This document shows, in pieces, positions 1 through 64,000 of a stretch of 64,000 nt of DNA. The stretch spans positions 678,969 through 742,968 of the forward strand of contig CAUYUJ010020726.1 of assembly GCA_963575745.1 (NCBI GenBank), written 5' to 3'. Position 1 is the stretch's first letter; each line of letters opens with the position of its first letter. Under the pieces are notes generated by a model, which was not told where the DNA came from, made no database searches, and worked only from the letters and a program-made list of their open reading frames with translations. This DNA comes from Prorocentrum cordatum (lineage: Eukaryota > Sar > Dinophyceae > Prorocentrales > Prorocentraceae). The position numbers and the translations under genes were made by a program.

Positions 1-1980
1 TGGTCTTGGACAAAGGAGTTCGTCGGCGTACAAGTATGGCTATTGCGTGGCCAGGAGTGACTGGTCCCATCTTGGGCGCGCATTCGGCGGTTCTTAGACA
101 TCTACAGAAGCGTTATTCGGGAAACTTCTCGACCAGTATCTCCGCGCGCCCAGTGGGCGGCCCGGCAGGGCCCAGGCCAACTACTTGCGACGACGCTGCT
201 CCGCACGAGTTGGGCCGTGGCTTCTTCTACTGACTGCAGTGCCTCCTTGGGATCATGTCTGGATGTTGCGGCTATTTCCCCACGTGAAATGGTCGCCCTA
301 GTGGCGCGCGCCGCGCATGCCTCTGCAGGGCATCCGCTGCGCAACCGCACGCCAGCCCTCTTTTCACGGGCCCCGCGCGGGCCTTCCAGAGCAAGACCGC
401 TCCAGGATGGAGTGAATTGCAAAGCCGTGGTCTGAGAGCCTTTCAAAAAACGTTTACCGATTTTATAAATTCATATATGATTTACAAATTCCTTCTGCAT
501 CGCCTAAACCCTGTTAGCCTTGTATTGCACACTCTGTGGGGGGGGTCAACGCTAGCATGAATGTCGAAGGTGGTTTGGATCGAGGCGCTGCGTTGCGATT
601 CTTTTGGGCAAAGCCAGTCTGGGCGTCTGCGCTGGCCCCTGATCCGAGGAGTTCCGCTTTTGTGCCCCCTCCCCCAAGCCGGTCTGGTTGCGCGCCCTTG
701 AAGGGCCATGGGCTCGGCGCCTGTGCTCGGTGGCGGCCTGGGAACTTCCAGCCCCTCTCCGCTCTGTCGGCGTGGATTGGCCAGGGCGCGTGCTCTTAGT
801 CGGGGGCGCGAGTGCGCGCTGCAGCCTGCGGCGCTCTCCCCGCGATCGTTCAAGACGTTCCAGGTGCAGAGCTATTTGCGCGTCGTCTCCATATATATAT
901 ATATATGTGCGCATGGCGCACCGTGCCTTGAATGCGAGTATACAGCCGACTCAGCATGCAACTGACGTTCGGAACCAGGGGTTTCGAAACGGCCGCGCAC
1001 GGGCGGGCCGAACGGCGCCCGCCATGGCGCGAGGTCCACCGCGCAACTTCCGACATTGGCCACCACTCGATAATAACTTAGTAGGGTTCGCCCCCTGCAG
1101 ACGCGCAGTTGCCGTCGGGCGCTATCATGGAAATCGAGATTCAGATCGTCTAGCGACGCTGGGTGGGCCACGCTAGCTCGCGCGAAGCGCTCCGCTATGG
1201 CAGTCGCCCGAGTTGCCCTGCAAATGGCTTGCTGCGCTGCCGGGATGTCCAAGCGCGCGCCCGAAGACGCGCCGCGCCCAGCCGCGCGCGCCGCCGCCTT
1301 TTTCAGGGCCTCGGGGCCGACGCGGCAGGGCTGCGCTGGACGCAGGCGCGGACGCTTCAGCCCTCCTCCTTCGGCTGTGCCCATGGGCGACCTCTCGGCG
1401 GAGTGGCTTCTGGAGCGGGCTCACAGGGGTGGCTCCAGCACCGGCCCGCGCGCTTGGATTGGGGCAATCCGCTGTCCTCTCCTCGCCCCCGCCCGCCCTC
1501 GCGCCCAGCGCCCACGCACGCGAAGCGAGACCCACCAGGCGGACCCGTGGCGCGAGCGCGGCGACATCCTCCGCGGCGCCCATTGCTCATCGCACACTGT
1601 CGCTGCACGGGCACGCCTCGCACACGGGCGCCACAGCATGCGGTGATCCGGCGCCCGAAGCATTCCACCAGCGCGCGCCTTTCTGGAGCCGGAACAGCGC
1701 AAAGCGGGCACGCACGCGGGACAGCCGCCCCTCTCTCAGCCACGCATCTCCAGCGGAGCGCGGCCGGGCGCCCGCGCCAGTGCCAGGGCCAGGCAGTGCC
1801 GCCAAATCGTGCGCCCCCACGGCGCCCGCCGCACGCCGGGGGATAGCGGCCCCCGCGTTGGGGTCACCAGCACCCGGCGTGCCCAGCCGCATGAGCTATG
1901 CCTGATCGTACGCCTGGACGGCCAGCATCGCCACCGAGCAGTTTCCATTGCTCCTGGGCATTTCGCCGCGGCGCGCTGCG
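1..1980. other. GC-rich stretch, no confident gene
   Basis: No reading frame here has recognisable domains. Open frames on both strands are those expected of very GC-rich DNA. On the minus strand, around 1750-1420, one frame reads APDHRMLW followed by an arginine/alanine-rich segment. This loosely resembles the zinc-binding region that precedes RNase H in the LINEs elsewhere in the window, so it may be very old LINE debris. A short (TA)n run lies at about 889-906. Nothing else is supported. Confidence 0.3.
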
Positions 1981-1981
1981 C

Positions 1982-2143
1982 TGCAGTCAACACAGTAGGC
2001 ACGAGCGACGTTCCAGGATTACCCTTGCATCCTTGCCTCCTCGGCCCATCCTTGGCCGCTTTCGCTGTCCGCGCCCCGCTCGCAAAGCGTGGACAAGCCC
2101 CCTGCATGATTTTCGCGCGTCCTTCTTCTACGGGTTGACTGTG
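1982..2143. mobile_element. Family H MITE-like element, copy 1
   Basis: Ends are inverted repeats built on CAGTCAAC at the left and GGTTGACTG at the right. The interior shares the motif CCTTGCATCCTTGCC and a right part ending in CGTCCTTCTTCTACGG with copies at 2541-2712, 49424-49581 and 53921-54090. Short and non-coding, so it is read as a non-autonomous element. Boundaries are approximate. Confidence 0.5.
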
Positions 2144-2378
2144 CCTCTCTTCCGTCCCCCCTTTCCGTTGCTTCTGCCTCTCCTCTCGTCCCTCGCTGCT
2201 CCTCGCCGCGCCCGCTGCTCCTCCGCCGCTGCTCCACCCCTCCTCCTGCCCGCCGGCCGCTGGAGGCTGTTGCGCCGCAGGGGTCGGCGCGCCTCGCTCC
2301 CTGCGGCCTCCCTGCTGCCGCCTGCCTCCCTGCGCCCCTCGCCGTCGAAGCCGTTGCCCCCTCCCGCCTGCCTGCCAC

Positions 2379-2541
2379 ACAGTCAAGGCGCTGAAATAAA
2401 GGACAGTTTGGGTTCGGAAGGGGCTCGATGTTCCTTAGGTTCCTCCAGTGCTGTTCCTCTTGCCCTCCTGGGGGCACGGAGGCGCCTACAGGGCCAAGAA
2501 GGGGCTCCGTTCCTTATTTAGCGCTCCTTCTGCCCAACTGT
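2379..2541. mobile_element. Family I MITE-like element, copy 1
   Basis: Shares the blocks GGGGCTC, TGTTCCTTA and CGTTCCTTATTTAG with copies at 59422-59608 and 61283-61463. Ends carry an ACAGTC/ACTGT-type inverted repeat. It abuts the next family H copy, which begins at the TACAGTCAAC where this one ends. Non-coding. Confidence 0.5.
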
Positions 2542-2712
2542 ACAGTCAACCCGCACAGACAGGAGGAGCAACTCTCTATGGCTACCTTTGCATCCTTGCC
2601 CATCCGGCCCGCCCTCCGCGACTCTCGCTGGCCAACCTCGCTTGCAAAACGCCCGCATGGCCCTCCCAAGAACCCTTGCATCCTTACCGCGCCTCCTTCT
2701 TCTGCGGGCTGG
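2541..2712. mobile_element. Family H MITE-like element, copy 2
   Basis: Starts TACAGTCAACCCGCA and ends with a sequence whose complement begins GCAGCCAGCCCGCAG. The interior repeats CCTTGCATCCTTAC and TTGCATCCTTGCCC. More diverged than the 53921 copy. Boundaries approximate. Confidence 0.45.
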
Positions 2713-2890
2713 CTGCACCGCCTGCCTCCCTCATTCCCTCACCCCTCGTCCGCCCTCCCCTCGGCGTTCCTCCCACGAGGTGCCCCTGGGGCTGCTGTTC
2801 CTCACCTTCTGGGGCGTGCTCGCGGCTCCGCCCGCGCGCGCGCGGGCCGCCGGGATCGACACCACGGAAGCACGGCACCACCGGAGGATT

Positions 2891-3045
2891 GGGGAAACGT
2901 AAGATTCGAGTTCGCCGTGCTTCGGGTTGACCGTGGTAAGTTTGCAGCGGGAGCTCGCGTCAAATTTCAGATTGGTTCTCATCGTTTTCTTGACGGCCTC
3001 GCCATCTCAACCCGAGTCCCCCGAACCCGAGTCGTACGTCTTCCG
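2891..3045. mobile_element. Family T inverted-repeat element, copy 1
   Basis: Begins GGGGAAACGTAAGATTCGAG and ends in the complementary pattern CGAGTCGTACGTCTTCC. Related copies are at 35098-35301 and 38866-39068. Flanks GGAGGATT and GGAGGAGTT are a possible imperfect target duplication. The internal motif TTTGCAGCGGGAGC is shared by all three copies. Confidence 0.6.
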
Positions 3046-3147
3046 GGAGGAGTTGGCCATGCGCAGAAGAGGGGTAAGGGGGAGGGGGGAGGTCTTCCTA
3101 GAAGCACCCCTGCTTCCTGGCAGGCGCGAGCCTGATGTGGGGACGGC

Positions 3148-3310
3148 TCAGGAGGGAAAGAAACACACAGACACAATTAATCGTCGATTCCCAGGAAAAT
3201 ATGGGAAAATATGGGAAGTGGGGGGGAAGACAAAAACCCTGAAAATATTAGAAAATATGGGGAATCATTTTATTTGTGTGTATTTATTTGTGTGTCCTGG
3301 GGCCCCTTCA
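3148..3310 (+). mobile_element. Family C element, copy 1
   Basis: A 163-bp element starting TCAGGAGGGAAAGAAACACA and ending GGGGCCCCTTCA, flanked by an exact 5-bp duplication ACGGC (3143-3147 and 3311-3315). The interior is A/T-richer than its surroundings, with repeated AAATATGGGAA and TTATTTGTGTGT. Seven copies occur in the window. The terminal inverted repeat is short (T-C/G-A-G/A-G-A/G-GG). Non-coding. Confidence 0.75.
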
Positions 3311-3425
3311 ACGGCGCCCTCCCAGAGGCCGCCTCCTTTCTGGGAACCTCTGTGCGCGCCGCCGCAGCAGAGTGGAGGGAGGCGGGAGGAGGCTTCTCCC
3401 CGTCGTGTGACCCTGTCGTGCTAGC

Positions 3426-3621
3426 TCGGGCCGGGCGAAAGGGGGGGATTGGGAAAGGGGGGGTTACGAAATCTGCTGCATGCAGCTGGTTTCGGCCCCG
3501 CCGCCGGGGGCCATTCCTCGATACATGGGCGTCTCCGGCGCCGGGAGGCGCCGGGAAAATCAGCTACGCGAGCTGATTCTCAAACCCCCCCTTTGCTATC
3601 CCCCCTTTTCGCCCGACCCGA
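3426..3621. mobile_element. MITE with about 46-bp inverted repeats and 13-bp direct flanks
   Basis: A 196-bp element whose left arm starts TCGGGCCGGGCGAAAGG. The right arm is its near-perfect complement, ending CCTTTTCGCCCGACCCGA. The arms continue inward through runs of G and C for about 46 bp. Both sides carry CTGTCGTGCTAGC (3413-3425 and 3622-3634), an unusually long target-site duplication. Confidence 0.75.
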
Positions 3622-3663
3622 CTGTCGTGCTAGCGCACGAGGCCTGGGCACAGTACATGGTGC

Positions 3664-3808
3664 TCAGGAAGGGGAAAAACACACAGACACAATTCTTAGT
3701 CGACTCCCTGGAACATGTGGGAGAATATGGGAGAGTGGGGGGGATAACAAAAGCCAGAAACGATGGGAAAATATGAGGTATTTATTTGTGTGTCCCAGGG
3801 CCCCTTGA
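3664..3808 (+). mobile_element. Family C element, copy 2
   Basis: Starts TCAGGAAGGGGAAAAACACA and ends GGGCCCCTTGA. Flanks GGTGC and GTTGC match at 4 of 5 positions. It lies 30 bp downstream of the preceding MITE's duplication. Confidence 0.65.
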
Positions 3809-3879
3809 GTTGCTAGGTTCGGTTCCTGAACGGATGGCGGTCCCCCCAGCGCGCACTTTATTCGGTACATCCGAAGAAG

Positions 3880-5780
3880 AAAAATTGCAACGTGTGTTTC
3901 GCGCAGCCCCTGAGGAGGGGGAAGAACGGGCGGATGGAAGGAAGGGATAAGGGGCAGGCGGATTGCTGAAGCGTGCGCCCTGCATGAATCGCAAGGAAGA
4001 CTCGAGCAATAGCGCGATTTCCACATGGATCGTGAATCGTGAGGAAAACCACAGCGAGAGCGCGATTCCTTCGTGTCGGGGGCGCGGCGTCTGAATACGT
4101 TGTGAGGAAGTCCCACGCGAGAGCGCGATTCCTGCGTACATTGAGAGGGCGTCCCGCGCGAGAGCGCGATTTAGGAATACAAAGTGAGGAAGTATCTGGC
4201 GGTATCCTTTTTCTGCTTTTGTTTACGGGGTCCAGGGTCACAGTTTGGTAACACCTCGATCAAATTCACCCAGTAATGCAAAGCAGTGTGCGAGCCTCTG
4301 GAGAAACATACTATTGTTTTAAATGCATCGGTTACCTGGCGGGGGGGACCAGCAACACTTACTTGTTAGAAATGAGAGTTCACATGCAACAACATAAGCA
4401 GCACCACCACCAACACCGACTATCAGTGTAAGACTGATCGTTCCTATCCGCTCGCATGCCAATCAACCCGCCCTCTTTGTTTCCCGCTATATCCCAAATC
4501 CTCGTTACCCGCCTTCTTTGTTTTCGGTCGTACCTTTTTGGGGGCAGGTCTTCCTTACCTGCCACGCGCACTTGGCGCAGCCCGTAAAGCAGGGAAAGCA
4601 TGGACGGATGGAGGGAGGGAGGAATTTGGAGCACGAGAAAAAATAAAGGGGGGGCTGGGGGCAGAATTCCCGTGGCAGAGCCAGGCGGCCAGATTGGGGG
4701 GGGCAGACCCTAGCGGGCGGGTCGGGAAGGCGGGCCCAGGCGGCCAGATCGAGCAGGCGGGCTGCTGAAGCGTGCGTCCTGCATGATTCGCGAGGGGCTC
4801 CCGAGTGATAGCGCGATCCCCAACCATATCGTAAGGAAATCACAGCGAGAGCGTGATTCCTGAGTATCGAGGGCGCGGCGTCTGAATACATTCGAAGGAA
4901 ATCCCACGCGAGAGCGCGATTCCCAAGCAAACCATTGGAACAGCGACATCGTGAGCGTGATGTATAAAGAGCGCGACGTCTGAATCTATGTCGAGGAAAT
5001 CCCACGCGATCCGGGGTTGCAGGGGGCAGAATTGAGCAGGAACAGTGTATGTTATGGCTAACAAGGTGCGAGCCCCGAGTGGGCCGTTTTGATGGTAAAA
5101 CAAAACGAACCTTGGTCAGAAGAGATCAGCCGTACTCATTTACAACCACAAGAACAACAGCAACACCAACCGCAACAAACAGTTTAATAGTGTTCGCTGT
5201 TATCTGCTCGCGTGCCAATCAACATGCATATCCCCAGCCCTCGAAACCACCCCCTCTTTGTTTCCAAACGTACCCCATTGGGGTATATATCTTTCTTACC
5301 TGCAACGTGCATTCCGTGCAGCCCCTGAGGCAGGGGAAGGGGGGGTCGGCTGGAAGGAATGGACAAGGGAGAAAAAGGAGGATGAAGCACGAGAGAGAAA
5401 GAGAAAGAGAGAGAGAGAGAGAGTAGCAGTTGGGGGGCCAGGAGCAGAAACCACGTGGCAGAACCAGACGGGCAGCTCGGGCGGATAGACCTTGACGGAA
5501 GTGGCGGGAAGGCGGGCCCAGGCGGCCACGTTGAGCAGGCGGGTTGCTGAACCGTGCATCCTGCATGCGTCGCAAGGAAGTCCCGAGCGATTGCGCGATC
5601 CCAAAATAAATCTTGAGAGAGGCCAAGGCGAGAGCGTGATTCCTGAGTGTCGAGGGCGCGGCGTTTGAATACACTGCGAGGAAAAGTCCACGCGAAAGCG
5701 CGGCTCCTGCATGACTTGTGTAGAAATCCGCGAGAGCGCGACTTGGGAACCCATGGTGGGGAAGTATCAGGAGGGAGCCG
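3880..5780. repeat. Long dispersed repeat family D, three adjacent copies
   Basis: Three units, about 3880-4245, 4540-5010 and 5290-5780, share the order: polyglycine-type linker, GCGGG(C)TTGCTGAA, GCATGA..TCGC, then a 35-45-bp sub-repeat containing CACGCGAGAGCGCGATTCC several times, and an end reading GAGGAAGTATC. Spacers between units share an AACAACA-rich block and TGCCAATCAAC. A fourth copy lies at 8330-8930. No protein domain is visible in any frame. Confidence 0.75.
5390..5425. repeat. (GA)n microsatellite
   Basis: Near-perfect GA dinucleotide run inside the third family D unit. Confidence 0.9.
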
Positions 5781-6149
5781 TTGTTGTTGTTGTTGTAATC
5801 TGGGGGCAACAATGCAAGCCTGATGCTCACCATTTGCTTTAATAGAAAACAAGATGCGGGCCCCAGGATGGGCACGCCAATGGAAACACCAATGTGCCTC
5901 CGAAGGGGGCGCCAACAATATTTATCCTTTAGTAACGAGAGCTCGAATCAAGCAGCGGAGTCGCCTTGATCGGCACAAGAAGCGCATGAGGAAGCTTGCC
6001 AAGTGCAGGCGGGCTATGCCAGTCAAGACGGTCCTCCGACTTGGTCGTATTTACCGCACTGGGGCGAGACCTGCGTGCACCTTCTGAGACGAGGTCAATG
6101 GAGCCACCAACTCGGAGCTTGCAGTACTCCGCCGAGCGCACGGACGCCA

Positions 6150-7690
6150 AGTCAAATCATAGCATGGAGGCGCCTCTGCAATCGCCGAGTTGGCTCTCGA
6201 TGGCGGCCCAGCGATTCGCCAAGCCGTTGCTCCTGTATTGCAGTGGACTCGCATGCCGCGGGAGGCCGTCTCTCGACCCGACAGGGCGCTCGTGCCCAAG
6301 CATGATATGCTCATCTGGCGAGGTTCTGCTGTTACCTACCTTGGCAGGCCTTTCGACTGGGCCAAGTCTCGAGGGCCCCTGGGGCGCGCCGCCCTGTGCT
6401 TGGAGAGCGTTGGCTGGGTCGCCCACGGCGGGGCTCTCTGGCGCGATCACCTCGATCAAGTAGTCCGAGTTGATCAGCTCACTCCCGCGGTACTCGAGGA
6501 CCTACTGACTCAGGCCCATGAAGCGGCTGCGTGATGCCAGCTTGCAGAGAAGCGGAACCTCCCAGCTGGAGTTCAAGTGACGTTTGATCGCGTCCAGGGC
6601 GCTGTGCGTGAGCGCTCCAGGAAGTGCAGCAAGTGCCAGAAGTTCCTCATCCGTGCGTATGCTTGGGTCTGGACCAAGAGTTGTGCCATGGACGGGCTAT
6701 GACACGGATGATTGCTGCTCGCGTGGCCGAGCAGACACGGTGCATCACAGGCTCTACACTTGCACCAGGGCCGACGTGCAGGCCGCGCATCTCGAGAGCC
6801 AGGTCAGCGAGCACTTCGCGCAGGAGGGCTGCGACAACGAGAACGACCTGCGCTACGTCACGGGAGCTTTTGCCTGCGATGAGAGCCTCGTTCCGCCGCT
6901 CGACGACGGCGCGAAGGTGCGCATCCTCGACGACGTCGGCAACGAGGTAGACAGTGAACCCGAGGAGGTATGCAACGTCCTCGGCCCTGATGTTCTGGCC
7001 GCAGAGTTCGCAGTTGACGCTTCGTGCAGCGTGCCCCTGCTTGACGCAGCTCGTCGAGCAGGCTGGGCCATTGCGCTGCTGGACCCACAGGGCGACAGAC
7101 CACTCCGAGTGATGTTTGGAGCAGTCCCTGGGTCCCTACCGCAGCGGTCGGCTCTGGCTGAACCATCTGTCGCTTGGATATGTTGGACAAGTGGCCGATC
7201 GGCCCGTTGATGACCACGCAGGTTACATGGCAGCCGCGCTCGAAGCATCCAGAAGTCCTGAAGATCAGTGGCGGGCAGGCGCTCATTGCGGCTGTGTCAA
7301 GTTGTTTTGTCAGCAGGTGCCTGGAGTTCACCGCATTCGGTCTGTGCAGCACGTGAAAGCCCATCGGTCGTCTGAGCAGTATTCCACGCGCACTCAGGCT
7401 GCCAAGAGATTGACCGACGCCAAAGTTGTAGCAGATGTGCACGCCAAGAAGGCGGCCCCCCTGCACGCCCCCCTGCCTTTCGAGCTCGAGGCGCAGCTGG
7501 AGGACGGGGCGTGGATTTCGGCAAGCTTCGTCCGTCTTGCCGCCGCGGCCCCCCCCCCCCCTCTTCGACAGTGGGCGTCGCTGGACACGAGTGAGCGCGC
7601 CCTCTTGCAGCGTGCGTGCGCAGCGAATGTGTTGGCGCGAGTGGCGTCGCACCGTGCTCGGTGTTCAGTGCGCGCTATGGTTTACGCATA
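6150..7690 (+). pseudogene. LINE retrotransposon remnant: zinc-binding region and RNase H
   Basis: Fragment of the 3' half of a non-LTR retrotransposon, broken by frameshifts. One frame (6584-7210) reads DTVHHRLYTCTRADVQAAH, a Cys/His region of the type that precedes RNase H in dinoflagellate LINEs. It continues to FAVDASCSVPLLDAARRAGW, where the Asp fits the first acidic residue of RNase H, and SLPQRSALAE, fitting the conserved Glu block. The frame then shifts. A second frame (7116-7691) gives VHRIRSVQHVKAHRS and KVVADVHAKKAAP, matching the KxH and terminal ADxxAK parts. Upstream, 6190-6534 holds an open frame without a recognisable motif that may be reverse-transcriptase debris. Not functional as it stands. 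Confidence 0.6.
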
Positions 7691-7914
7691 GCTTGTGATG
7701 CGCGCGACAGGCCGGCGTCAGGTTGTAGAGGCACGCCTGCGCACCGCAAGGCTTTCGCGCGTGAGCCTCTCGGGCACGCGTTGATTGCAGTCAATCAGGG
7801 AGGACAGGCTCCTGCGAATCCTGGCTGCTTCAACCCAGTGCATGCGCGTGCGAATTGTGGCGCCTGGGCCCAGCAGTCCACGCGTTCAAAGTTGAGACGT
7901 TTGTGCAAGCCCCC

Positions 7915-8156
7915 TCACCAGGAAGGGGCTCGAAGTGCTTGCGAATCTGCGCAAAGGCGTGGGCCCGCACAAGAGGCTCGCGCGCAAGGTTGACGCCGCC
8001 CTCCCAGCCCGCGGTTTCGTGCACTGCGCTGCGAAGCGGCCTGAGCTTGAGACCGCGCGCGTTTCCAGAGCTCCTTCCTCCGAGGGCCCCCCGCCCTACG
8101 TCACTAGGATGGCTGCCCTCGCCGACAGAATTTCACTGAAAGAGCAGTCAGTGTAA
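7915..8156 (+). other. Short open frame of unknown nature after the LINE remnant
   Basis: An open frame ending at TAA 8154-8156 encodes a basic, non-repetitive C-terminus ending RMAALADRISLKEQSV. No family recognised. Position and strand suggest a LINE tail or a gene's last exon; neither can be shown. Confidence 0.2.
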
Positions 8157-8329
8157 TTTTATGTCTTTTGTGGGTGGTGCGACCTCGCCGTCTGTCTCGA
8201 CGCGTCGGTCGCCCCCCCTGGCAATTTCGCCGAATGCTCCGCAGCGCTGCGCGGGCATCAGGGCCCCTGAGGCTCTGTTGTGTTTTGCTCGTCGCACCAT
8301 CCCTCTCCGAGGCGTTGTCTCATCCCATC

Positions 8330-8930
8330 TCAACAGCAGCAACAACGCTTACATTATTAACATCAACAAAAGCAGCAACAACAGCAACCACAGTCGTTTG
8401 ATGTTGGTCGTTCCTATGTGCTTGCGTGCCAGTCAAAACGTTTATCTCGAACCCTGGGCGCCCGCCCTTTTCGTCTTCGGCTGCGCCTCTTTAGGGGCAC
8501 ATCTTCCCCACCTGCAACGTGAGCAGGGACAGGGGGCAGGCGGGTTACTGAAGCGCGCGTCTTGCATGAATTGCGAGCAAGTCTCGAGTGATAGCGCGAT
8601 CCCCGAATATACCGTAAGGAAAACCACAGCGAGAGCGTGATTCCTGAGTCGAAGGCGCGGCGTCTGAATAAATTTTATGGTGATCCCACGCGAGAGCGCG
8701 ATTCGCGCATGCACTGTGAGGGCGCCCCGCGCGAGAGCGCATTTTTGAAGTAGAGTGTGAGGAAGTATCAGGCGGGAGCCGTTGTTCTAGTGGCCTGGGG
8801 GCCAGGGGCGCAGTTTGATCAGGAATATCTTCCTTTTTTGGAAAACTGGGTACGAGCCCCGAGTGGGCCACTCGAATTGTAAAACGCAATGAGCACTGGT
8901 GAGAGAAGATCAGCAAAACTGATTCCTTGA
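8330..8930. repeat. Dispersed repeat family D, fourth copy
   Basis: Contains the AACAACA-rich spacer, the GTTCCTATGTGCTTGCGTGCC block, the repeated GCGAGAGCGCGATTC sub-units and the GAGGAAGTATCAGGCGGGAG end seen in the units at 3880-5780. Confidence 0.7.
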
Positions 8931-8989
8931 GAAGGAGAGTTCAACAACAACAGTCAAAACAACAACAATCACTATGCCCTTGATGAGAA

Positions 8990-9340
8990 GCCCGTCGCGG
9001 GCACACAGGGGGTCTCCGAATCTCTGCCAGTTGCTTTTAGAGAGCTTTCAGAGGCAGGCCGAAGCGGCCGCATCTTCTCGCGCCCGCGCGTGGCCTATCC
9101 GACGAGGCATGGGACGCGCAGACCCCGACGGTCGAGCATCTGATTAAGGAACCAGGTTCCGAAAAGCTCGGCTCGCGTTTCTTGACCAGCGCTCCCGAAA
9201 GCTGGCCGAGCTCCTTGAGTTCGAGCACACCCGCCCCTCCAGCGTCAAGGCCGAGATGTGGCCCATATGGGCTTCCAGACACTTCGGAAAGCTGATGCGG
9301 CTCGATGCGCGGTGCCATATTGTCTTCACATCGACGTCGC
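8990..9340 (+). other. Possible gene fragment, unassigned
   Basis: A plus-strand frame around 9170-9320 reads RLAFLDQRSRKLAELLEF and then a Trp-rich stretch AEMWPIWASRHFGKLM, compositionally protein-like. It is short, lacks a start or stop in context and is cut by a family E repeat. No domain recognised; it could be an exon, a fragment or chance. Confidence 0.2.
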
Positions 9341-9343
9341 GGA

Positions 9344-9421
9344 TACATCGCCGACGTCGGCGGCGATGCGGCGCGATCTTCCGACACCATCTACTCGGAC
9401 CCCATCTAGGAGGCCTCTAAT
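9344..9421. mobile_element. Family E element, partial copy
   Basis: Carries only the right half found in the complete copy at 34278-34513: GCGATGCGGCGCGATC, then GACACCATCTACTCGGACCC and CTAGGAGGCCTCTA. Confidence 0.6.
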
Positions 9422-9850
9422 TGTTTCAGTTTCATGTGTTCGATCCGGTGTCCGGCCGTATTGGCATGGTCGTCGCGACTCGTTCCGAGGGTAGAGTTAT
9501 GATGTTCCAACTTACTTTAGCCTTGATCACCTGAAGAAATCTCGAGCACCAGAAGAAAAGTTCCGAAACTCGAAGGTTGACACGTGTTGGGCCCTGGGAG
9601 AGACACTCGTCCGACACTGTTTCGACACTCTTTCGACACTTTTCTGGGTGTTCGAAATTATTTCTGGGATGTGGTCTTCAAGTACGATGGGAGCACAATA
9701 AAAAGGTACACTGGATGTCATGGTGCGATGGGATGCGGGTGCGCTCCGGGAGCTCCGGAGCGTCTGGCGGCTCTCGTGCCGGGAGCCCGTGCGGGAGTCC
9801 TGGGAAGTTCCGAACGGACCGTTGTCAGAACGTCCTGCTCCTCATTTTTG

Positions 9851-10015
9851 TCAGGAGGGAAAGAAACACACAGACACAATGAATCGTAGATTCCCAAGAA
9901 AATATAGGAACATATGGGAAGTGAGGGGGAAGGCAAAAGCCGAGAAACTATGGGGAATTATAGGGGAATCTTTTTTACTTGCGTGTATTTATTTATGTGT
10001 CCCAGGGCCCCTTCA
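9851..10015 (+). mobile_element. Family C element, copy 3
   Basis: Starts TCAGGAGGGAAAGAAACACA and ends GGGCCCCTTCA, with flanks TTTTG and ATTTG (4 of 5 identical). Confidence 0.7.
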
Positions 10016-10460
10016 ATTTGTAGGGCCTATCTCGATGGTCTTGTCGGGGGTGGACAGGCCTCCTACCCTGACACGTCGATTCGTGAATTGGCCGTTTTCT
10101 GTCCTCGAGAGGGCGCCGCGGCCGTCATTGTCCAGGCTTGCGCCCGCCAGGTTTGGGCCCGAGGTCGTTTTCACTAAACCACGTTTTTGCGAAAGGGAGC
10201 TCTGTCCATCCCCGATGGTGCTCCGAAGAGATCTCGGTTCTGGCCGGCTCGATCCGATCCGGTTTTGATGCTCTGGCGATCCGATGCGGCTGTGTGTTTG
10301 CATGGTGTAGCTGTGGAGGCCTCAGCGCGATGAGAGCGTCAAAGCGGTCCCCGACCGGCCTCCTGTGGGCCGCTCTGTGATCCGTGGGCCACCCAGGAGG
10401 AGTCGGGCGGGGGAGGAGGAGGGGGAGAGTGGAGGAAGAAGACGCACTCCTGCGGCAGTG

Positions 10461-10518
10461 TGGCCCTCGGAAGGGTCTTGTGTCCTCTCGCGTGTCCTGT
10501 CCAATCGAGTCCGACTGA
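10461..10518. repeat. Dispersed repeat shared with 31361-31418
   Basis: About 58 bp starting TGGCCCTCGGAAGGGTCT and containing GTGTCCTGTCCAATC is repeated almost identically at 31361-31418, next to another duplicated block there. Confidence 0.7.
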
Positions 10519-10692
10519 AGGGCAGGATTTTCCCCTCGAAGCCCTGGCAAGAAATGCGCGCTGGGAGAGAGGCTCCGGGACAGGCCCTTGGACAGGCCAA
10601 GAAGGAGTCCGTGGGGCGACGTGTTGGGAGGGCCAGGTTTTCCCCAAGCTGCGCAAGAGGTTGAGGCCAGCATCCAGTTGGCAGCACAGTAT

Positions 10693-10853
10693 TCAGGAGA
10701 GAAAGAAACACACAGACACAATGAATCGTCGACTCCCAGGATAATATGGGAATATAGGGGAAGTGGGGGGGAAGACAAACCAAGAACAGATGGGGAAATA
10801 TGGGGAATCCTGTTATGTGTGTCTATTTATTTGTGCGTCTCAGGGCCCCTTCA
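10693..10853 (+). mobile_element. Family C element, copy 4
   Basis: Starts TCAGGAGAGAAAGAAACACA and ends AGGGCCCCTTCA. CAGTA occurs just outside or overlapping both ends. Confidence 0.7.
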
Positions 10854-10865
10854 GTAGGCGCATCG

Positions 10866-11277
10866 AACGAGAAACCGATTACGCTGCCAGCGGTTGCCCC
10901 ACTCAAATTCATCATCCCCCAATGGCCCCAGGGACTCACAGAAGCTCTGGGCCACCTTGAGGACCCTCCAAGATCGGCGAAGGATGTACCAGCAGATCTC
11001 TCATGGCAAGAGTTCAAAGCACGCCTTTGCCTCCTGCATCTCGGCTCCAGGCCCGATCCGCCTTGCCTGGAGGGCCACACTTGGGGGGAGATCGTCGCGG
11101 CAGAGGGCGCCCTCGGATCGGAGCATGCGGCCCCTGCTCCTGGACGGCTGCGGCGCCGACGGCCCGGAGGACTCGGGCTCCGACGCGGAGAACGCCACGG
11201 AGAGCACCCTCTCCTGCGGCTCGCTCCGCGAGCTGCCCCGCAGCGCCACCCGGGTGGACCGGAAGATGGGGTGGAGC
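10866..11277 (+). other. Possible 5' exon(s) upstream of the anoctamin gene
   Basis: A frame starting at ATG 11125 reads MRPLLLDGCGADGPEDSGSD and then a Ser/Glu-rich segment ending MGWSSLLRTSGEDK, with the G/C-ending codons seen in the anoctamin exons. It runs into the foldback element at 11307. Anoctamin N-termini are variable, so this could be its start or a separate gene. Upstream 10866-11120 is open in several frames and not interpretable. Confidence 0.3.
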
Positions 11278-11450
11278 TCGCTCCTGAGGACGTCCGGGGA
11301 GGACAAAGGATTGCAAAAAACCTGAACGAAGGATTGCAAAAAAACCTGGGTGAAGGATAGAAGAAAAAACAGTGTTTTTGTTTGCAATCCTTTGCAATCC
11401 TGGTTTTTTTTTTGCAATCCTTCGCTCCTGAGGACGCCCGGGGAGGACAA
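11278..11450. mobile_element. Foldback element (11307-11421) between 29-bp direct repeats
   Basis: The core starts AGGATTGCAAAAAACC and ends with its complement GCAATCCT after a T-run. Copies of the GGATTGCAAAAAA unit recur inside in both orientations. On each side lies the same 29-bp sequence (11278-11306 and 11422-11450, one mismatch) encoding SLLRT-S/P-GEDK. The right copy is followed by GTGGCA, a possible splice donor. Confidence 0.6.
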
Positions 11451-11651
11451 GTGGCACCGATAGCGCGCGGCTCGTGCCGGGGGAGCCCCTCGTCGGCACG
11501 GCGGAGTGCGCCTCGAGATTATTGCCACGTTTCCTTGACAAAGTATATACACAAAGCATCACATGGCAGCACTGACGTGGATTTGGAAAGTAGAAACCTG
11601 GAGTTTAAAGAAGAATCAAAAACAAAAAAGGGAACACAAAATCATGTCCGA

Positions 11652-14600
11652 AGGCACCCCTTGAGAGGTCCGGGGGGCCGCGGTATCGGGACCCCAATCG
11701 CCCACCCAAGGACGCACGCGGTCATCGACAGCGAGGACGCCACGTACGTCATCGTGTTTACACGGGCGCGCGAGCCTGGCAGTGTGGATCCCGACAGGCT
11801 GATCTTGGACCCGCAGGAGCGGGCGAGGCAGATCTTCGTGCGGCCCGAGGACCAGGAGATCGAGGGTCTCGGCTCCGAACCTGTCCGCGCCGCCGTATAC
11901 CATGAGCTTGTGCGGCAGAGGATCCAGGCGCTTCTTCTGAGAAGTGGTTTCATGTGTTCTTCTTTCCCTAGCGTAGATGGAGACGAAACCTTCCTGAAGA
12001 TCCATTTGGACCCCGAGGGAGAGACGGTCTACGCGCTGGCCGAGCACTTCGAGTACAGGGTGCCCCTCAGCAGGAAGTGCTACAAATCTACGAAGCAGAT
12101 CACCAATCAAGCAGGTTGGACATGCTTCGCCCATACCGCCTTCACCAGGAAGCTGCACCAGGAGGGGAAACTACAGCCATTCCGGCAAGTGGACCTGATA
12201 CGCATCGCCTATCAGCATCTGTCCAGCTTGGTGAATTTGGAGCAGCTGCTGCTCCAGGAATTCATCGTTACCCACTTCCCCGCGGCGGGTTTTGAGGAGT
12301 TGAGGGCCCTCGAGATGCACTGGACTCTGCCATTGCACTGCCGCGCACAGCTTGTGCCCAAGCAGGTCAAGGATTATTTCGGTGAGAAGATTGGTTTCTA
12401 CGTTCACTTTTTTATTTTCTACATCCGTGCTCTGTGCGTGTTGAGCCTGATCGCATTGCCCTTCACCTTGGTTAAAAGGTGTGTCTTCCCCGCCGACGTG
12501 CACATGGCAGCACTGGTCAACATCGGGTTCGGGGCCGCGGTAGTGCTGTGGGCGGTGTTCTTCGAGGTCATCCTGGTCCGGAGCATCGCCCGCACCGCCC
12601 AGGGGTGGTCAACTAGACGTTAGAGTGACCCTTCGCCGGAGTGACCTTTGGTGCGCGCTCACTGGGGTCCCCCGATCGCCGCGCTCGTTGCGATATAAGC
12701 GTCTTGCGCGCTTGTGTTTGGCCTCCTCGCGCCCCCACAAAAGCCGCGCACCAAAGGTCACTCTTACCCAGGGTCGCTCTTGCGTGTAGTCGAGGTGGGG
12801 AACCAATGAGGCCAGGCTGGCGCCCGGGCAGGAGGTCCCGGGGGTGGGCTTCGACCCCAGCCTGGCGGGCACCCGGAGGGAGCGCCAACTGCACGTCTTC
12901 GCGGCGCTGTGCTCGGCCTCGTACTGCATGCTGTTCGTGCTGGGCGTCATGGTCATCAACTCGCAGCGGCTGAACGAGTCGTGCCAGAAGACCAAGGCTT
13001 AAGGGCGAAGAACGGTATGAAATAAACTTTTTCGCCGTCGGGGGCGCCTGCCCCTGGGCGGCTGGAAAGTTTATACCCCTACGGTGCCACCGTAAGGGTA
13101 TAAACTTTCCAGCCGCCCTGGGGCAGGTGTCCCCGACGGCGAAAACGTTTATGTTATACCGTTCTTCGCCCGTAAAAAGGCGTGGCTCATCGCGGCGTTA
13201 ATTGTCGTCGCGAAGAAGGTGTGGGGCATGATCGCGCCGCGGCTCACCAGGCTGGAGAACCACAGGACGCAGAAGCGCTTCGACGACGAGCTGACGCTGA
13301 GGCTTTCAGCCTTGAAGATATTCTTCCTGCTCTGGCCAGCTTTGGATGTCTTCGTCTTCGAAGGGCACTCGCACTGTGCAGGCACCAGGAGGGAGGCAGC
13401 CGAGATGGTTTACGGGGCGTTGCCATTGAACGGTTCGGCCCCAAAGTGGCCTCGAGGGGAGTTCGCTGGCGAGTTGAACGTGAATACGTACGAGGATCGG
13501 CTACGCGTAAGAGTGACCGTTCGCCAGGGTGGCCTGTGGTGTGGGCTCACAGGGGATCCCAGAGCACTAGCCTGCGCGCTTGGATCTTGCCCCCGCAGGC
13601 CCCCCCGAAGCCGCGCAACAAAGGTCACGCCTGCCTAAGGTCGCTCTTTGCGTGCAGCCGAGAGGAGCTTCTCGCTGGGTACTACTTGGATTCGAGGCCG
13701 GGGGCATCGAACACGCTTTGGCACCTTCCTGGGGAGGGCCACATGGTTTGCCTATCGTCCTGCCTTCCGAAAGAGGATTGCGTTCGAGTTCATGACCGTG
13801 TGGATTGTAAGACAAATTGCCATGTGGACTTTGAGTACCAAATCCATACTCAGTTTGTCCTGCACGTCGCTTCGTCATTGTTGCTTACAGTAGTCCCTCT
13901 CGTCTTCACTAAGCGTGCTATCAGGCAGGATTTTTCGGCGGCACAGCGACAGAATGCCCCGAGGGACCACGCGCAATCTCGGGCCGCCGAGTACTCAGAT
14001 TTGGAAGTGCAAGCGAAGTGCCAAATAAATGCAAAATACGAGTATGCACAGTGGGGGGGGTCCTTTGTCGAGGACTTCCTGGAGCTAATGCTTGGGTTCG
14101 CGTACATTACTATTTTCGCCATGGTCAAGCCTGCTATGATCTTGATCGCAACTGTCGCGCAGCTAGTGGAGTACGGCCTGCTCGTCCTGCGGATGCGACT
14201 TGTAACGGGTCGGCCGTACCCAGAAGCGGCCGCAGACATCGGTAAGTGGAGGTTGGTGATTGTGATGGTCGGGACCGTCGCAGCTTTCTTTAACGGGTAC
14301 ATCGCGGCATTCGTGATACGGCCAGCGTGGTTCACGGGCGTTCAGCGATGGTTGGTGTTCTTGGTCTTTGGTGGCGTCAGCCTGCTGGTGCGCACGATCG
14401 TTCGGAACGTGGTCCCCGATCAGCCCCATGATGTCCGCCTTATCGACGACTACAACGCTGACGTATTACGGCATCTCCGGCCTGTGGTGGAGACGCTTCA
14501 GTTCGAGGAGGGCCATCGTCAAAATCATGTGGACATCCGCTTGTGCCCGGACGACATGCCTGACGTGGGTGCCATGTCAACTAGTTTGGTTCACAATCCA

Positions 14601-14732
14601 CTGGAAGCGCTGGAGTGCGGCCTGTCCACAGTGACCAACCTGTCTCCGCGCTCGCCAACGCTACTAGAAACGATGGCGCTGCGCACACGTAACCCACTGG
14701 AGAAGGCAAAGCGGACTCATCATCGTCAGTAG
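11652..14732 (+). CDS. Anoctamin (TMEM16-family) membrane protein, four exons
   Basis: Predicted TMEM16/anoctamin, a family of calcium-regulated ion channels and lipid scramblases. Exons: about 11652-12604, 12795-12996, 13180-13494 and 13665-14732 (stop TAG), joining to about 845 codons in one frame. Exon 1 carries the cytosolic N-terminal part and the family hallmark KDYFGEKIGFYVHFFIFYIR entering helix 1, then a second hydrophobic segment. Exon 2 starts at WGTNEA. Exon 3 has RLTRLENHRTQKRFDDELTL, matching the conserved LENHRT block. Exon 4 has helices including FLELMLGFAYITIFAMVKP and VAQLVEYGLLVL. By eye, the TM7 acidic pair is present as D/E and one TM8 Glu remains. The TM6 Asn/Glu pair and the second TM8 acid appear to be missing, so calcium gating may be altered. 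The true start is uncertain: the frame stays open upstream into repeats, and a 5' exon may exist. All introns are inserted elements. Confidence 0.9.
12609..12793 (+). mobile_element. Introner forming anoctamin intron 1 (intron 12605-12794, GT-AG)
   Basis: A 185-bp element starting TCAACTAGACGTTAGAGTGA and ending GTCGCTCTTGCGTGTAGTCGA, the imperfect complement. A second inverted pair inside is GAGTGACCTTTGGTGCGCG and its perfect complement. Flanking 5-bp duplication: GGTGG at 12604-12608 and 12794-12798. Cutting G|GTGG gives a GT donor from the duplication and an AG acceptor made of the element's last A plus the duplication's first G. The join reads AQGW-GTNEA, with no residue added or lost. 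An inner pair GTTAGAG...TGTAG also exists but would shift the frame. Confidence 0.85.
12999..13176. mobile_element. Palindromic foldback introner forming anoctamin intron 2 (12997-13179, GC-AG)
   Basis: A 178-bp near-perfect palindrome: left arm TTAAGGGCGAAGAACGGTAT, right arm ATACCGTTCTTCGCCCGTAAA, complementary almost to the centre (about 13085). Flanked by exact 5-bp AAGGC (12994-12998 and 13177-13181). Cutting AAG|GC gives a GC donor and AG acceptor, both from the duplicated target, and joins KTK to AWLIAALIVV in frame. Left unspliced, it introduces TAA at its second codon. Confidence 0.85.
13497..13661 (+). mobile_element. Introner forming anoctamin intron 3 (13495-13664, GA-AG)
   Basis: A 165-bp relative of the intron 1 element: starts TCGGCTACGCGTAAGAGTGA, ends GCTCTTTGCGTGCAGCCGA. 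Exact 5-bp duplication GAGGA at 13492-13496 and 13662-13666. Cutting GAG|GA gives a GA donor, a type known in dinoflagellates, and an AG acceptor, and restores NVNTYE-ELLAGYYLD. The stronger-looking inner sites GTAAGAG and GTGCAG would add 19 nt and break the frame, as the inner pair would in intron 1. Confidence 0.85.
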
Positions 14733-15930
14733 CAGCGTGTGCTTGAATCGTCTACCAATCTTGAAGCTTCTGATCCAGTTCAGTGTGTCGCACTGTAGGA
14801 GCATCTGGCTCATGAGAACCATATTGGGAAGGCCTTGCGGCCGGTGCCGCCCACTCTGAAGGGGGACGACGACCACGACGGTAGCGTCGGCGGCGACGAC
14901 GACAATGACGAGGGGCAGAGTCCTCAGTGATGCTTCGTGGGGCGTCTGTGGGGCTTCTTCGGAGCACGCTCGTAAGCCTCTGGGAGGCAGTTTTGGAGCC
15001 TCTTGAGAGCATCTTGGGGTCCTCTTGGGGCCCTCTTGGGGGTCCCCTCGGGCTTCCTGGGGGCCTCTTGGGGGCCCCTCGGGGCCCTGTGGGGGCCTCT
15101 TGGGGGCCTCTTGGGGCCTCCTGGGAGCTTCTCGGGGCCGAGGGCTCGAAATGTTCGTTCGGGCTCCCGTGTGGGCACTCTCTTGGATCCCTCACGTGCC
15201 GCTCTTGGTGACATCTTTGGCCGTCCTGCGGTGTCGGAAAGCCGAAAAGGCGAGAACGCCATAATCTCATACGAACAGCCATCGGAAAATCACGCAATCC
15301 CACCAGCCATTTGGGCGACAGGTGGTCTAAGGGTGATCTCTGTTTTCTTCCACAACCCCTCTTCCCTTCGGGGATGGGGACCCTCCCCCTACCCTCCCTG
15401 GGATTCCTGGGGAGGGGGACCGATGTGTCAGAGGGTCCTTTCTCGGCCAGTGGGAGGGCAAATTCTTGACACCCCTCACGAGGATCGTGGTCCCCGAAGG
15501 GGGGGGGGGGGACATCGAGGATCCCCTCTCTTTTGACCGACCGCCTCGAAGATGGCCCCAAGAGGCCCTCCAGGGCTCCTAAGAGGCCCCCAAGAGAGCC
15601 CGAAGAGCGTCCCAAGAGGCCCCAAGAGGCCTCCAAGAGGCACCCGAGAGGCACCCGAGAGGCACCCTGAGCGGCACCCCAAGAGGCCCAAGAAGCTTAC
15701 CCGAGGCACGCAAGACACAGTCTCGTCCTCGTCCTCCTCCTTGTCCTCCTCGTCCTCGTCCTCGTCCCCTTCCTCGTCTCATCCTCGTTGACCTCCTCGT
15801 CCTTATCCTCCTCTTCCTCTTCCTGCTGGTTCTCCTGCTCCTCCTCCTCGTCCTCTCGTTCTCGTCAGTATCCTTCGTCCTCGTCCTCGTCATTTTCTTC
15901 CCCCTCATTCCTCCATTCCTTCGCCTTATA
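14733..15930. other. Intergenic: degenerate GGCCTCTTGGGG repeats and CTC microsatellite
   Basis: From about 14940 to 15140 the plus strand repeats units like GGGGCCTCTTGG. From 15550 to 15700 the complement (CCAAGAGGCCCC) predominates, so the two blocks are inverted relative to each other. A CTC/GTC-rich microsatellite fills 15720-15900. The poly-Gly/Leu/Pro frames here are by-products of the repeats. No gene seen. Confidence 0.6.
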
Positions 15931-17650
15931 GATAATTCTTCCCTGTCGCACCCCGAGGCCGGTTTTTAGGGCTGGTGGGTCGTTTCGCCTGAGACTTCCC
16001 CACCATTATGACTCTGAGGTTTTACAAGTGGCAACAGGTTCACCGATGGAGGGCGGGTCGCTTTCAAACTGTGGCTCTCGCCTTAGCGTCGCGCACATTA
16101 TGTTTAAACATGTGCAAGGGCTTCACGGATTGAGGGCGGGTCGTTTTCAAGATGTGGTTCTCGCTTTGGCGCCGCGCACATTCCATGCCAACGATCGCAA
16201 GAGCCTTACACTTTGAGGGCGATCGTTTTCAAAAGGTGGTTCTCGCTTTGGCGCCGCGCACATTCGTTTCAAACATTTGCAAGAATTTCACGGATTGAAG
16301 GCGTGTGGTTTTGCACATTGTGGCTCTCGCTTTAGCGCCGCGCATATTCGTTTTATAAGCTTGCAAGGGTTTCACGGATTTAGGGCGGGTCGTTTTCAAA
16401 ATGTGGTTGTCGCCTTAGCGCCGCAAGCACTCGTCTTAAACCTTTGCAAGAGTTTCAGATTGAAGGCGGGCCGTTTTCAACATGTGGCTCTCGCCTTAGC
16501 GACGCGCGCATTCGTTTAACAATATGTGCAAGAGTTTCACATATTCCCATGATCAGCGCACCAGACATGGTTGTTTGGAAGAGTTTCTGGGTTACGCGGG
16601 CGCCACAGTTATGTTGATTCGGTGTGTTGAAATCCCCCAAATGACGTTCTGGCAAGATTCTGAACCGTCAAGACGCAGCAGTCATGTTGATACGTGGCGT
16701 TGAAATCCCCAGAACAATGTTTTGGCACGCTCCAGGATGTTCAAACTGTTGTCTTCCAGCGAGGCAGTTCCCTCTCTGGAAATGAACAGTCGTATGGGGC
16801 CTATGCAGAGGAAGTTTGGAGGGAGGGTTAGTTCCAACATCGTTGGTGGCCCTTGGGTTTCCATTGGTTCTTATCGATAACTTATCCCTGTCGCACCCCG
16901 AGGCAAGTTTTTAGGGTGGGCCGGGCGTTTCGCTTGAGATTTCTTCGCCGTGTATGATTCCGAAACTCTCAACATGGCAACAGCTTCTCAGATGGAGGGC
17001 GGGTTGTTTTCAAGGAGGTGGCTCTCGCCTTTTCGCCGCGCACGTTCGTGTGATAAGCTTGCAAGAGTTTCACGGATTGAGGGCGGGCCGTTTTCAAATC
17101 GTTGATTTCGCCATAGCGCCCCGCGCATTCTTTGTAAAACATGCAAGAACTTCACGGATTGAGGGCGGGTCGCTTTCAACAGGTGGTTCTCGCTTTGGCG
17201 CCGCGCACATTCGTTTCAAACATTTGCAAGAGTTTCACGGATTGAAGGCGGGTGATTTTGCAAGTTGTGGCTCTCGCCTTAGCGCCGCGCACAGCCGTCT
17301 CAAGATATTTGCAAGGGTTACACGGAGTCCCATGACCATCGTACCAAAATGGTGTTTTGGAGGGATTCAGGATTATGTGGGTGAACAGTTTTGTTGAATC
17401 GCGGTCATGCTATCCAATCAATGGCGTTGTGGTCGAATTCCGGATCGCCAACACGCAGCAGTCAGGTTGATACGTGGCGTTGGAATCCCGAGAACAATGT
17501 CTTGGCATGCTCCACGATCTTCAATCGTTTGTCTTCCAACGAGGCAGTTCCGTCAATGGAAATGAGTTGCTGCAGGGGCCTATGAAGAGGGAGCTTGGAG
17601 GGAGGGTGAATTCCAATATCGTTGAAGGCTCTTGGGTTTTCACTGGTCCT
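15930..17650. repeat. Higher-order tandem array: 80-95-bp units nested in a duplicated block of about 0.9 kb
   Basis: Units contain GGCGGGTCGTTTTCAA, TGTGGTTCTCGC, GCGCCGCGCACATTCG and AAGAGTTTCACGGATTGA. About six occur at 16035-16560 and four at 16990-17320. The whole block is duplicated: CCCTGTCGCACCCCGAGGC heads both copies (about 15943 and 16886), and both end with GTTGATACGTGGCGTTG (16686 and 17466) followed by matching 170-bp tails. Non-coding. Confidence 0.85.
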
Positions 17651-18033
17651 TTTCCTCCTCGTTCTCATCCTCCCCCCCGTCCTTTCCCTCCTCCTCCTCC
17701 TCCACCCCTCTCTCCTCCTGCTCCTCATCCTCCTCCTCGTGCCCCCCCTCCTCCTCCTCCTCCTCCTCCTCCTCCTCCCTCCTCCTCCTCCTCCTCCTCC
17801 TCCTCCTCCTCCTCCTCCTCCTCCTCCTCCTCCTCCTCCTCCTCCTCCTCTCCTCCTCCCCTCCTCCTCCTCCTCCTCCTCCTCCTCCTCCTCCTCCTCC
17901 TCCCTCCTCCTCCTCCTCCTCCTCCTCCTCCTCCTCCACCCTCCTCCTCCTCCTCCTCCTCCTCCTCCTCCTCCTCCTCCTCCTCCTCCTCCTCCCTCCT
18001 CCTCCTCCTCCTTCTCCTCCTTCCTCCTCCTCT
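17640..18033 (+). repeat. (CTC)n polypyrimidine tract of about 390 bp
   Basis: Almost pure C/T on the plus strand, mostly CTC trinucleotides. It gives artefactual poly-Pro/Ser/Leu frames (and poly-Gly/Glu/Arg on the minus strand). It ends directly at the relict spliced leader, so it could serve as a pyrimidine tract for trans-splicing. Confidence 0.9.
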
Positions 18034-18054
18034 CCGTAGCCACTTGGGCTCTAG
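18034..18054 (+). other. Relict spliced-leader sequence
   Basis: The 21 bases begin CCGTAGCCA and match the dinoflagellate spliced-leader exon at 18 of 21 positions, without gaps, by eye and from memory of the consensus. Relict leaders mark genes re-inserted from trans-spliced mRNA. It lies directly before the gene at 18055-19522. A partial second echo (CCACTTGGGC) at about 18065-18074 could be an older leader or chance. Confidence 0.65.
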
Positions 18055-19522
18055 ACGGCCGCGCGCCACTTGGGCGCGCGCTCCCTCCGCGGTGCATCGG
18101 GCGCGGCGGCAGAGGCGGCGGCGGCGGCCTCATCGTGGTCAGGCACGGCGTCTCGTGCGCCAGCGTCGGCTCGCCCGCGGATGCTGCGGAGCGGATGGCC
18201 CTTCTGCAGGCGCAGGCCGCCAAGGGCCCATGCGTGGCGGGCGAGGCGCGGCCCGCCCTGGCGGCCGTGGCGCAGCAGCTGCTCGGCGCCGCGTTCGAGC
18301 TTGTCGCGACCCTGGGCGAGAACACCCTCGCCAAAGGGCTGCACTTGGTATCGCTCGGACGTGTGCGTGTTTCTCTCGGCGAGGACTATCGAGGAGCATC
18401 CTTGATCATCGAGCCGGACAAAAACACGCACGAAACCAAAACATGCACGGGGAACGGACGTCCGAGCGATGGCAAGTGCAGGGCCTGCGGGCGCGTGGCA
18501 TGCGGCCGCCCCCGCACCCGGTGCGCGCGCGGCGCGGGTTGGGCACTGCGGCCAGCTTGTTGCGCCACCCGGGCCTCGGCGAGGCGACCGTCGCCCAGAC
18601 AGTGCGCTGGCTAGGGCCGCACGCGGCCAAGATCGAGGCCGAGGGCACGGCCATCGTGGTGAACCTGAGGGCGGACTTCGGCGAGGTAGTCGAGGTCCCG
18701 CCAGAGGACGTGGACGACGCGAGCCTGGACACGGATGTGGACGGCGCCAACCAGTTCGTGGCCGAGGCACGCGTCAACCAGCTGTCGGTGGCCTCGTCCC
18801 CCTTTGAGGGGGTCGACTCGGAGGAGGCGTACTCCCCCTGCGGCGCACGCAAGGTCGAGAACCGGCTCATCGACCTCAAGGACCCCACCATGCAGCTGCG
18901 GGCAGACGTGCTGCAGCAGAAAGCGGGCGTCGAGGAGTTGCAGGCGGTGCTGCCCTCTGTCCCGTTGTTCCCGCTGCACGACCCGCACAGCAAGGTGGCG
19001 GAGGGCTTCGGTCGCCTCGTCGTGCACCGGGCCTGGCCGTGGACGTGGACGGCGCCAAGAGGCAGTTCGTGAACGAGGCGGGGCACGGGAGCATGCTTGT
19101 GGAGGCGCTGGGGGTCGTGCACTCGCACGGCAAGGACGAAGGGGCCGTTCGTGGACGACGGGGCGCAGGACGAGTTCGTGGATAACGGGCACGGCGAGGC
19201 GGAGGACGAGACGCAGCTCGTGACGCCGCCGAGGGTCGTGCACGCTCACGGCACGGACGTGGCCAAGGACCCCAAGAGCCTTGGCGTGGACGCGGGCGGC
19301 ACCATGGCGCTGTTCAAGAGCCTGCTCGTGAAGCCGCCTGAGGTCGTGGCCTCGCACAGCGAGAAGGTCGACGTGGATTCTGTCTCGGCCCTGCCTGGCT
19401 GCGATAGCGCTGACCTGTCCTCGCGCAGGCTCGTCATGGAGGCGGCGGAGGCGGGCTGCGGAATGAAGGCCCTCGGAAACCTCTTGCTGCCACTGCTGGC
19501 TGATGTGGATGCGCACGGGTGA
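18055..19522 (+). CDS. Retrogene-like repeat-containing protein of unknown function
   Basis: Not recognised. In-frame ATG at 18195 (MALLQAQAAKGPCVAGEARP) follows a relict spliced leader. Exon A (to 18347) ends LGENTLAKGLHL. After an inserted element the frame resumes at 18482 with GLRARGMR and continues through IEAEGTAIVVNLRADFGEVV. The protein repeats a motif of the type DVDGA..FV.EA followed by VVH-S/A-HG: DVDGANQFVAEARVNQL, then DVDGAKRQFVNEAGHGS with VVHSHG, then DGAQDEFVDNGHGEA with VVHAHG. Reading these needs two single-step frame changes (near 19030 and 19135), so the gene is frameshifted, carries unseen tiny introns, or the sequence has errors. TGA at 19520-19522 ends it. Upstream of the ATG the frame contains LIVVRHGVSCAS, which resembles the histidine-phosphatase RHG motif, but the rest of that fold is absent. 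Confidence 0.55.
18344..18476 (+). mobile_element. Family A MITE inserted in the gene, possible intron
   Basis: A 133-bp element with ends CTTGGTATCGCTCGGACGTG and GACGTCCGAGCGATGGCAAG (inverted repeat), flanked by TGCA at 18340-18343 and 18477-18480. Removing element plus one TGCA restores one frame (CTG CAG GGC CTG). A GT-AG intron 18348-18481, using GTATCG inside the element and TGCAG at its right edge, also keeps the frame, giving KGLHL-GLRAR. Confidence 0.75.
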
Positions 19523-21090
19523 GGCCTCCAGTCTGTCATGACCTATCTTTATTTTCTTTTCGGCGTGCTTGTAGGGAATGCCTCCGCATGGTGATCTAAA
19601 GATGTGCGCTCTTGTTCGGCTCCGCGTCGGAGCCCCTGCAGCCTGTCGTGGCTCGCGCTCGCGCGGGCATCACCCGATGGACCTTTTCGGCGAGAGTGTG
19701 GCGGGAGCGAGCCTGCTCCGCAATTTGACGAACGACCAGGGCAGAGGCCTCGGTTCGTGTGCACTCCTTTATCGACAGAGCGACCAGGACAGAGGCCCCG
19801 GTTGCGTGCAGCCCTGCGGGGTTAAACGGCCCACCCCCCGTCTCTAGCCAGCGGCAGAGATGCGACGAGGGATGGGTTGCGCTTTTTGGGGCCCCCTTGG
19901 CTGTCAATCGAGGGGGCCCCCGGGTAAAGGATAGGGGTGAGCCCCTGGACAGAGCAGGCGACCTGCTCACAGAGCGTTTTTCCTCAGGGGGGCCTGTTTT
20001 GGCCCCCGGGGGATCTTCGGCCTTGCAGCCAGGGTGACAAAAAGGTCCTCTCCGATGGGCCCCCCTGGAGGGTTTTTCGCTTGACCGTCGGACTCTCTCT
20101 CTTTCTTTTCTCTCCCTCAGTGGCGTGCGATACGATCCTCCTCCTCTTCCTCCTCCTCATCATCATCATTGTCTTAGTCCTCGTTCTCCTCATCATCGTC
20201 CTCCTTCTCCTCGTCTTGCACCGCGTGCCTCCTCCCTCCTCCTCCTCCTCCTCCTCCTCCTCCTCCTCGTTCTCCTCCTCCTTTTCGCCCCCACCCCACG
20301 CGGGCCCGGAGATGGCCCCAACACGCCGTCCAGGCCAGCCTCATTCGCTGTTTGACTATGCGTGTCTCTTCCTCTCTCCCCCCGTCAGCTCTCATGGGCA
20401 TCGTTTCTGGATGGGCTGGTAGGGATACTTTCTGGCACGCAGGCGCACGATGTGAGTCGGACTCCGGGCAAGCAGGGGCAGGGCTTGTGGGGATATTTTT
20501 ACGTCGCAGTCCAACCGCGCGCCGTCGGGAAAGTCGTGTGAAGAGCGCAGGCCGGTCTGCCACAGCCGGCACGCACGAAAAGCGCCACGACGGTGGCGAG
20601 AATTACGCGGCGGGGGCGAGAAAAAAACGTTGCCTACTGGGGCCCTCTTGGTGTGCTCTTGGAGGCCTCTTCGAGCATCTCGGACGCCGCTTCGGCTGTG
20701 AGGAGGCCGTCTTTGGCGTCTTGGACCGATTGTTCGATGATGGGGGGCCTTTTTGGACCGTCTTGGAGGCATCTTGGGCTGTCTTGGGGCCTTCGTGGGC
20801 CCCGGGACCCTCTGGGGGGTGGGTCTTTTGACCCAGGAACCCTCCCCTTGGGAACACCCCCAGCCCCCCCCCCCCTTGGGATACCCTCCAGGACCCCCCC
20901 CCCCAGCACCCAACCCCCCAGGACCCCTCCCACGGGACCCCCTCCCACCGCCCTTACTCTGGGGGGGAAGGGGTAGAAGGGAAAGGGCTTCCGACTCAAC
21001 TACGACGATGCTCAGTTGCGATGTGGTTGCGCTCTGGTTGGCTCGCTTGAGGAGGAGGGCCCAGTGAAAGGGGGGTTAGCGCGGATAGCC
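19523..21090. other. Intergenic: microsatellite and G/C-run repeats
   Basis: CTC/CAT-rich microsatellite at about 20135-20285. Degenerate TCTTGG..CC repeats at 20640-20820 and C-run-rich sequence (ACCCCCCCC units) at 20825-20960. No gene is supported. Confidence 0.5.
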
Positions 21091-21104
21091 CAGGGAGGGG
21101 GTCA

Positions 21105-21113
21105 AGCGTGACG

Positions 21114-21160
<47 letters not shown>

Positions 21161-21190
21161 AAGGACAAGGACGACGACGACGACGCCGAG
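21105..21190. repeat. (GAC)n microsatellite
   Basis: Near-perfect GAC/ACG trinucleotide run; open in all frames as an artefact. Confidence 0.9.
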
Positions 21191-21359
21191 TCAAACAGAA
21201 CATCGTCTTCCACACGCCGACAGTGTCCGACAGGGCCGACGGCTCTGCCGGAGTTCAAGAGGCAGATCTGTGCATTCGTCCGCGGCTCCAGGAGGCACTG
21301 TGTGGGCGATCGGGGGCCCCAAATTGAGTGCGCGTGGGAAAAAAAACACACTCTGGGAA

Positions 21360-21369
21360 AGCACGCACG

Positions 21370-21415
<46 letters not shown>

Positions 21416-21467
21416 CACACACACACAATGTGGGAAAAAAAAAAAACACAAACACACACACACACAC

Positions 21468-21525
<58 letters not shown>
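21360..21525. repeat. (CA)n followed by (TG)n, potential long hairpin
   Basis: About 100 bp of CA-type dinucleotides with short A-runs switches abruptly, near 21470, to about 55 bp of pure TG. The two halves are complementary and can form a stem of more than 20 bp. Confidence 0.85.
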
Positions 21526-21526
<1 letters not shown>

Positions 21527-21529
21527 GCG

Positions 21530-22800
21530 TATTGTGTTCCCACGGTGTGTTTGTTTCCCCACAGTGTGTGTGTTTTTCCTACAGACTGGGCCCAAACCAA
21601 GGTCATGGCTCATGGCATGCTGTGCTTGCCTGGCGCAGTAGCCAACTGCACGATTTTTGATTGCTGGGTAGAGGGCGTCTCCACGACCGCCGGGCACTCG
21701 CGCGGAGCCCTCTGAGCGCTCAGTGAGAGGCTCCACCCGAAGGCGGTCGGGGTCGTGGTCGGGACTCACCCCCAGAGGCGACGCATTGTCACGACATGCC
21801 CACGTCCGTGTCGCGGCTGGGTCTGAAGGACCGTGGGCCAGTGTTTTCGCTTGGGTCAAAGTATCATGTGGCGAAAAGACTGGCCAATAGCTTGAGTCCG
21901 GGAGTAGCTCGGGCGATGTCCCTACAAGGGTCGCAGGCATACGATCTGTGGCATCAACTGCACATGTTTCTCGGCCCTGCCGATCCCTTCGATCCCTGCG
22001 CTGGCTATGTAGAGTTTCAGTTGGCAGGGTCCACAGCCCCTTGATCAGAGTGACGGTCGGAGGCTGCACGGTCTTACGGTGTTCCCTGGCGCGCAGTGGA
22101 ACTGAGACCCCGCGGCGCGGACTAGCCCTCGAGTTCTCGTTTCCGGAATGCGTGAAGCTGTTTGGTGTGGACCTCGTGTCTCTGGTGCCCACGGGAGTGC
22201 GCCTCTCGCGCCATGCTTCGTGCGGAAGATGACTTTTCTGGTCTCGACTCAATTCGTGTAGTGGTCGGCCCGGCAGCGACATCTGCTGCCGCGCCAGAGA
22301 CCCGCGCAGTTCTGGCTGCCCGCCCTGCCGCGGACCCCCAGACACATTCTCTCCGACTGCTCGCCCTGCCGCGGACCACCCAGCCACTCGAGCGCAGGGC
22401 ATGCCGAGCATCTCAAGGCTCCTGCATGCTCGACCCCTCCGAGCTTGGGAACGTGTCCAGGTCGCTGCACCCCCAGTCCCAAAGCGTTTTGAAGCTTGTG
22501 CCCATCCCCACCCTCCTCCTACCCTCCCTGCCTGCACCGTCTTCATCCTTCCGGCTCCCCGTTTCCTCCCTCCCTCCCTCCTTGCCCGTGCCCTCTCTTT
22601 CCCACTCATCCGTTCCTCCCTGCTCTCCCCGTCCCACGTCCCCCCTCCCCTTCCCATCTTCTTCCCCCGAGACGCTCGCCACCGCTGGCGAGGATCGGGC
22701 TGTCTGATTGCACTGCGGAAGCCTTTTCTCCTCTGCTCCCTGGGCCTTGCTCATTCGATTTCACGCCCCCCTTGGTGGAGTGGCGGATTCCCAGCTCGAC
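21530..22800. other. Intergenic, no gene recognised
   Basis: Open frames are short and contradictory. Short repeats such as CGCCCTGCCGCGGAC (twice at 22320-22377) and pyrimidine-rich sequence at 22500-22670 are present. No domain seen. Confidence 0.4.
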
Positions 22801-22809
22801 AGGCTGGTG

Positions 22810-22954
22810 TTAAGTCGGGCCTGTCCCTCTACAGGAGGAGTATTCAGAAATAGTCAAAAAATAGTCAGGGGATTTTTTTTTAGTATAGGCATGTGTTGAG
22901 CATTTTAGATGCTTCGCCCAAAATCCCCCTGTATGGGGGACAGGCCAGACTTAA
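22810..22954. mobile_element. Family B MITE, copy 1 (8-bp TSD)
   Basis: A 145-bp element starting TTAAGTCGGGCCTGTCCCTC and ending in the complement (GGGGGACAGGCCAGACTTAA). Exact 8-bp duplication GGCTGGTG at 22802-22809 and 22955-22962. A/T-rich centre, non-coding. Confidence 0.85.
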
Positions 22955-23199
22955 GGCTGGTGGCGCAGTTCAGGCGTGTGGACGCCGAGGCTGGTGCGCT
23001 GCCCCCGCGAGCGGAGTCCGAGTATGGCTCTGATGAGAGCCCTGGACGGCACAGGGTGCCGATCGGTCCGATCGGCCATTCCCCGGCCCTGCTTCAATCT
23101 GTCCTCCTCATCCGCGGCCTCCGGTCGGCGCCACCCCAGCATTTTTCTACTGTGTGTGCGTCGCGCCCACCCGGGAGCGACGCGCGCGCCGAGAGATCG

Positions 23200-23350
23200 A
23201 GTATAGTATGTGCGCCGTGGCGGGCGCTTGCTGGCCACACCGCTCGGGAAGCGATACACTACAAGATGGGTGCACTGTATGTTCGGGTCGGCCGCGCGCC
23301 TCCAAGGACGACATATAGCATTAGTATGTCTCTGTGCGCCCCATGCGGCG
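23200..23350. repeat. Dispersed repeat family S, copy 1
   Basis: Shares CTGGCCACACCGCTCGGGAA, ATGTTCGGGTCGG and GCGCGCCTCCAAGGA in the same order with 38512-38648. Confidence 0.75.
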
Positions 23351-23716
23351 CAAGAGTGCCAGCCCCCTACGAGGACGGGGCTGGAGTGCTTGAGAGCGCT
23401 CGAGAAAGTTCGAGCGCCTGGCCACACCAAGCTGGCCAGGGAGACGCCTGTCCTCCGAGCAGCTGCGTGGGGGGGGGGGGCAGCGCGGAGCGCATCGCCT
23501 GAAGAAAGCACCCTCCACCGCCTCCGCTCCGTCTTGGGCCCCATTGGGGACGTTTTGGGCCGTCTCGCGGCCATTTTGTCCAGTGGGCCGTTTTGGGCCG
23601 CCAGAAATTGCAATGGCGACGTTTTGGTCTTTGATGGCGAAATCGGCGGGAAGGAACGTCAATTGTCTGTTTTTCTTGGGTCCCGCCTCCCGGCACGCCC
23701 TTTCTCGGAGCGACCG

Positions 23717-23943
23717 AGACTCTGGACGCCCGAGATGGGTACGGAAAGAATGGGTACAATGCCCAACAGCAGTTCCTGTTCATTTGGAACAGGACTCGCT
23801 GTCCATGCCGCCGCGGCCTGTGTACATTTGAGACAGAAGGCCGCCTGCCCAACAGCGGCCGCTGTTGGTTTGGGACAACATTTCTTGTTGGGCATCGTAC
23901 CCATTTTTTCGGTACCCATGTCGGGCGTCCAAAGAGACTCGGG
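23717..23943. mobile_element. MITE with inverted repeats of 45-56 bp
   Basis: Left arm from CCGAGACTCTGGACGCCCGA through GGGTACGGAAAGAATGGG to GCCCAACA. The right arm is its near-perfect complement, ending GGGCGTCCAAAGAGACTCGG. The interior includes the palindrome AACAGCGGCCGCTGTT. A shorter relative lies at 49765-49927. Confidence 0.85.
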
Positions 23944-24092
23944 GCCCGCCCGGCCAGAGACGCCCCCGCCGCCCGAGGCTCGGGACCCGCCAGACCCGAC
24001 CGGACCGCCCGGCTCGGGGCCTGCTCCGCTCGTTTGGCGCCCGCGTAGTGGGGGGGTCATAAAGGGGGGCTTGGCGAGGGCGGTTCGAAAAG

Positions 24093-24281
24093 GTACTCCA
24101 GATTTCGTAATAGAGGGAGGGGGGTCTCATTTCGGGGGGGGTCTCTTCCAGGCTATCTTGGAGGGCCTGGGGGGTCTGGGGACGATGTTTTGGAGGGTTC
24201 TCCAACGGGGGAGGTCTGAAATGGCTTGTCCTGGAGGGTCCAGACCCCCTCCCTCTTATTACGAAATCTGGAGTACCTAAA
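24093..24281. mobile_element. MITE with about 33-bp inverted repeats
   Basis: Left end AGGTACTCCAGATTTCGTAA then a G-rich run; right end is the complement TTACGAAATCTGGAGTACCT. The interior is G-rich with repeated GGGTCT units. No clear target duplication. Confidence 0.75.
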
Positions 24282-24434
24282 CGAGCCCCCTGGGGCTCTG
24301 GAGGGGCCCGAGAGGGGCACGAACGGGGACCTCTTCCGATCCCCCCGTTTTTATGACCCCCACATGAAGTCCCGCCCGAGTTCGACCCGACCTCCCAGCG
24401 TCGGGGGCCCCCATCGGCCACGCGCAGAGGGGGG

Positions 24435-24492
24435 GTGCGGAGGAGGAGGAGGAGGAGGAGGAGGAGGAGGAGGAGGAGGAGGAGGAGGAGGC
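24435..24492. repeat. (GGA)n microsatellite
   Basis: Pure GGA run. Just downstream (about 24516-24565) a hairpin repeats CTCAGAAGGCGC and its complement GCGCCTTCTGAG around GATGTGG. Confidence 0.9.
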
Positions 24493-24935
24493 TGCTCGGA
24501 AGCACCCCTTCCTCTCAGAAGGCGCGGGCCGCACATCCACAGATGTGGGGCCGGCGCCTTCTGAGAAGCAGCTGCCTTCCATGGAGCATTCCTCCCTCCC
24601 CCAAATCTCCTTGCGCGCGCCGCCAAATGGGGGCCCCCCGCCGGCGTGGTGACCACACACCGCGTGGCCAGAGGTTCTGAAGCCTCGGAGTCTCTGAGGC
24701 CTTTCCCCGAGGTCTTGAGGCTCCTTCTAGAGGTTCTGAGTCAGACTGGGGGCTTCCCCAGAGGCTCCGAGGCGTGTCCCAGAAGCCCAGTTCCCCGAGA
24801 CGATTGCGACGCCCATGTAGCCTTTGAGCTGGCAGTGTAAGCCTGCATCGGAACAAAGCCTTCTTAGGCGGAAGGTATTGGCAAGGGGCCATCGGACCCC
24901 ATGTTCGCAGAATCCGCCCATGAAGAGAGATGATC

Positions 24936-25055
24936 CGCCACCTCCTCCTCCTCCCCCTCCTCCTCCTCCTCCTCCTCCTCCTCCGCCTCCTCCTCCTCCT
25001 CCTCCTCCTCGTCCTCCTCCTCCTCCTCCTCCTCCTCCTCCTCCTCCTCCGCCTG
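24936..25055. repeat. (CTC)n microsatellite
   Basis: CTC trinucleotide run with rare GTC/GCC interruptions. Confidence 0.9.
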
Positions 25056-25329
25056 CTGTCCCGCCCATGTACGCCGCTCCCCCTTTTCCGATGGCACACA
25101 ACACGATTGATGCTTGTTGGGAGTTCCAGGTCCGCGGATAGACAACAGCCCGGCGAGAGGGGAAGGGATGGACGGGAGGAGAGGATGTCCAGACACGGCG
25201 CGAGAGAATCTAGCTTGTCATTCTTCAGTTTGCTCTCTCCTACATCGTCTCTCCCACAGTGGCCCCAGGAGGTCGCAGAAGTCCCAGGATTCTCTCGCAG
25301 GCTGCACAATCCCAGAACGGTGAAAAGGC

Positions 25330-25612
25330 CTGGATCCTCCTCTTCGTCTTCCTTATCAAACTCTGTTCCCTCTCTCTCCCTCCCTCCTCCTCGTTCCTCC
25401 TCGATCCTCCTCCTCATCCTTCTCCTCATCCTCCTCCTCATCCTCTCCGTAACTTCTCCCTCCCCCCACCCTCCAGCTCGTCCTGCTCCTTCTTGTCCCC
25501 CTGCGTGCCCTTTCCCGCCCCTCCTCCTCCTCGTTCCTCGTCTTCCTCTTCCTCCTCCCCCTCCTCCTCCTCCTCCTCCTCCTCCTCCTCCTCCTCCTCC
25601 TCCTCCTCCCTG
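25330..25612. repeat. CTC-rich microsatellite
   Basis: Interrupted CTC/CAT pyrimidine-rich sequence ending in a pure CTC run at 25557-25608, directly 5' of LINE RNase H coding sequence. Confidence 0.85.
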
Positions 25613-26150
25613 AGAGCTGAACAATATGCTATCATCATGACACTCAAGAATGGCATACTCCCGCTCCATACCCGCGCCGACTGCATGATGACGATCGTTT
25701 GGATCAACAATGGCAAGCTGTGGTGCCTTCACCCTCGACGTGCTCATGTGGATCTTTGGCGGTTAGTCTGGCATGCATTGGAAGATCACGGAGGAATGAG
25801 CGGCATGCTCACTATCGAATATGTGAAAAGTCATCAGACGCAGGAGGATAGCAGGCACCACCACGGCACTAAGGGCAATGATTATGCCGACGTAGCCGCC
25901 AAGAAAGGATTGGCCAATCATGATATTCCACCTGCCGCTCGAGCCCGACACCGAGACCTTTTGCAGCGAGTGCGACAGCTTGCGGCGTGGATCGGCAATA
26001 CACAGGAGCTGGTGAAGGCACGTCCTGACAGGGAGCCGACGATCACTCGCCAGGCTCGGCGGCAACAGCGACAGCGACGAGGTCGAGTACGGCGAGAGCG
26101 GTGCCCTCCTGAGCCGCTCCTTCGCCACCAGCAGCGTCACGCTCCATAGC
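25613..26150 (+). pseudogene. LINE RNase H domain fragment
   Basis: The C-terminal part of a retrotransposon RNase H in one open frame. It reads AEQYAIIMTLKNGILPL (Glu block), CMMTIVWINNGKLW, VDLWRLVWHALEDHGG, IEYVKSHQT (the KxH element), and KGNDYADVAAKKGLA (the terminal Asp block), then a basic tail rich in Arg/Gln to TAG 26147-26149. The first catalytic Asp and everything upstream, including reverse transcriptase, are replaced by the CTC tract. This is the best preserved RNase H in the window. Confidence 0.75.
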
Positions 26151-27200
26151 TCGCGCTGTGTGGCTGGAAATGTGCCACTCGCCCGCGCTTCGCGCGATCC
26201 GTCGCAGGCAGGAAGCGCATGATGGCGCAAGTGTGCCTGGTCGATCTCCCTCAGCCTAGTAGCGTGGACCCTAGAGCCTTGCCAGCCCCCTTGGGGCCTG
26301 AAGCCGACCAGCACCTGAGGAAGAAACGCCCCAGAGAGCCTCCTCAAGAGGAGGGAGCGTGCCCGCGGTGGGAGGCCCTGCAGGCCCCCGTGGTCCCCGA
26401 GGAGCTTTCTCCTCCTCCTCTCTCGGGCCTTCAGGACCCTCCTCCTCCGCCTCCTCCTCCTCCCTGCAAGGTTGCCCAGGCGCCCAGGGGCAAGGTCAGG
26501 CCGATTGGGGAGTTGGCGGAGCCTTTCGTGAGGCGGACCAAACCTCGGGTTAGGTTCGAGCCACGTCCGCAGGGAGTGGTGCGTGAGGCCGCGTCCGCTC
26601 TTGGAGGCTCGAGGAAGTGCCTCCGTCTCGCTACCCCGAGTTGGGCCACGGCGGTCCCTCCCAGCATGGTGCTCCCGCCCGACGGGTTCGTGCCGCCCGA
26701 GGCGCCAGGGGCCACATCTTGCACATGGCGGGGGAGATCATAGGTTGCACGAAGCGCGGCTCGTTCTCTGAGAAAGCTGCCCGTTCCCAGTTGTTTGGTG
26801 GGCACCCCCCAGCGGAGGTGGCGCAGAGATAACTTTGCTTCGGGCCGTCACCCCAGTGACGGCCGAAAACACCCCATCCCCATGCCCCGTAGGCTTCTGG
26901 TTTCAGACCCTGCGGTACAGCGGCTGGGATTGCATCGGAATTTATCACAGGTTCACAGTCAATTCGTTCGGTTTCATCTGCTTTGAGGGGCTGGTGTTCG
27001 ATCGTCCCTCCTGGCCTTCTTGTCTTGCCTGGTCAACGGTTCCCTGTCCAGATGTGATGGAGCGGCTCGCTGTAGTGATGCTTCGGCTGGGCTCTTGCGG
27101 GCTGCCCCATCTTCTTTTATGTGTTTGATGTCGCCTCTCTTCTGTTCCCACTGCATTTTTCATCCCCCCGAATTTGACCTCGGCGCGTCTCTCCATGTGC
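26151..27200 (+). other. Unassigned; open frame 26219-26743 of low complexity
   Basis: A 174-codon frame starts MMAQVCLVDLPQPSSVDPRA and is Pro/Arg-rich with a CTC-derived proline run. It may be LINE 3' sequence or chance. No domain recognised; the remainder shows nothing. Confidence 0.25.
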
Positions 27201-27204
27201 TCGC

Positions 27205-27450
27205 TGCTCCTCCTCCTCCTCCTCCTCCTCCTCCTCCTCCTCCTCCTCCTCCTCCTCCTCCTCCGATTCCAGTGGACGCCCCCCCTCCCCCCCCCCCCCA
27301 GACGGCCCGCCAGCCCCTACTCCCGCAAGCCGCGCGGTGAGAGAGGCGAAGGCAGACATTTGGATGCTCCTCCCTCCTCCCTCCTCCTCCTCCTCCTCCT
27401 CCTCCTCCTTCTCCTTCTTCTCCTTTTCCCCTCCTCGTCCTCCTCCTCTT
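27205..27450. repeat. Two CTC microsatellites
   Basis: Pure CTC run at about 27208-27263 and a second CTC/TTC run at about 27365-27450, separated by unique GC-rich sequence. Confidence 0.85.
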
Positions 27451-27572
27451 TTTTTTGCACTCGTCTCCCCCTCCCCCCCCCCAGGAGGAGGGGCCCACTG
27501 GAGGGGCAAGACGCGCAGAGTGACCTGCGTCGGGATGGCGCGACGTGACGAGCACGTGCACCACCTGGTTTC

Positions 27573-27726
27573 ACCAGTCTCGAACTTATCCCTATCCCTA
27601 AGATTGACACGCCAAGAGGCGATGACAATCTTAGGGGTGCGCCCTGAAAAACTAAGGGGATCCCTAAGATTAGCATCGCGATGAGGCGATGCCCAGCCTA
27701 AGAATAGGGATATGCTCCAGGCTGGT
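27573..27726. mobile_element. Family F MITE, copy 1
   Basis: Ends ACCAG(C/T)CTCGAAC and CTCCAGGCTGGT are inverted. Inside are ATCCCTATCCCTAAGATTG, ACACGCCAAGAGGCGATG and AATAGGGATATG. Four copies in the window, one inverted (33659-33810). Confidence 0.75.
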
Positions 27727-27844
27727 AGTGGTTCGTCGTGCTGGAACCAGCTGCGAAAACACACGCACGAGAGAGCGCAGTGCGGATGGGGCCGAGGCTC
27801 CGCCGCGCGCACCGCCTCGGGACGGCCTCCCCGCCGATGTGCGC

Positions 27845-28135
27845 GCCGGTCCGTCGGTCAGTCAGCCAGTCAGTCAGCCAGCCAATCAGTCAGCCAGCCA
27901 GTCAGTCAGCCAGCCCCCTCCTCCTCCTCCTCCTCCTCCTCCTCCTTCTCCTCCTTTTCCTCCTCGTCCTCCTCCTCCTCCTCCTCCTCCTCCGCCTCCT
28001 CCTCCTTTTCCTGCTCCTCCTCCCTCTCCCCTCCTCCTCCTCCTCCTCCTCCTCCTCCTCCTCCTCCTCCTCCTCCTCCTCCTCTCCTCCTTCCTCCTCC
28101 TCCTCCTCCTCCTCCTCCTCCTCCCCCTCCTTCCC
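27845..28135. repeat. CAGTCAGC tandem run and CTC microsatellites
   Basis: 27850-27912 is a degenerate tandem of CAGCCAGTCAGT-type 4-8-bp units. 27913-28130 is CTC-rich microsatellite in three blocks. Confidence 0.85.
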
Positions 28136-28344
28136 CCAGGCTTCTCGCCTGCGCCCGCTCGGCTCCTGAGCCCCGCTTGGCCGCCGAACGGGCATGCAGA
28201 CGGGCTCCATGCCGAACTGGCAGTGGGAGTTCGGGCCCCGTCGGCGGCCGCGTGTGCCCGAGCGCCCCAATTCTGTTCCGCGGCCGAGGGGGGCGAGGGC
28301 AGAGCGTGCCGGTGGCAGCAGCCTGCGCGCGGGGCCCCTCGGAA

Positions 28345-28620
28345 GGTTTTAGGGTGGTTCCAGGAAGGTTTTCCCAAAAACCTCCCAAAAACCTTCCTGA
28401 GGAAGTTTTTTTTGGAAGGTTCTCCCAAACCTCCCAAAAACTTCCCAAAAACCTTCCAAAAACCTTCCAAAAACCTCCCAAACACCTCCCAAAAACTTCC
28501 CAAAAACCTCCCAATAACCTCCCAAAAACCTTCCAAAAACCTCCCGAAAACCTCCCAAAAACCTTCCTGAGGAGAGTTGTTTTCAAACAGACCTCCCAAA
28601 AACCTTCCGGAAACCTCCCT
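28345..28620. repeat. Minisatellite of about 11 bp (CCAAAAACCTT)
   Basis: Tandem copies of AAAAACCTTCC / AAAAACCTCCC over about 270 bp, with two short palindromes around CCTTCCTGAGGA. GC content drops sharply relative to neighbours. Confidence 0.9.
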
Positions 28621-28734
28621 GGGCGGAGGTCAAGGTCCTGCTCTCCCCCGACGACGGCGGGGACGCGCCCAGCCCCTGCCGGCCACAGCCCCAGGCGCCT
28701 CCCGCGCGCCCGATCTCTCGGCTCGGGCTGCGAC

Positions 28735-28772
28735 GGCGCCGACGTCGCCAGCGACGACAACGACGACGCCGA

Positions 28773-28851
<79 letters not shown>

Positions 28852-28930
28852 CACGCCGACGGCGTCGACGTCGACAACGACGATGACGCCGACGGTTGCG
28901 CCGACGCCGTCGACAACGGCGGCTACCACC
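28735..28930. repeat. (GAC)n microsatellite
   Basis: Pure GAC run at about 28774-28850, flanked by degenerate GAC/GCC copies. It encodes artefactual poly-Asp/Thr. Confidence 0.9.
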
Positions 28931-28974
28931 GTCTGCACTTCCTCGTGCCCCCCTGTCCCTCTGCCCTTGCGCTC

Positions 28975-29080
28975 TCGTCCTCCTTCTCCTCCTCCTCCTC
29001 CTCCTCCTCCTCCTCCTCGTCCTCCTCCCCCTCCTCCTTCTCCTCCTCCTCCTCATCATCATCATCATCATCATCCTCTT
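28975..29080. repeat. CTC/ATC microsatellite
   Basis: CTC run grading into ATC repeats. Confidence 0.85.
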
Positions 29081-29569
29081 CATCAGCATCGTCCTCATTT
29101 CTACCCTCCTACTTATTTCCTTCTTCCTCCAAGTCCCCTCCGTCTTTGCCAATGACGCGCCCCCCCGGAATTTGGATGGTCTCGTCCTCTCCGGTCGGAG
29201 GGGGGGGAATGGCGCCCCCGATGGGAACAGGGTTTTTGCGAGGGATTTTCGTCATCGTCTCTCTCCTCGTTGTGTTATTCTCCCCAGCGTGGCGGCAGCT
29301 TCCCCCTTGCGGACATCTTTTCGCCGCCGTCGTGTCGTCGTATGCTTCTTCGTTGCGTGCGTCGTCCCTGCGTTGCGCCAGACATTTGCTCGTCGCCGTT
29401 ATCGTTCCCAACGTAGCCCCCCCCACCCAAGAAAACTACCCACCCCAAATATTAATCGCCCGCTACGCCGGCGGCAGCTAGTATTATGCAGGGGGGAGGC
29501 GGAAACAAGCATGTTTGTTCCTTCGAGGCTTTGCTCAAGAAGTTAGGGGCGTGCTTTCTTACGGAGTGT

Positions 29570-30190
29570 CGGAGGAAGAGGAGGAGGAGGAGGAGGAGGA
29601 GGAGGAGGAGGAGGAGGAGGAGGAGGACGGGGAGGAGGAAGAGGAGCATCCGAGGTCCCGCGGGGTGAGATCACGCGGGGTTTCGACAACGATCGCAAGG
29701 CGGTCCGCGGGCCCATTTCACTAGGGACATCCTCGCAACTCTGGGTCCCAGTGAGATGCGGCTCTTTATTTGTTCCGGTCCAGCTCGCGTAAGACATCCT
29801 CGGAACTCTGGCCTCCGAGATGCCCGCGTCGCTTAGGGCGCCCCCACAATTCGCGAAGGCATCTAGGGAGGGGGGAAAGGAAGAGAAGGAGGAGGAGGAG
29901 GAGGAGGAGGAGGAGGAGGAGCAGGCTCGTTTCGTGTGGACCATCCTCGGAGCTGGGCTCCGATATGCCCTGGCTCGAGGTCGTCAGGTTGTCTGACCCA
30001 TTTCGCGTGGGATACCCTCGGAACTCTGCCGAAGAGCATCCAGGGAGGGAAGTGGGAGGAGAAGGAGGAGAAGGAGGAGAAGGGGAAGCAGCAGGAGGAG
30101 GAGGAGGAGGAGGAGGAGGAGGAGGAGGAGGCGGGAGAGGAGGATGGGTGGGAGGCATGCTTCGCGTGAAACATCCTCGGAACTCTGAGC
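29570..30190. repeat. Degenerate 150-250-bp repeat with (GGA)n cores
   Basis: The block CATCCTCGGAACTCTG with TTCGCGT just upstream recurs at about 29727, 29797, 29942, 30008 and 30172. Three GGA runs (29574-29640, 29888-29922, 30050-30140) lie between copies. Looks like a diverged tandem array that includes its own microsatellite. Confidence 0.6.
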
Positions 30191-30194
30191 TCCA

Positions 30195-31050
30195 GGCTTC
30201 CGAGCCCATCCGCGACGCCACAGCCGACGGCGCCCTCGGCCCTGCGTTCAATTTTGGGCTGCAGGCGCGGCTGTGGCTGTAGGCCGTTCTTCCCGTTCTC
30301 GCTTCTCTTCCTCCTCCTCCTCCTCCTCCTCCTCCTCCTTTTCCTCCTCCCGCTTTCCCCTCTTCCTATAGGGCCGACCCTGGCGGCGACGGCGACAAAG
30401 GCGACGGAGCAATCGACGAAGGAGAGGACGACGAGAACCTCGGCTGGAGGCGTCGGCGGCTGCGCCGACCAAATGACGGCGGCGACACCGTCGACGCCAC
30501 GACGGCGATGACGTCGACAAGGGTGGCAATGGCAGCCCGGCGCCGCACGTGGCAGCATCCGCTTCCCCCCTAGAGGTGTTCGGGTCATACTTCTCCTCGC
30601 TCGCATCGGCTCCGGCCGTTGCCAAGGCCAGCGGCCAGGAGAAGGAGGAGCAATATGAAGAGGAGGATGGGGAAGGAGGCGAATACGAAATAAATCATGA
30701 GGACGACGCGAGACAAGGGGTCGACGACGTCGACGAGGAGATGGAGGAGCAAGACTGTGAGGGGCACGCGGACCATGACGATGAGGGTGGATCCCTCCTC
30801 CCTCCGCTCTCCCGTCCCCTTTGGCGCTCCTTCTGTCTCGTCCTCGACAGCCCTCCTCCTCTCTCCCTCCTTGCACTTCCAGCGCTCCCTGCCTATCGCC
30901 CTTCCTCTGCTTCCTCCGGAGACCGGGGGGGGGAAGGAGGAGACGCAGAGTGGCCGGGCAGAGCACCAGCAGCGGAGCCTCCACCAGCGGGTGTGCCAAT
31001 CGCGGGAGGCGCTTGGTGAGATGGGCGGCACGGTCCGTAGTTTTGGTTTA
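30195..31050. other. Low-complexity sequence, no gene supported
   Basis: CTC microsatellite at 30305-30360. Then an acidic low-complexity frame (30549-31019) rich in Glu/Asp from GAG/GAC trinucleotides. No domain. Confidence 0.35.
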
Positions 31051-31053
31051 TCG

Positions 31054-31209
31054 TTAAGTCGTGCCTTTCCCTCTACAGGGGGAAGATTCCCAAATAGCCA
31101 AAAAATAGCCAGGGGACTATTTGTTGAGCATTGCTGGTAATTTTTAGTGCAGTTTTAGTGTGTTTTTGTTCGTCGAAAGTCCCCCTGTAGGGGGACAGGC
31201 CCGACCTAA
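31054..31209. mobile_element. Family B MITE, copy 2
   Basis: Starts TTAAGTCGTGCCTTTCCCTC, ends GGGGGACAGGCCCGACCTAA. Flanks GTTTATCG and GCTTATCG match 7 of 8. Confidence 0.8.
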
Positions 31210-31213
31210 GCTT

Positions 31214-31470
31214 ATCGTGTCGCGCCGCCGGTTCGCGCCCACCACGTCTCGGCGCGACACGCTGCAGGCGGCCCGGATCAGTAGGTCGACCCTGCCAGTT
31301 CAAGGGTACCCCCGTGTCCTGTGTCCTGCGACCCGTGCCTCCTGCATTCCTGTGGCGACGTGGCCCTCGGAAGGGTCTCGTGTCCTCTCGCGTGTCCTGT
31401 CCAATCAAGTCCGACTGTATCGTGTCGCGCCGCCGGTTCGCGCCCACCACGTCTCGGCGCGGCCCGCTGC
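31214..31470. repeat. Direct duplication of a block of about 50 bp around a dispersed repeat
   Basis: TCGTGTCGCGCCGCCGGTTC with CCACCACGTCTCGGCGC follows at 31219 and again at 31419. A diverged copy is at 53758-53811. Between them lies the block shared with 10461-10518. Confidence 0.75.
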
Positions 31471-31749
31471 ACGTGCCCCAGTCGGAGGCGACGATAGGGG
31501 CGAATAGCCCAGGGGAGAGCAATACATGTATCCAGGGGCGCCGATGATCGATGTCTTCGACAAGGCTCCCGGGCGAGTACGTGCAATGCCCGCCCCTGGG
31601 CTAGTCGCCCTTATCGTCGCCGCCGACCCAGTCCCCAAGCGACACCGTCCCGAGCCTGTGCCGACCCACCGCGCCGCGGAGCTGAGCGACACCTGCGGGT
31701 GCGCTCTTCGGCCAGGTCGCGGGCACGGCCGGAGCCAGGCAGAGCCTCC

Positions 31750-31836
31750 CTCCTCCTTTTCTTCCTCCCTCCCTCCCCTCCTCATCCCTCCTCCTCCTCC
31801 TCCTCCTCCTCCTCCTCCTCCTCCTCCTCCTCCTCC

Positions 31837-31868
<32 letters not shown>

Positions 31869-31880
31869 GAGAGCGCGCCC
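31750..31880. repeat. (CTC)n joined to (GA)n microsatellite
   Basis: CTC run at 31784-31835 changes directly to GA dinucleotides at 31836-31876, a pyrimidine-to-purine switch on one strand. Confidence 0.9.
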
Positions 31881-32380
31881 ACCTCGGCGGATGCCCGCGG
31901 AACGTCCAAGGACGTTCCTCGGAAGACGCGTATTGGGGGGGCGACAGCTGGAGGGCACCGAGGGCTGCAGAAAGGGGCTCTGTAGGGCCCCTGATTTGGC
32001 CCTCGAGGGCCCCTGAATGGGGCCCTGCAGGCCCCGAGAAGGGCACCTTCCCCCCCCCCCCCCCGCCCCTTTCCATGCATCGCCCCCCCATCAACTCGCA
32101 CCCGAAGGTCGCGCGAGTCAGGCGCGGGGGGACGTGCGCTGTCGGGAGCCGCGGGGAAGCTCGTCGGGGGCAGCGGGTTTGAGTTAGATCAGCACCCGCA
32201 TCCTGATCATTTCCAGGAGGAAGAGGAGGAAGAGGAGGAGGAGGAGGAGGAATACCCACGTCTTTCCCGTTCAGTCCTGGTACAGCGTGAATCCGCTGGC
32301 CCGCAGCCAGGCCAGCAGAATCACGACCAAGCTTCACGCGTCCGGCCTCGCATCCGGTCGCTCTCTGTCGCCTTTGTACT
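31880..32380. other. Intergenic, no gene seen
   Basis: Only short GGCCCCTGA repeats (31985-32040) and a short GGA run (32215-32250). Confidence 0.4.
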
Positions 32381-32384
32381 GGTT

Positions 32385-32765
32385 CTAGTCTGAAAACCCA
32401 ACCTGGGCAAGTTTCGAAAAGAGTGTCTGCTGCCACCGCCGCGCACGTTCGGCGCCACGCAGCGTCGCTCGTGTCTCCATCTGCAATGTATTGATGCATA
32501 AGCCCGCGTGGTGCTGTCGGCAGGGGCCGCAGAAGCTTGCGTCCGTCGCAGTTGACTCGAAGGAGGTCAGGCTTGCTGCTCTTCTGAACAAGCTAGCATG
32601 TGAGGGAGAGTGTTTGTTGTTCATGCTTTCCATGAGTTTGGGCAACTCCAGTGGTTTCAGACCGTGGCCGTGACCCTCACAGTTTGGATCCAGTGAGTAC
32701 ACGTCGGACGTATCCTGCCGATGCCCTGACTGGGTCTGCAGAGCTACCCAGCGAGTATGTTGCAC
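32385..32765 (-). other. Unassigned minus-strand open frame
   Basis: A 126-codon frame starts MQHTRWVALQTQSGHRQDTS and ends KLAQVGFSD. Non-repetitive composition but no motif. A competing minus-strand frame overlaps it, so coding status is doubtful. Confidence 0.2.
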
Positions 32766-32824
32766 ACAGCGGGATCAGTTTGGTAGTATGATATCGGCTT
32801 GAATGTGGTCAGCCGCCAAGAGTT

Positions 32825-32949
32825 CTTGGCATCGCTCGGACGTGTGCATTTTTCCTTCGGCGAGGATCATCGAGAAACATCCTTGATCATTTGGCGAAAA
32901 AACACGCACGAAACCAAAAAAACAGGACATGGACGTCCAAGCGATGGCC
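32825..32949 (+). mobile_element. Family A MITE, copy 2
   Basis: Ends CTTGGCATCGCTCGGACGTG and GACGTCCAAGCGATGGCC, with an exact 6-bp flank AGAGTT (32819-32824, 32950-32955), at least 5 bp of which is target duplication. This copy defines the element ends used for the others. Confidence 0.85.
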
Positions 32950-32955
32950 AGAGTT

Positions 32956-33655
32956 GTTATAGTCGTGTTTATAATCGTGGTCTGCCGTCTTATTGAAGGT
33001 TCGGCTGGACATTGGCGGACATCATCCGGATGTCGTGTACTCGAGGCTAGGGTGAACATGGCATCGTCACGGTTGCTAGGCTGCAGCTCAGATGTAGGGA
33101 GCCCCATCACATCCAGGTCAATGGCGTGCTTGCATGTGCCTGTGGATGCATAGTGGCAGCCGTGCTTCGAATGTGTTGTTGTTGTCTGTTCATTGCGGTG
33201 AACACGCACACGCGCGCTTCCTGAGTCACAGGCGCCACAGCATTTTATCCCCCTCTTTGAGCTGCGTCTACAGTGTGTAAAAAAGATGGGATCATCTGGG
33301 GCTGAGGCGACTCGGTGGTATAGAGCCCAGAGCGGTGCGATCCATGGCTCCGCTTCGGCTGCCTATCTTGCGGGAGAAGATTGGAACCAGCAACTGGCTG
33401 GTATTGTGGGCTCGGTTGCCTTGGCGAGGACAAAGGGGAAACCGCAGCCCTAGCGGTCGGGACGCCTTGTGGTGCATGTTGAGAGTAAGCTGCAACGCTA
33501 ACCGCGGCGATGACCACCTCAGCCAATCGCCTGGACCCACGGCCCCGTGCATTCATCACGTGCCGTTCCCGTCAGCCCCAGCGTCTCGGAGGACGAGTGA
33601 TGCAGGTCCGAGTTGAGACTTGCATGTTGGACGCCGGGGCTCCGCTGGCCAGCGC
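32956..33655. other. Intergenic, no gene recognised
   Basis: Open frames on both strands (for example 33245-33559 minus) lack motifs. Confidence 0.35.
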
Positions 33656-33658
33656 TTT

Positions 33659-33810
33659 CCAGCCTGGAGCATATCCCTATCCCTATGCTGGGCACCTCCT
33701 CATCACGATGCCAATCATAGGGATTTCCTTATTTTTTGAGGGCGCATCCCTAAGATTGTCATCGCTTTTTGGTGTGTCAATCTTAGGGATAGGGATACGT
33801 TCGAGGCTGG
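33659..33810. mobile_element. Family F MITE, copy 2 (inverted)
   Basis: Opposite orientation to the other three copies: starts CCAGCCTGGAGCATATCCCT, ends AGGGATACGTTCGAGGCTGG. Confidence 0.75.
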
Positions 33811-33993
33811 TAAGGAGCCAGCGCAGACGGGAACGGCCCAGGCTCGATTGCTTGGCAGCTCGCCGGCAGAGGCCAAGGACAGCGACGCTCTTGCGGGGCA
33901 GCGCGCCGCGCGTCGGCGCGCGCGCACACGCGGCGCGCCCCGGCGCGACCTGCCGGCTGTCGTCGGGCGCCAGTCATCCAGCCTCGATGTAAG

Positions 33994-34237
33994 TCAAGCA
34001 GTGGCGAAGCGTCTTGGCCCGCCTAGAACCCCACCAGACAATGTTCTAAGAACTTTTGGTGGATCTTTGGTGGTTGGCACTTTTTGTTATTACAACATTT
34101 CTGGCGGTGTCTGTCTTGTTTGAACAGATCGGGTTTATTTTCTAAGAACATTGTTTTGGTTATTCGAACAGTTTTGGGTTCTAAGCACATGTCGTGGTAG
34201 GACTATAGGAATGCCAGGACGGTCGGTCCCTGCTCAA
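33994..34237. mobile_element. Family J element, copy 1
   Basis: About 244 bp beginning TCAAGCAGTGGCGAAGCGTC and ending GGTCGGTCCCTGCTCAA. It matches 51972-52209 along its whole length, including TTCTAAGAACATT and AACATGTCGTGGTG-like blocks. A/T-rich relative to its flanks. Confidence 0.7.
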
Positions 34238-34277
34238 GCATGGCTCAATCGATGATGAGTTTTACGCTACATCATTG

Positions 34278-34513
34278 TAGGCCTCCTAGTTGGGGTCGGA
34301 GCGGATGGGGTCGGAGGACCGCACCGCATCGCCGATGCATCAGCGGTGCGGCTCGATGTGGGGCCCGATCTTTTCCGCGCCCACGTCGCCGATGCATCGC
34401 CGACGTCGCCAGCGCATCGCCGATGCATCGCCGATACATCGGCGATGCATTGGCGATGCGGCGCGACCCTTCGATCCCATCTACTCGGACCCCAGCTAGG
34501 AGGCCTCTGATCT
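34278..34513. mobile_element. Family E element, complete copy
   Basis: Ends TAGGCCTCCTAGTTGGGGTC and GACCCCAGCTAGGAGGCCTC are inverted. The interior is a tandem of the self-complementary unit GCATCGCCGATGC. Related copies at 9344-9421 and 49595-49763. Confidence 0.8.
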
Positions 34514-35090
34514 TCTGTGGTCGAGCAGCTCGGCGACGTGCGAATCACGGCGTCCTTCAACACGTTGCGTTCTTCTGACGAAAGCGCGGTGTGCGGATAC
34601 AGCATTGCACTTGGCACCGTTAGACATGAGGTGGGACATGTCTACAGTTCAGATCCATGCCAAGGTACACCCGGCTTGCCTCCAGGGTGCACCGGGTGTC
34701 TTGGGTTTCGATGGTTCTGTTGTGGAGAGCGCTTCGTTCCCACACCGCAGATCCATGGACGTCCTGGGGTCTCAGGGTTGGGTTTCCTGTGGAAGGCTTC
34801 TTGTGGACTGGCCTCCATTGTATCTTACATAATGGAGGATGACGATTAATACATGACCGGGGGTCGTGTTCACGCGGCGGCGCCCGGGATGATGATTAGA
34901 AGAATCCGGCCGCGGGCTGGAAAACAATTCTTCTAATCGTTCCCCTCCAGGCAGAAAGCTGTGCAGAATTAACGGAAAACTAGATTTTCAATCGTTCTCT
35001 CCCGTTCATTGTATGAATCGTCATCCCGCGGAATTGCATATAGTGGGCATCCGAGTGGGCATCTTAGTGGGCATCTTAGTGTCCTGGGGC
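34514..35090. other. Intergenic, small hairpin only
   Basis: An inverted pair GATTAGAAGAATC and ATTCTTCTAATC lies at about 34895-34940. No gene recognised. Confidence 0.4.
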
Positions 35091-35097
35091 CCCTTTC

Positions 35098-35301
35098 GGG
35101 GGAGCGTAAGACCCGGGTTTGCCAGGACTCGGGTTCGCCATCGTTTTTTGACGACCGCGCCTCGGATTTTGACGAGGAGGAGTTTCGTGGGATGTCTGCA
35201 GCGGGAGGCCTCGTCAAAATGCAGGCTCGGCCTCGTCATTTTTTTGACGACCTCGTCGGGGATTTCCGAGTCCCCCGTACCCGGGTATTACGTCTCCCCG
35301 A
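35098..35301. mobile_element. Family T element, copy 2
   Basis: Starts GGGGGAGCGTAAGACCCGGG and ends CCCGGGTATTACGTCTCCCC. Internal GGGATGTCTGCAGCGGGAG matches copy 3. Confidence 0.75.
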
Positions 35302-35523
35302 CCCTTCAGTTGTATATTACAAATAGTGGGCGCCTTAGTGGGCATTCGCACCTCGTGCGGCGGGCTCGGGCCCCTCCGAGCTGGCCAGGTCGCCGCGATG
35401 CTCAAGACGCTGCAAGCCGCTGCGGCCCGCCCCGCCCCGCCCCGCGCCCCGCGCGCTCTGCCCCGGCTCCGCCGGGGAAGCGGAGGGCTGCAGTCGGCTA
35501 CACGTAAGTCGGCGGCGAGCATG

Positions 35524-35677
35524 ACCAGCCTCGAACGTATCCCTATCCCTAAGATTGACACGCCAAGAGGGGATGGCAATTTTCGGGATGCGCCCTCAAA
35601 AAAGAAGGGAGCCCCTAAGATTGGCATCGTGATGAGGAGGTGCCCGGCATAGGGATAGGGATCTGTTCCAGGCTGGT
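35524..35677. mobile_element. Family F MITE, copy 3
   Basis: Ends ACCAGCCTCGAACGTATCCC and GGGATCTGTTCCAGGCTGGT. Confidence 0.75.
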
Positions 35678-36104
35678 AAGCTGCATGTAAGTCGGCGGCG
35701 AGCAAGGGGGGGGCGGAAAAGAGGGGGGTGATGACTAGGGGGGTGGATATCATGGCGGGGGCATGATATCTCCCCAAATTTCATGGCGCCTCTTCTTGTT
35801 CCATTACGTCCCCGGCCCCCCCGCTGGGCCGCGCACATGCCGCCGGTCATGATCTGCACCCCCCCTCTTGGACACCCCCCTCTTGGCCGCTCCCGATGCA
35901 TGCAAGTCGGCGGCGAGCAAGGGGGGGGGGAGGGAGACGGAGAAGGCCTTCTCAGAAGGCGGCGGGGCGTCTCTCAAGCCCCCGCGCCTTCCGAGCGTTT
36001 TTATGTTGTCTTCGGGGAAGGCTCAGAAAACTTCTCAGACAGCCGGGGGACCTCCGAGCCTCCTGAGACGACCCGTCCCTTCTCACTTCCCCCCCCCCGG
36101 CGCG
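35678..36104. other. Intergenic; CTTCTCAGAAGG-type palindromes
   Basis: GCCTTCTCAGAAGGC at about 35945-35960 and related TTCTCAGA copies. No gene. Confidence 0.4.
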
Positions 36105-36287
36105 CCTCCTACGTAAGAGTGGCCTGTCGCCAGAGTGGCCTGTGGTGCGGGCACATTGGGGCCCGCAGGTAGCTGGACGCGATGCGATCGCGGCGGGTGG
36201 CGCGCTCGGGTTTGCTCTCCCCGCGCACCCCGAGAACTCCGCACCAGAGGTCGCTCTTGCCCCGAGTCACTCGTTGCGTGCAGCCGA
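36105..36287 (+). mobile_element. Third copy of the anoctamin introner family
   Basis: Reads ACGTAAGAGTGGCCTG at the left and GTTGCGTGCAGCCGA at the right, with an internal GAGTGGCCTGTGGTGCGGGC near-complementary to GCACCAGAGGTCGCTC. It aligns along its length with anoctamin introns 1 and 3. Possible target duplication GGCG(C/G), imperfect. The canonical-looking GTAAGAG...TGCAG pair is intact. The flanking DNA has no recognisable exon, so it may be intergenic or interrupt an undetected gene. Confidence 0.75.
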
Positions 36288-36483
36288 GGCGGCCAGCCCG
36301 CTGGGGCGCCAAGGGCACTGCGCCCCGCGTGCTGGTCAGGAGCGAAGGAAGGCAGTGCACGTACATGACTCTACGTTGGCTTCGATAGCGCGCTTTGATC
36401 GACCCGTCGTGCCGCGCGGCCGGTCTCGCTGACTGGGGGGCCGTGCTCACGGACGTGAGCGGGCGCGCACGCCCCTTCGTCTC

Positions 36484-36610
36484 GGTATCGCGCGGACGTG
36501 TGCACTTTTTTCCTGACGGGTATTATTAAGGAGCATCCTGGATCATCCTGCGACAAAAATCACGCACGAAAGCGAAAGAAACAAAGGGAATGGACGTCCG
36601 AGCGATGGCC
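36484..36610 (+). mobile_element. Family A MITE, copy 3
   Basis: GGTATCGCGCGGACGTGTGC at the left, GGACGTCCGAGCGATGGCC at the right. No clear flank duplication. Confidence 0.75.
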
Positions 36611-36754
36611 AGTTGTGGGCTCCCTGAAGGGGATCGCGCCTCGTGCTCTGGGCGGGAGGCGCTGCCCGCCTTCTCCAAGGGGGGGCACGCGGGCGCGAGG
36701 GGTTGGCCGCGCTTCTCCGGGACGGATCGCGGAGCTGTTTGTGCCAGAGAGTTG

Positions 36755-36915
36755 TCAGGAGGGAAAGAACACACAGACACAATTAATCGTCGATGCCATG
36801 GAAAACATTGGAAATTATGGCAAGCGGGGGGGAGATTAGAATCCAGAAAACATGGTAAAATATGAGGAATCTGGTTATCTGTGTCTATGTTTTGATGTGT
36901 CCCAGCGCCCCCTCA
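36755..36915 (+). mobile_element. Family C element, copy 5
   Basis: Starts TCAGGAGGGAAAGAACACAC and ends GCGCCCCCTCA. Confidence 0.7.
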
Positions 36916-36934
36916 AGCTGGGAATGCTGAAACT

Positions 36935-37145
36935 CGGGCGGGTGGTAATGGAGGGCGACCCAGATGGGGGGCGACCCAAATGGGAATGGAGGGCGACCCA
37001 AATGGGCGACCCAAAGGGGGGGGGGCGAAGAGTGGCGACCCAAGTGGGAATGGAGGGCGACCCAAATGAAATGGGAATGGAGGGCGACCCATTAGGGTCG
37101 CCCTCCTTCCCCAATGAAATGGGAATGGAGGGCGACCCAAATGGG
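36935..37145. repeat. Minisatellite of 21-33 bp (GGAATGGAGGGCGACCCAAA)
   Basis: About seven imperfect units, each centred on GGAGGGCGACCC, one forming the palindrome GGGCGACCCATTAGGGTCGCCC. Confidence 0.85.
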
Positions 37146-37244
37146 GGGGGTGAAGAGAGGGGGCCCGAACGGGGCCCTCCTAGGGCCCGCCTTTGGAGCC
37201 AGCAGGAGCCCACAGGGGGGCCCTTATCGGCCCCCTTGAGGGCA

Positions 37245-37385
37245 TTTTTATTTGTCGATCCTCATCTAGGTCACCCACCAATGGGGCCTCCTTGTTTCTC
37301 GATCCTCATTTAGGGCCTCCTTTTTTCTCGATCCTCATTTCGGTTTGTTCTCGATTTTTGTTCGATCCTCATATAGGTCCCGCGC
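37245..37385. repeat. TCGATCCTCAT minisatellite
   Basis: Four or five imperfect units of about 25-35 bp, each with TCTCGATCCTCATNTAGG and a CCTCCTT linker. Confidence 0.75.
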
Positions 37386-38010
37386 GCGACGCCAACGGAA
37401 ACGCAATGGCAGAGCGCCATCTTTGGGCCACGCTCGGGCCATGCTGGAAGCCGTCATGAACTGTCAGGTTGTCTTTGGCGGTGGCCGCCTAAGATAGTCT
37501 GAGGCCACGAACCTCCTCCTCCTCCTCCTTCTCCTCCTCCTCCTCCTCCGCCCCCTTCCTGCTGCTTGCCCACGTCACAAGTGCTCCAGGAGGAGGTGGA
37601 TAAGATGAAGGGGGCTGAGAGAGTTGAGTTGGTGCTTGAAGCCCGTCCCAGCCCCCAGCCCGCAGCTCCCCATGCGATGCTTAGTTGTGTGGTTACGTCT
37701 GCCCCCTGCACGCTAACCCCCTATTGAGCCTTGCATCCACCACATCCTCACGCAGGGCCATTGCAAGTTTTTAGTTTGTCGCCTAGGGGCCCGCCTCGAA
37801 ATGGACACCTCGGGAACCGACCAAAATAACAGATTGGACACCATGTTCGGGCCCATGTGGAGCATCGGCCGGTTCCCGAGGCTAGGTGGCGCAGCTCTCC
37901 GTTCCATAGCCTCTCATGCTCGAGGCTCAGGCATGTGCACGGACGCTCCAGCATGTCCTAGCACAAAAAGAAAATGACCCCAATGAGCGGAAGGTTTGGA
38001 AAACCAGTGA
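37386..38010. other. Intergenic, no gene recognised
   Basis: Contains a CTC microsatellite at 37508-37560 only. Confidence 0.4.
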
Positions 38011-38014
38011 TATG

Positions 38015-38245
38015 AATACTGAGATCGATTGTGAGACCGATAGTGGGATCGATAGGGAGGACGATTGTAAGGTCGATCGTGAGACCGATCGTGAAGTCGA
38101 CTCATTGAGATCGATATTGAGATCGATCGTGAAATCGCTCGTGCTATCTACAGTGAGATCCTTTGTGAGATCGGTAGTGCGATCGATTGTGAGAGCGATC
38201 GTGAGATCGAAAGAGAGATCGATGGTCAGACCTATCGGTGAGAAG
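38015..38245. repeat. 12-bp minisatellite (GATCGATCGTGA)
   Basis: About 19 imperfect 12-bp units with conserved GATCG core and GTGA. The 12-bp period keeps one frame open with Asp/Glu/Arg/Thr-rich or Ile/Val/Arg/Ser-rich peptides, but nothing indicates real coding. It is followed by a two-copy repeat of about 60 bp around CCGCC(C/T)ACCGAA(A/G)TCGGCC. Confidence 0.85.
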
Positions 38246-38511
38246 ATCGACCAGGAACCCGAGAACCCGGGAACCCCGCCACCCACCGAAATCGGCCCGG
38301 AACCAGGAATCTGGGAACCCGGAACCGGGAATTTGAGAACTTGGCCGCCTACCGAAGTCGGCCAAAAACTTCCGCCAAATCCTTTAATACCCGCTAGGGC
38401 CCCTTCAGTGCAAGCACTGATCACCATGTCGGCGTCACCCCAATCTTCTAATACTGTGTTTGCGCCGCCCCCCCAGGGGCGGCGTGCGAACCGAGAAATC
38501 TTCTAGTCCAT

Positions 38512-38648
38512 GCGTCGTGGCCGGCGCTTTCTGGCCACACCGCTCGGGAAACGATATCCTACAAGACGGGTGTACTATATGTTCGGGTCGGACGCGCGCC
38601 TCCAAGGAGGACTTTTTGTACTATAGTATGCCCATGGGCGTCCCATCA
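38512..38648. repeat. Dispersed repeat family S, copy 2
   Basis: Same block order as 23200-23350. The right end ACTATAGTATGCCCATGGGC corresponds to ATTAGTATGTCTCTGTGCGC there. Confidence 0.7.
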
Positions 38649-38865
38649 TGGTGTCGCTTTTATTTCTACCCCCTCCTCGAGGACGGGCACGGGGATTCAT
38701 CAGTGCCCGGGTGTGGGAGGGACTGGGGGGCTCCTACCCGCGTGCCGCTCTCGTGCCGTGCCGTTCGCGGCCGTCCTCGCCCTTTGGCCAGGCGTGGGGT
38801 CGTCGTCGTTGTCGACGTCGTCATCGGCTTCGTCCACGTCGTCCTGATCATCGCCGTCCTCCTTT

Positions 38866-39068
38866 GGGGAAACGTAAGACTCGAGAACGCTGGAACTCGG
38901 GTTCGCCTACGCTTTTTGACGAGCCCGTCCTGAATTTTGACGGTCCGGTTTTCGTGGGATGTCTGCAGCGGGAGCCCGCATCATATGTCAGACTGGACCG
39001 CGTAAGTTTCATGATGGCCCCGTCGGGCCAGTCCGAGCCTCCCGAACCCGAGCCTTACGTCTCCCCGA
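38866..39068. mobile_element. Family T element, copy 3 (7-bp TSD)
   Basis: A 203-bp element starting GGGGAAACGTAAGACTCGAG and ending CGAGCCTTACGTCTCCCCGA. Exact flanking CTCCTTT at 38859-38865 and 39069-39075. Confidence 0.8.
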
Positions 39069-39650
39069 CTCCTTTTCCCTCTCCTCCGTGCTGCCCTTGT
39101 CGTCGTCATCCCCCCTCGGCCTCGCGGGCGCTGCCCTCCTAGCCGCCCCCGCCCCCTCCTCGTCCTTGGGGGCCCACGGGGGAGCGCGGCGGCGGCGCCT
39201 CGGCAGCGGCGCGAGGCGAGGAGGCCCCGGGAGACGGGCGGCGCGCGCCCTTGCCCTGCCATCGGGGAGAGCTCCCCTCGGGGCCGCGGGGCCGCGGGGC
39301 CGCGGGGACGGAGACACGGGGTCCACCGGGAGACTCGTGCGGACACGGGCCCACCGGTGGACCGCTGCCCGCCGGGACACTGGTCCACCGGGACGCTCGC
39401 GCACTTCATGCAGGCTGCAGCCGGGACGCTCGAGCATCTCTCAATCCGGAAGGTCCTGCTTGTCCAGGGCTTGCCCTCCACCTGCTTGCTTCCTCCTCCT
39501 CCTCCTCCTCCTCCTCCTCCTCCTCCTCCTCCCCGTCCTCCCCGTCCTCCCCGTTCTCCCCGTCCTCCTCCTTCTCCTTCTCCTCTCGCGCAGCAGCTGG
39601 CCGCATCATGTCTCAAGCCGCAGCGCCTCGTAATATCGGCGGCGACTAGA
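39069..39650. other. Intergenic with CTC microsatellite
   Basis: CTC run at 39490-39532 continuing into CCCGTCCTC units to about 39590. No gene recognised. Confidence 0.45.
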
Positions 39651-40400
39651 ACATGACAGGGCCTGACTTGGAGGAGTCTGAGTTCCCGATGTTTTCGCCT
39701 CTTCTTCTAGCCATACTTGATCAAATCACACTCCGAGGAGGCACGGGGTGTAGTACGATAGGTCACTTCTGCGTGAATCACGTGGCTCTGAGAGGATACG
39801 AATGTGTGCAGGTCCAGTCCAGTTGGCGCAGGAGAAGGCGCACCGCCCTGTTCTGCTCAGGCTGGTGGACAAGGGTTACGGAGTTCAGCACTACATGTGT
39901 TCGGTTACGACGGAATCTTGCTGTGCCGCCTCCAGGCCCCCTCCGGAGGCCAATGTATTGGTCAATACATTCTGCTCTTGCTGACCAGGCCGAGCGAATT
40001 GCTCTGGACAATCCCTTGGCCCCGGCAGCGGCATGGACGTTTTATATCCACAGTACAAGATGAGCTCGCAGTCGCGATAGCAGGTATTGAGCTTACGAAT
40101 GCTGGTGCCGACGGTAAGAAGTTGAAGCCTCTATTGGTGAACGCTGAATATCCGATTCGCCAGGGGAACAGCATCCAAGGCAAAAGTCAAGGTTGGCAAT
40201 GGCTACGTGAGGCGCACATCGCTATCCCAAAGCTCTACGCCAAGCCCCAGATTGCGGAGTGATCAGATGAGATCGTGCATTTCCTTGCCACCTCATTCCC
40301 GGGTTCTGGTCCGACGGCAGGCTAGACAAATGAGATTCACCAGATACCCATCGAGGCGGGCTGCACACACAGACTTCTTGAAGGGATAGACGTGGACGTT
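39651..40400 (+). other. Unassigned; short protein-like frames
   Basis: A plus-strand frame ending at TGA 40260-40262 reads DELAVAIAGIELTNAGADGK and LREAHIAIPKLYAKPQIAE, compositionally protein-like. It is without a recognised motif or a clean start. Position upstream of LINE sequence suggests retrotransposon debris, unproven. Confidence 0.25.
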
Positions 40401-40404
40401 GCGC

Positions 40405-40650
40405 TAGCTATCAGGGGCCAGGAGAAGGCCCGGAGGAGGAAACCAGAGGAGGCGGAGGAGGGCGAGGCAAAGACGAGGGCGAGGAAGAGGAGGGCGAGGA
40501 GGCGGAGCAGGTGGAGCAAGAGGAGGAGGAGGAGGAGGCGGCGCAGGAGGGCGAGGACGCTGAGGATGCAGATGCCGACGCAGGAGGAGGCCGATGACAC
40601 AGGACGAGGACAGAGACGAGGACAAAGACGAACAACGGGAAGTTCGTCAT
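40405..40650. repeat. GAG/GAC-rich degenerate microsatellite
   Basis: Interrupted purine-rich trinucleotides (GAGGAG, GAGGACG). Glu/Arg-rich frames are artefacts. Confidence 0.7.
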
Positions 40651-40979
40651 CCTGAATGGTGTTATGAGTAAGACCCGCCAGAGGAAGGCGACCAAATCCG
40701 GGAATCGTGAGATCTGCGGCGAAGCCGCCGCGGTGAAGGCGAAACCGGCCAAGATTACCGTTGCGGCTTTCCCGGCGACGTTTTTCTTAGGACCTCCTGG
40801 TCTGTGGCGAGCGCGCGGCGACTCATATGGCGCCGTATTGCTGCCAGTGTTGCCACAAGTCATCACGAAGGTGTCCAAGAATTTCCAAGCAGCTCTGCTG
40901 GCTCCAGATGCCACACTTGTGCAAGCCGAGCGAGGGTGCAGCTGGCGGGCGGCCGGTTCGCTCGGCTCCGTCGCTTGCC

Positions 40980-42960
40980 TGTGCCTTTCCGCCGGCGCTG
41001 CCCGATGGGCGCTGCCGCTGGCACGGCCGCGGGCACCTACGGGTCGTCCTGCGGGCGCCCTGCTGCCCGCGAGCTGGAGCAGCTCCGCCGCGCGGCCACG
41101 GGTGCCGCACGCCACGGCGCCCGGGCGGCCGCGGAGATCGCGCTGGGCGTGCTCGGCCCCACCTTGCGCCTGGCCATCACAGCGGTGGTGACCCTCGCGC
41201 CGGTGCTGCGGGCCGCGCGGGCGCTTCGATCTGGCCAGCTCGACCTCGCCCTGTGGCGGAGCGCGGCCGCGCCTGTCCACGCGGGGGCCGGGCGCGCCAG
41301 CGGGCCCGTAGCTGCGGCGCTTCGCAGCATGCGCGAGTTGGGGCTGGGTGGCGACGTGGAGTGCTGGGGCAGCGTGCCGACGGCGCCTGGCGGCGGGCGC
41401 CCCGCTGACTGGCCGCGGAGAGCAACCGAGCGCGTCGCCCTAGCGGTGTTGGCCCGTGCCGAATGCCGCAAGGTCGCGGTCCGCTGGCCGTGCTGCGCCC
41501 ACCTAGCCGATGGCGTGGACCGCTGGGCGACGCGACGCTTGCTCGTGTCCGGCGCGCTCGAGGCCGACGCCGCCGGAGCGCTGCGCAGCGTCCTAGGTGC
41601 CACCGCGGTTACGGAATCCGTCGCGACGAGGTGGAACGGTCGTTCGGCGACCTGCCCGCGCTGCGGCCTGGCCCCGGAGAGCCGCGAGCACCGTTCCTGG
41701 GCTTGTCCAGCGTGGGAGGGCAAGCGCCGCGCGGCGCTGGCCGCCGCCTTCACCTCCTCGGGCGCTCTGTCCCCCGAGGAAGCAGCCTTTCGCCAGGAGC
41801 TGCCGTTGGGGTCGCCACCGCGGGGGCATTGGCCACGCCGCCATGCCTTGCTGCACTCGCCGACGCCGCAAGCAAGGAGGACCCGGGGTTCCCGCCGCAG
41901 GCCGAACTGCAGCCCACCTCGCCCCGCCGCGCTGTCTGGAGCGACGGCGCCTGCATCCATCCGACGGACACCTTGCTGGCGCGCGCGGCGCGGGGTCTAC
42001 GCTGCGCAGGCCCCGGCGAGCCCAACTTCGGCGGCGGGGGCGACGGGGCGCAGACTGCCCAGCGCGCCGGGGTGGCGGCTGCGGTCGCGGCCGCGCGCGC
42101 TGTCGGCGACCCCATCGACCTTGCCGCTGAAAGCAAGTACGTCGTTCGGTCGTGCGCGCAGGTCGCGGCCGGCGCGGACGCGCGGGAGCGGGGGCGCGCC
42201 GACCTCTAGCAGCAGGCGGAGGTTGCCATCCGCAACGGAAGGCTGAGGGCCCGCTGGGCCCCCGCGCACCTGACGGCAGCGGAGGCCCGAGCGGGGCCGC
42301 ATTGGCAACGCGGCGGCCGACGGCAACGCTGGCGCGGCCGCCGCGAAGCGGGCCCCGCCTGAGGCAGCGGTGGCAGCGCGCCGACGGGAGCTCGAGCAGC
42401 TGGAGGCAGCGCAACGCGTGCTCGCAGCCACGCAGCTGGCTGCCATGGCAGCGGCGCCGCCCGCCGCCCGCCGCCGGCCGCGCGACAGGCGCAGCGTGCG
42501 CCGCGGGGCTCGGGCTCGCGCGGGCTCCGCGCCGCCGGGCGCCGCCGCCCGTGCTGGGCGCGCGCCCCTGCCGCCGGCGCCGTCGCCGCCGCCTCGGCGC
42601 TGCGGCGGAGACGACCCCGGCCGCCCTGGCGCCAGGCTCGCCGCCTTCTTCGCAGGGCGGTCGCGGCTGTCGCGCGCCCTCGCGCAGGGGCCGGGCCGCG
42701 CCACCTGTCTCCGGCACGGCGCGTGCGCAGCGACGCCGGCGGAGGCGCTCGGGAGTGCCTGCCTGCAGGGTGGAGGGAGCGGCTGCCGGCGCGAGGGCAA
42801 GCCCTGCTCTTGCTGCGCGACGTGCGCTGCGCTGGGGGCAGCGTTGCCGAATTCGCGGCGCTGGCGGCGCGGCGAATCGCGCAGCTCCCCAAGGTGCCCG
42901 ACTGAGTCGGGCGCCTCTTCGGGGCGCTTGCAGCAGCGCTTGTCGCCCGACCTTGCTCGT
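40980..42960 (+). pseudogene. LINE remnant: RT C-terminus, zinc-binding region, RNase H and tail
   Basis: The largest LINE fragment here. Frame 1 (40804-42246) carries PRCGLAPESREHRSWACPAW, a C..C..H..C zinc-binding region, after a segment rich in Ala/Arg that may be the end of the reverse transcriptase. A frameshift near 41790 moves to a frame reading RRAVWSDGACIHPTDTLLAR (first catalytic Asp) and AAESKYVVRSCAQV (Asp position replaced by Glu-Ser), ending at TAG 42207. Read-through gives RARWAPAHLTAAEA, then another shift to RIGNAAADGNAGAAAAKRAP, the terminal Asp block. A Gln/Arg/Ala-rich tail follows to about 42960. Reverse-transcriptase catalytic motifs were not found. At least two frameshifts and a stop make it non-functional. 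Confidence 0.65.
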
Positions 42961-42999
42961 CAAAAGAAGCAAGCCGAGCGGCAGCGACACATTGATAAT

Positions 43000-43645
43000 G
43001 TGGCACGCAGGCATGTGCTACAGATGGCTGCGAGCTCGACGGTCACTAATCCAGCATATACATGTGACCCTTGATCGGGGTTATTGGGGCACCACCAGGG
43101 AGCGTTCAGCCATTGACTGCTCGTTGAGTCAACCATTGCGGTCAGGGCCACATCCAGCATGCCACAAACATGGAGTGGCGTTCGTCGAGGATTGGTCAAT
43201 GTACGACGACATGACACCCTTCGAAGCTCACCAAGTCAAACTAGATAGACTGGGTGCGCCCACCTGTTGGCTGAAGCATGCATTCAATCTGTGGCTGCGT
43301 CCTCGCACCGTGCAACTCGGCAAGCTCCACGCCGAGGAATGCATATGCGCTTGCTTCGTTTTCCCAGCAGGGGACGCATGCGCTGACCTAGCAGCGAAGG
43401 CGAAAGGGGTGGATGCCTTCGACACCTTCGTGGCAAGGGCGCCCACTATCGACCTCCACAGCTACACTGGCGACACTGCCCTGCGCAACTCTTCCGCGGC
43501 CTACGGCATTTCGAAGGGCGCGGCCGTGGAGGGCATCGAGCACATCTTCAAGGCCAGCAGGGGCACCAACGCGTCCGTCACCGTAGGGGTGCTCGTCATC
43601 AGAGCTACCACGATTGACTCGGCCAGTGATATTTGTGATCAGTGA
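43000..43645 (+). other. Unassigned open frame, possible LINE-derived
   Basis: One frame stays open to TGA 43643-43645 and reads HKHGVAFVEDWSMYDDMTPF and GDACADLAAKAKGVDAFDTF. The latter resembles the RNase H terminal block but lacks its other motifs. It is either a second LINE fragment or a fragment of an unknown gene. Confidence 0.3.
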
Positions 43646-44329
43646 AACCTTAGCCGAAGGGAGGTTCAAGTCAGGGATTTTTTTTCGGCGCGCATGAAGA
43701 CGTTGGAGCTGTCCGGAGCGGTGCCCGAGCTCGACTGCAGCAGCAGCCCCGTTCTACGTCCAGGAGGGACAGCGTTCGGAAGGTTGGGCCATGAGAAAGC
43801 GATGTCAAGGTCCCAAGGAAACCTTCGTTCGGGAAGTCAATCGGCGGGGCGCAGCCCTGGCGAGTCCTCTAGGGGTGGAGGTCTAGGTCCCCGGCGCCGC
43901 TCGGTGTCCAGTGTTGGCCCACCATCGCATGCGAAGCTTGCTGTGAAAGGTGTTCGCAGCGCGAGGATGGCACCGGCACCAGCCGCCCACTGGTGCAGGG
44001 TGGCATGGATCTCATCAAGACATGTGCGTAAGCACACATCTGAGGACCTTGTATTTCAGGGCTTCGCGCATCGTGGCAGCAGTCCAGGGGCCCGATTTCC
44101 CATGCGTCTCGCTGCCTGGATCGCGCGGCCTCGAAAGGCCACGGCCCCCCAAAGTGCGTTGGCCACGCCGGCTTTCCGGTCGATTGATTTGTCATCGACC
44201 CCGCCCTCATTGCTAGTGGGCGGGCCTGCTTGGACGAGGGCCCCCACGGCAGCGCGAGCTCCCCCTGGCCCACGCGTGCGACCACGTTGCCAGGGCCAGG
44301 GCCTCGCTTGACTTGGTCTGAGATGCCGC

Positions 44330-45014
44330 GCATCCGAAAGCCACGCGTTCTCATAATGCGCACCTGTACAGGAGTTGTGGATGCCAAGGGTTGTGGACCA
44401 AATTTCGATCCGATGGGGCGGGGCTTTTGCGCGACGGGGTTTGTGAGTGCGGAGAAAAGGGCACGATCCGCTGCAGGTTCTACAGTTCCCGGCGACCCCA
44501 AGCGGAAGTCAGTGAGCAAGCTGAGGTCTCTCCCGACTTCATCCACGCCGCGCTTGCTGAGCTTGAAAACTTGCTTTTCACCGCGGCCACCTTTGCCTTC
44601 CAGGACAACAGCGTGCGTCCCCCGTCGATCCCGTTTTTTGTTGACGTGATGGACAAGGATGGACATGCCCCAACCATGGCTGAACATTTCGGTGTAGCCA
44701 TCTGTGGTCAAGTCGCGCGTCGGCCTGCCGAACTATCCTCACATTGCAAGCTGACCATTTGAGCTCTCCGCCAGGATGTTACAAGGCAGCTAGCAGCCTC
44801 GAGTACATTCTCAGGCGCCTGATTGGTTACGCAGGAGCTGGAAGGCGCACCGCTCATCCCGACCGTGCGCCATGTGAACGATCACCGCTCAGAATGTGAG
44901 ACTATGCAGCCGAGGGATACTGAACGTTTGTTCGCCATGGCCAACGCTGCAGCCGACATGCAGGCCAAGGCAGCAGTCGCACCCCGACCGGCCCCAGACC
45001 CGAGCCTTCCATGA
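44330..45014 (+). pseudogene. LINE remnant: zinc-binding region and RNase H
   Basis: Frame 44391-44762 reads GVCECGEKGTIRCRFYS (zinc-binding type region), ALAELENLLFTAATF, and PFFVDVMDKDGHAPTMAEHF, where the Asp could be the first RNase H acid. After a stop, 44823-45014 gives VRHVNDHRSECETM (the KxH region with N-D-H) and ANAAADMQAKAAV (terminal Asp block). The order matches the other remnants, strongly degraded. Upstream 43690-44330 shows nothing definite. Confidence 0.5.
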
Positions 45015-45845
45015 TAGCATTCTCGTTATCGGACGTGCGGAGGGTTTCATGAATTGAGCCGCGCGAGTCCCGCCACGTCCCCGGAAGGTGCCCGCCCGAT
45101 TCCGCGCAGGACGTTCAATCAAGGCGGCAGACCAGCTACCACGCGTGGAAGGGTGATTTCGGCGAGCAGCGTGCAAATTGCGTAGTTGCGGCGGAAAGGC
45201 TGCCAGACTTTGTGCCCATGGACGGCTGCAAAAGCATGTGTGTGGCTACCCCGAGCGATTGCTCTCGAACCCTCGTGGTCGCTCCTTCGTCAACATGGCT
45301 GGGCTGGCTCGTGACCTCGGCTGGGGCCCGTCTGTATGCAAGGTCCGAATGTCGACCGTGGTCAGTTTGAATTGTGGAGGGTGGTCCCAGAAACGCTCGG
45401 AGAAGTTATGCCGCCCCTGTAGCCCCCCCATTCATGAAAAGGCAAGGCGGTCTTTGGAATTGCGCGTCAGGGTAAATTGCCCAATCGTCGTGTGCAGGAC
45501 CTGCTCGAGAAGGCAGTCCCCCTTACTCGGCTGCGCCTCGATCCACCTGAGCACACAGGGGCTTCTGACCCCAATCTTGTGCGTACGAGTTGTTCGGCTT
45601 CAGGGTTGGCCCCCTCTTATGAGACACATGTGGGCGATCCTGCTGAGCGCTTAGCGACGTCGGGCGGACGGGGCATTCGAAATAACCAATCCACAGGGTC
45701 GTTGTGCTGTTAGTCTTAGGGGCTTCCACCCCTGTCTCCCGCCCCCCCACCCCGTACCCAAATTTCACGTCGATGATGCAAGTTCAGATTATTCAGTGCT
45801 GTGTGCCACCACCACCCATGCGCATTATATGTCATTCTTCCTTGC
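45015..45845. other. Intergenic, no gene recognised
   Basis: Open frames on both strands (45178-45654 plus, 45523-45768 minus) have no motif. Confidence 0.35.
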
Positions 45846-45930
45846 CTCGCTCGTCATCTTCCTCCTCCTCCTCCTCCTCCTCCTCCTTCTCCTCCTCCTC
45901 TTTCTCCTCCTCCTCCTCCTCCTCCTCTCC
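45846..45930. repeat. (CTC)n microsatellite
   Basis: CTC run with TTC interruptions. Confidence 0.9.
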
Positions 45931-46019
45931 AGGCGTCGCGTGCAGTTGACGCCCCAGTTGGTGCTGTGCTGTGGCGGTGCCAACTGGGTCGCTGCGGCAG
46001 CCTTCGGGGGGCAGCCTTG

Positions 46020-46225
46020 ACACGGTGCAGCAGCGGCCTGCACCTCCCTCGACTCGGCTTGCGGATCCGAGTGGCGATCCCGCTGCACTGGACCCATGCT
46101 GCGAACAGCACGCGCGTGAGCTAGAGCAGCGGCCTGCACCCCCCTCGACGCGGGCTGCGGATCCGAGTGGCGATCCCGTGGCACTCGACCCGTGCTGCGA
46201 ACGGCACGCGCGCGAGCTGGAGCAG
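46020..46225 (+). repeat. Tandem duplication of 102 bp, in frame
   Basis: Two copies, about 46026-46127 and 46128-46229, both encoding QRPAPPSTR.ADPSGDP.ALD followed by PCCE.HARELEQ. The period is a multiple of three and most differences are conservative in this frame, which could mean coding sequence; the surrounding frame has no other support. Confidence 0.6.
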
Positions 46226-46354
46226 GGCCTGCGTCGAGCCCGCTGCCCCTGCAGAGAGGATCGGGAGCTCCAGCGTCGGCCGTGGGGGGGAGGGGCGCTG
46301 CGCTGCGCTGTCAGGGGACCTCGGGACCTCTCCAGGGGGGCCGTCGGGGACCTC

Positions 46355-46555
46355 TGGAGAAGGAGGAGGAGGAGGAGGAGGAGGAGGAGGAGGAGGAGGA
46401 GGAGGAGGAGGAGGCCGTGGAGGAGGAGGAGGAGAGGAGGAAGAGAGCCAGGAGGAGGAGGAGGAGGAGGAGACGGAGACGGAGACGGAGGAGGAGGAGG
46501 AGGAGGAGGAGGAGGAGGAGGAGGAGGAGGAAGAGGAGGAGCAGGAGCAGGCCGT
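46355..46555. repeat. (GGA)n microsatellite
   Basis: About 200 bp of GGA/GAGGAG with a GAGAC sub-block near 46470-46490. Confidence 0.9.
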
Positions 46556-47280
46556 CGGGGACGCCCCCGGGAAAGAGTTGGCGAAGAGGGCGGCAGGCCA
46601 GCGCGTCTCTCCGGCAGGCTTCGGCGATGGGGGGGGGGAGTTCTTTGCAGCGCAAAGGGGAGGGGGCAAGCCCCCCTTTCCCAGGATTGGGAGCAGGGGG
46701 TGCCTCGCGCTGAGGGTCATCCGTGGTAGGTGCCAACGGGTTCATGTGCAAATCTGGGCGGCTGAGGACGGCGGGAAAGGGGCCCAGCGTCGGGGCGGGC
46801 ATGCCGATGGTTCATCATTTCTGTTGGTGTTCGAGCTCGCGCCGACGGAGCGCTTTGCGGCGTGCACTCGGTTGTAGCGCGAGGGGGTGGCCGTCTGCTA
46901 AGGCGGGGTACTTCGAGGGGATGCGGGGGGTGCTCCGAGATGGGCACGGGGACTTCTAGGGCGACTCGCCAACCGGCGCCGCCGGGGGGCCCCAGCGCCG
47001 ATCCGAGAAATCCGCGCGGACCCCCGAGTTTTTATGTTGATGTCCCTTCTTGTTCCCCGATTCTTCTCGCGCGCCGCCCACGAGCGCGCCGCCTCCGGGC
47101 ATTGTCAGGGGCCCGAGAGGCCCGAGGGCCCTCGCCTGCCCTCTGCCCCCGCCTCCAGGCGCTGCCGGCGCGCGCGCCCGCGCAGGACAGGCTCCACAAG
47201 GAGTCGTGCGCGGCCATCGTGGAGGCCATCGTGACGGCGGACGCCTCCATCGCCGAGGCCGCCGCAGCACGGGGGAGAGG
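46556..47280. other. Intergenic, no gene recognised
   Basis: GC-rich; open frames in several phases without motifs. Confidence 0.35.
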
Positions 47281-47286
47281 CATGAC

Positions 47287-47438
47287 TCAGGAGGGGGAAA
47301 AACACACAGACACAATGAATCTAGAAAATATGGGAAAATATGGGAAGTGGGGGGGAAGACAAACACCCAGAAAATATTGGAAATATCAGGAATCCGGTTA
47401 TTTGTGTGTATTCATTTGTATGTCCCAGATCCCTTTCA
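47287..47438 (+). mobile_element. Family C element, copy 6 (exact 5-bp TSD)
   Basis: Starts TCAGGAGGGGGAAAAACACA, ends AGATCCCTTTCA. Flanks ATGAC at 47282-47286 and 47439-47443 are identical. Confidence 0.8.
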
Positions 47439-47459
47439 ATGACGTCAGAGATGTCGGTC

Positions 47460-47615
47460 TAGGGGGCCACGTGCGAACCCTACCCCTACCCCCACACGAT
47501 TTCTGAAGGGGAGGGTGGGGTTCACTACGCTCGGGAGCTCCCGAACGAAGTGAACCCCACCCTCCCCCTCAGACATCGTCGGGGGTTAGGGGTAGGGTTC
47601 GCATGCGGCCCCCTA
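47460..47615. mobile_element. Palindromic foldback element (exact 5-bp TSD)
   Basis: A 156-bp near-perfect palindrome: left arm TAGGGGGCCACGTGCGAACC, right arm GGTTCGCATGCGGCCCCCTA, centre GGGAGCTCCC. Exact flank CGGTC at 47455-47459 and 47616-47620. Same architecture as anoctamin intron 2, with unrelated sequence. Confidence 0.85.
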
Positions 47616-47620
47616 CGGTC

Positions 47621-48735
47621 GCGAGTTTGTCGCCTTCCGCATCTTGGAATCGAAGTTGATTGGAGGCGTGCGTGGTTGGCTGGCGCGAAAAAAAGGCACT
47701 TCTGAGACGCCTGGGGGGTTTCTCAGAAGGCATGGGGCCTATTCGCAGCCCTCCTGGCTTAGAACCCCCCAGGCACTTCTGAGAAGCTCCAAGCCTTCTG
47801 AGAAGCCCCTTCACCTTCTAAGAAGGCCGCCTTTGTCGCGTCGCCCCCGTTTGCGCACCGCCACGTGTTAGCGAGACAGTGTCAAGTTTGGCAAGGTGTG
47901 CATGCTGTTTTGAGTGAGTGTGTGGCCAGCTCCCTACATTTGCGAGTCGGCAGTCAGCGCCAGCTACGCACAAAATAAAGCAACTCGCAACTATCATATC
48001 ATGTGCCGTCTGATGCTCGAGCTCATCGAAACCAAGATCTTACATGTTCATCGCATGTTTAGTGGCACATGCTCTTTTGCGTCATTTTGTCTACGCCCTG
48101 CGACAAGTCGCTCCCATCTCTGTGGTTACATGTGTTATTCTGCCAGCCCCTGCGCTCTCTTTTACCATGCTCGTCCGCCATGCTTGACGCAATATTTCAT
48201 CATTGTGTGGTCGAGGAGCCATGTCCCAATGGAAGAGGCTCCATCCTTTCTCTCCCCGCTCGCGTCGTCGTGCAGGCCACGCGGGCGAACCCGTACGTAG
48301 AGCCGGTGCCTGAGGAGATCTCGGTACTTCTTTGGTGGTGGCGGTGACGGCCCAAACCTCTGACGTCGCGTTTTTTTCAAAACGTGGACCCCCAGAGGTT
48401 TCGACCCTTTCCTGGGAGCTGTTTGTTTCAGCATGAGGGGCTCCGGGCCTTAGGGATTGAGAACGACCAGAGCATTTCCGTCGGGATTCAATCGCAACGC
48501 GAGGAGGTTTGGAGAGGAAGAGGAGGGCGGATGCCCCTCCACACCTTCCTCTTGTCCTTGCTGTACTCGTCCTAATCCTCCTTCCTACTCCCCTGTCCAT
48601 CCTATTCTGCTCCTCCCTCCTCCACCCGCTCCCCCATCGTCTCCTCCACCTTCTCCCCCTCCTCATCGCCTCTCCTTCATCCATCTTCCGAGAACGACAG
48701 ATTGCCAGAAACGTGCAAAAGAGCTTTGACCCTCG
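47621..48735. other. Intergenic, TTCTGAGAAG-type palindromes
   Basis: 47695-47830 has several copies of TTCTCAGAAGG / CTTCTGAGAAG. 47914-48735 has open frames without motifs and a pyrimidine-rich stretch at 48590-48670. Confidence 0.4.
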
Positions 48736-48739
48736 ATCC

Positions 48740-49180
48740 CCGCCGATGCCGACGTCGACGAGCCGACGCCGACGAGGCCGACGCCGACGATGACGACGCC
48801 GACGCCGACGCCGCCCGCAGCGGCCACGCGGCGCCAGGAGCCCCCGGCCCCAGAGGCGCCGCCGGCCGAGGAGGAGCCCGCGCCGGCCGAGGAGGCCCCC
48901 GCCCCGGCCGCGCCGGAGGCGGCGCCGCGAGGCTCGGGGCGCTCGGAAGGGGTGCGGAGGGAGTGGGTCGGAGCACGGTCAGCGCGCACAGTCGAGGGCG
49001 CCCTCGAGGGCGCGAAGGTCTTCGCGCTTCGCGCTGCGCGGTTCGGCTCCGACTCCTCATCCTCCTCTTCTCCCCTGGGAGGCGGCGCGGGAGCGCGAAG
49101 CCATTTGCACTTCGCGCTTCGCGCAGCGCGAAGCTGCGCGAAGCGCGAAGTTGGGAGCCCTTGCATGGTAGGGATAGGCC
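48740..49180. other. GAC/GCC low complexity and CGCGAAGC palindromes
   Basis: 48740-48810 is GAC/GCC-rich. 48835-48945 encodes Pro/Ala/Glu-rich peptide (PAEEEPAPAEEAPAPAAPEA). 49015-49160 holds repeated TTCGCGCTTCGCGC and its complement, forming hairpins. A similar CGCGAAGCGC block is at 53358-53402. Coding is not established. Confidence 0.45.
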
Positions 49181-49183
49181 TCA

Positions 49184-49422
49184 GTGGGCCCTGGAAACGG
49201 CAGGGCCGTTTTTTCACCGTGTCCGAAAACGTGTCCCTTGAAAATGGAAGCGGCAAGAACACGGCGACCGGAAACGGCAACAAAAACGGCTCCAGGATTG
49301 GAATCAGAGCGGGAGCCGGTCAAAAAATGGCGGCGGAACTGGTAAAAAAACGGCGTCGGAACCGGCAAAAAACGGCAAAACGGAACCAGTGAAAAAACGG
49401 CCCTGTCGTTTCCAGGGCCCAC
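49184..49422. mobile_element. Family G MITE, copy 1
   Basis: A 239-bp element with about 37-bp inverted ends: GTGGGCCCTGGAAACGGCAG and CTGTCGTTTCCAGGGCCCAC, each continuing into an A/T-rich run around ACGGCCCTG. The interior repeats ACGGC-A-AC units. Confidence 0.85.
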
Positions 49423-49423
49423 C

Positions 49424-49581
49424 AAGGGATGGGCAACCTTCCCAAGGGTACCCCTGCATCCTTGCCTCCTCGGTCCATCCTTGGCCACTGTCGCTGGCCG
49501 CGCCCCGCTCGAAGAGCTTCGGGATGGCCTTCCAAGGCCCTTGCATCCTTGTCGTGCGTCCTTATGATACGGGTTCACTGT
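49424..49581. mobile_element. Family H element, copy 3
   Basis: CCCTGCATCCTTGCCTCCTC, CTGGCCGCGCCCCGCTCG and the right end CGTCCTTATGATACGGGTTC match the 1982 and 53921 copies. The left end abuts family G and is unclear. Confidence 0.6.
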
Positions 49582-49594
49582 AGAATGGGTCAGA

Positions 49595-49763
49595 AGATCA
49601 CGCCGCATCGCCGATGCATCGGCGATGCGGTGCGATCACCGCGCTGCTGTCGTTGATGCGCCGCCGGCGTCGCCGAAGCATCGCCGATGCATCGGCGATG
49701 CATCGGCGATGTGGTGCAATCTTCCGACACCATCTACTCGGACCCCGTCTAGGAGGACTCTAG
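49595..49763. mobile_element. Family E element, copy 3
   Basis: GCATCGCCGATGCATCGGCG units in both orientations and the right end GACACCATCTACTCGGACCC. Confidence 0.65.
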
Positions 49764-49764
49764 A

Positions 49765-49927
49765 TTGGTACGGAAAGAATGGGGACAAAAACCGACAGCA
49801 GTTCCTGTTTTTTTGTGAGCAGGACTCGCGGTCGGTGTCGCCGCGGCTTGTGGCTGTTTGAGACAGAAGCCCGCCTGCACGACAGCGGCCGCTGTTGGCT
49901 TGGGACAGCATTTCTTGTTGGGCATCC
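49765..49927. mobile_element. Relative of the 23717 MITE
   Basis: TGGTACGGAAAGAATGGGGA, CAGCAGTTCCTGTT, GAGACAGAAGCCCGCCTGC and TTCTTGTTGGGCATC match 23741-23900 in order. The outer arms are shortened. Confidence 0.7.
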
Positions 49928-50194
49928 AGCGAGGCGGCAGGAGCAAGCCGGAGGCGCCCGCGCCAGCCGCGCCGGCCGAGGACGCGCGCGCCCGCGCGGC
50001 GAGCGCGCGCGGCGAGCGACAGCCTCGGTATTGCAATCGTCGTTCCGTCATCGTCGTTGCCGTCGTCGGCATTTATTCGCGGTTGTCGCCCCCAGCGCCC
50101 GCCGCCCCGCGGTGCTCGAGGAGCTGGCGCCTGCAGAGGAGGAGCCAGAGGCGCCCTCGGGGGCGAAGCGGGGAGCGGGAATCGTCGAGGCAGG

Positions 50195-50325
50195 AGGGAG
50201 GAGGCAGGGAGGGAGGGAGGGAGGGAGGTAGGGAGGGAGGGAGGAGGATGAAGGAAGGGAGTGAGGAAGGGAGGAGGAGGAGGAGGAGGAGGAGGAGGAG
50301 GAGGAGGAGGAGGAGGAGTATCACC
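50195..50325. repeat. GGAG and GGA microsatellites
   Basis: GGGA tetranucleotide run at 50200-50250 followed by a GGA run at 50271-50320. Confidence 0.9.
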
Positions 50326-50498
50326 GTGCTCGCTACAGGTTGTCGTGAAGGGTATTTCCCAAATCGGAGCTTGCCTCTGTAGGACTCCTAGCGGATTCAT
50401 ATGGTTAGGTGCGGTTTGCCACCGATTTCCGCGGCCCGCCCGGGTGCCCCTCTGCCTCGATGACCGGGTGCCCTGGTTTTTCGCGTGCCCGGGTGGTT

Positions 50499-51168
50499 TA
50501 TAGCCCTATACTCCTATAGCCCTATAGCCCTATAGCCTTATAGCCCTATAGCCCCACAGCCCAATATCCCTGTAGCCCTATAGCCCAATAACCCTATAGC
50601 CCTATAGCCCTATAGCCTTATAGCCTTATAGCCCTTATAGCTCTATAGCCCTATCGCCCTAGAGCCCTATAACTCTATGGCCCTATAGCTCTTTATAGCC
50701 CTATGGCCCAATAGCAGAATAGCCCTAACGCCATATAGCCCCATGGCCCTATATCTGTATAGCCCTATAGCCCCATAGCCTTATATCCCAACAGCACTAT
50801 AGCACTATGGCCATGTAGCTATACATGCCTATAGCCCTTCAGCCCTATAACCCAATAGCCCTGTATCCCGATTGCCCTATATCACTATAGCCCTATAGCT
50901 ATATATGCCTATAGCCCTATAACCCCGTAGCCCGATTTCCCTATAGCCCTATAGCCCTATGGTCCTATAGCCCCACAGCCCTATAGACTCATAGCCCTAT
51001 GGCCCTATTGCTTATAGCCTTATAGCCCCAGAGCCACATTGCCCCATAGCCCTATAGCCCTACAGCCCTATAGCCCTATGGCCCTACAGCCCCATAGCCC
51101 CACAACCCTGTAGCCCCATAGCCCCATCGCCCTATAGGTCAACAGCCCCATAGCCCTATAGCCCTAAC
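50499..51168. repeat. 8-bp satellite (TATAGCCC), about 670 bp
   Basis: More than 80 imperfect tandem units of TATAGCCC with variants such as CATAGCCC, TATAGCCT and AATAGCCC. No open frame of interest and no embedded gene. Confidence 0.95.
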
Positions 51169-51410
51169 ATGACTTTGATTGGGGCTGATCCTCAGGTATC
51201 AGTAAATCCATGGTTAGGGATGAGACAGCCATCTGCGAAGTACTGGAGACTCTGAGGCAGCTTGCGGGAAATCCGTACTGCGACAACCCAGTAGTTGGAC
51301 GACAATGCGCCACACCCTAAAAGTAAATGGGATAGCCCAAGTGTTCGACCAGTGGCCGTGGTGAAACTAGTCCACGGGGACCGTTCCACTGGCCGGGAGG
51401 AGGAGAGGGA

Positions 51411-51459
<49 letters not shown>

Positions 51460-51965
51460 TGAGGCGCTTTGAGTTCAGACGCTGCGCGTCCACTGGACGA
51501 AGTCAGTGCAACGGAAAAGGGAGGAAGGAGAAAAAGGTGCGAGGACGAATAGGGCGGGAGGTGAAGAAGGAGGTGGAAGACGGAGGGGGTGGAGTGAGGA
51601 GGGGAATAAGGACCGAGGGGGAGAAGGAGGATGGAGGAGGACGAGGAGGAGGAGGAAGAGGGAGGCTCGTGCACGTGATCGGCAATACTGCTGCCTCTGC
51701 AAGTCTCTGCAAGAGCTGGCCTCCAGCGAGGCCAGGCATCTGACGGACTCCATGCCTCCTCGGGCTTTCTGCCCCCCCCCCCCCCCCCAAAACGAAGACG
51801 AGGCGCCATGGATCCGCGTCGGAGTCCGCAGGCCCGAATTGCCTCGCGCGCTCCCTGCGCGCACGACACTCGGGCGCCGACCCAGACCCCCCTCGGGCCA
51901 TGCTGTGCAAAGACCGCGACGGGAGCTGTTTCTTGCCACTTCGGACCCCAAGGGGGGGGGGGCTC
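51169..51965. other. Intergenic with (GT)n microsatellite
   Basis: (GT)n at 51414-51458 and purine-rich GGA/GAGG sequence at 51590-51660. No gene recognised. Confidence 0.45.
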
Positions 51966-51971
51966 CACGAA

Positions 51972-52209
51972 ATCAAGCAGTGGCGAAGCGTCCTGGCTCG
52001 CCTACAGCCCTACCAAAGAATGTTCTGAGAACCTTTTGCGGTTGCCACGAAATGCTCTTAGAACATTTCTGGCTGGGAGCGCCTTGTTTCAACACATCGG
52101 GTTCATGTTCTAAGAAATGCTGTTTTGTGTTATTCGAACTTTTTTGGGGGGTTCTAGGAACATGTCGTGGTGAGGCTATAGAAATGCCGGGATGGTCGGT
52201 CCCTGCTCA
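51972..52209. mobile_element. Family J element, copy 2 (5-bp TSD)
   Basis: A 238-bp element; flanks ACGAA at 51967-51971 and 52210-52214 are identical. Ends ATCAAGCAGTGGCGAAGCG and TCGGTCCCTGCTCA form a weak inverted repeat. Confidence 0.75.
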
Positions 52210-52371
52210 ACGAAGGTGTCCGAGGGCGCCGCCCTGCTCCCCGAGTTGGCTGGACGGGGTCTCCGTCCGTGGGGGCGTCGCTCGGCGGCGCTGCTCGGGG
52301 CCGACACCCGGGGGGGTCGACGGGAGGGGGCGCCACCTGGGGGCGGCTCGCCCGCGCCGTCCCTCCGGTTT

Positions 52372-52564
52372 GATGTCGGGCCTGTCCCCCACACAGGGGG
52401 AGCTTCGACGAAGAGTAAGAAGTACCCCAACAATGCCCCCAAGAAGGTCAAACTATATTCAGAACATAATCCCGAGACTATTGTTGGACTATTTGTCGAT
52501 TATGGTTGGGGCATGTTTTATTTCTTATCGAAAATCCCCCTGTAGGGGGACAGGCCCGACTTAA
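52372..52564. mobile_element. Family B MITE, copy 3
   Basis: Starts GATGTCGGGCCTGTCCCCCA, ends GGGGGACAGGCCCGACTTAA. Subterminal CTTCGACGAA and TTATCGAAAATC pair. Confidence 0.75.
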
Positions 52565-52900
52565 CTCTGTTTGGCCCGACATGATGCGTCCAGCTGGAAG
52601 GGGGTGGTGCCGCAGGCGTTGGACAGTCGCATTGCACATGTGCTGCACCAGGGAATTTGACTTGTGGCCATCAGGTTGCACATGTACTGCGCCAGAGAGT
52701 TGTCTTGCCTTGCACTGCAACTTGCGCACTGCACGCGAAAGCCCAGCCGTACATCTGCGCTCCGGAATGTGCTGCGCGTCCCAAATCTTTTGCCACACAA
52801 CAGATTTGTTGCACCTCTATTGCACCACCCCCCTTTCGCTGGACCCTCTTTTGGATCAACCAGAGTCCCCCCGCACTTATTCGCAAGTGCGGTGGCCACG

Positions 52901-53068
52901 TCGGGGGGGAAAGAGACGCGCAGACACAGATAATCGCCGATCCCCCAGCAGATGTGGGCAAAGATGGGTGGGAAGATGGAGGGGAGGACGAACATCGAGA
53001 ACACACATTGTGAAACATGGGGGGTCCTGGGACTAAAGTCTAGTTGTGTGTGTGCCTGGGCCCCTTCG
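52901..53068 (+). mobile_element. Family C element, copy 7 (diverged)
   Basis: GGGGAAAGAGACGCGCAGACACAGATAATCG-type left part and GTGTGTGCCTGGGCCCCTTCG right end. The interior is more diverged than in other copies. Confidence 0.6.
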
Positions 53069-53089
53069 ACAGTAGGGTGGGCGGGAGGG

Positions 53090-53092
53090 GAG

Positions 53093-53128
<36 letters not shown>

Positions 53129-53132
53129 TTTC

Positions 53133-53175
<43 letters not shown>

Positions 53176-53250
53176 TTTTCTCTCTCTTTCTCTGTATATA
53201 TAAATAAAGATGTGTGTATGTGTATATATATATATATATATATGTATTAG
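53090..53250. repeat. (CT)n then (TA)n microsatellites
   Basis: CT dinucleotides with TTTCT/GTCT interruptions at 53094-53195, then a TA run at about 53222-53245. Confidence 0.9.
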
Positions 53251-53813
53251 ACGCCTGACGGCGTGACACGGCCCTCCTGAGACTCGAGGGCGCCGTCGCT
53301 CGGGTCCTCTCGCACGAGGCCACACCAGGCCTCCAGACGGGGGGGGGGGGGGGGCGGCGCGAAAGCGCGAAGATGATCGCGCTTCGCGGAGCGCGAAGCG
53401 CGACGATAGTTCTCCTGGGTCTCCGGGGGTGCGCGCTGCGTGCGGATCGAAAGTTCACCGGGGGGGCCCGATACGGTGGCCGCACCGATCTGATGTGCCA
53501 ATTTGGGCGTTTTTCTTCGATTGCGGCCCCTGGGGCCGTAATAGGGGCCCAGGACCGTCAAAACTGGATCCAGTCCGCAAAACTAACCCTTGGGAAGCTG
53601 TCGTGAGCCCCCAGAAACGGCGTGGTGACTACACCGTGTGGTGAGTCAGTGGGATTCGCGTCACCGCGCGGATTTGGGACTCGGGTCGTTCTCCGACGAC
53701 ATCTCGGGCGATTGGGACCCCCAAGTTTACATCTTCATGTGGCCAGGCTCTTTTGAGTATTGTGTCGCGACGCTAGTTCTGGCCCGCCACGCTCAGGCGC
53801 GACACGCCTAACC

Positions 53814-53870
53814 TTAAGTCGGGCCTGTCCCTCTACAGGGGGAATATTCAGAAATAGTAGAAAAATGGCC
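53814..53870. mobile_element. Family B MITE, left part only
   Basis: TTAAGTCGGGCCTGTCCCTC and GGGGGAATATTCAGAAATAGT-like left half of copy 1. No right end follows. Confidence 0.6.
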
Positions 53871-53920
53871 GGGGCACGAGTTTTTGTACATTGTTGGCCA
53901 TTTGGGTGCATTTTTTGTCC

Positions 53921-54090
53921 ACAGTCAACGCGCATAGTAAGGACAAACGACTTTTTCAAGGGTGCCCTTGGGCCCTTGCCTGCCTCAGCCTCTGCGGGTT
54001 TTGGCCGCCTGCCGCCCAGAATACTTCAACTTCGCCCTCCAAGGGGCTTGCGTCCTTAACCACGCGTCCTTACTATACGTGTTCACTGTA
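53921..54090. mobile_element. Family H element, best copy
   Basis: Starts ACAGTCAACGCGCATAGTAA and ends TTACTATACGTGTTCACTGT, a clear inverted repeat of about 25 bp. Confidence 0.75.
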
Positions 54091-54106
54091 TTTTGTTCGC
54101 TGTTGA

Positions 54107-54352
54107 TGCTGATCCAGGAGGCACTTCCGCACTGCCGCCCTGCCCTGCCAAGGCCAACCCAGGCCCTGGCATGGCGCCTCTTCCCCTGGTCTTATGTCGG
54201 GCGTGTCCCCCTACAGGAGAACTTTCGACGAAAAATACAAGATACCCCAAACATACCCCAAAAAGTTCAACACATTCTCAAAAAAACAGTCCCGAGGCAA
54301 TTTTTTCATTTTTCTTCCAAAATCCCCCTGTAGGGGGACAGGCCCGACCTAA
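54107..54352. repeat. Segmental repeat containing family B MITE (54193-54352); inverted copy at 57985-58195
   Basis: From GATCCAGGAGGCACTTCC through GGCATGGCGCCTCTTCCCCT into a family B MITE. The same sequence appears reverse-complemented at 57985-58195, including the MITE at the same position. The MITE here ends GGGGGACAGGCCCGACCTAA. Flanks CCTGGTCT and CCAGGTCT match 7 of 8. Confidence 0.75.
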
Positions 54353-54529
54353 GCCTAACCAGGTCTGGGTCCCCAGGCGCCCCGAGCCTCTTCGCAGCCC
54401 CTCGCCCCGCGGAGGCGGGGCGGCATGCCGTCAGCTTGCAGGGCACAGCGTGCCCTCGGGGCCGCCGCCGCGGCTCGCTCGGCAGAAGTTCCTGACCGTA
54501 GTACGCCGCAGGTCGAACCCCCTCCTCCT

Positions 54530-54740
54530 CTCTCTCCTTCTCCTCCTCCTCCTCCTCCTTCTTCCTTCCTCCTCCTCCTCCTCCTCCTCCTCCCTCCTTC
54601 CTCCTCCTCCTCCTCCTCCTTCTTCCTTCCTCCTTCTTCCTTCCTCCTCCTCCCTCCTCCTCCTCCTCCTCCTCCTTCTCATCCTCCTTCCTTCTTCTTT
54701 CCTCCCCTCTCCTTCCTCCTTCTCCTCCTCCTCCTGATGG
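54530..54740. repeat. CTC/TTCC microsatellite
   Basis: CTC runs with CTTCCTTC interruptions. Confidence 0.9.
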
Positions 54741-55095
54741 GCACGCACAGCGCATCGCACCCACGAGTTCGGCGCGACGTCGCAGGAGGGGTGCACAGAA
54801 CTGCATGCCCACAGCGAGGCGCAGCTTCCTCCTCGGCCTCCGGACGGCCTCCGGGTGGTCTCCAGATGGCCTCCGTGGGCCCGGCAGCCGCTCCAGGGGG
54901 ACTCCCAGGGTCCCCCAGAGGCCTCCAGGAGTTTCTGGTGGCCTCCCCAGAGATCCCCAGAGCAGGTCTGCACACGAGGACTGTGGAACACAGCGTGCGG
55001 TGTCTTCGTTTGCCCCGGCCGCGCGCCCAGAGAATCTCCGAGGCGGGAGTTTCTACCGGACCACCGCCTGGAGGGCCAGTTTTCGGAGCTGTTCT
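54741..55095. other. Intergenic, CTCCAGAGGCC-type degenerate repeats
   Basis: Repeated CCTCCGGGTGG / CCCCAGAGG motifs at 54840-54970. No gene recognised. Confidence 0.4.
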
Positions 55096-55097
55096 CC

Positions 55098-55435
55098 CCT
55101 CTCCCTCCTCCTCCTCCTCCTCCTCCTCGTCCTCCTCCTCGTCCTCCTCCTCCTCCTCCTCCTCCTCCTCGTCCTCCTCCTCGTCCTCCTCCTCGTCCTC
55201 CTCCTCCGTTCGGGCCCCCGAGGTCCGACACATGTATCCATATCCGCCGCCCGCCGGGGCACCAGGCACGTCTGCTCCCAGGCGGGTGGACGTAGAGAAA
55301 TCCCCGCCTCGCAGGTGGGGTCTGCAGCTCCTCCTCCTCCTCCTCCTCGTCCTCCTCCTCCTCCTCCTCCTCCTTCTCTTTCCTCCTCCTCCTCCTCCTC
55401 CTCGTCCTCCTCCTCCTCCTCCTCCTCGATGCGCA
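55098..55435. repeat. Two CTC/GTC microsatellites
   Basis: 55105-55207 alternates (CTC)n with GTC every 12-18 bp. 55328-55430 is similar. A unique spacer of 120 bp separates them. Confidence 0.9.
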
Positions 55436-55577
55436 GGCCGCGAAATCCCCGTCTAGTGAGAGGGTCTGCAGCTGTGCTGTTTCGGGCCGTCTCCGGGCGC
55501 TTTTGGGGGCAGGGCTCTTCGGGGTCCTCCTGGGGCTCTCGTGGGCCGTTCGGTGGGCGTCTTGGGGTGTGTCGATC

Positions 55578-55731
55578 ACCGGCCTCGAGCTGATCCCTAT
55601 CCCTGAGATCGACACGCCAAGAGGCGATGACACTCTCAGGGGTGCACCCTCAGAAACTGAGGGCATCCCTAAGATCGCCATCGCGATGAGGCGATGCCCA
55701 ACAGAGGGATAGGGATATGTTCCAGGCTGGT
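55578..55731. mobile_element. Family F MITE, copy 4
   Basis: Ends ACCGGCCTCGAGCTGATCCC and GGGATATGTTCCAGGCTGGT; about 154 bp like the other copies. Downstream (55765-55835) is a short tandem of ATGTCGAGCACCCG. Confidence 0.75.
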
Positions 55732-56006
55732 AAGATGCTCCCATCGTGCTCAAGGACCACATGCCAGAAAGGATGTCGAGCACCCGAGCACCCGACATGA
55801 TGTCGAGCACCCGGAAATTGTGTCGAGCATATGCTCTGGGCTGGTCAGTGGAGGCGTTGTGAAGCCCCTGCCTCGCAGAGTCTTCCTCGAGGCCTCCCTG
55901 GGCGCGCGCCCCGGGGGCATCTGGGGTCCTCCCGCCGCGCCGCCTCCGTGCACGGGCGTCCCGCCGCGCGTCCGGCCCCCGGTGTTGGCCCCGGGGCCCG
56001 AGCGCA

Positions 56007-56421
56007 GTGGGCCCTGGAAGCGACAGGGCCGTTTTGTTACCGCGGTTCGGTTGTGCCGTTTTTGTTGGCCGGTTCCGACGCCGTTTTTGTTGCGGGATCC
56101 GTCGCCGTTCTTGTTCGGGCTCCCGCTCCGGCTCCGATCCTGGAGCCGTTGTTGTTGCCGTTTCCGGCCGCCGTGTTTTTGCCGTTGCCATTTTCAGAGC
56201 GTGGATTACCTACCCCGCTTTCGCTTCCAGGCAATACCAAGTCATACCACGCGCCTCCTCGTCTAGCGGCCTGACCAGTACAGGCCGTAGTTTGGTATCG
56301 CTTGGTATCTCTTGGAAGCGAGGGTGGTCAAAAGCGAGGTAGGTTTGTTTGCCCCCTACATTTTCAAGGGGCACTTTTCCGGGCACGGTGGAAGAGCGGC
56401 CCTGCCGTTTCCGGGGCCCAC
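56007..56421. mobile_element. Family G MITE, copy 2, interrupted by another element
   Basis: Reverse-complement relative of 49184-49422: ends GTGGGCCCTGGAAGCGACAG and CCTGCCGTTTCCGGGGCCCAC. It is split at CATTTTCA by the element at 56197-56358. Joined across the insertion, it is about 245 bp. Confidence 0.85.
56197..56358. mobile_element. Nested MITE inside family G (exact 8-bp TSD)
   Basis: A 162-bp element flanked by CATTTTCA at 56189-56196 and 56359-56366. Subterminal inverted repeats: ACCTACCCCGCTTTCGCTTC with ATACCAAG, and CTTGGTATC with AAGCGAGGTAGG. Non-coding. Confidence 0.85.
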
Positions 56422-56975
56422 TAAGGGCCCGAGGCAGGCGGGCCTCCTCCGGAGGCTCGGTTGCGGAAGGGATCGCCGCCGTGCTCTTGTCCCCCGGGGC
56501 GCCCAAGGGTCGTGGGGAAGGGTCGCGTGGGGGATCGACGAGAGAATCGATCTGGGGACGTAGATGTTGGGCTGTGGTTGTCTGCTTGGATGTAGGTGTT
56601 GTTGTTTTTTGTTTGTTTGCTCCGCCATCCTTCCTTCCCGAACTCTATATATATAATCAACCATCGGTAAATGCAGGTTTGTTGCTGAGTTTTTGCGTTG
56701 GGACTTCAGGGAAAAACAGGTGTGTTGTGTTGATTGTTCGGTGGAAAAACGCTTGGATAAAAAACAAACAGCATGACAATTCCGCATGGGGATCGACCAC
56801 GTAATTGATCTACCCTAAAATGGATATGTTCGTCGAACCTTGCGACGCATATGGAGCATGCTCGCATACCCGCGAAGCAACGCGCGCCTGCTTCACAGGT
56901 GCGACGAGCAACCCAAGCATGCGTTCGGGCAGATCCCTTTCTGCAGCCGATCCCTAACTCGCAATGGGGAGGGGC
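56422..56975. other. Intergenic, no gene recognised
   Basis: Lower GC than the surroundings; no motif in any frame. Confidence 0.4.
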
Positions 56976-56977
56976 AT

Positions 56978-57235
56978 GACACGTGCGCGTCCAGGACCAG
57001 CCGCGCGCAGAGGGCGGCATTGGGGGAGCGGGGAAGGCGTCTTAAAAGCAGGGGGGAGGGCCTCTTAAAAGCAGGGGGAGCGGGGAAGGCGTCTTAAAAG
57101 CAGGGGGGAGCGGGGAAGGCGTCTTAAAAGCAGGGGGGAAGGCGTCTTAAAAGCAGGAGCACGACGCGTGCGCGTCCAGGACCGGCCACGCCCAGAGGGC
57201 GGCATGGGTGAGCGGGGAAGGCGTCTTGAAAGCGC
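56978..57235. repeat. Minisatellite of about 30 bp with duplicated flanks
   Basis: Five units of GCGGGGAAGGCGTCTTAAAAGCAG at 57035-57155, bracketed by two copies of GTGCGCGTCCAGGACC followed by CAGAGGGCGGCAT (56985 and 57169). Confidence 0.85.
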
Positions 57236-57537
57236 CTGGACAGGCCCAAAACGACGAACTCACCGAAGATCTGGCCCTCCAGGACCTCCAACCGTGGAAA
57301 TGCGAACTCAGGCAGGGGGGAGGGCCTCTTAGAAACACCCGGGCCCGTGCTGTCGGACTGGAGAGTTTTTGCACCGTGCCGCACAGCACGCGCGCCTCGT
57401 CCTCCAACAAAAAAGACGTGCCCGCCAGCATGTGCCCCCCTGCAGAGATATGCCCTCTCTCTCCCTCGCCCTGCCTCCGGGAGCCCAGGTTGGGATCCTG
57501 GGGCACCTCCACTGGGCTGAGGAGATAGGGCCGACAC

Positions 57538-57669
57538 CTTAGCATCGCTCGGACGTGTGCATTTTTTCTCGGCGAGAACCATCGAGGAGCATCCTGGACC
57601 ATCGAGCAAAAAAAAAAGCACGCCCGCAACCGAAAAATGCACGGGAAATGGACGTCCGAGCGACGGCAA
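57538..57669 (+). mobile_element. Family A MITE, copy 4 (exact 5-bp TSD)
   Basis: A 132-bp element; ends CTTAGCATCGCTCGGACGTG and GACGTCCGAGCGACGGCAA; flank GACAC at 57533-57537 and 57670-57674. Confidence 0.85.
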
Positions 57670-57906
57670 GACACTGGCACTGAGGAGGATCGACTTCCAA
57701 AGGGTACCCCTTGCACCCTTTGCCTCTTCGGTCCTAGCGGGCCCTTCCTGAACGCCACTCGATGGCCAGCTCCGAGCGCAGAGCTTCGGCGTGGGCGCCC
57801 GGAGGCCGCTGCATCCTTCTGTTTCGCGCACCTCCGCGCTCCGCCCGCGCACGCGCTCCGCCCCAGGGACGCGCTCCGCCCCAGAAGCTCGGGAGTCCAG
57901 ACCAGG

Positions 57907-58099
57907 GTTACGTCGGGCCTGTCCCCCATACATGGGGATTTTCGATGAAAAATAAAAAATACACCAAACATAATCAGCAAATAATCCAAACATAGTCTCG
58001 GACCTATGGTTTGAGAATGCGTTGAGCTTCTTGGGGTATGTTTGGGGTATCTTTTATTTTTCGTCGCAAATCCCCCTGTAGGGGGACACGCCTGGCGTG
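57907..58099. mobile_element. Family B MITE, copy 5 (exact 8-bp TSD)
   Basis: A 193-bp element; flank AGACCAGG at 57899-57906 and 58100-58107. Ends GTTACGTCGGGCCTGTCCCC and GGGGGACACGCCTGGCGTG. The right half plus flanking DNA to 58195 is the inverted copy of 54107-54290. Confidence 0.85.
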
Positions 58100-58199
58100 A
58101 GACCAGGGGAAGAGGCGCCATGCCAGGGCCTGGGTTGGCCTTGGCAGGGCAGGGCGGCAGTGTGGAAGTGCCTCCTGGATCAGCAACAACAGCGAAAAC

Positions 58200-59420
58200 A
58201 ACGGAACACCGTCAGGCGGCGGGACGGGGAGTGCAAAAAGCATCAGGACGCCGCATGTCTGGGCATCTGACTCAGGACGGATCGCCTCACAAACTGGTGC
58301 CGGTCGCGGACTGCGGAGCAAAAAGGCCCCTGCATCCCTATCGCGCATCCTTGCCACTACTTTGAACTGTAGGGCACCTCGCTACTCTGAGGATAGACAC
58401 AGCATTTGCACCGCATCCTCTTCTGCCGAAAAAGCTTCCAGCGAGTCACCGCCGACCCCCCCTGCCTTTTTCGAGGAGCCTGCGTGGTGAAATGTCGACG
58501 ACTGAGCGTTACCCCAGGCGTTGGAGAAACCATTGGGGGACATTGTGGAAGGGTTCTCGGCGGCTGTCTTGGGCTGGTTTTGGCAAACTTTCTAACCGCT
58601 TGGGTCTTCTGGGATGCTTCCTGGGGTTCTGTTGGGCCGTCTTGTCATAGGGCAGTGTTGCGCTTTTGGCGGCCGTAGAGTTCTCTTGGGCTTCTCCTGG
58701 GGCTCTTTTGGGCAGTTTTCGGGCTGCCGGGGGCGGGGGAATTTGGGCCGTCCCAGGGCCCTCTTGGGAGCCTCTTTTGGCAGTCTGCGGGTGGTCTTGG
58801 GGCATGTTCGGCCGCCTTGGGCGCTCTCAAGATGATGACAAGGTTGGATCCCGAACCTGATCGGAAAAGCACGATGGCAGTCCATGAAGTTGCCCTCCTT
58901 GGCGGGCCTCTCGAAGGCTTCTCGGAAGCTCGGGGCGCCTTGGGGCCCTCTCGGGCCCTCTCAGAGGCGTCTTGAGCCTGCTGGGCGGCCAGTTGGGTGG
59001 GCTTGATAGCGACCAGGGCGCGCGTGAAGACGAGCGGGCAAACACATTTGAACAGCTTCTTGTGTGGTGAACTGCCGAGCGAAGGTGCAACCACGCTGGT
59101 GAGCTGCGTGTTCCCAAAGCCGTTGGGGAAACCACTGGGGAGCTCGCTCGGGTTGCCTTCGGACTCTTATCGGGCCTTTCCGGCCTTCATGGGGCCCTCC
59201 TGTGGTCTTTTTGTTCGGGCACCTTGGATCCATTTTAAAGCGCGTCTGGGCCGCTTGGCGCCTTCGGATGCTATTTTGGGAGCCTGTCTGGGAAGTCTTT
59301 GGAGCATCTTGAGTCACTTAGGGCTGTGGTTGGGAGTCCTTGGGCCCTCTTGGGGCCGTCTGGGATACATCTTGGGCGACTGTGAGGCCCTAGTTGGCGT
59401 CTTGGGGTCCTCTGATAGAC
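58200..59420. other. Intergenic: degenerate GGCCGTCTTGGG repeats
   Basis: From about 58540 to 59420 the sequence is saturated with imperfect units such as GCCNTCTTGGG, spaced irregularly. Similar sequence occurs at 20640-20800 and 59860-60360. No coding signal. Confidence 0.5.
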
Positions 59421-59421
59421 A

Positions 59422-59608
59422 TACAGTCGGGCCGCTGAATAAGGAACCCTTCTCCCTGGGGAGGGGCTCAGTGTTCCTTAAGTGTGTTGGTTCTGTTCTA
59501 GATTCTAGGTGTTCCTTCGGTTTTCCATCGGCAATCGAAGTTCAACGTGTGGAAAAAAAGGGGCCTCGTTCCTTATTTAAGGTTCCTTGTGGCAACAGTT
59601 CGACTGTA
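59422..59608. mobile_element. Family I element, copy 2
   Basis: Ends TACAGTCGGGCCGCTGAATA and CAACAGTTCGACTGTA; internal GGGGAGGGGCTCAGTGTTCC and CGTTCCTTATTTAAGG. Confidence 0.75.
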
Positions 59609-59730
59609 TGTGGGCCGTCTTGTGGTAAGATTGGATGCTCCCTAGGCCGTCTTGGGTTGTCCGGCCCGAGAAGGCAAGAGCACGAACGTCCATCAGAAAC
59701 CAATGGCAGTTCCGTGATGTGGGCCTCCTC

Positions 59731-59856
59731 CTGGCATCGCTCGGACGTGTGCATTTTTTCGGCGAGAAGCATCGAGGACCATCCTGGACCATCGAGCAAA
59801 CAACAACACGCACGAAACCGGAAAATGCACTGGACGTGGACGTCCGAGCGATGGCG
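59731..59856 (+). mobile_element. Family A MITE, copy 5
   Basis: CTGGCATCGCTCGGACGTGT at the left, GACGTCCGAGCGATGGCGAG at the right; no clear flank duplication. Confidence 0.8.
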
Positions 59857-59859
59857 AGT

Positions 59860-60420
59860 CTTGGGGGCCCTCCGGACGTCCTCTTGGATGCGTGCTGGAG
59901 CGTATTGAAGGCATCTGCGGCCGTCTTGAGGCGGTCGCGAGCCGCGTCGAGGCCATCTTGAGCCGTGTCCGAGCCGACTTGGGCCAATTTGGGCGGCTCT
60001 TGGGAGGCCATCTGGGAGGCCATGAAGGACCCTCGTCGGTCGTCTTGCAGGCCATCTTGGGTCGCCTCTGGCGTGTTCGAGGCGAGAGTTTTGGGGTGTC
60101 ATAGGTTTTCCAATGGCTTTCGCGGGGCCAGCGGCTTGAACCAGAGGCCACAGGGGATGTCTTGGAAGGGGAAACGTCCCTTGCCATCCAGCTGCTGGGC
60201 GGCGGATCTATTGGATATTGGCCCATCCTGCCACCGAGCCCGAGTCGTGGACAAGGGGCCTCATGGGTTCCTCTTGGGAAGGCTCTGTTTTTGTGGGCCT
60301 CTTTGGGCGTCTTGGGAGCCTCCTAGAGGCTTCTCTGGAGCCTTTGGAGGCATCTTAGGGAGGAGAGGAGAGCTCCGAATATATCTATATATGTATATAT
60401 ACACATATAGTTCAATCGAT
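59860..60420. other. Intergenic: TCTTGGG-type degenerate repeats, short TA run
   Basis: Irregular GCCATCTTGGGNGG units to 60360, then a TATA-rich stretch at 60380-60410. Confidence 0.45.
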
Positions 60421-60424
60421 GTGT

Positions 60425-60720
60425 CGCAGTACCTGTGGTGTAACCGATGTGTGGTGTAACCGATGTGTGGTGTAACCAATGTGTGGCGTAACCGATGTGT
60501 GGTGTAAGCTATGGCGCACTATGTGCGATGCGACCTAAGTGGTGCAATGCATCTGGTGCAAAATGTGTGGTGTAAGCTTTGCAGTGCGCTAGACGTGGTG
60601 AAAGCCACGTGGTGCAGTATATGCGTTGCAAGTTGTGCGTTGCGAGCTGCGTGGCGCACTGTGCGTTTGGCTATTCGGTGCGAGCTGTGTGATGCGATCT
60701 GCATGGCGTAAAGTATGCGC
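60425..60720. repeat. 16-bp minisatellite (CGATGTGTGGTGTAAC) decaying downstream
   Basis: Five good units at 60425-60510, then progressively diverged GTGC-/GTGTA-type units to about 60720. Similar degenerate GCACCACA-type sequence at 62060-62200 and 52610-52720. Confidence 0.75.
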
Positions 60721-61060
60721 TGCTCGCAGCGCACGGGCCAGCCCACGAGCTGTGCGATGCTATGGCCAGCCCACGGGCGCAGCCACGCCGGCGCACGGGC
60801 GAGCCCACGAGCGCACGGGCTCAGCCCACGGGCGAGCTCTGCCCATGCGATCTCTTCGGTGCGAGCTGTGCGGTGCTCGCAGCGCACGCGCCAGCCCGCG
60901 AGGCGCCCCTGGGCGGCCACGGGCCAGCGCGCCTGGTCGCGCCCACGAGGCGCCCGCGGCCGGCGAGCCACCAGGCAGCAGGCGAAGCCCCGCCAGCGCA
61001 CCGGGCTGCCCACGACTGGCGACGGACCGGGCCTGCGGCAAGACCACGGCGCACCCCAGA
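60721..61060. other. GC-rich GCACGGGC-type degenerate repeats
   Basis: Irregular copies of GCGCACGGGCGAGCCCACGA. Open frames in all phases, no domain. Confidence 0.5.
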
Positions 61061-61195
61061 GAGGAGGAGGAGGAGGAGGAGGAGGAGGAGGAGGAGGAGG
61101 AAGAGGAGGAGGAGGTGGAGGAGGAGGAGGAGGAGGAGGAGGAGGAGGAGCAGGAGGAGCAGGAGCAGGAGGAGCAGGAGGAGCAAGCGAGGGAG
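61060..61195. repeat. (GGA)n microsatellite
   Basis: GGA run with AGCAGGAGC interruptions in its 3' part. Confidence 0.9.
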
Positions 61196-61282
61196 GCTGG
61201 AGGCCGCAGGCGGAGGTCGAGGAGACGGCGGGCACATCCAAGACGTAGGTGCAAGCCATGCGCGGGGAACTACATGAGCAAC

Positions 61283-61463
61283 TAGAGTAGGGGTCTTGAA
61301 GAAGGAACCCTTTCCGTTGGGGAGGGGCTCCGTGTTCCTTGATTGTTTCACAGCTTGCCCTGGATTTTCCCGAGGTTTCCCATGGGGAATCGAAGTTTAC
61401 CTTCTGGGAAAGGAGGGGGCTCGTTCCTTATTTAGTGTTCCTTAGGTCAACGACCCGACTGTA
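61283..61463. mobile_element. Family I element, copy 3
   Basis: Ends CTAGAGTAGGGGTC and GACCCGACTGTAG; internal GGGGAGGGGCTCCGTGTTCC and CGTTCCTTATTTAGTG. Confidence 0.75.
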
Positions 61464-61499
61464 GATCAATTTGGTGTTCCGAGGGTTGGCATCGTTCCA

Positions 61500-61790
61500 G
61501 CTTGTTGCCGTGCTGTTGCCGACCGTTGCCGACTCTGGGTGTGTCCCAGGGATTCGCCAAGTTTTGTCCCGTTGCCGCCCGTTGCCGGCTGTTGCCGCTA
61601 CTGGGGATGTCCCGAGGATTCGCTACGATCCGGCCGTTGCCCCCTCGATGCCGCCTCGTGCGCTGTGTGGGTATGCCGGGGATTCGCCGCGTTGCCGCCC
61701 GCTGCCGCCTCCTGACCGCGCCGTTGCCGCCTCGTGCGCTGTGTGCGTGCGCAGAGGATCCGCAAAGTTTCCACCCGTTGCAGCCTGTTG
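61500..61790. repeat. Degenerate tandem of about 80-90 bp (GTTGCCG / GGGGATTCGC)
   Basis: Four units, each with GTTGCCGCC-type runs and CCNGGGATTCGC or CNGAGGATTCGC. Two units also share GTGCGCTGTGTG. Confidence 0.7.
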
Positions 61791-61794
61791 CCGT

Positions 61795-62515
61795 CCAAGT
61801 TGCCACGCATAGCTTGCATCTCAAAAGTGCTAAGTCTAGTCGTCTGGGGTCCACGCCAGCTGACATGGGTTCTCGGTTCTTACTTGTGTTACCTGAGGAG
61901 ATGGATGGATCTGTCGAAGATTCCCCCGGGTGCCCAGTTGGTGCACGGTCGTGGGCGCCTCGTCGTGGTCTCACGAGGTTTCGCCTGGTGCCTTGTTGGT
62001 GCCCCGGTCGCGGGTGCTCCCGTCGCGCACATTGGGCGCTCCAGATGGCGCAACCGGCAAAGTTTTCACCACATGGTTATCACCGCCAAGTTTGCACCAC
62101 ATAGTTTGCTCCTCACAGTTTGAACCACAGAGCCTGCACCAGACGCTTTTCTTTACAAAAGTTGCACCGCATGCCTTGCACCATTCGTTTGCAGTGCTGT
62201 CGGTTCTAGCCCACGCTGGCAAACATGGGTGACCTAAGGGTTTTTGGTAAGCTTGGCTTTTTGGGCCTCATGGCCCTAGAGCCATCTTCGAGCACTGTGG
62301 AGGTTGAGGCCCTCGGCCACGCTCTCAGGGTTTTGGAAAAAGTGGTCACGCGGGGATTCGCGGCAGCGACCAGAGCACGGGGTCTGGGCCGTTTGCTAAG
62401 TATTTTCAGTATTTTGGTGCGGAGATCTGGAAGGAAGCTCGAAACAATCCATTCCGGTAAAAGGGATTTGGTGCTAGCAATGTGTTGCCCCCCAGTTGCT
62501 TACGTAGCTAGTTGC
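61795..62515. other. Upstream region of the phosphatase gene
   Basis: No gene recognised. A 62225-62614 open frame overlaps the phosphatase start in another phase and has no motif. No TATA box identified; dinoflagellate promoters usually lack one. Confidence 0.4.
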
Positions 62516-62519
62516 ACTT

Positions 62520-62540
62520 ACGTTTGCCATTTGGTGCAAG
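62520..62540 (+). other. Possible relict spliced leader
   Basis: GCCATTTGGTGCAAG matches the 3' 16 bases of the dinoflagellate spliced leader with one deleted T and two mismatches; the bases further 5' (ACGTTT) fit poorly. It lies 46 bp upstream of the ATG of an intronless gene, where a retained leader is expected. Weaker than the 18034 case. Confidence 0.45.
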
Positions 62541-62586
62541 GTTGGCCTCATGCAGGCTTGCGTGCATCAAGTACTCGTATTTCGTC

Positions 62587-63363
62587 ATGGACAATATTCG
62601 TGCCACTTCCATGACGACACCCTTCGGAGCAGTGCCGCCCGTGCGCCCTGGTTATATAAGATTGTTGCTTGCACGTCATGGCGAGTCACTTGGGAATCAC
62701 GTCAAAGTTTTGGATAACCGCGCAGGTTGCGATACTGATGCGTTGACGGAGACGGGGAGGGCTCAAGCAGCAGCGTTGGGTGTAGCTTTGAGGGAATCGT
62801 GTGTCTTTCCTGGGGAAGGGCTTGTATGTGTGGGAAGCTCTACCATGCGGCGGGCTATTGACACAGCAACGATTATTGCCAAGGAGGCCTTCCCAAGTGC
62901 AGCTTACATGCAACCGTCAGATGCGTTAGTGGAGATAGACAATGGCAACTTGGACGGCCGATCCATTGACGAAGTCAGGGGTGAATTGGGAGCAGTAGCT
63001 GCGGCTTGGGAACGCGGGGACATCGATGTGCGTGTTGGCGAGACTGGTGACAGCCCCAGGATGCTACAGGACCGGGCAATTAGCGGCTTGCAAAGTGTGC
63101 TCAGCGATTTGCCACCAGGAACTTCTGTTGCGCTCATCGTTGCCCACTTCTGGTTGAACCGCACACTTCTTGCAATGTGGATGCGCATGGATCTGTCCAA
63201 ACTTGGTGAGATCCGACAGCCCAACGCTGGCCTCAGTGTGGTGGATGTGGAGGTTTCTAATGTTCGGATTGCTGAAGTGCATATTGTCGGCTGGCAGCCA
63301 ATCAAGGATCCTGGCCATGTACATGCATCTCCGACACCAGGGGAGGATAGCCGTGGTTCTTAA
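62587..63363 (+). CDS. Histidine phosphatase family protein (phosphoglycerate mutase-like)
   Basis: A complete intronless frame of 258 codons, MDNIRATSMTTPFGAVPPVR to stop TAA. The catalytic RHG motif is LLLARHGESLGN (phospho-accepting His31). It is followed by ALTETGRAQAAALG, SSTMRRAIDTATIIA (the substrate-binding Arg region), VEIDNGNLDGRSIDE (acidic region) and LIVAHFWLNRTLL with the second catalytic His at about 187. All core residues of the superfamily are present, so an active phosphatase or mutase-type enzyme is likely; substrate cannot be told. No signal peptide or membrane segment. The Met at 62587 is chosen because the frame is also open upstream, but that part is short and falls at the possible relict leader. 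Codon use is less GC-biased than in the anoctamin gene. Absence of introns fits a retroposed origin. Confidence 0.9.
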   Translation: MDNIRATSMTTPFGAVPPVRPGYIRLLLARHGESLGNHVKVLDNRAGCDTDALTETGRAQAAALGVALRESCVFPGEGLVCVGSSTMRRAIDTATIIAKEAFPSAAYMQPSDALVEIDNGNLDGRSIDEVRGELGAVAAAWERGDIDVRVGETGDSPRMLQDRAISGLQSVLSDLPPGTSVALIVAHFWLNRTLLAMWMRMDLSKLGEIRQPNAGLSVVDVEVSNVRIAEVHIVGWQPIKDPGHVHASPTPGEDSRGS

Positions 63364-63749
63364 CATATTATGGAACCGTTGCTCGCTGTTTGAGAAAACA
63401 CATCCGCTAAGAGAGCTGACTCTAACAATGCCCGCATCGTCTCTCTCTCCCTCTCTGTCTGGTTCTCGTCCCCCCATGTCCAAAGGATGGCTTTATTGTC
63501 ATTCCCCATATCCTAAGGATGTTGTTCTTGATCCCCATTGCCAAAGGATGGGGTTCTTGTTAATACTCCGACCGCGCCGACTCCTCACATTCACCTCCGT
63601 CCTCCTCCTCCTCCTTCTTAGAGTCACGCTCAGAGTCGCTACTCAGGTTATGGTGGTGATTATGATGATGTTAGTGGTGATGCTGATCAGCAGGATGGTG
63701 ATGCTGTTGATGATGATGGTGATGCTGATGATGATAAAAAAGATGTTCT
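63364..63749. other. 3' region of the phosphatase gene
   Basis: Contains three imperfect copies of CCAAAGGATGG/CCTAAGGATG (63480-63570) and GATGATG-type repeats at 63650-63735. No poly(A) stretch marks the end of a retroposed transcript. Confidence 0.4.
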
Positions 63750-63833
63750 CGGCGAGGATCGTCGTGGAGCATCCTGGATCCTCACGAAAACGAAACATGC
63801 ACGGGCAATGGACGTCCGAGCGACGGCGAGGTG
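63750..63833 (+). mobile_element. Family A MITE, right part only
   Basis: From CTCGGCGAGGATCGTCG to GGACGTCCGAGCGACGGCGAG; the left terminal repeat is missing, replaced by GATGAT-rich sequence. Confidence 0.7.
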
Positions 63834-64000
63834 TTCGTAGCTGCAGCCTCACGCGTCCGGCCCTTGGGCCGCGACTTTTTGCGCGGGTAGGAGCTCTTTT
63901 CGCGCGGGTGCCCGGCGCGGGGCACATCCGCGCGACTGCGCATCCGCGGGATCGTTCACCAGAGTCTGGAGGAGGAAAATCGCAGGCCTAGAGGTTGACA

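Follow-up and report, generated by a model that had tools for sequence, protein, structure and literature searches.

Three MITEs of two families in the exons of one Prorocentrum cordatum anoctamin gene are very probably spliced through their duplicated targets

Ordinary MITEs are short elements with terminal inverted repeats (TIRs), a target duplication of fixed length and many dispersed copies. The three copies described here differ from ordinary MITEs in that they lie within coding exons, where they read as introns. This kind of intron is already known, also in P. cordatum, and the introns of the anoctamin gene are a well-documented further case. The relevant passages of PMC9860276 describe introners that combine inverted repeats with short duplications, and some of their families co-opt both splice sites. 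In its account of Symbiodinium (Gozashti et al. 2022, PMC9860276), the introner resembles the present elements in its TIRs, its short duplications and the recruitment of the donor from the duplication, but it duplicates 4 bp and brings its own 3' splice site, whereas the duplication here was 5 bp and neither site was carried. The Florenciella introners, according to the legend of Fig. 2E in the same paper, bring no splice site of their own and take both from the insertion site, as here; Florenciella is a different lineage from P. cordatum, and the likeness concerns splice-site co-option. Roy et al. 2023, as quoted in a passage of a review (PMC11453091), put the number of introns in Polarella that stem from recent introners at 12,253. 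The introner elements of Amoebophrya, in the part of PMC7789003 that treats them, have 8-20-nt inverted repeats, 3-5-nt direct repeats and a hairpin joining the exon borders, with highly variable non-canonical splice motifs where the present locus has GT/GC/GA-AG. In P. cordatum itself, the introner section of PMC10666404 reported enriched introner elements with inverted repeats of 8-20 nt and direct repeats of 3-5 nt at most 30 bases from the intron ends, a definition that element 1 and its 5-bp duplication fit by inspection. Family sequences, a register rule and a copy-based duplication length are not given in the passages and section of PMC10666404 on these introners. A literature search for Prorocentrum with miniature inverted-repeat found no match.

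The window analysed was a stretch of 64,000 nucleotides of P. cordatum DNA, in which the anoctamin gene occupies five exons (Table 1). When four putative introns were removed, an 880-codon open frame was obtained. The joined protein scored 156.1 bits against Pfam Anoctamin PF04547 (E 1.9e-45, 256-766 of 862 aa), above the gathering score of 28 for membership in Anoctamin/TMEM16, and matched a solved anoctamin-10 structure (E 1.6e-15). The joined frame was 65% identical to a homolog, and in the alignment with a 66%-identical protein the gaps lay several residues away from the exon joins. With any one of the three elements retained, the frame ended at codon 359, 422 or 573, and with intron 0 retained it ended at codon 67. 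The first-pass annotation had claimed that deleting each element with one duplicate restores a single frame, and the resulting open frame did match Pfam Anoctamin; it had also spoken of three introns in all, which had to be corrected, as a fourth (intron 0) is present upstream. Protein searches for the gene's own model (candidate lengths of about 220-1490 aa, one search scoring the best 8000 candidates only) returned only paralogs and relatives among the matches listed. Viral and prokaryote contigs scanned for the gene gave 49 and 91 pattern matches, none of which passed, and no relative was confirmed there. Scans of the window with ARAGORN (bacterial code) and Rfam were empty.

Table 1. Positions of the anoctamin gene parts, the inserted elements and related repeats in the window; introns are predicted.
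Feature	Position	Strand	Remarks
Partial old copy, element 1/3 family	1371..1483	+	
Copies of a repeat of ~130-165 bp	3148-3311, 3662-3817, 9851-10016, 10693-10853, 36755-36916, 47287-47439		
Exon 1	11125..11288	+	ATG (11125) frame aligned to N-terminus of P0001
Intron 0	11289..11710	+	GA...AG, 422 bp; AGGACG 6-bp repeat at 11287 and 11709
Repeat element in intron 0	11307..11421	unstranded	115 bp, inverted-repeat
Exon 2	11711..12604	+	
Left target-site duplication, element 1	12604..12608	+	GGTGG
Intron 1	12605..12794	+	GT...AG, 190 bp, from element 1; only exact-restoring register
Element 1	12609..12793	+	185-bp MITE; ends TCAACTAGACG / CGTGTAGTCGA
Right target-site duplication, element 1	12794..12798	+	GGTGG
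Exon 3	12795..12996	+	
Left target-site duplication, element 2	12994..12998	+	AAGGC
Intron 2	12997..13179	+	GC...AG, 183 bp, from element 2
Element 2	12999..13176	undefined	178-bp near-palindromic MITE
Right target-site duplication, element 2	13177..13181	+	AAGGC
Exon 4	13180..13494	+	
Left target-site duplication, element 3	13492..13496	+	GAGGA
Intron 3	13495..13664	+	GA...AG, 170 bp, from element 3
Element 3	13497..13661	+	165 bp; candidate older subfamily of the element 1 family
Right target-site duplication, element 3	13662..13666	+	GAGGA
Exon 5 and stop codon	13665..14732	+	stop at 14732
Further copy, element 1 family	36103..36287	+	73% to element 1, nhmmer E 6.7e-52; ends degraded; within no identified gene

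The segments read as introns 1-3 are MITE insertions between exact 5-bp duplications. The flanks GGTGG, AAGGC and GAGGA were all recovered where they had been noted, and the TIRs ascribed to each insertion were found on all three, as 49-nt arms with 80% complementarity in element 1, as a palindrome with 88-nt arms (91% complementary) in element 2, and as ends that match over 11 nt, 2 mismatches included, in element 3. That these segments are spliced is suggested by the frame, the splice dinucleotides and homologous uninterrupted ORFs. An 11-nt end repeat (at most 2 mismatches) with a 5-bp duplication occurred 17 times in the window versus 3-11 times per shuffle (20 shuffles), in a scan that passed over insertion 2 because its ends are offset by one base; the combination is thus not rare by chance in 64 kb, which makes the genome-wide copies the deciding evidence. 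Over the whole window, 15 inverted-repeat pairs with 4-5-bp duplications were counted, some of them overlapping, whereas 20 shuffles averaged 1.9; two clear cases (47460-47615 and 31482-31626) are outside the anoctamin gene.

All three elements have T as the first base and A as the last. Neither the donor G nor the acceptor AG is therefore supplied by the element, and a register starting or ending wholly on element bases is impossible. Exactly one register per element restored the exons, GT-AG for element 1, GC-AG for element 2 and GA-AG for element 3. The acceptor of element 1 would consist of its own last A and the first G of the duplicate, and elements 1 and 3, which belong to one family, have different registers. 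A random 5-mer of the coding sequence permitted a register at 310 of 2641 positions, so that three together have a chance of 0.0016. The donor usage published for P. cordatum (PMC10666404) is GT 24.7, GC 51.4 and GA 23.8%.

The mobility of the elements was examined in their copies across the genome. Near full-length copies of element 1 at 92-96% made up 39 others among 40 scored of 3317 candidates, and for element 2 there were 39 others at 94-97% among 40 scored of 2294 candidates. Of the 39 fetched copies in the element 1 family, 22 had an exact 5-bp duplication, 10 had one mismatch and 7 had three or more (L019 and L020 have a flank in common, so these two copies do not count as independent); the flanks matched in 32, 32, 33, 32 and 28 of 39 copies at offsets 1-5 and in 7/39 at offset 6. 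The element 2 family, with end offsets chosen as those yielding most flank matches, gave 25 exact 5-bp duplications among 39 fetched copies, matching in 34, 34, 33, 33 and 35 of 39 at offsets 1-5 and in 1/39 at offset 6. A 4-bp duplication for element 2, considered on the grounds of palindrome symmetry, was ruled out by these 39 copies, in which it is 5 bp. Over 177 bp, elements 1 and 3 were 69% identical, and the closest genome copies of element 3 among the matches listed were at 76-81%. When 20 of its 39 listed relatives were fetched, one had an exact duplication and nine had one mismatch, and flank matches reached 10-15/20 at offsets 1-5 and 2/20 at offset 6, a weaker signal. Within the element 1 family, element 3 would be either an older subfamily or a copy that has no close sisters. 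Similarity between elements 2 and 1 was looked for and none was found. The earlier proposal of at least two families was borne out by two unrelated ones, one of them apparently with two subfamilies. With TIRs, a duplication fixed at 5 bp and multiple dispersed near-identical copies (76-81% for element 3), the insertions have the properties of MITEs. Scans of viral contigs with element patterns gave 0 and 4 matches, and four is about what chance would give for a 16-mer by our estimate.

The name introner, which the first-pass annotation had used, holds for the behaviour of these three copies, but not for the families as wholes, which are general MITEs with no visible target preference. The genome-wide search that it had proposed did find many copies; among exact duplications, however, only 5 of 47 were splice-ready, a proxy for introns, and no enrichment was seen. 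Counted on either strand, these were 5/22 in the element 1 family and 0/25 in the element 2 family, versus 23.5% of the 5-mers in the window. The flanks AGGH, GAGH and GGAH before the element 1 end were found in 84, 51 and 67 genome copies, about the background expectation (6655, 4407 and 4424 in 183 kb). An excess of AGGH (84 vs 51) was considered and rejected, being accounted for by the trinucleotide background, with which the third comparator (GGAH, 67) agrees. Since splice-ready targets are not enriched, introns of this kind can be at most a minority of the sampled copies. It is unlikely, on these counts, that the families are dedicated introners, spreading mainly as introns with splicing signals or a target preference of their own. 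Such families would account for three copies in one gene all reading as introns and for one further copy that appears to interrupt a helicase frame at a splice-ready duplication (L156, below), but the element ends contain no donor or acceptor, the duplications had no clear base preference in 39 copies each of the element 1 and element 2 families, and by the splice-ready proxy the copies were not concentrated at introns. Both families seem to insert regardless of splicing, with the anoctamin copies as exceptions in exons that survived (3/3 splice-ready vs 5/47 sampled, hypergeometric ~0.003 by our own arithmetic).

Three relatives of element 3 with splice-ready or nearly splice-ready flanks (L154, L155 and L156) were viewed more widely. 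At L156 (C12180 422200-424000), the relative appears to break an AAA_11 helicase frame with an exact GGAGA duplication in a GA-AG register; the restored frame has 544 codons, and the AAA_11 match (E 1.8e-9, aa 169-284) spans the join at aa 269. The opposite strand there is also open, over 512 codons; in a genome this rich in GC, an open frame by itself says little. The restored frame of L155 has 543 codons, with no Pfam match in the 284 aa scanned, and L154 has a short sense frame only. The first 20 of the 84 AGGH copies were fetched, and 10 had exact duplications (right end by simple motif match), L162 and L164 sharing their flanks. L173 resembles a channel N-terminus by eye, and a Pfam scan of it found nothing. 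L029 combines a splice-ready duplication with a long joined ORF, but it was rejected as a split-domain case because its Exo_endo_phos domain lies downstream of the join.

Another reading, which we regard as improbable, is that the window gene is a pseudogene or silent copy hit by MITEs, with no splicing. No transcript of the gene was seen, its splicing being predicted, and the gene family does yield pseudogenes: an anoctamin paralog at C1022 (55827-58095, L065), which matches aa 61-810, is intronless, has several stop codons and looks like a processed pseudogene. The window gene, by contrast, was open for 880 codons across four intron removals at the stated identity to its homolog, and all three of its duplications were splice-ready, with the small chance calculated above.

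The gene was compared exon by exon with six paralogs found in the same genome (C15433, C14134, C602, C14101, C18042 and C1022); a seventh, C19155, spans none of the sites. At the intron 1 site all six paralogs read through, gap-free at the join. The intron 2 site was crossed by one HSP in 6/6, cleanly in C15433, C14134 and C602; in C14101, C18042 and C1022 the alignment has gaps at the join or close to it. The intron 3 site was covered by an HSP in 6/6, but C1022 is unaligned there and C14134 weak. The sister paralog C15433 lacks all four introns. Among proteins, P0015 (83% over aligned positions, on a 1330-nt contig) was gap-free across the intron 3 site, P0001, of 874 codons, has a longest contig of 2732 nt, which leaves no room for such introns, and the P. 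cordatum protein P0002 was 97-99% identical to C14101 over two long stretches. In the tree, the window gene grouped with P0015 first, then with C15433 and P0001, then with the rest. Coding sequence thus runs through all three sites in the aligning paralogs, and by this comparison the predicted introns 1-3 are gains on the lineage of this gene, at sites that are empty in same-genome paralogs; the tree placement makes a single gain per intron simpler than repeated loss. Three independent gains had been put forward before, and the uninterrupted sites agree with this, as do frame-interrupting segments that come from separate insertions. The introns of the paralogs lie at other codons than those of the window gene, several at similar codons in 2-3 loci (judged from HSP ends only), and are absent from the window gene apart from a possibly common intron 0 in C14134. 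Such turnover, with paralog introns at codons where the window gene has none, is what an ancestral origin of introns 1-3 followed by loss in the paralogs would build on, but it calls for losses both in the line of C15433 and, separately, among the outgroup loci, whereas under gain a single event suffices for each intron, and near-identical sisters of elements 1 and 2 exist at other places in the genome, which leaves this origin very improbable. It is likewise scarcely credible that introns 1-3 are old inherited introns later invaded or replaced by MITEs, for although MITEs nest in older introns, and intron 0 holds a repeat element and may be old (the C14134 homology begins at the same codon after AG), the duplications of introns 1-3 lie exactly at the exon-intron borders, each whole intron equals the element plus one duplicate, and the aligning paralogs have no intron at these sites.

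We consider it very probable that three MITEs of two families entered the exons of this one gene and are spliced out via the duplicated target. Non-autonomous cut-and-paste MITEs would enter exons, each duplicating 5 bp of target; the intron would begin in the left duplicate (G followed by T, C or A) and end at the matching point in the right duplicate (AG). Because the points match in both duplicates, splicing would return the original mRNA exactly. The inverted-repeat hairpin may draw the splice sites together and so aid splicing. The predicted stems of the introns place the two splice sites near each other, intron 2 folding into one long hairpin (-156.2 kcal/mol, z -22, 0/200 shuffles as good), intron 1 with z -8.2 (0/200) and intron 3 with z -4.0 (1/200). 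When the stem pairs of element 3 and the 36-kb copy were compared with those of element 1, 58 were the same, 10 had one partner changed, 3 had both partners changed and 12 were broken, with 1 gap, numbers that do not demonstrate selection on the fold beyond the inverted repeat itself. A host that accepts GT, GC and GA as donors, together with acceptors in which AG precedes G, would let the insertions persist; the spliceosome presumably removes all three segments in vivo, and the insertions probably survived because they were spliceable. One gene would hold three transposon-born introns side by side, with each donor class once and uninterrupted sites in same-genome paralogs. This suggests a rule by which the donor dinucleotide is set by the duplicated target and not by the element, and such a rule could help explain the use of GT, GC and GA donors in dinoflagellates. 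The null expectation for splice-ready targets is computable, so introners versus MITEs plus tolerant splicing can be tested genome-wide.

Intron 0 was defined by P0001, the N-terminus of which matches 11125-11288, the frame resuming at 11711. Its ends were inspected and no matching terminal inverted repeat was found. The 115-bp element within it lies between two copies of a 29-bp direct repeat, at 11278-11306 and 11422-11450, which differ by one mismatch, and the genome matches listed for intron 0 (40 of 763 candidates scored) span only its positions 12-147, which is this element. The element belongs to a dispersed family; in 20 copies fetched, the flanking repeat was 19 bp in L117, 10 bp in L133 and absent in most, so its duplications may be long and variable, unlike those of a cut-and-paste element. 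An exact 15-mer is common to intron 0 (11560-11574) and exon 2 (12501-12515), as is a 12-mer (at 11674 and 12531). At the intron 0 site, C15433 and C602 are uninterrupted and C14101 is badly aligned. In C14134, homology starts at the exact codon of intron 0, between AG and G, and the sequence upstream holds stop codons; this locus may have an intron at that codon or may start there. Intron 0 as a clean gain was abandoned, since the C14134 homology begins at the same codon.

The paralogs have at most one intron in common with the window gene, namely intron 0, which may also exist in C14134; a retroposition-type loss would explain this. The window gene, on this hypothesis, may be a copy that, perhaps through retroposition, was stripped of almost all its ancestral introns and then re-populated by mobile DNA. 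If intron 0 is common with C14134, this speaks against retroposition. A spliced-leader relic was not found upstream of the gene (best 13 of 21), nor was an exact flanking repeat of at least 11 bases around it. A wider reading, which we put forward only tentatively, takes intron gain as a by-product of target-neutral MITEs and a spliceosome that tolerates GT, GC and GA, in a gene perhaps emptied and refilled in this way; the possible sharing of intron 0 with C14134 lowers its odds. It is conceivable, as part of that same tentative reading, that any 5-bp duplication with AG before G-A, G-C or G-T can make a MITE removable, one family thereby giving different registers.

Other features were observed in the window. 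Inverted-repeat elements outside the anoctamin gene, at 47460-47615 and 31482-31626, have the exact 5-bp duplications CGGTC and CCCAG, and the ends TCGG...CCGA of the latter are common with element 3. The repeat of about 130-165 bp was present at six places, pairwise 70-86% identical. At 18034-18054 (+), an 18/21 match, the best on the + strand of the window, was found to the dinoflagellate spliced-leader motif; it may be a relic of a reinserted transcript, unconnected with the anoctamin gene. An intact histidine phosphatase ORF (His_Phos_1, E 3.5e-30) lies at 62512-63363 (+), apparently intronless, and the closest proteins found were 74-75% identical.
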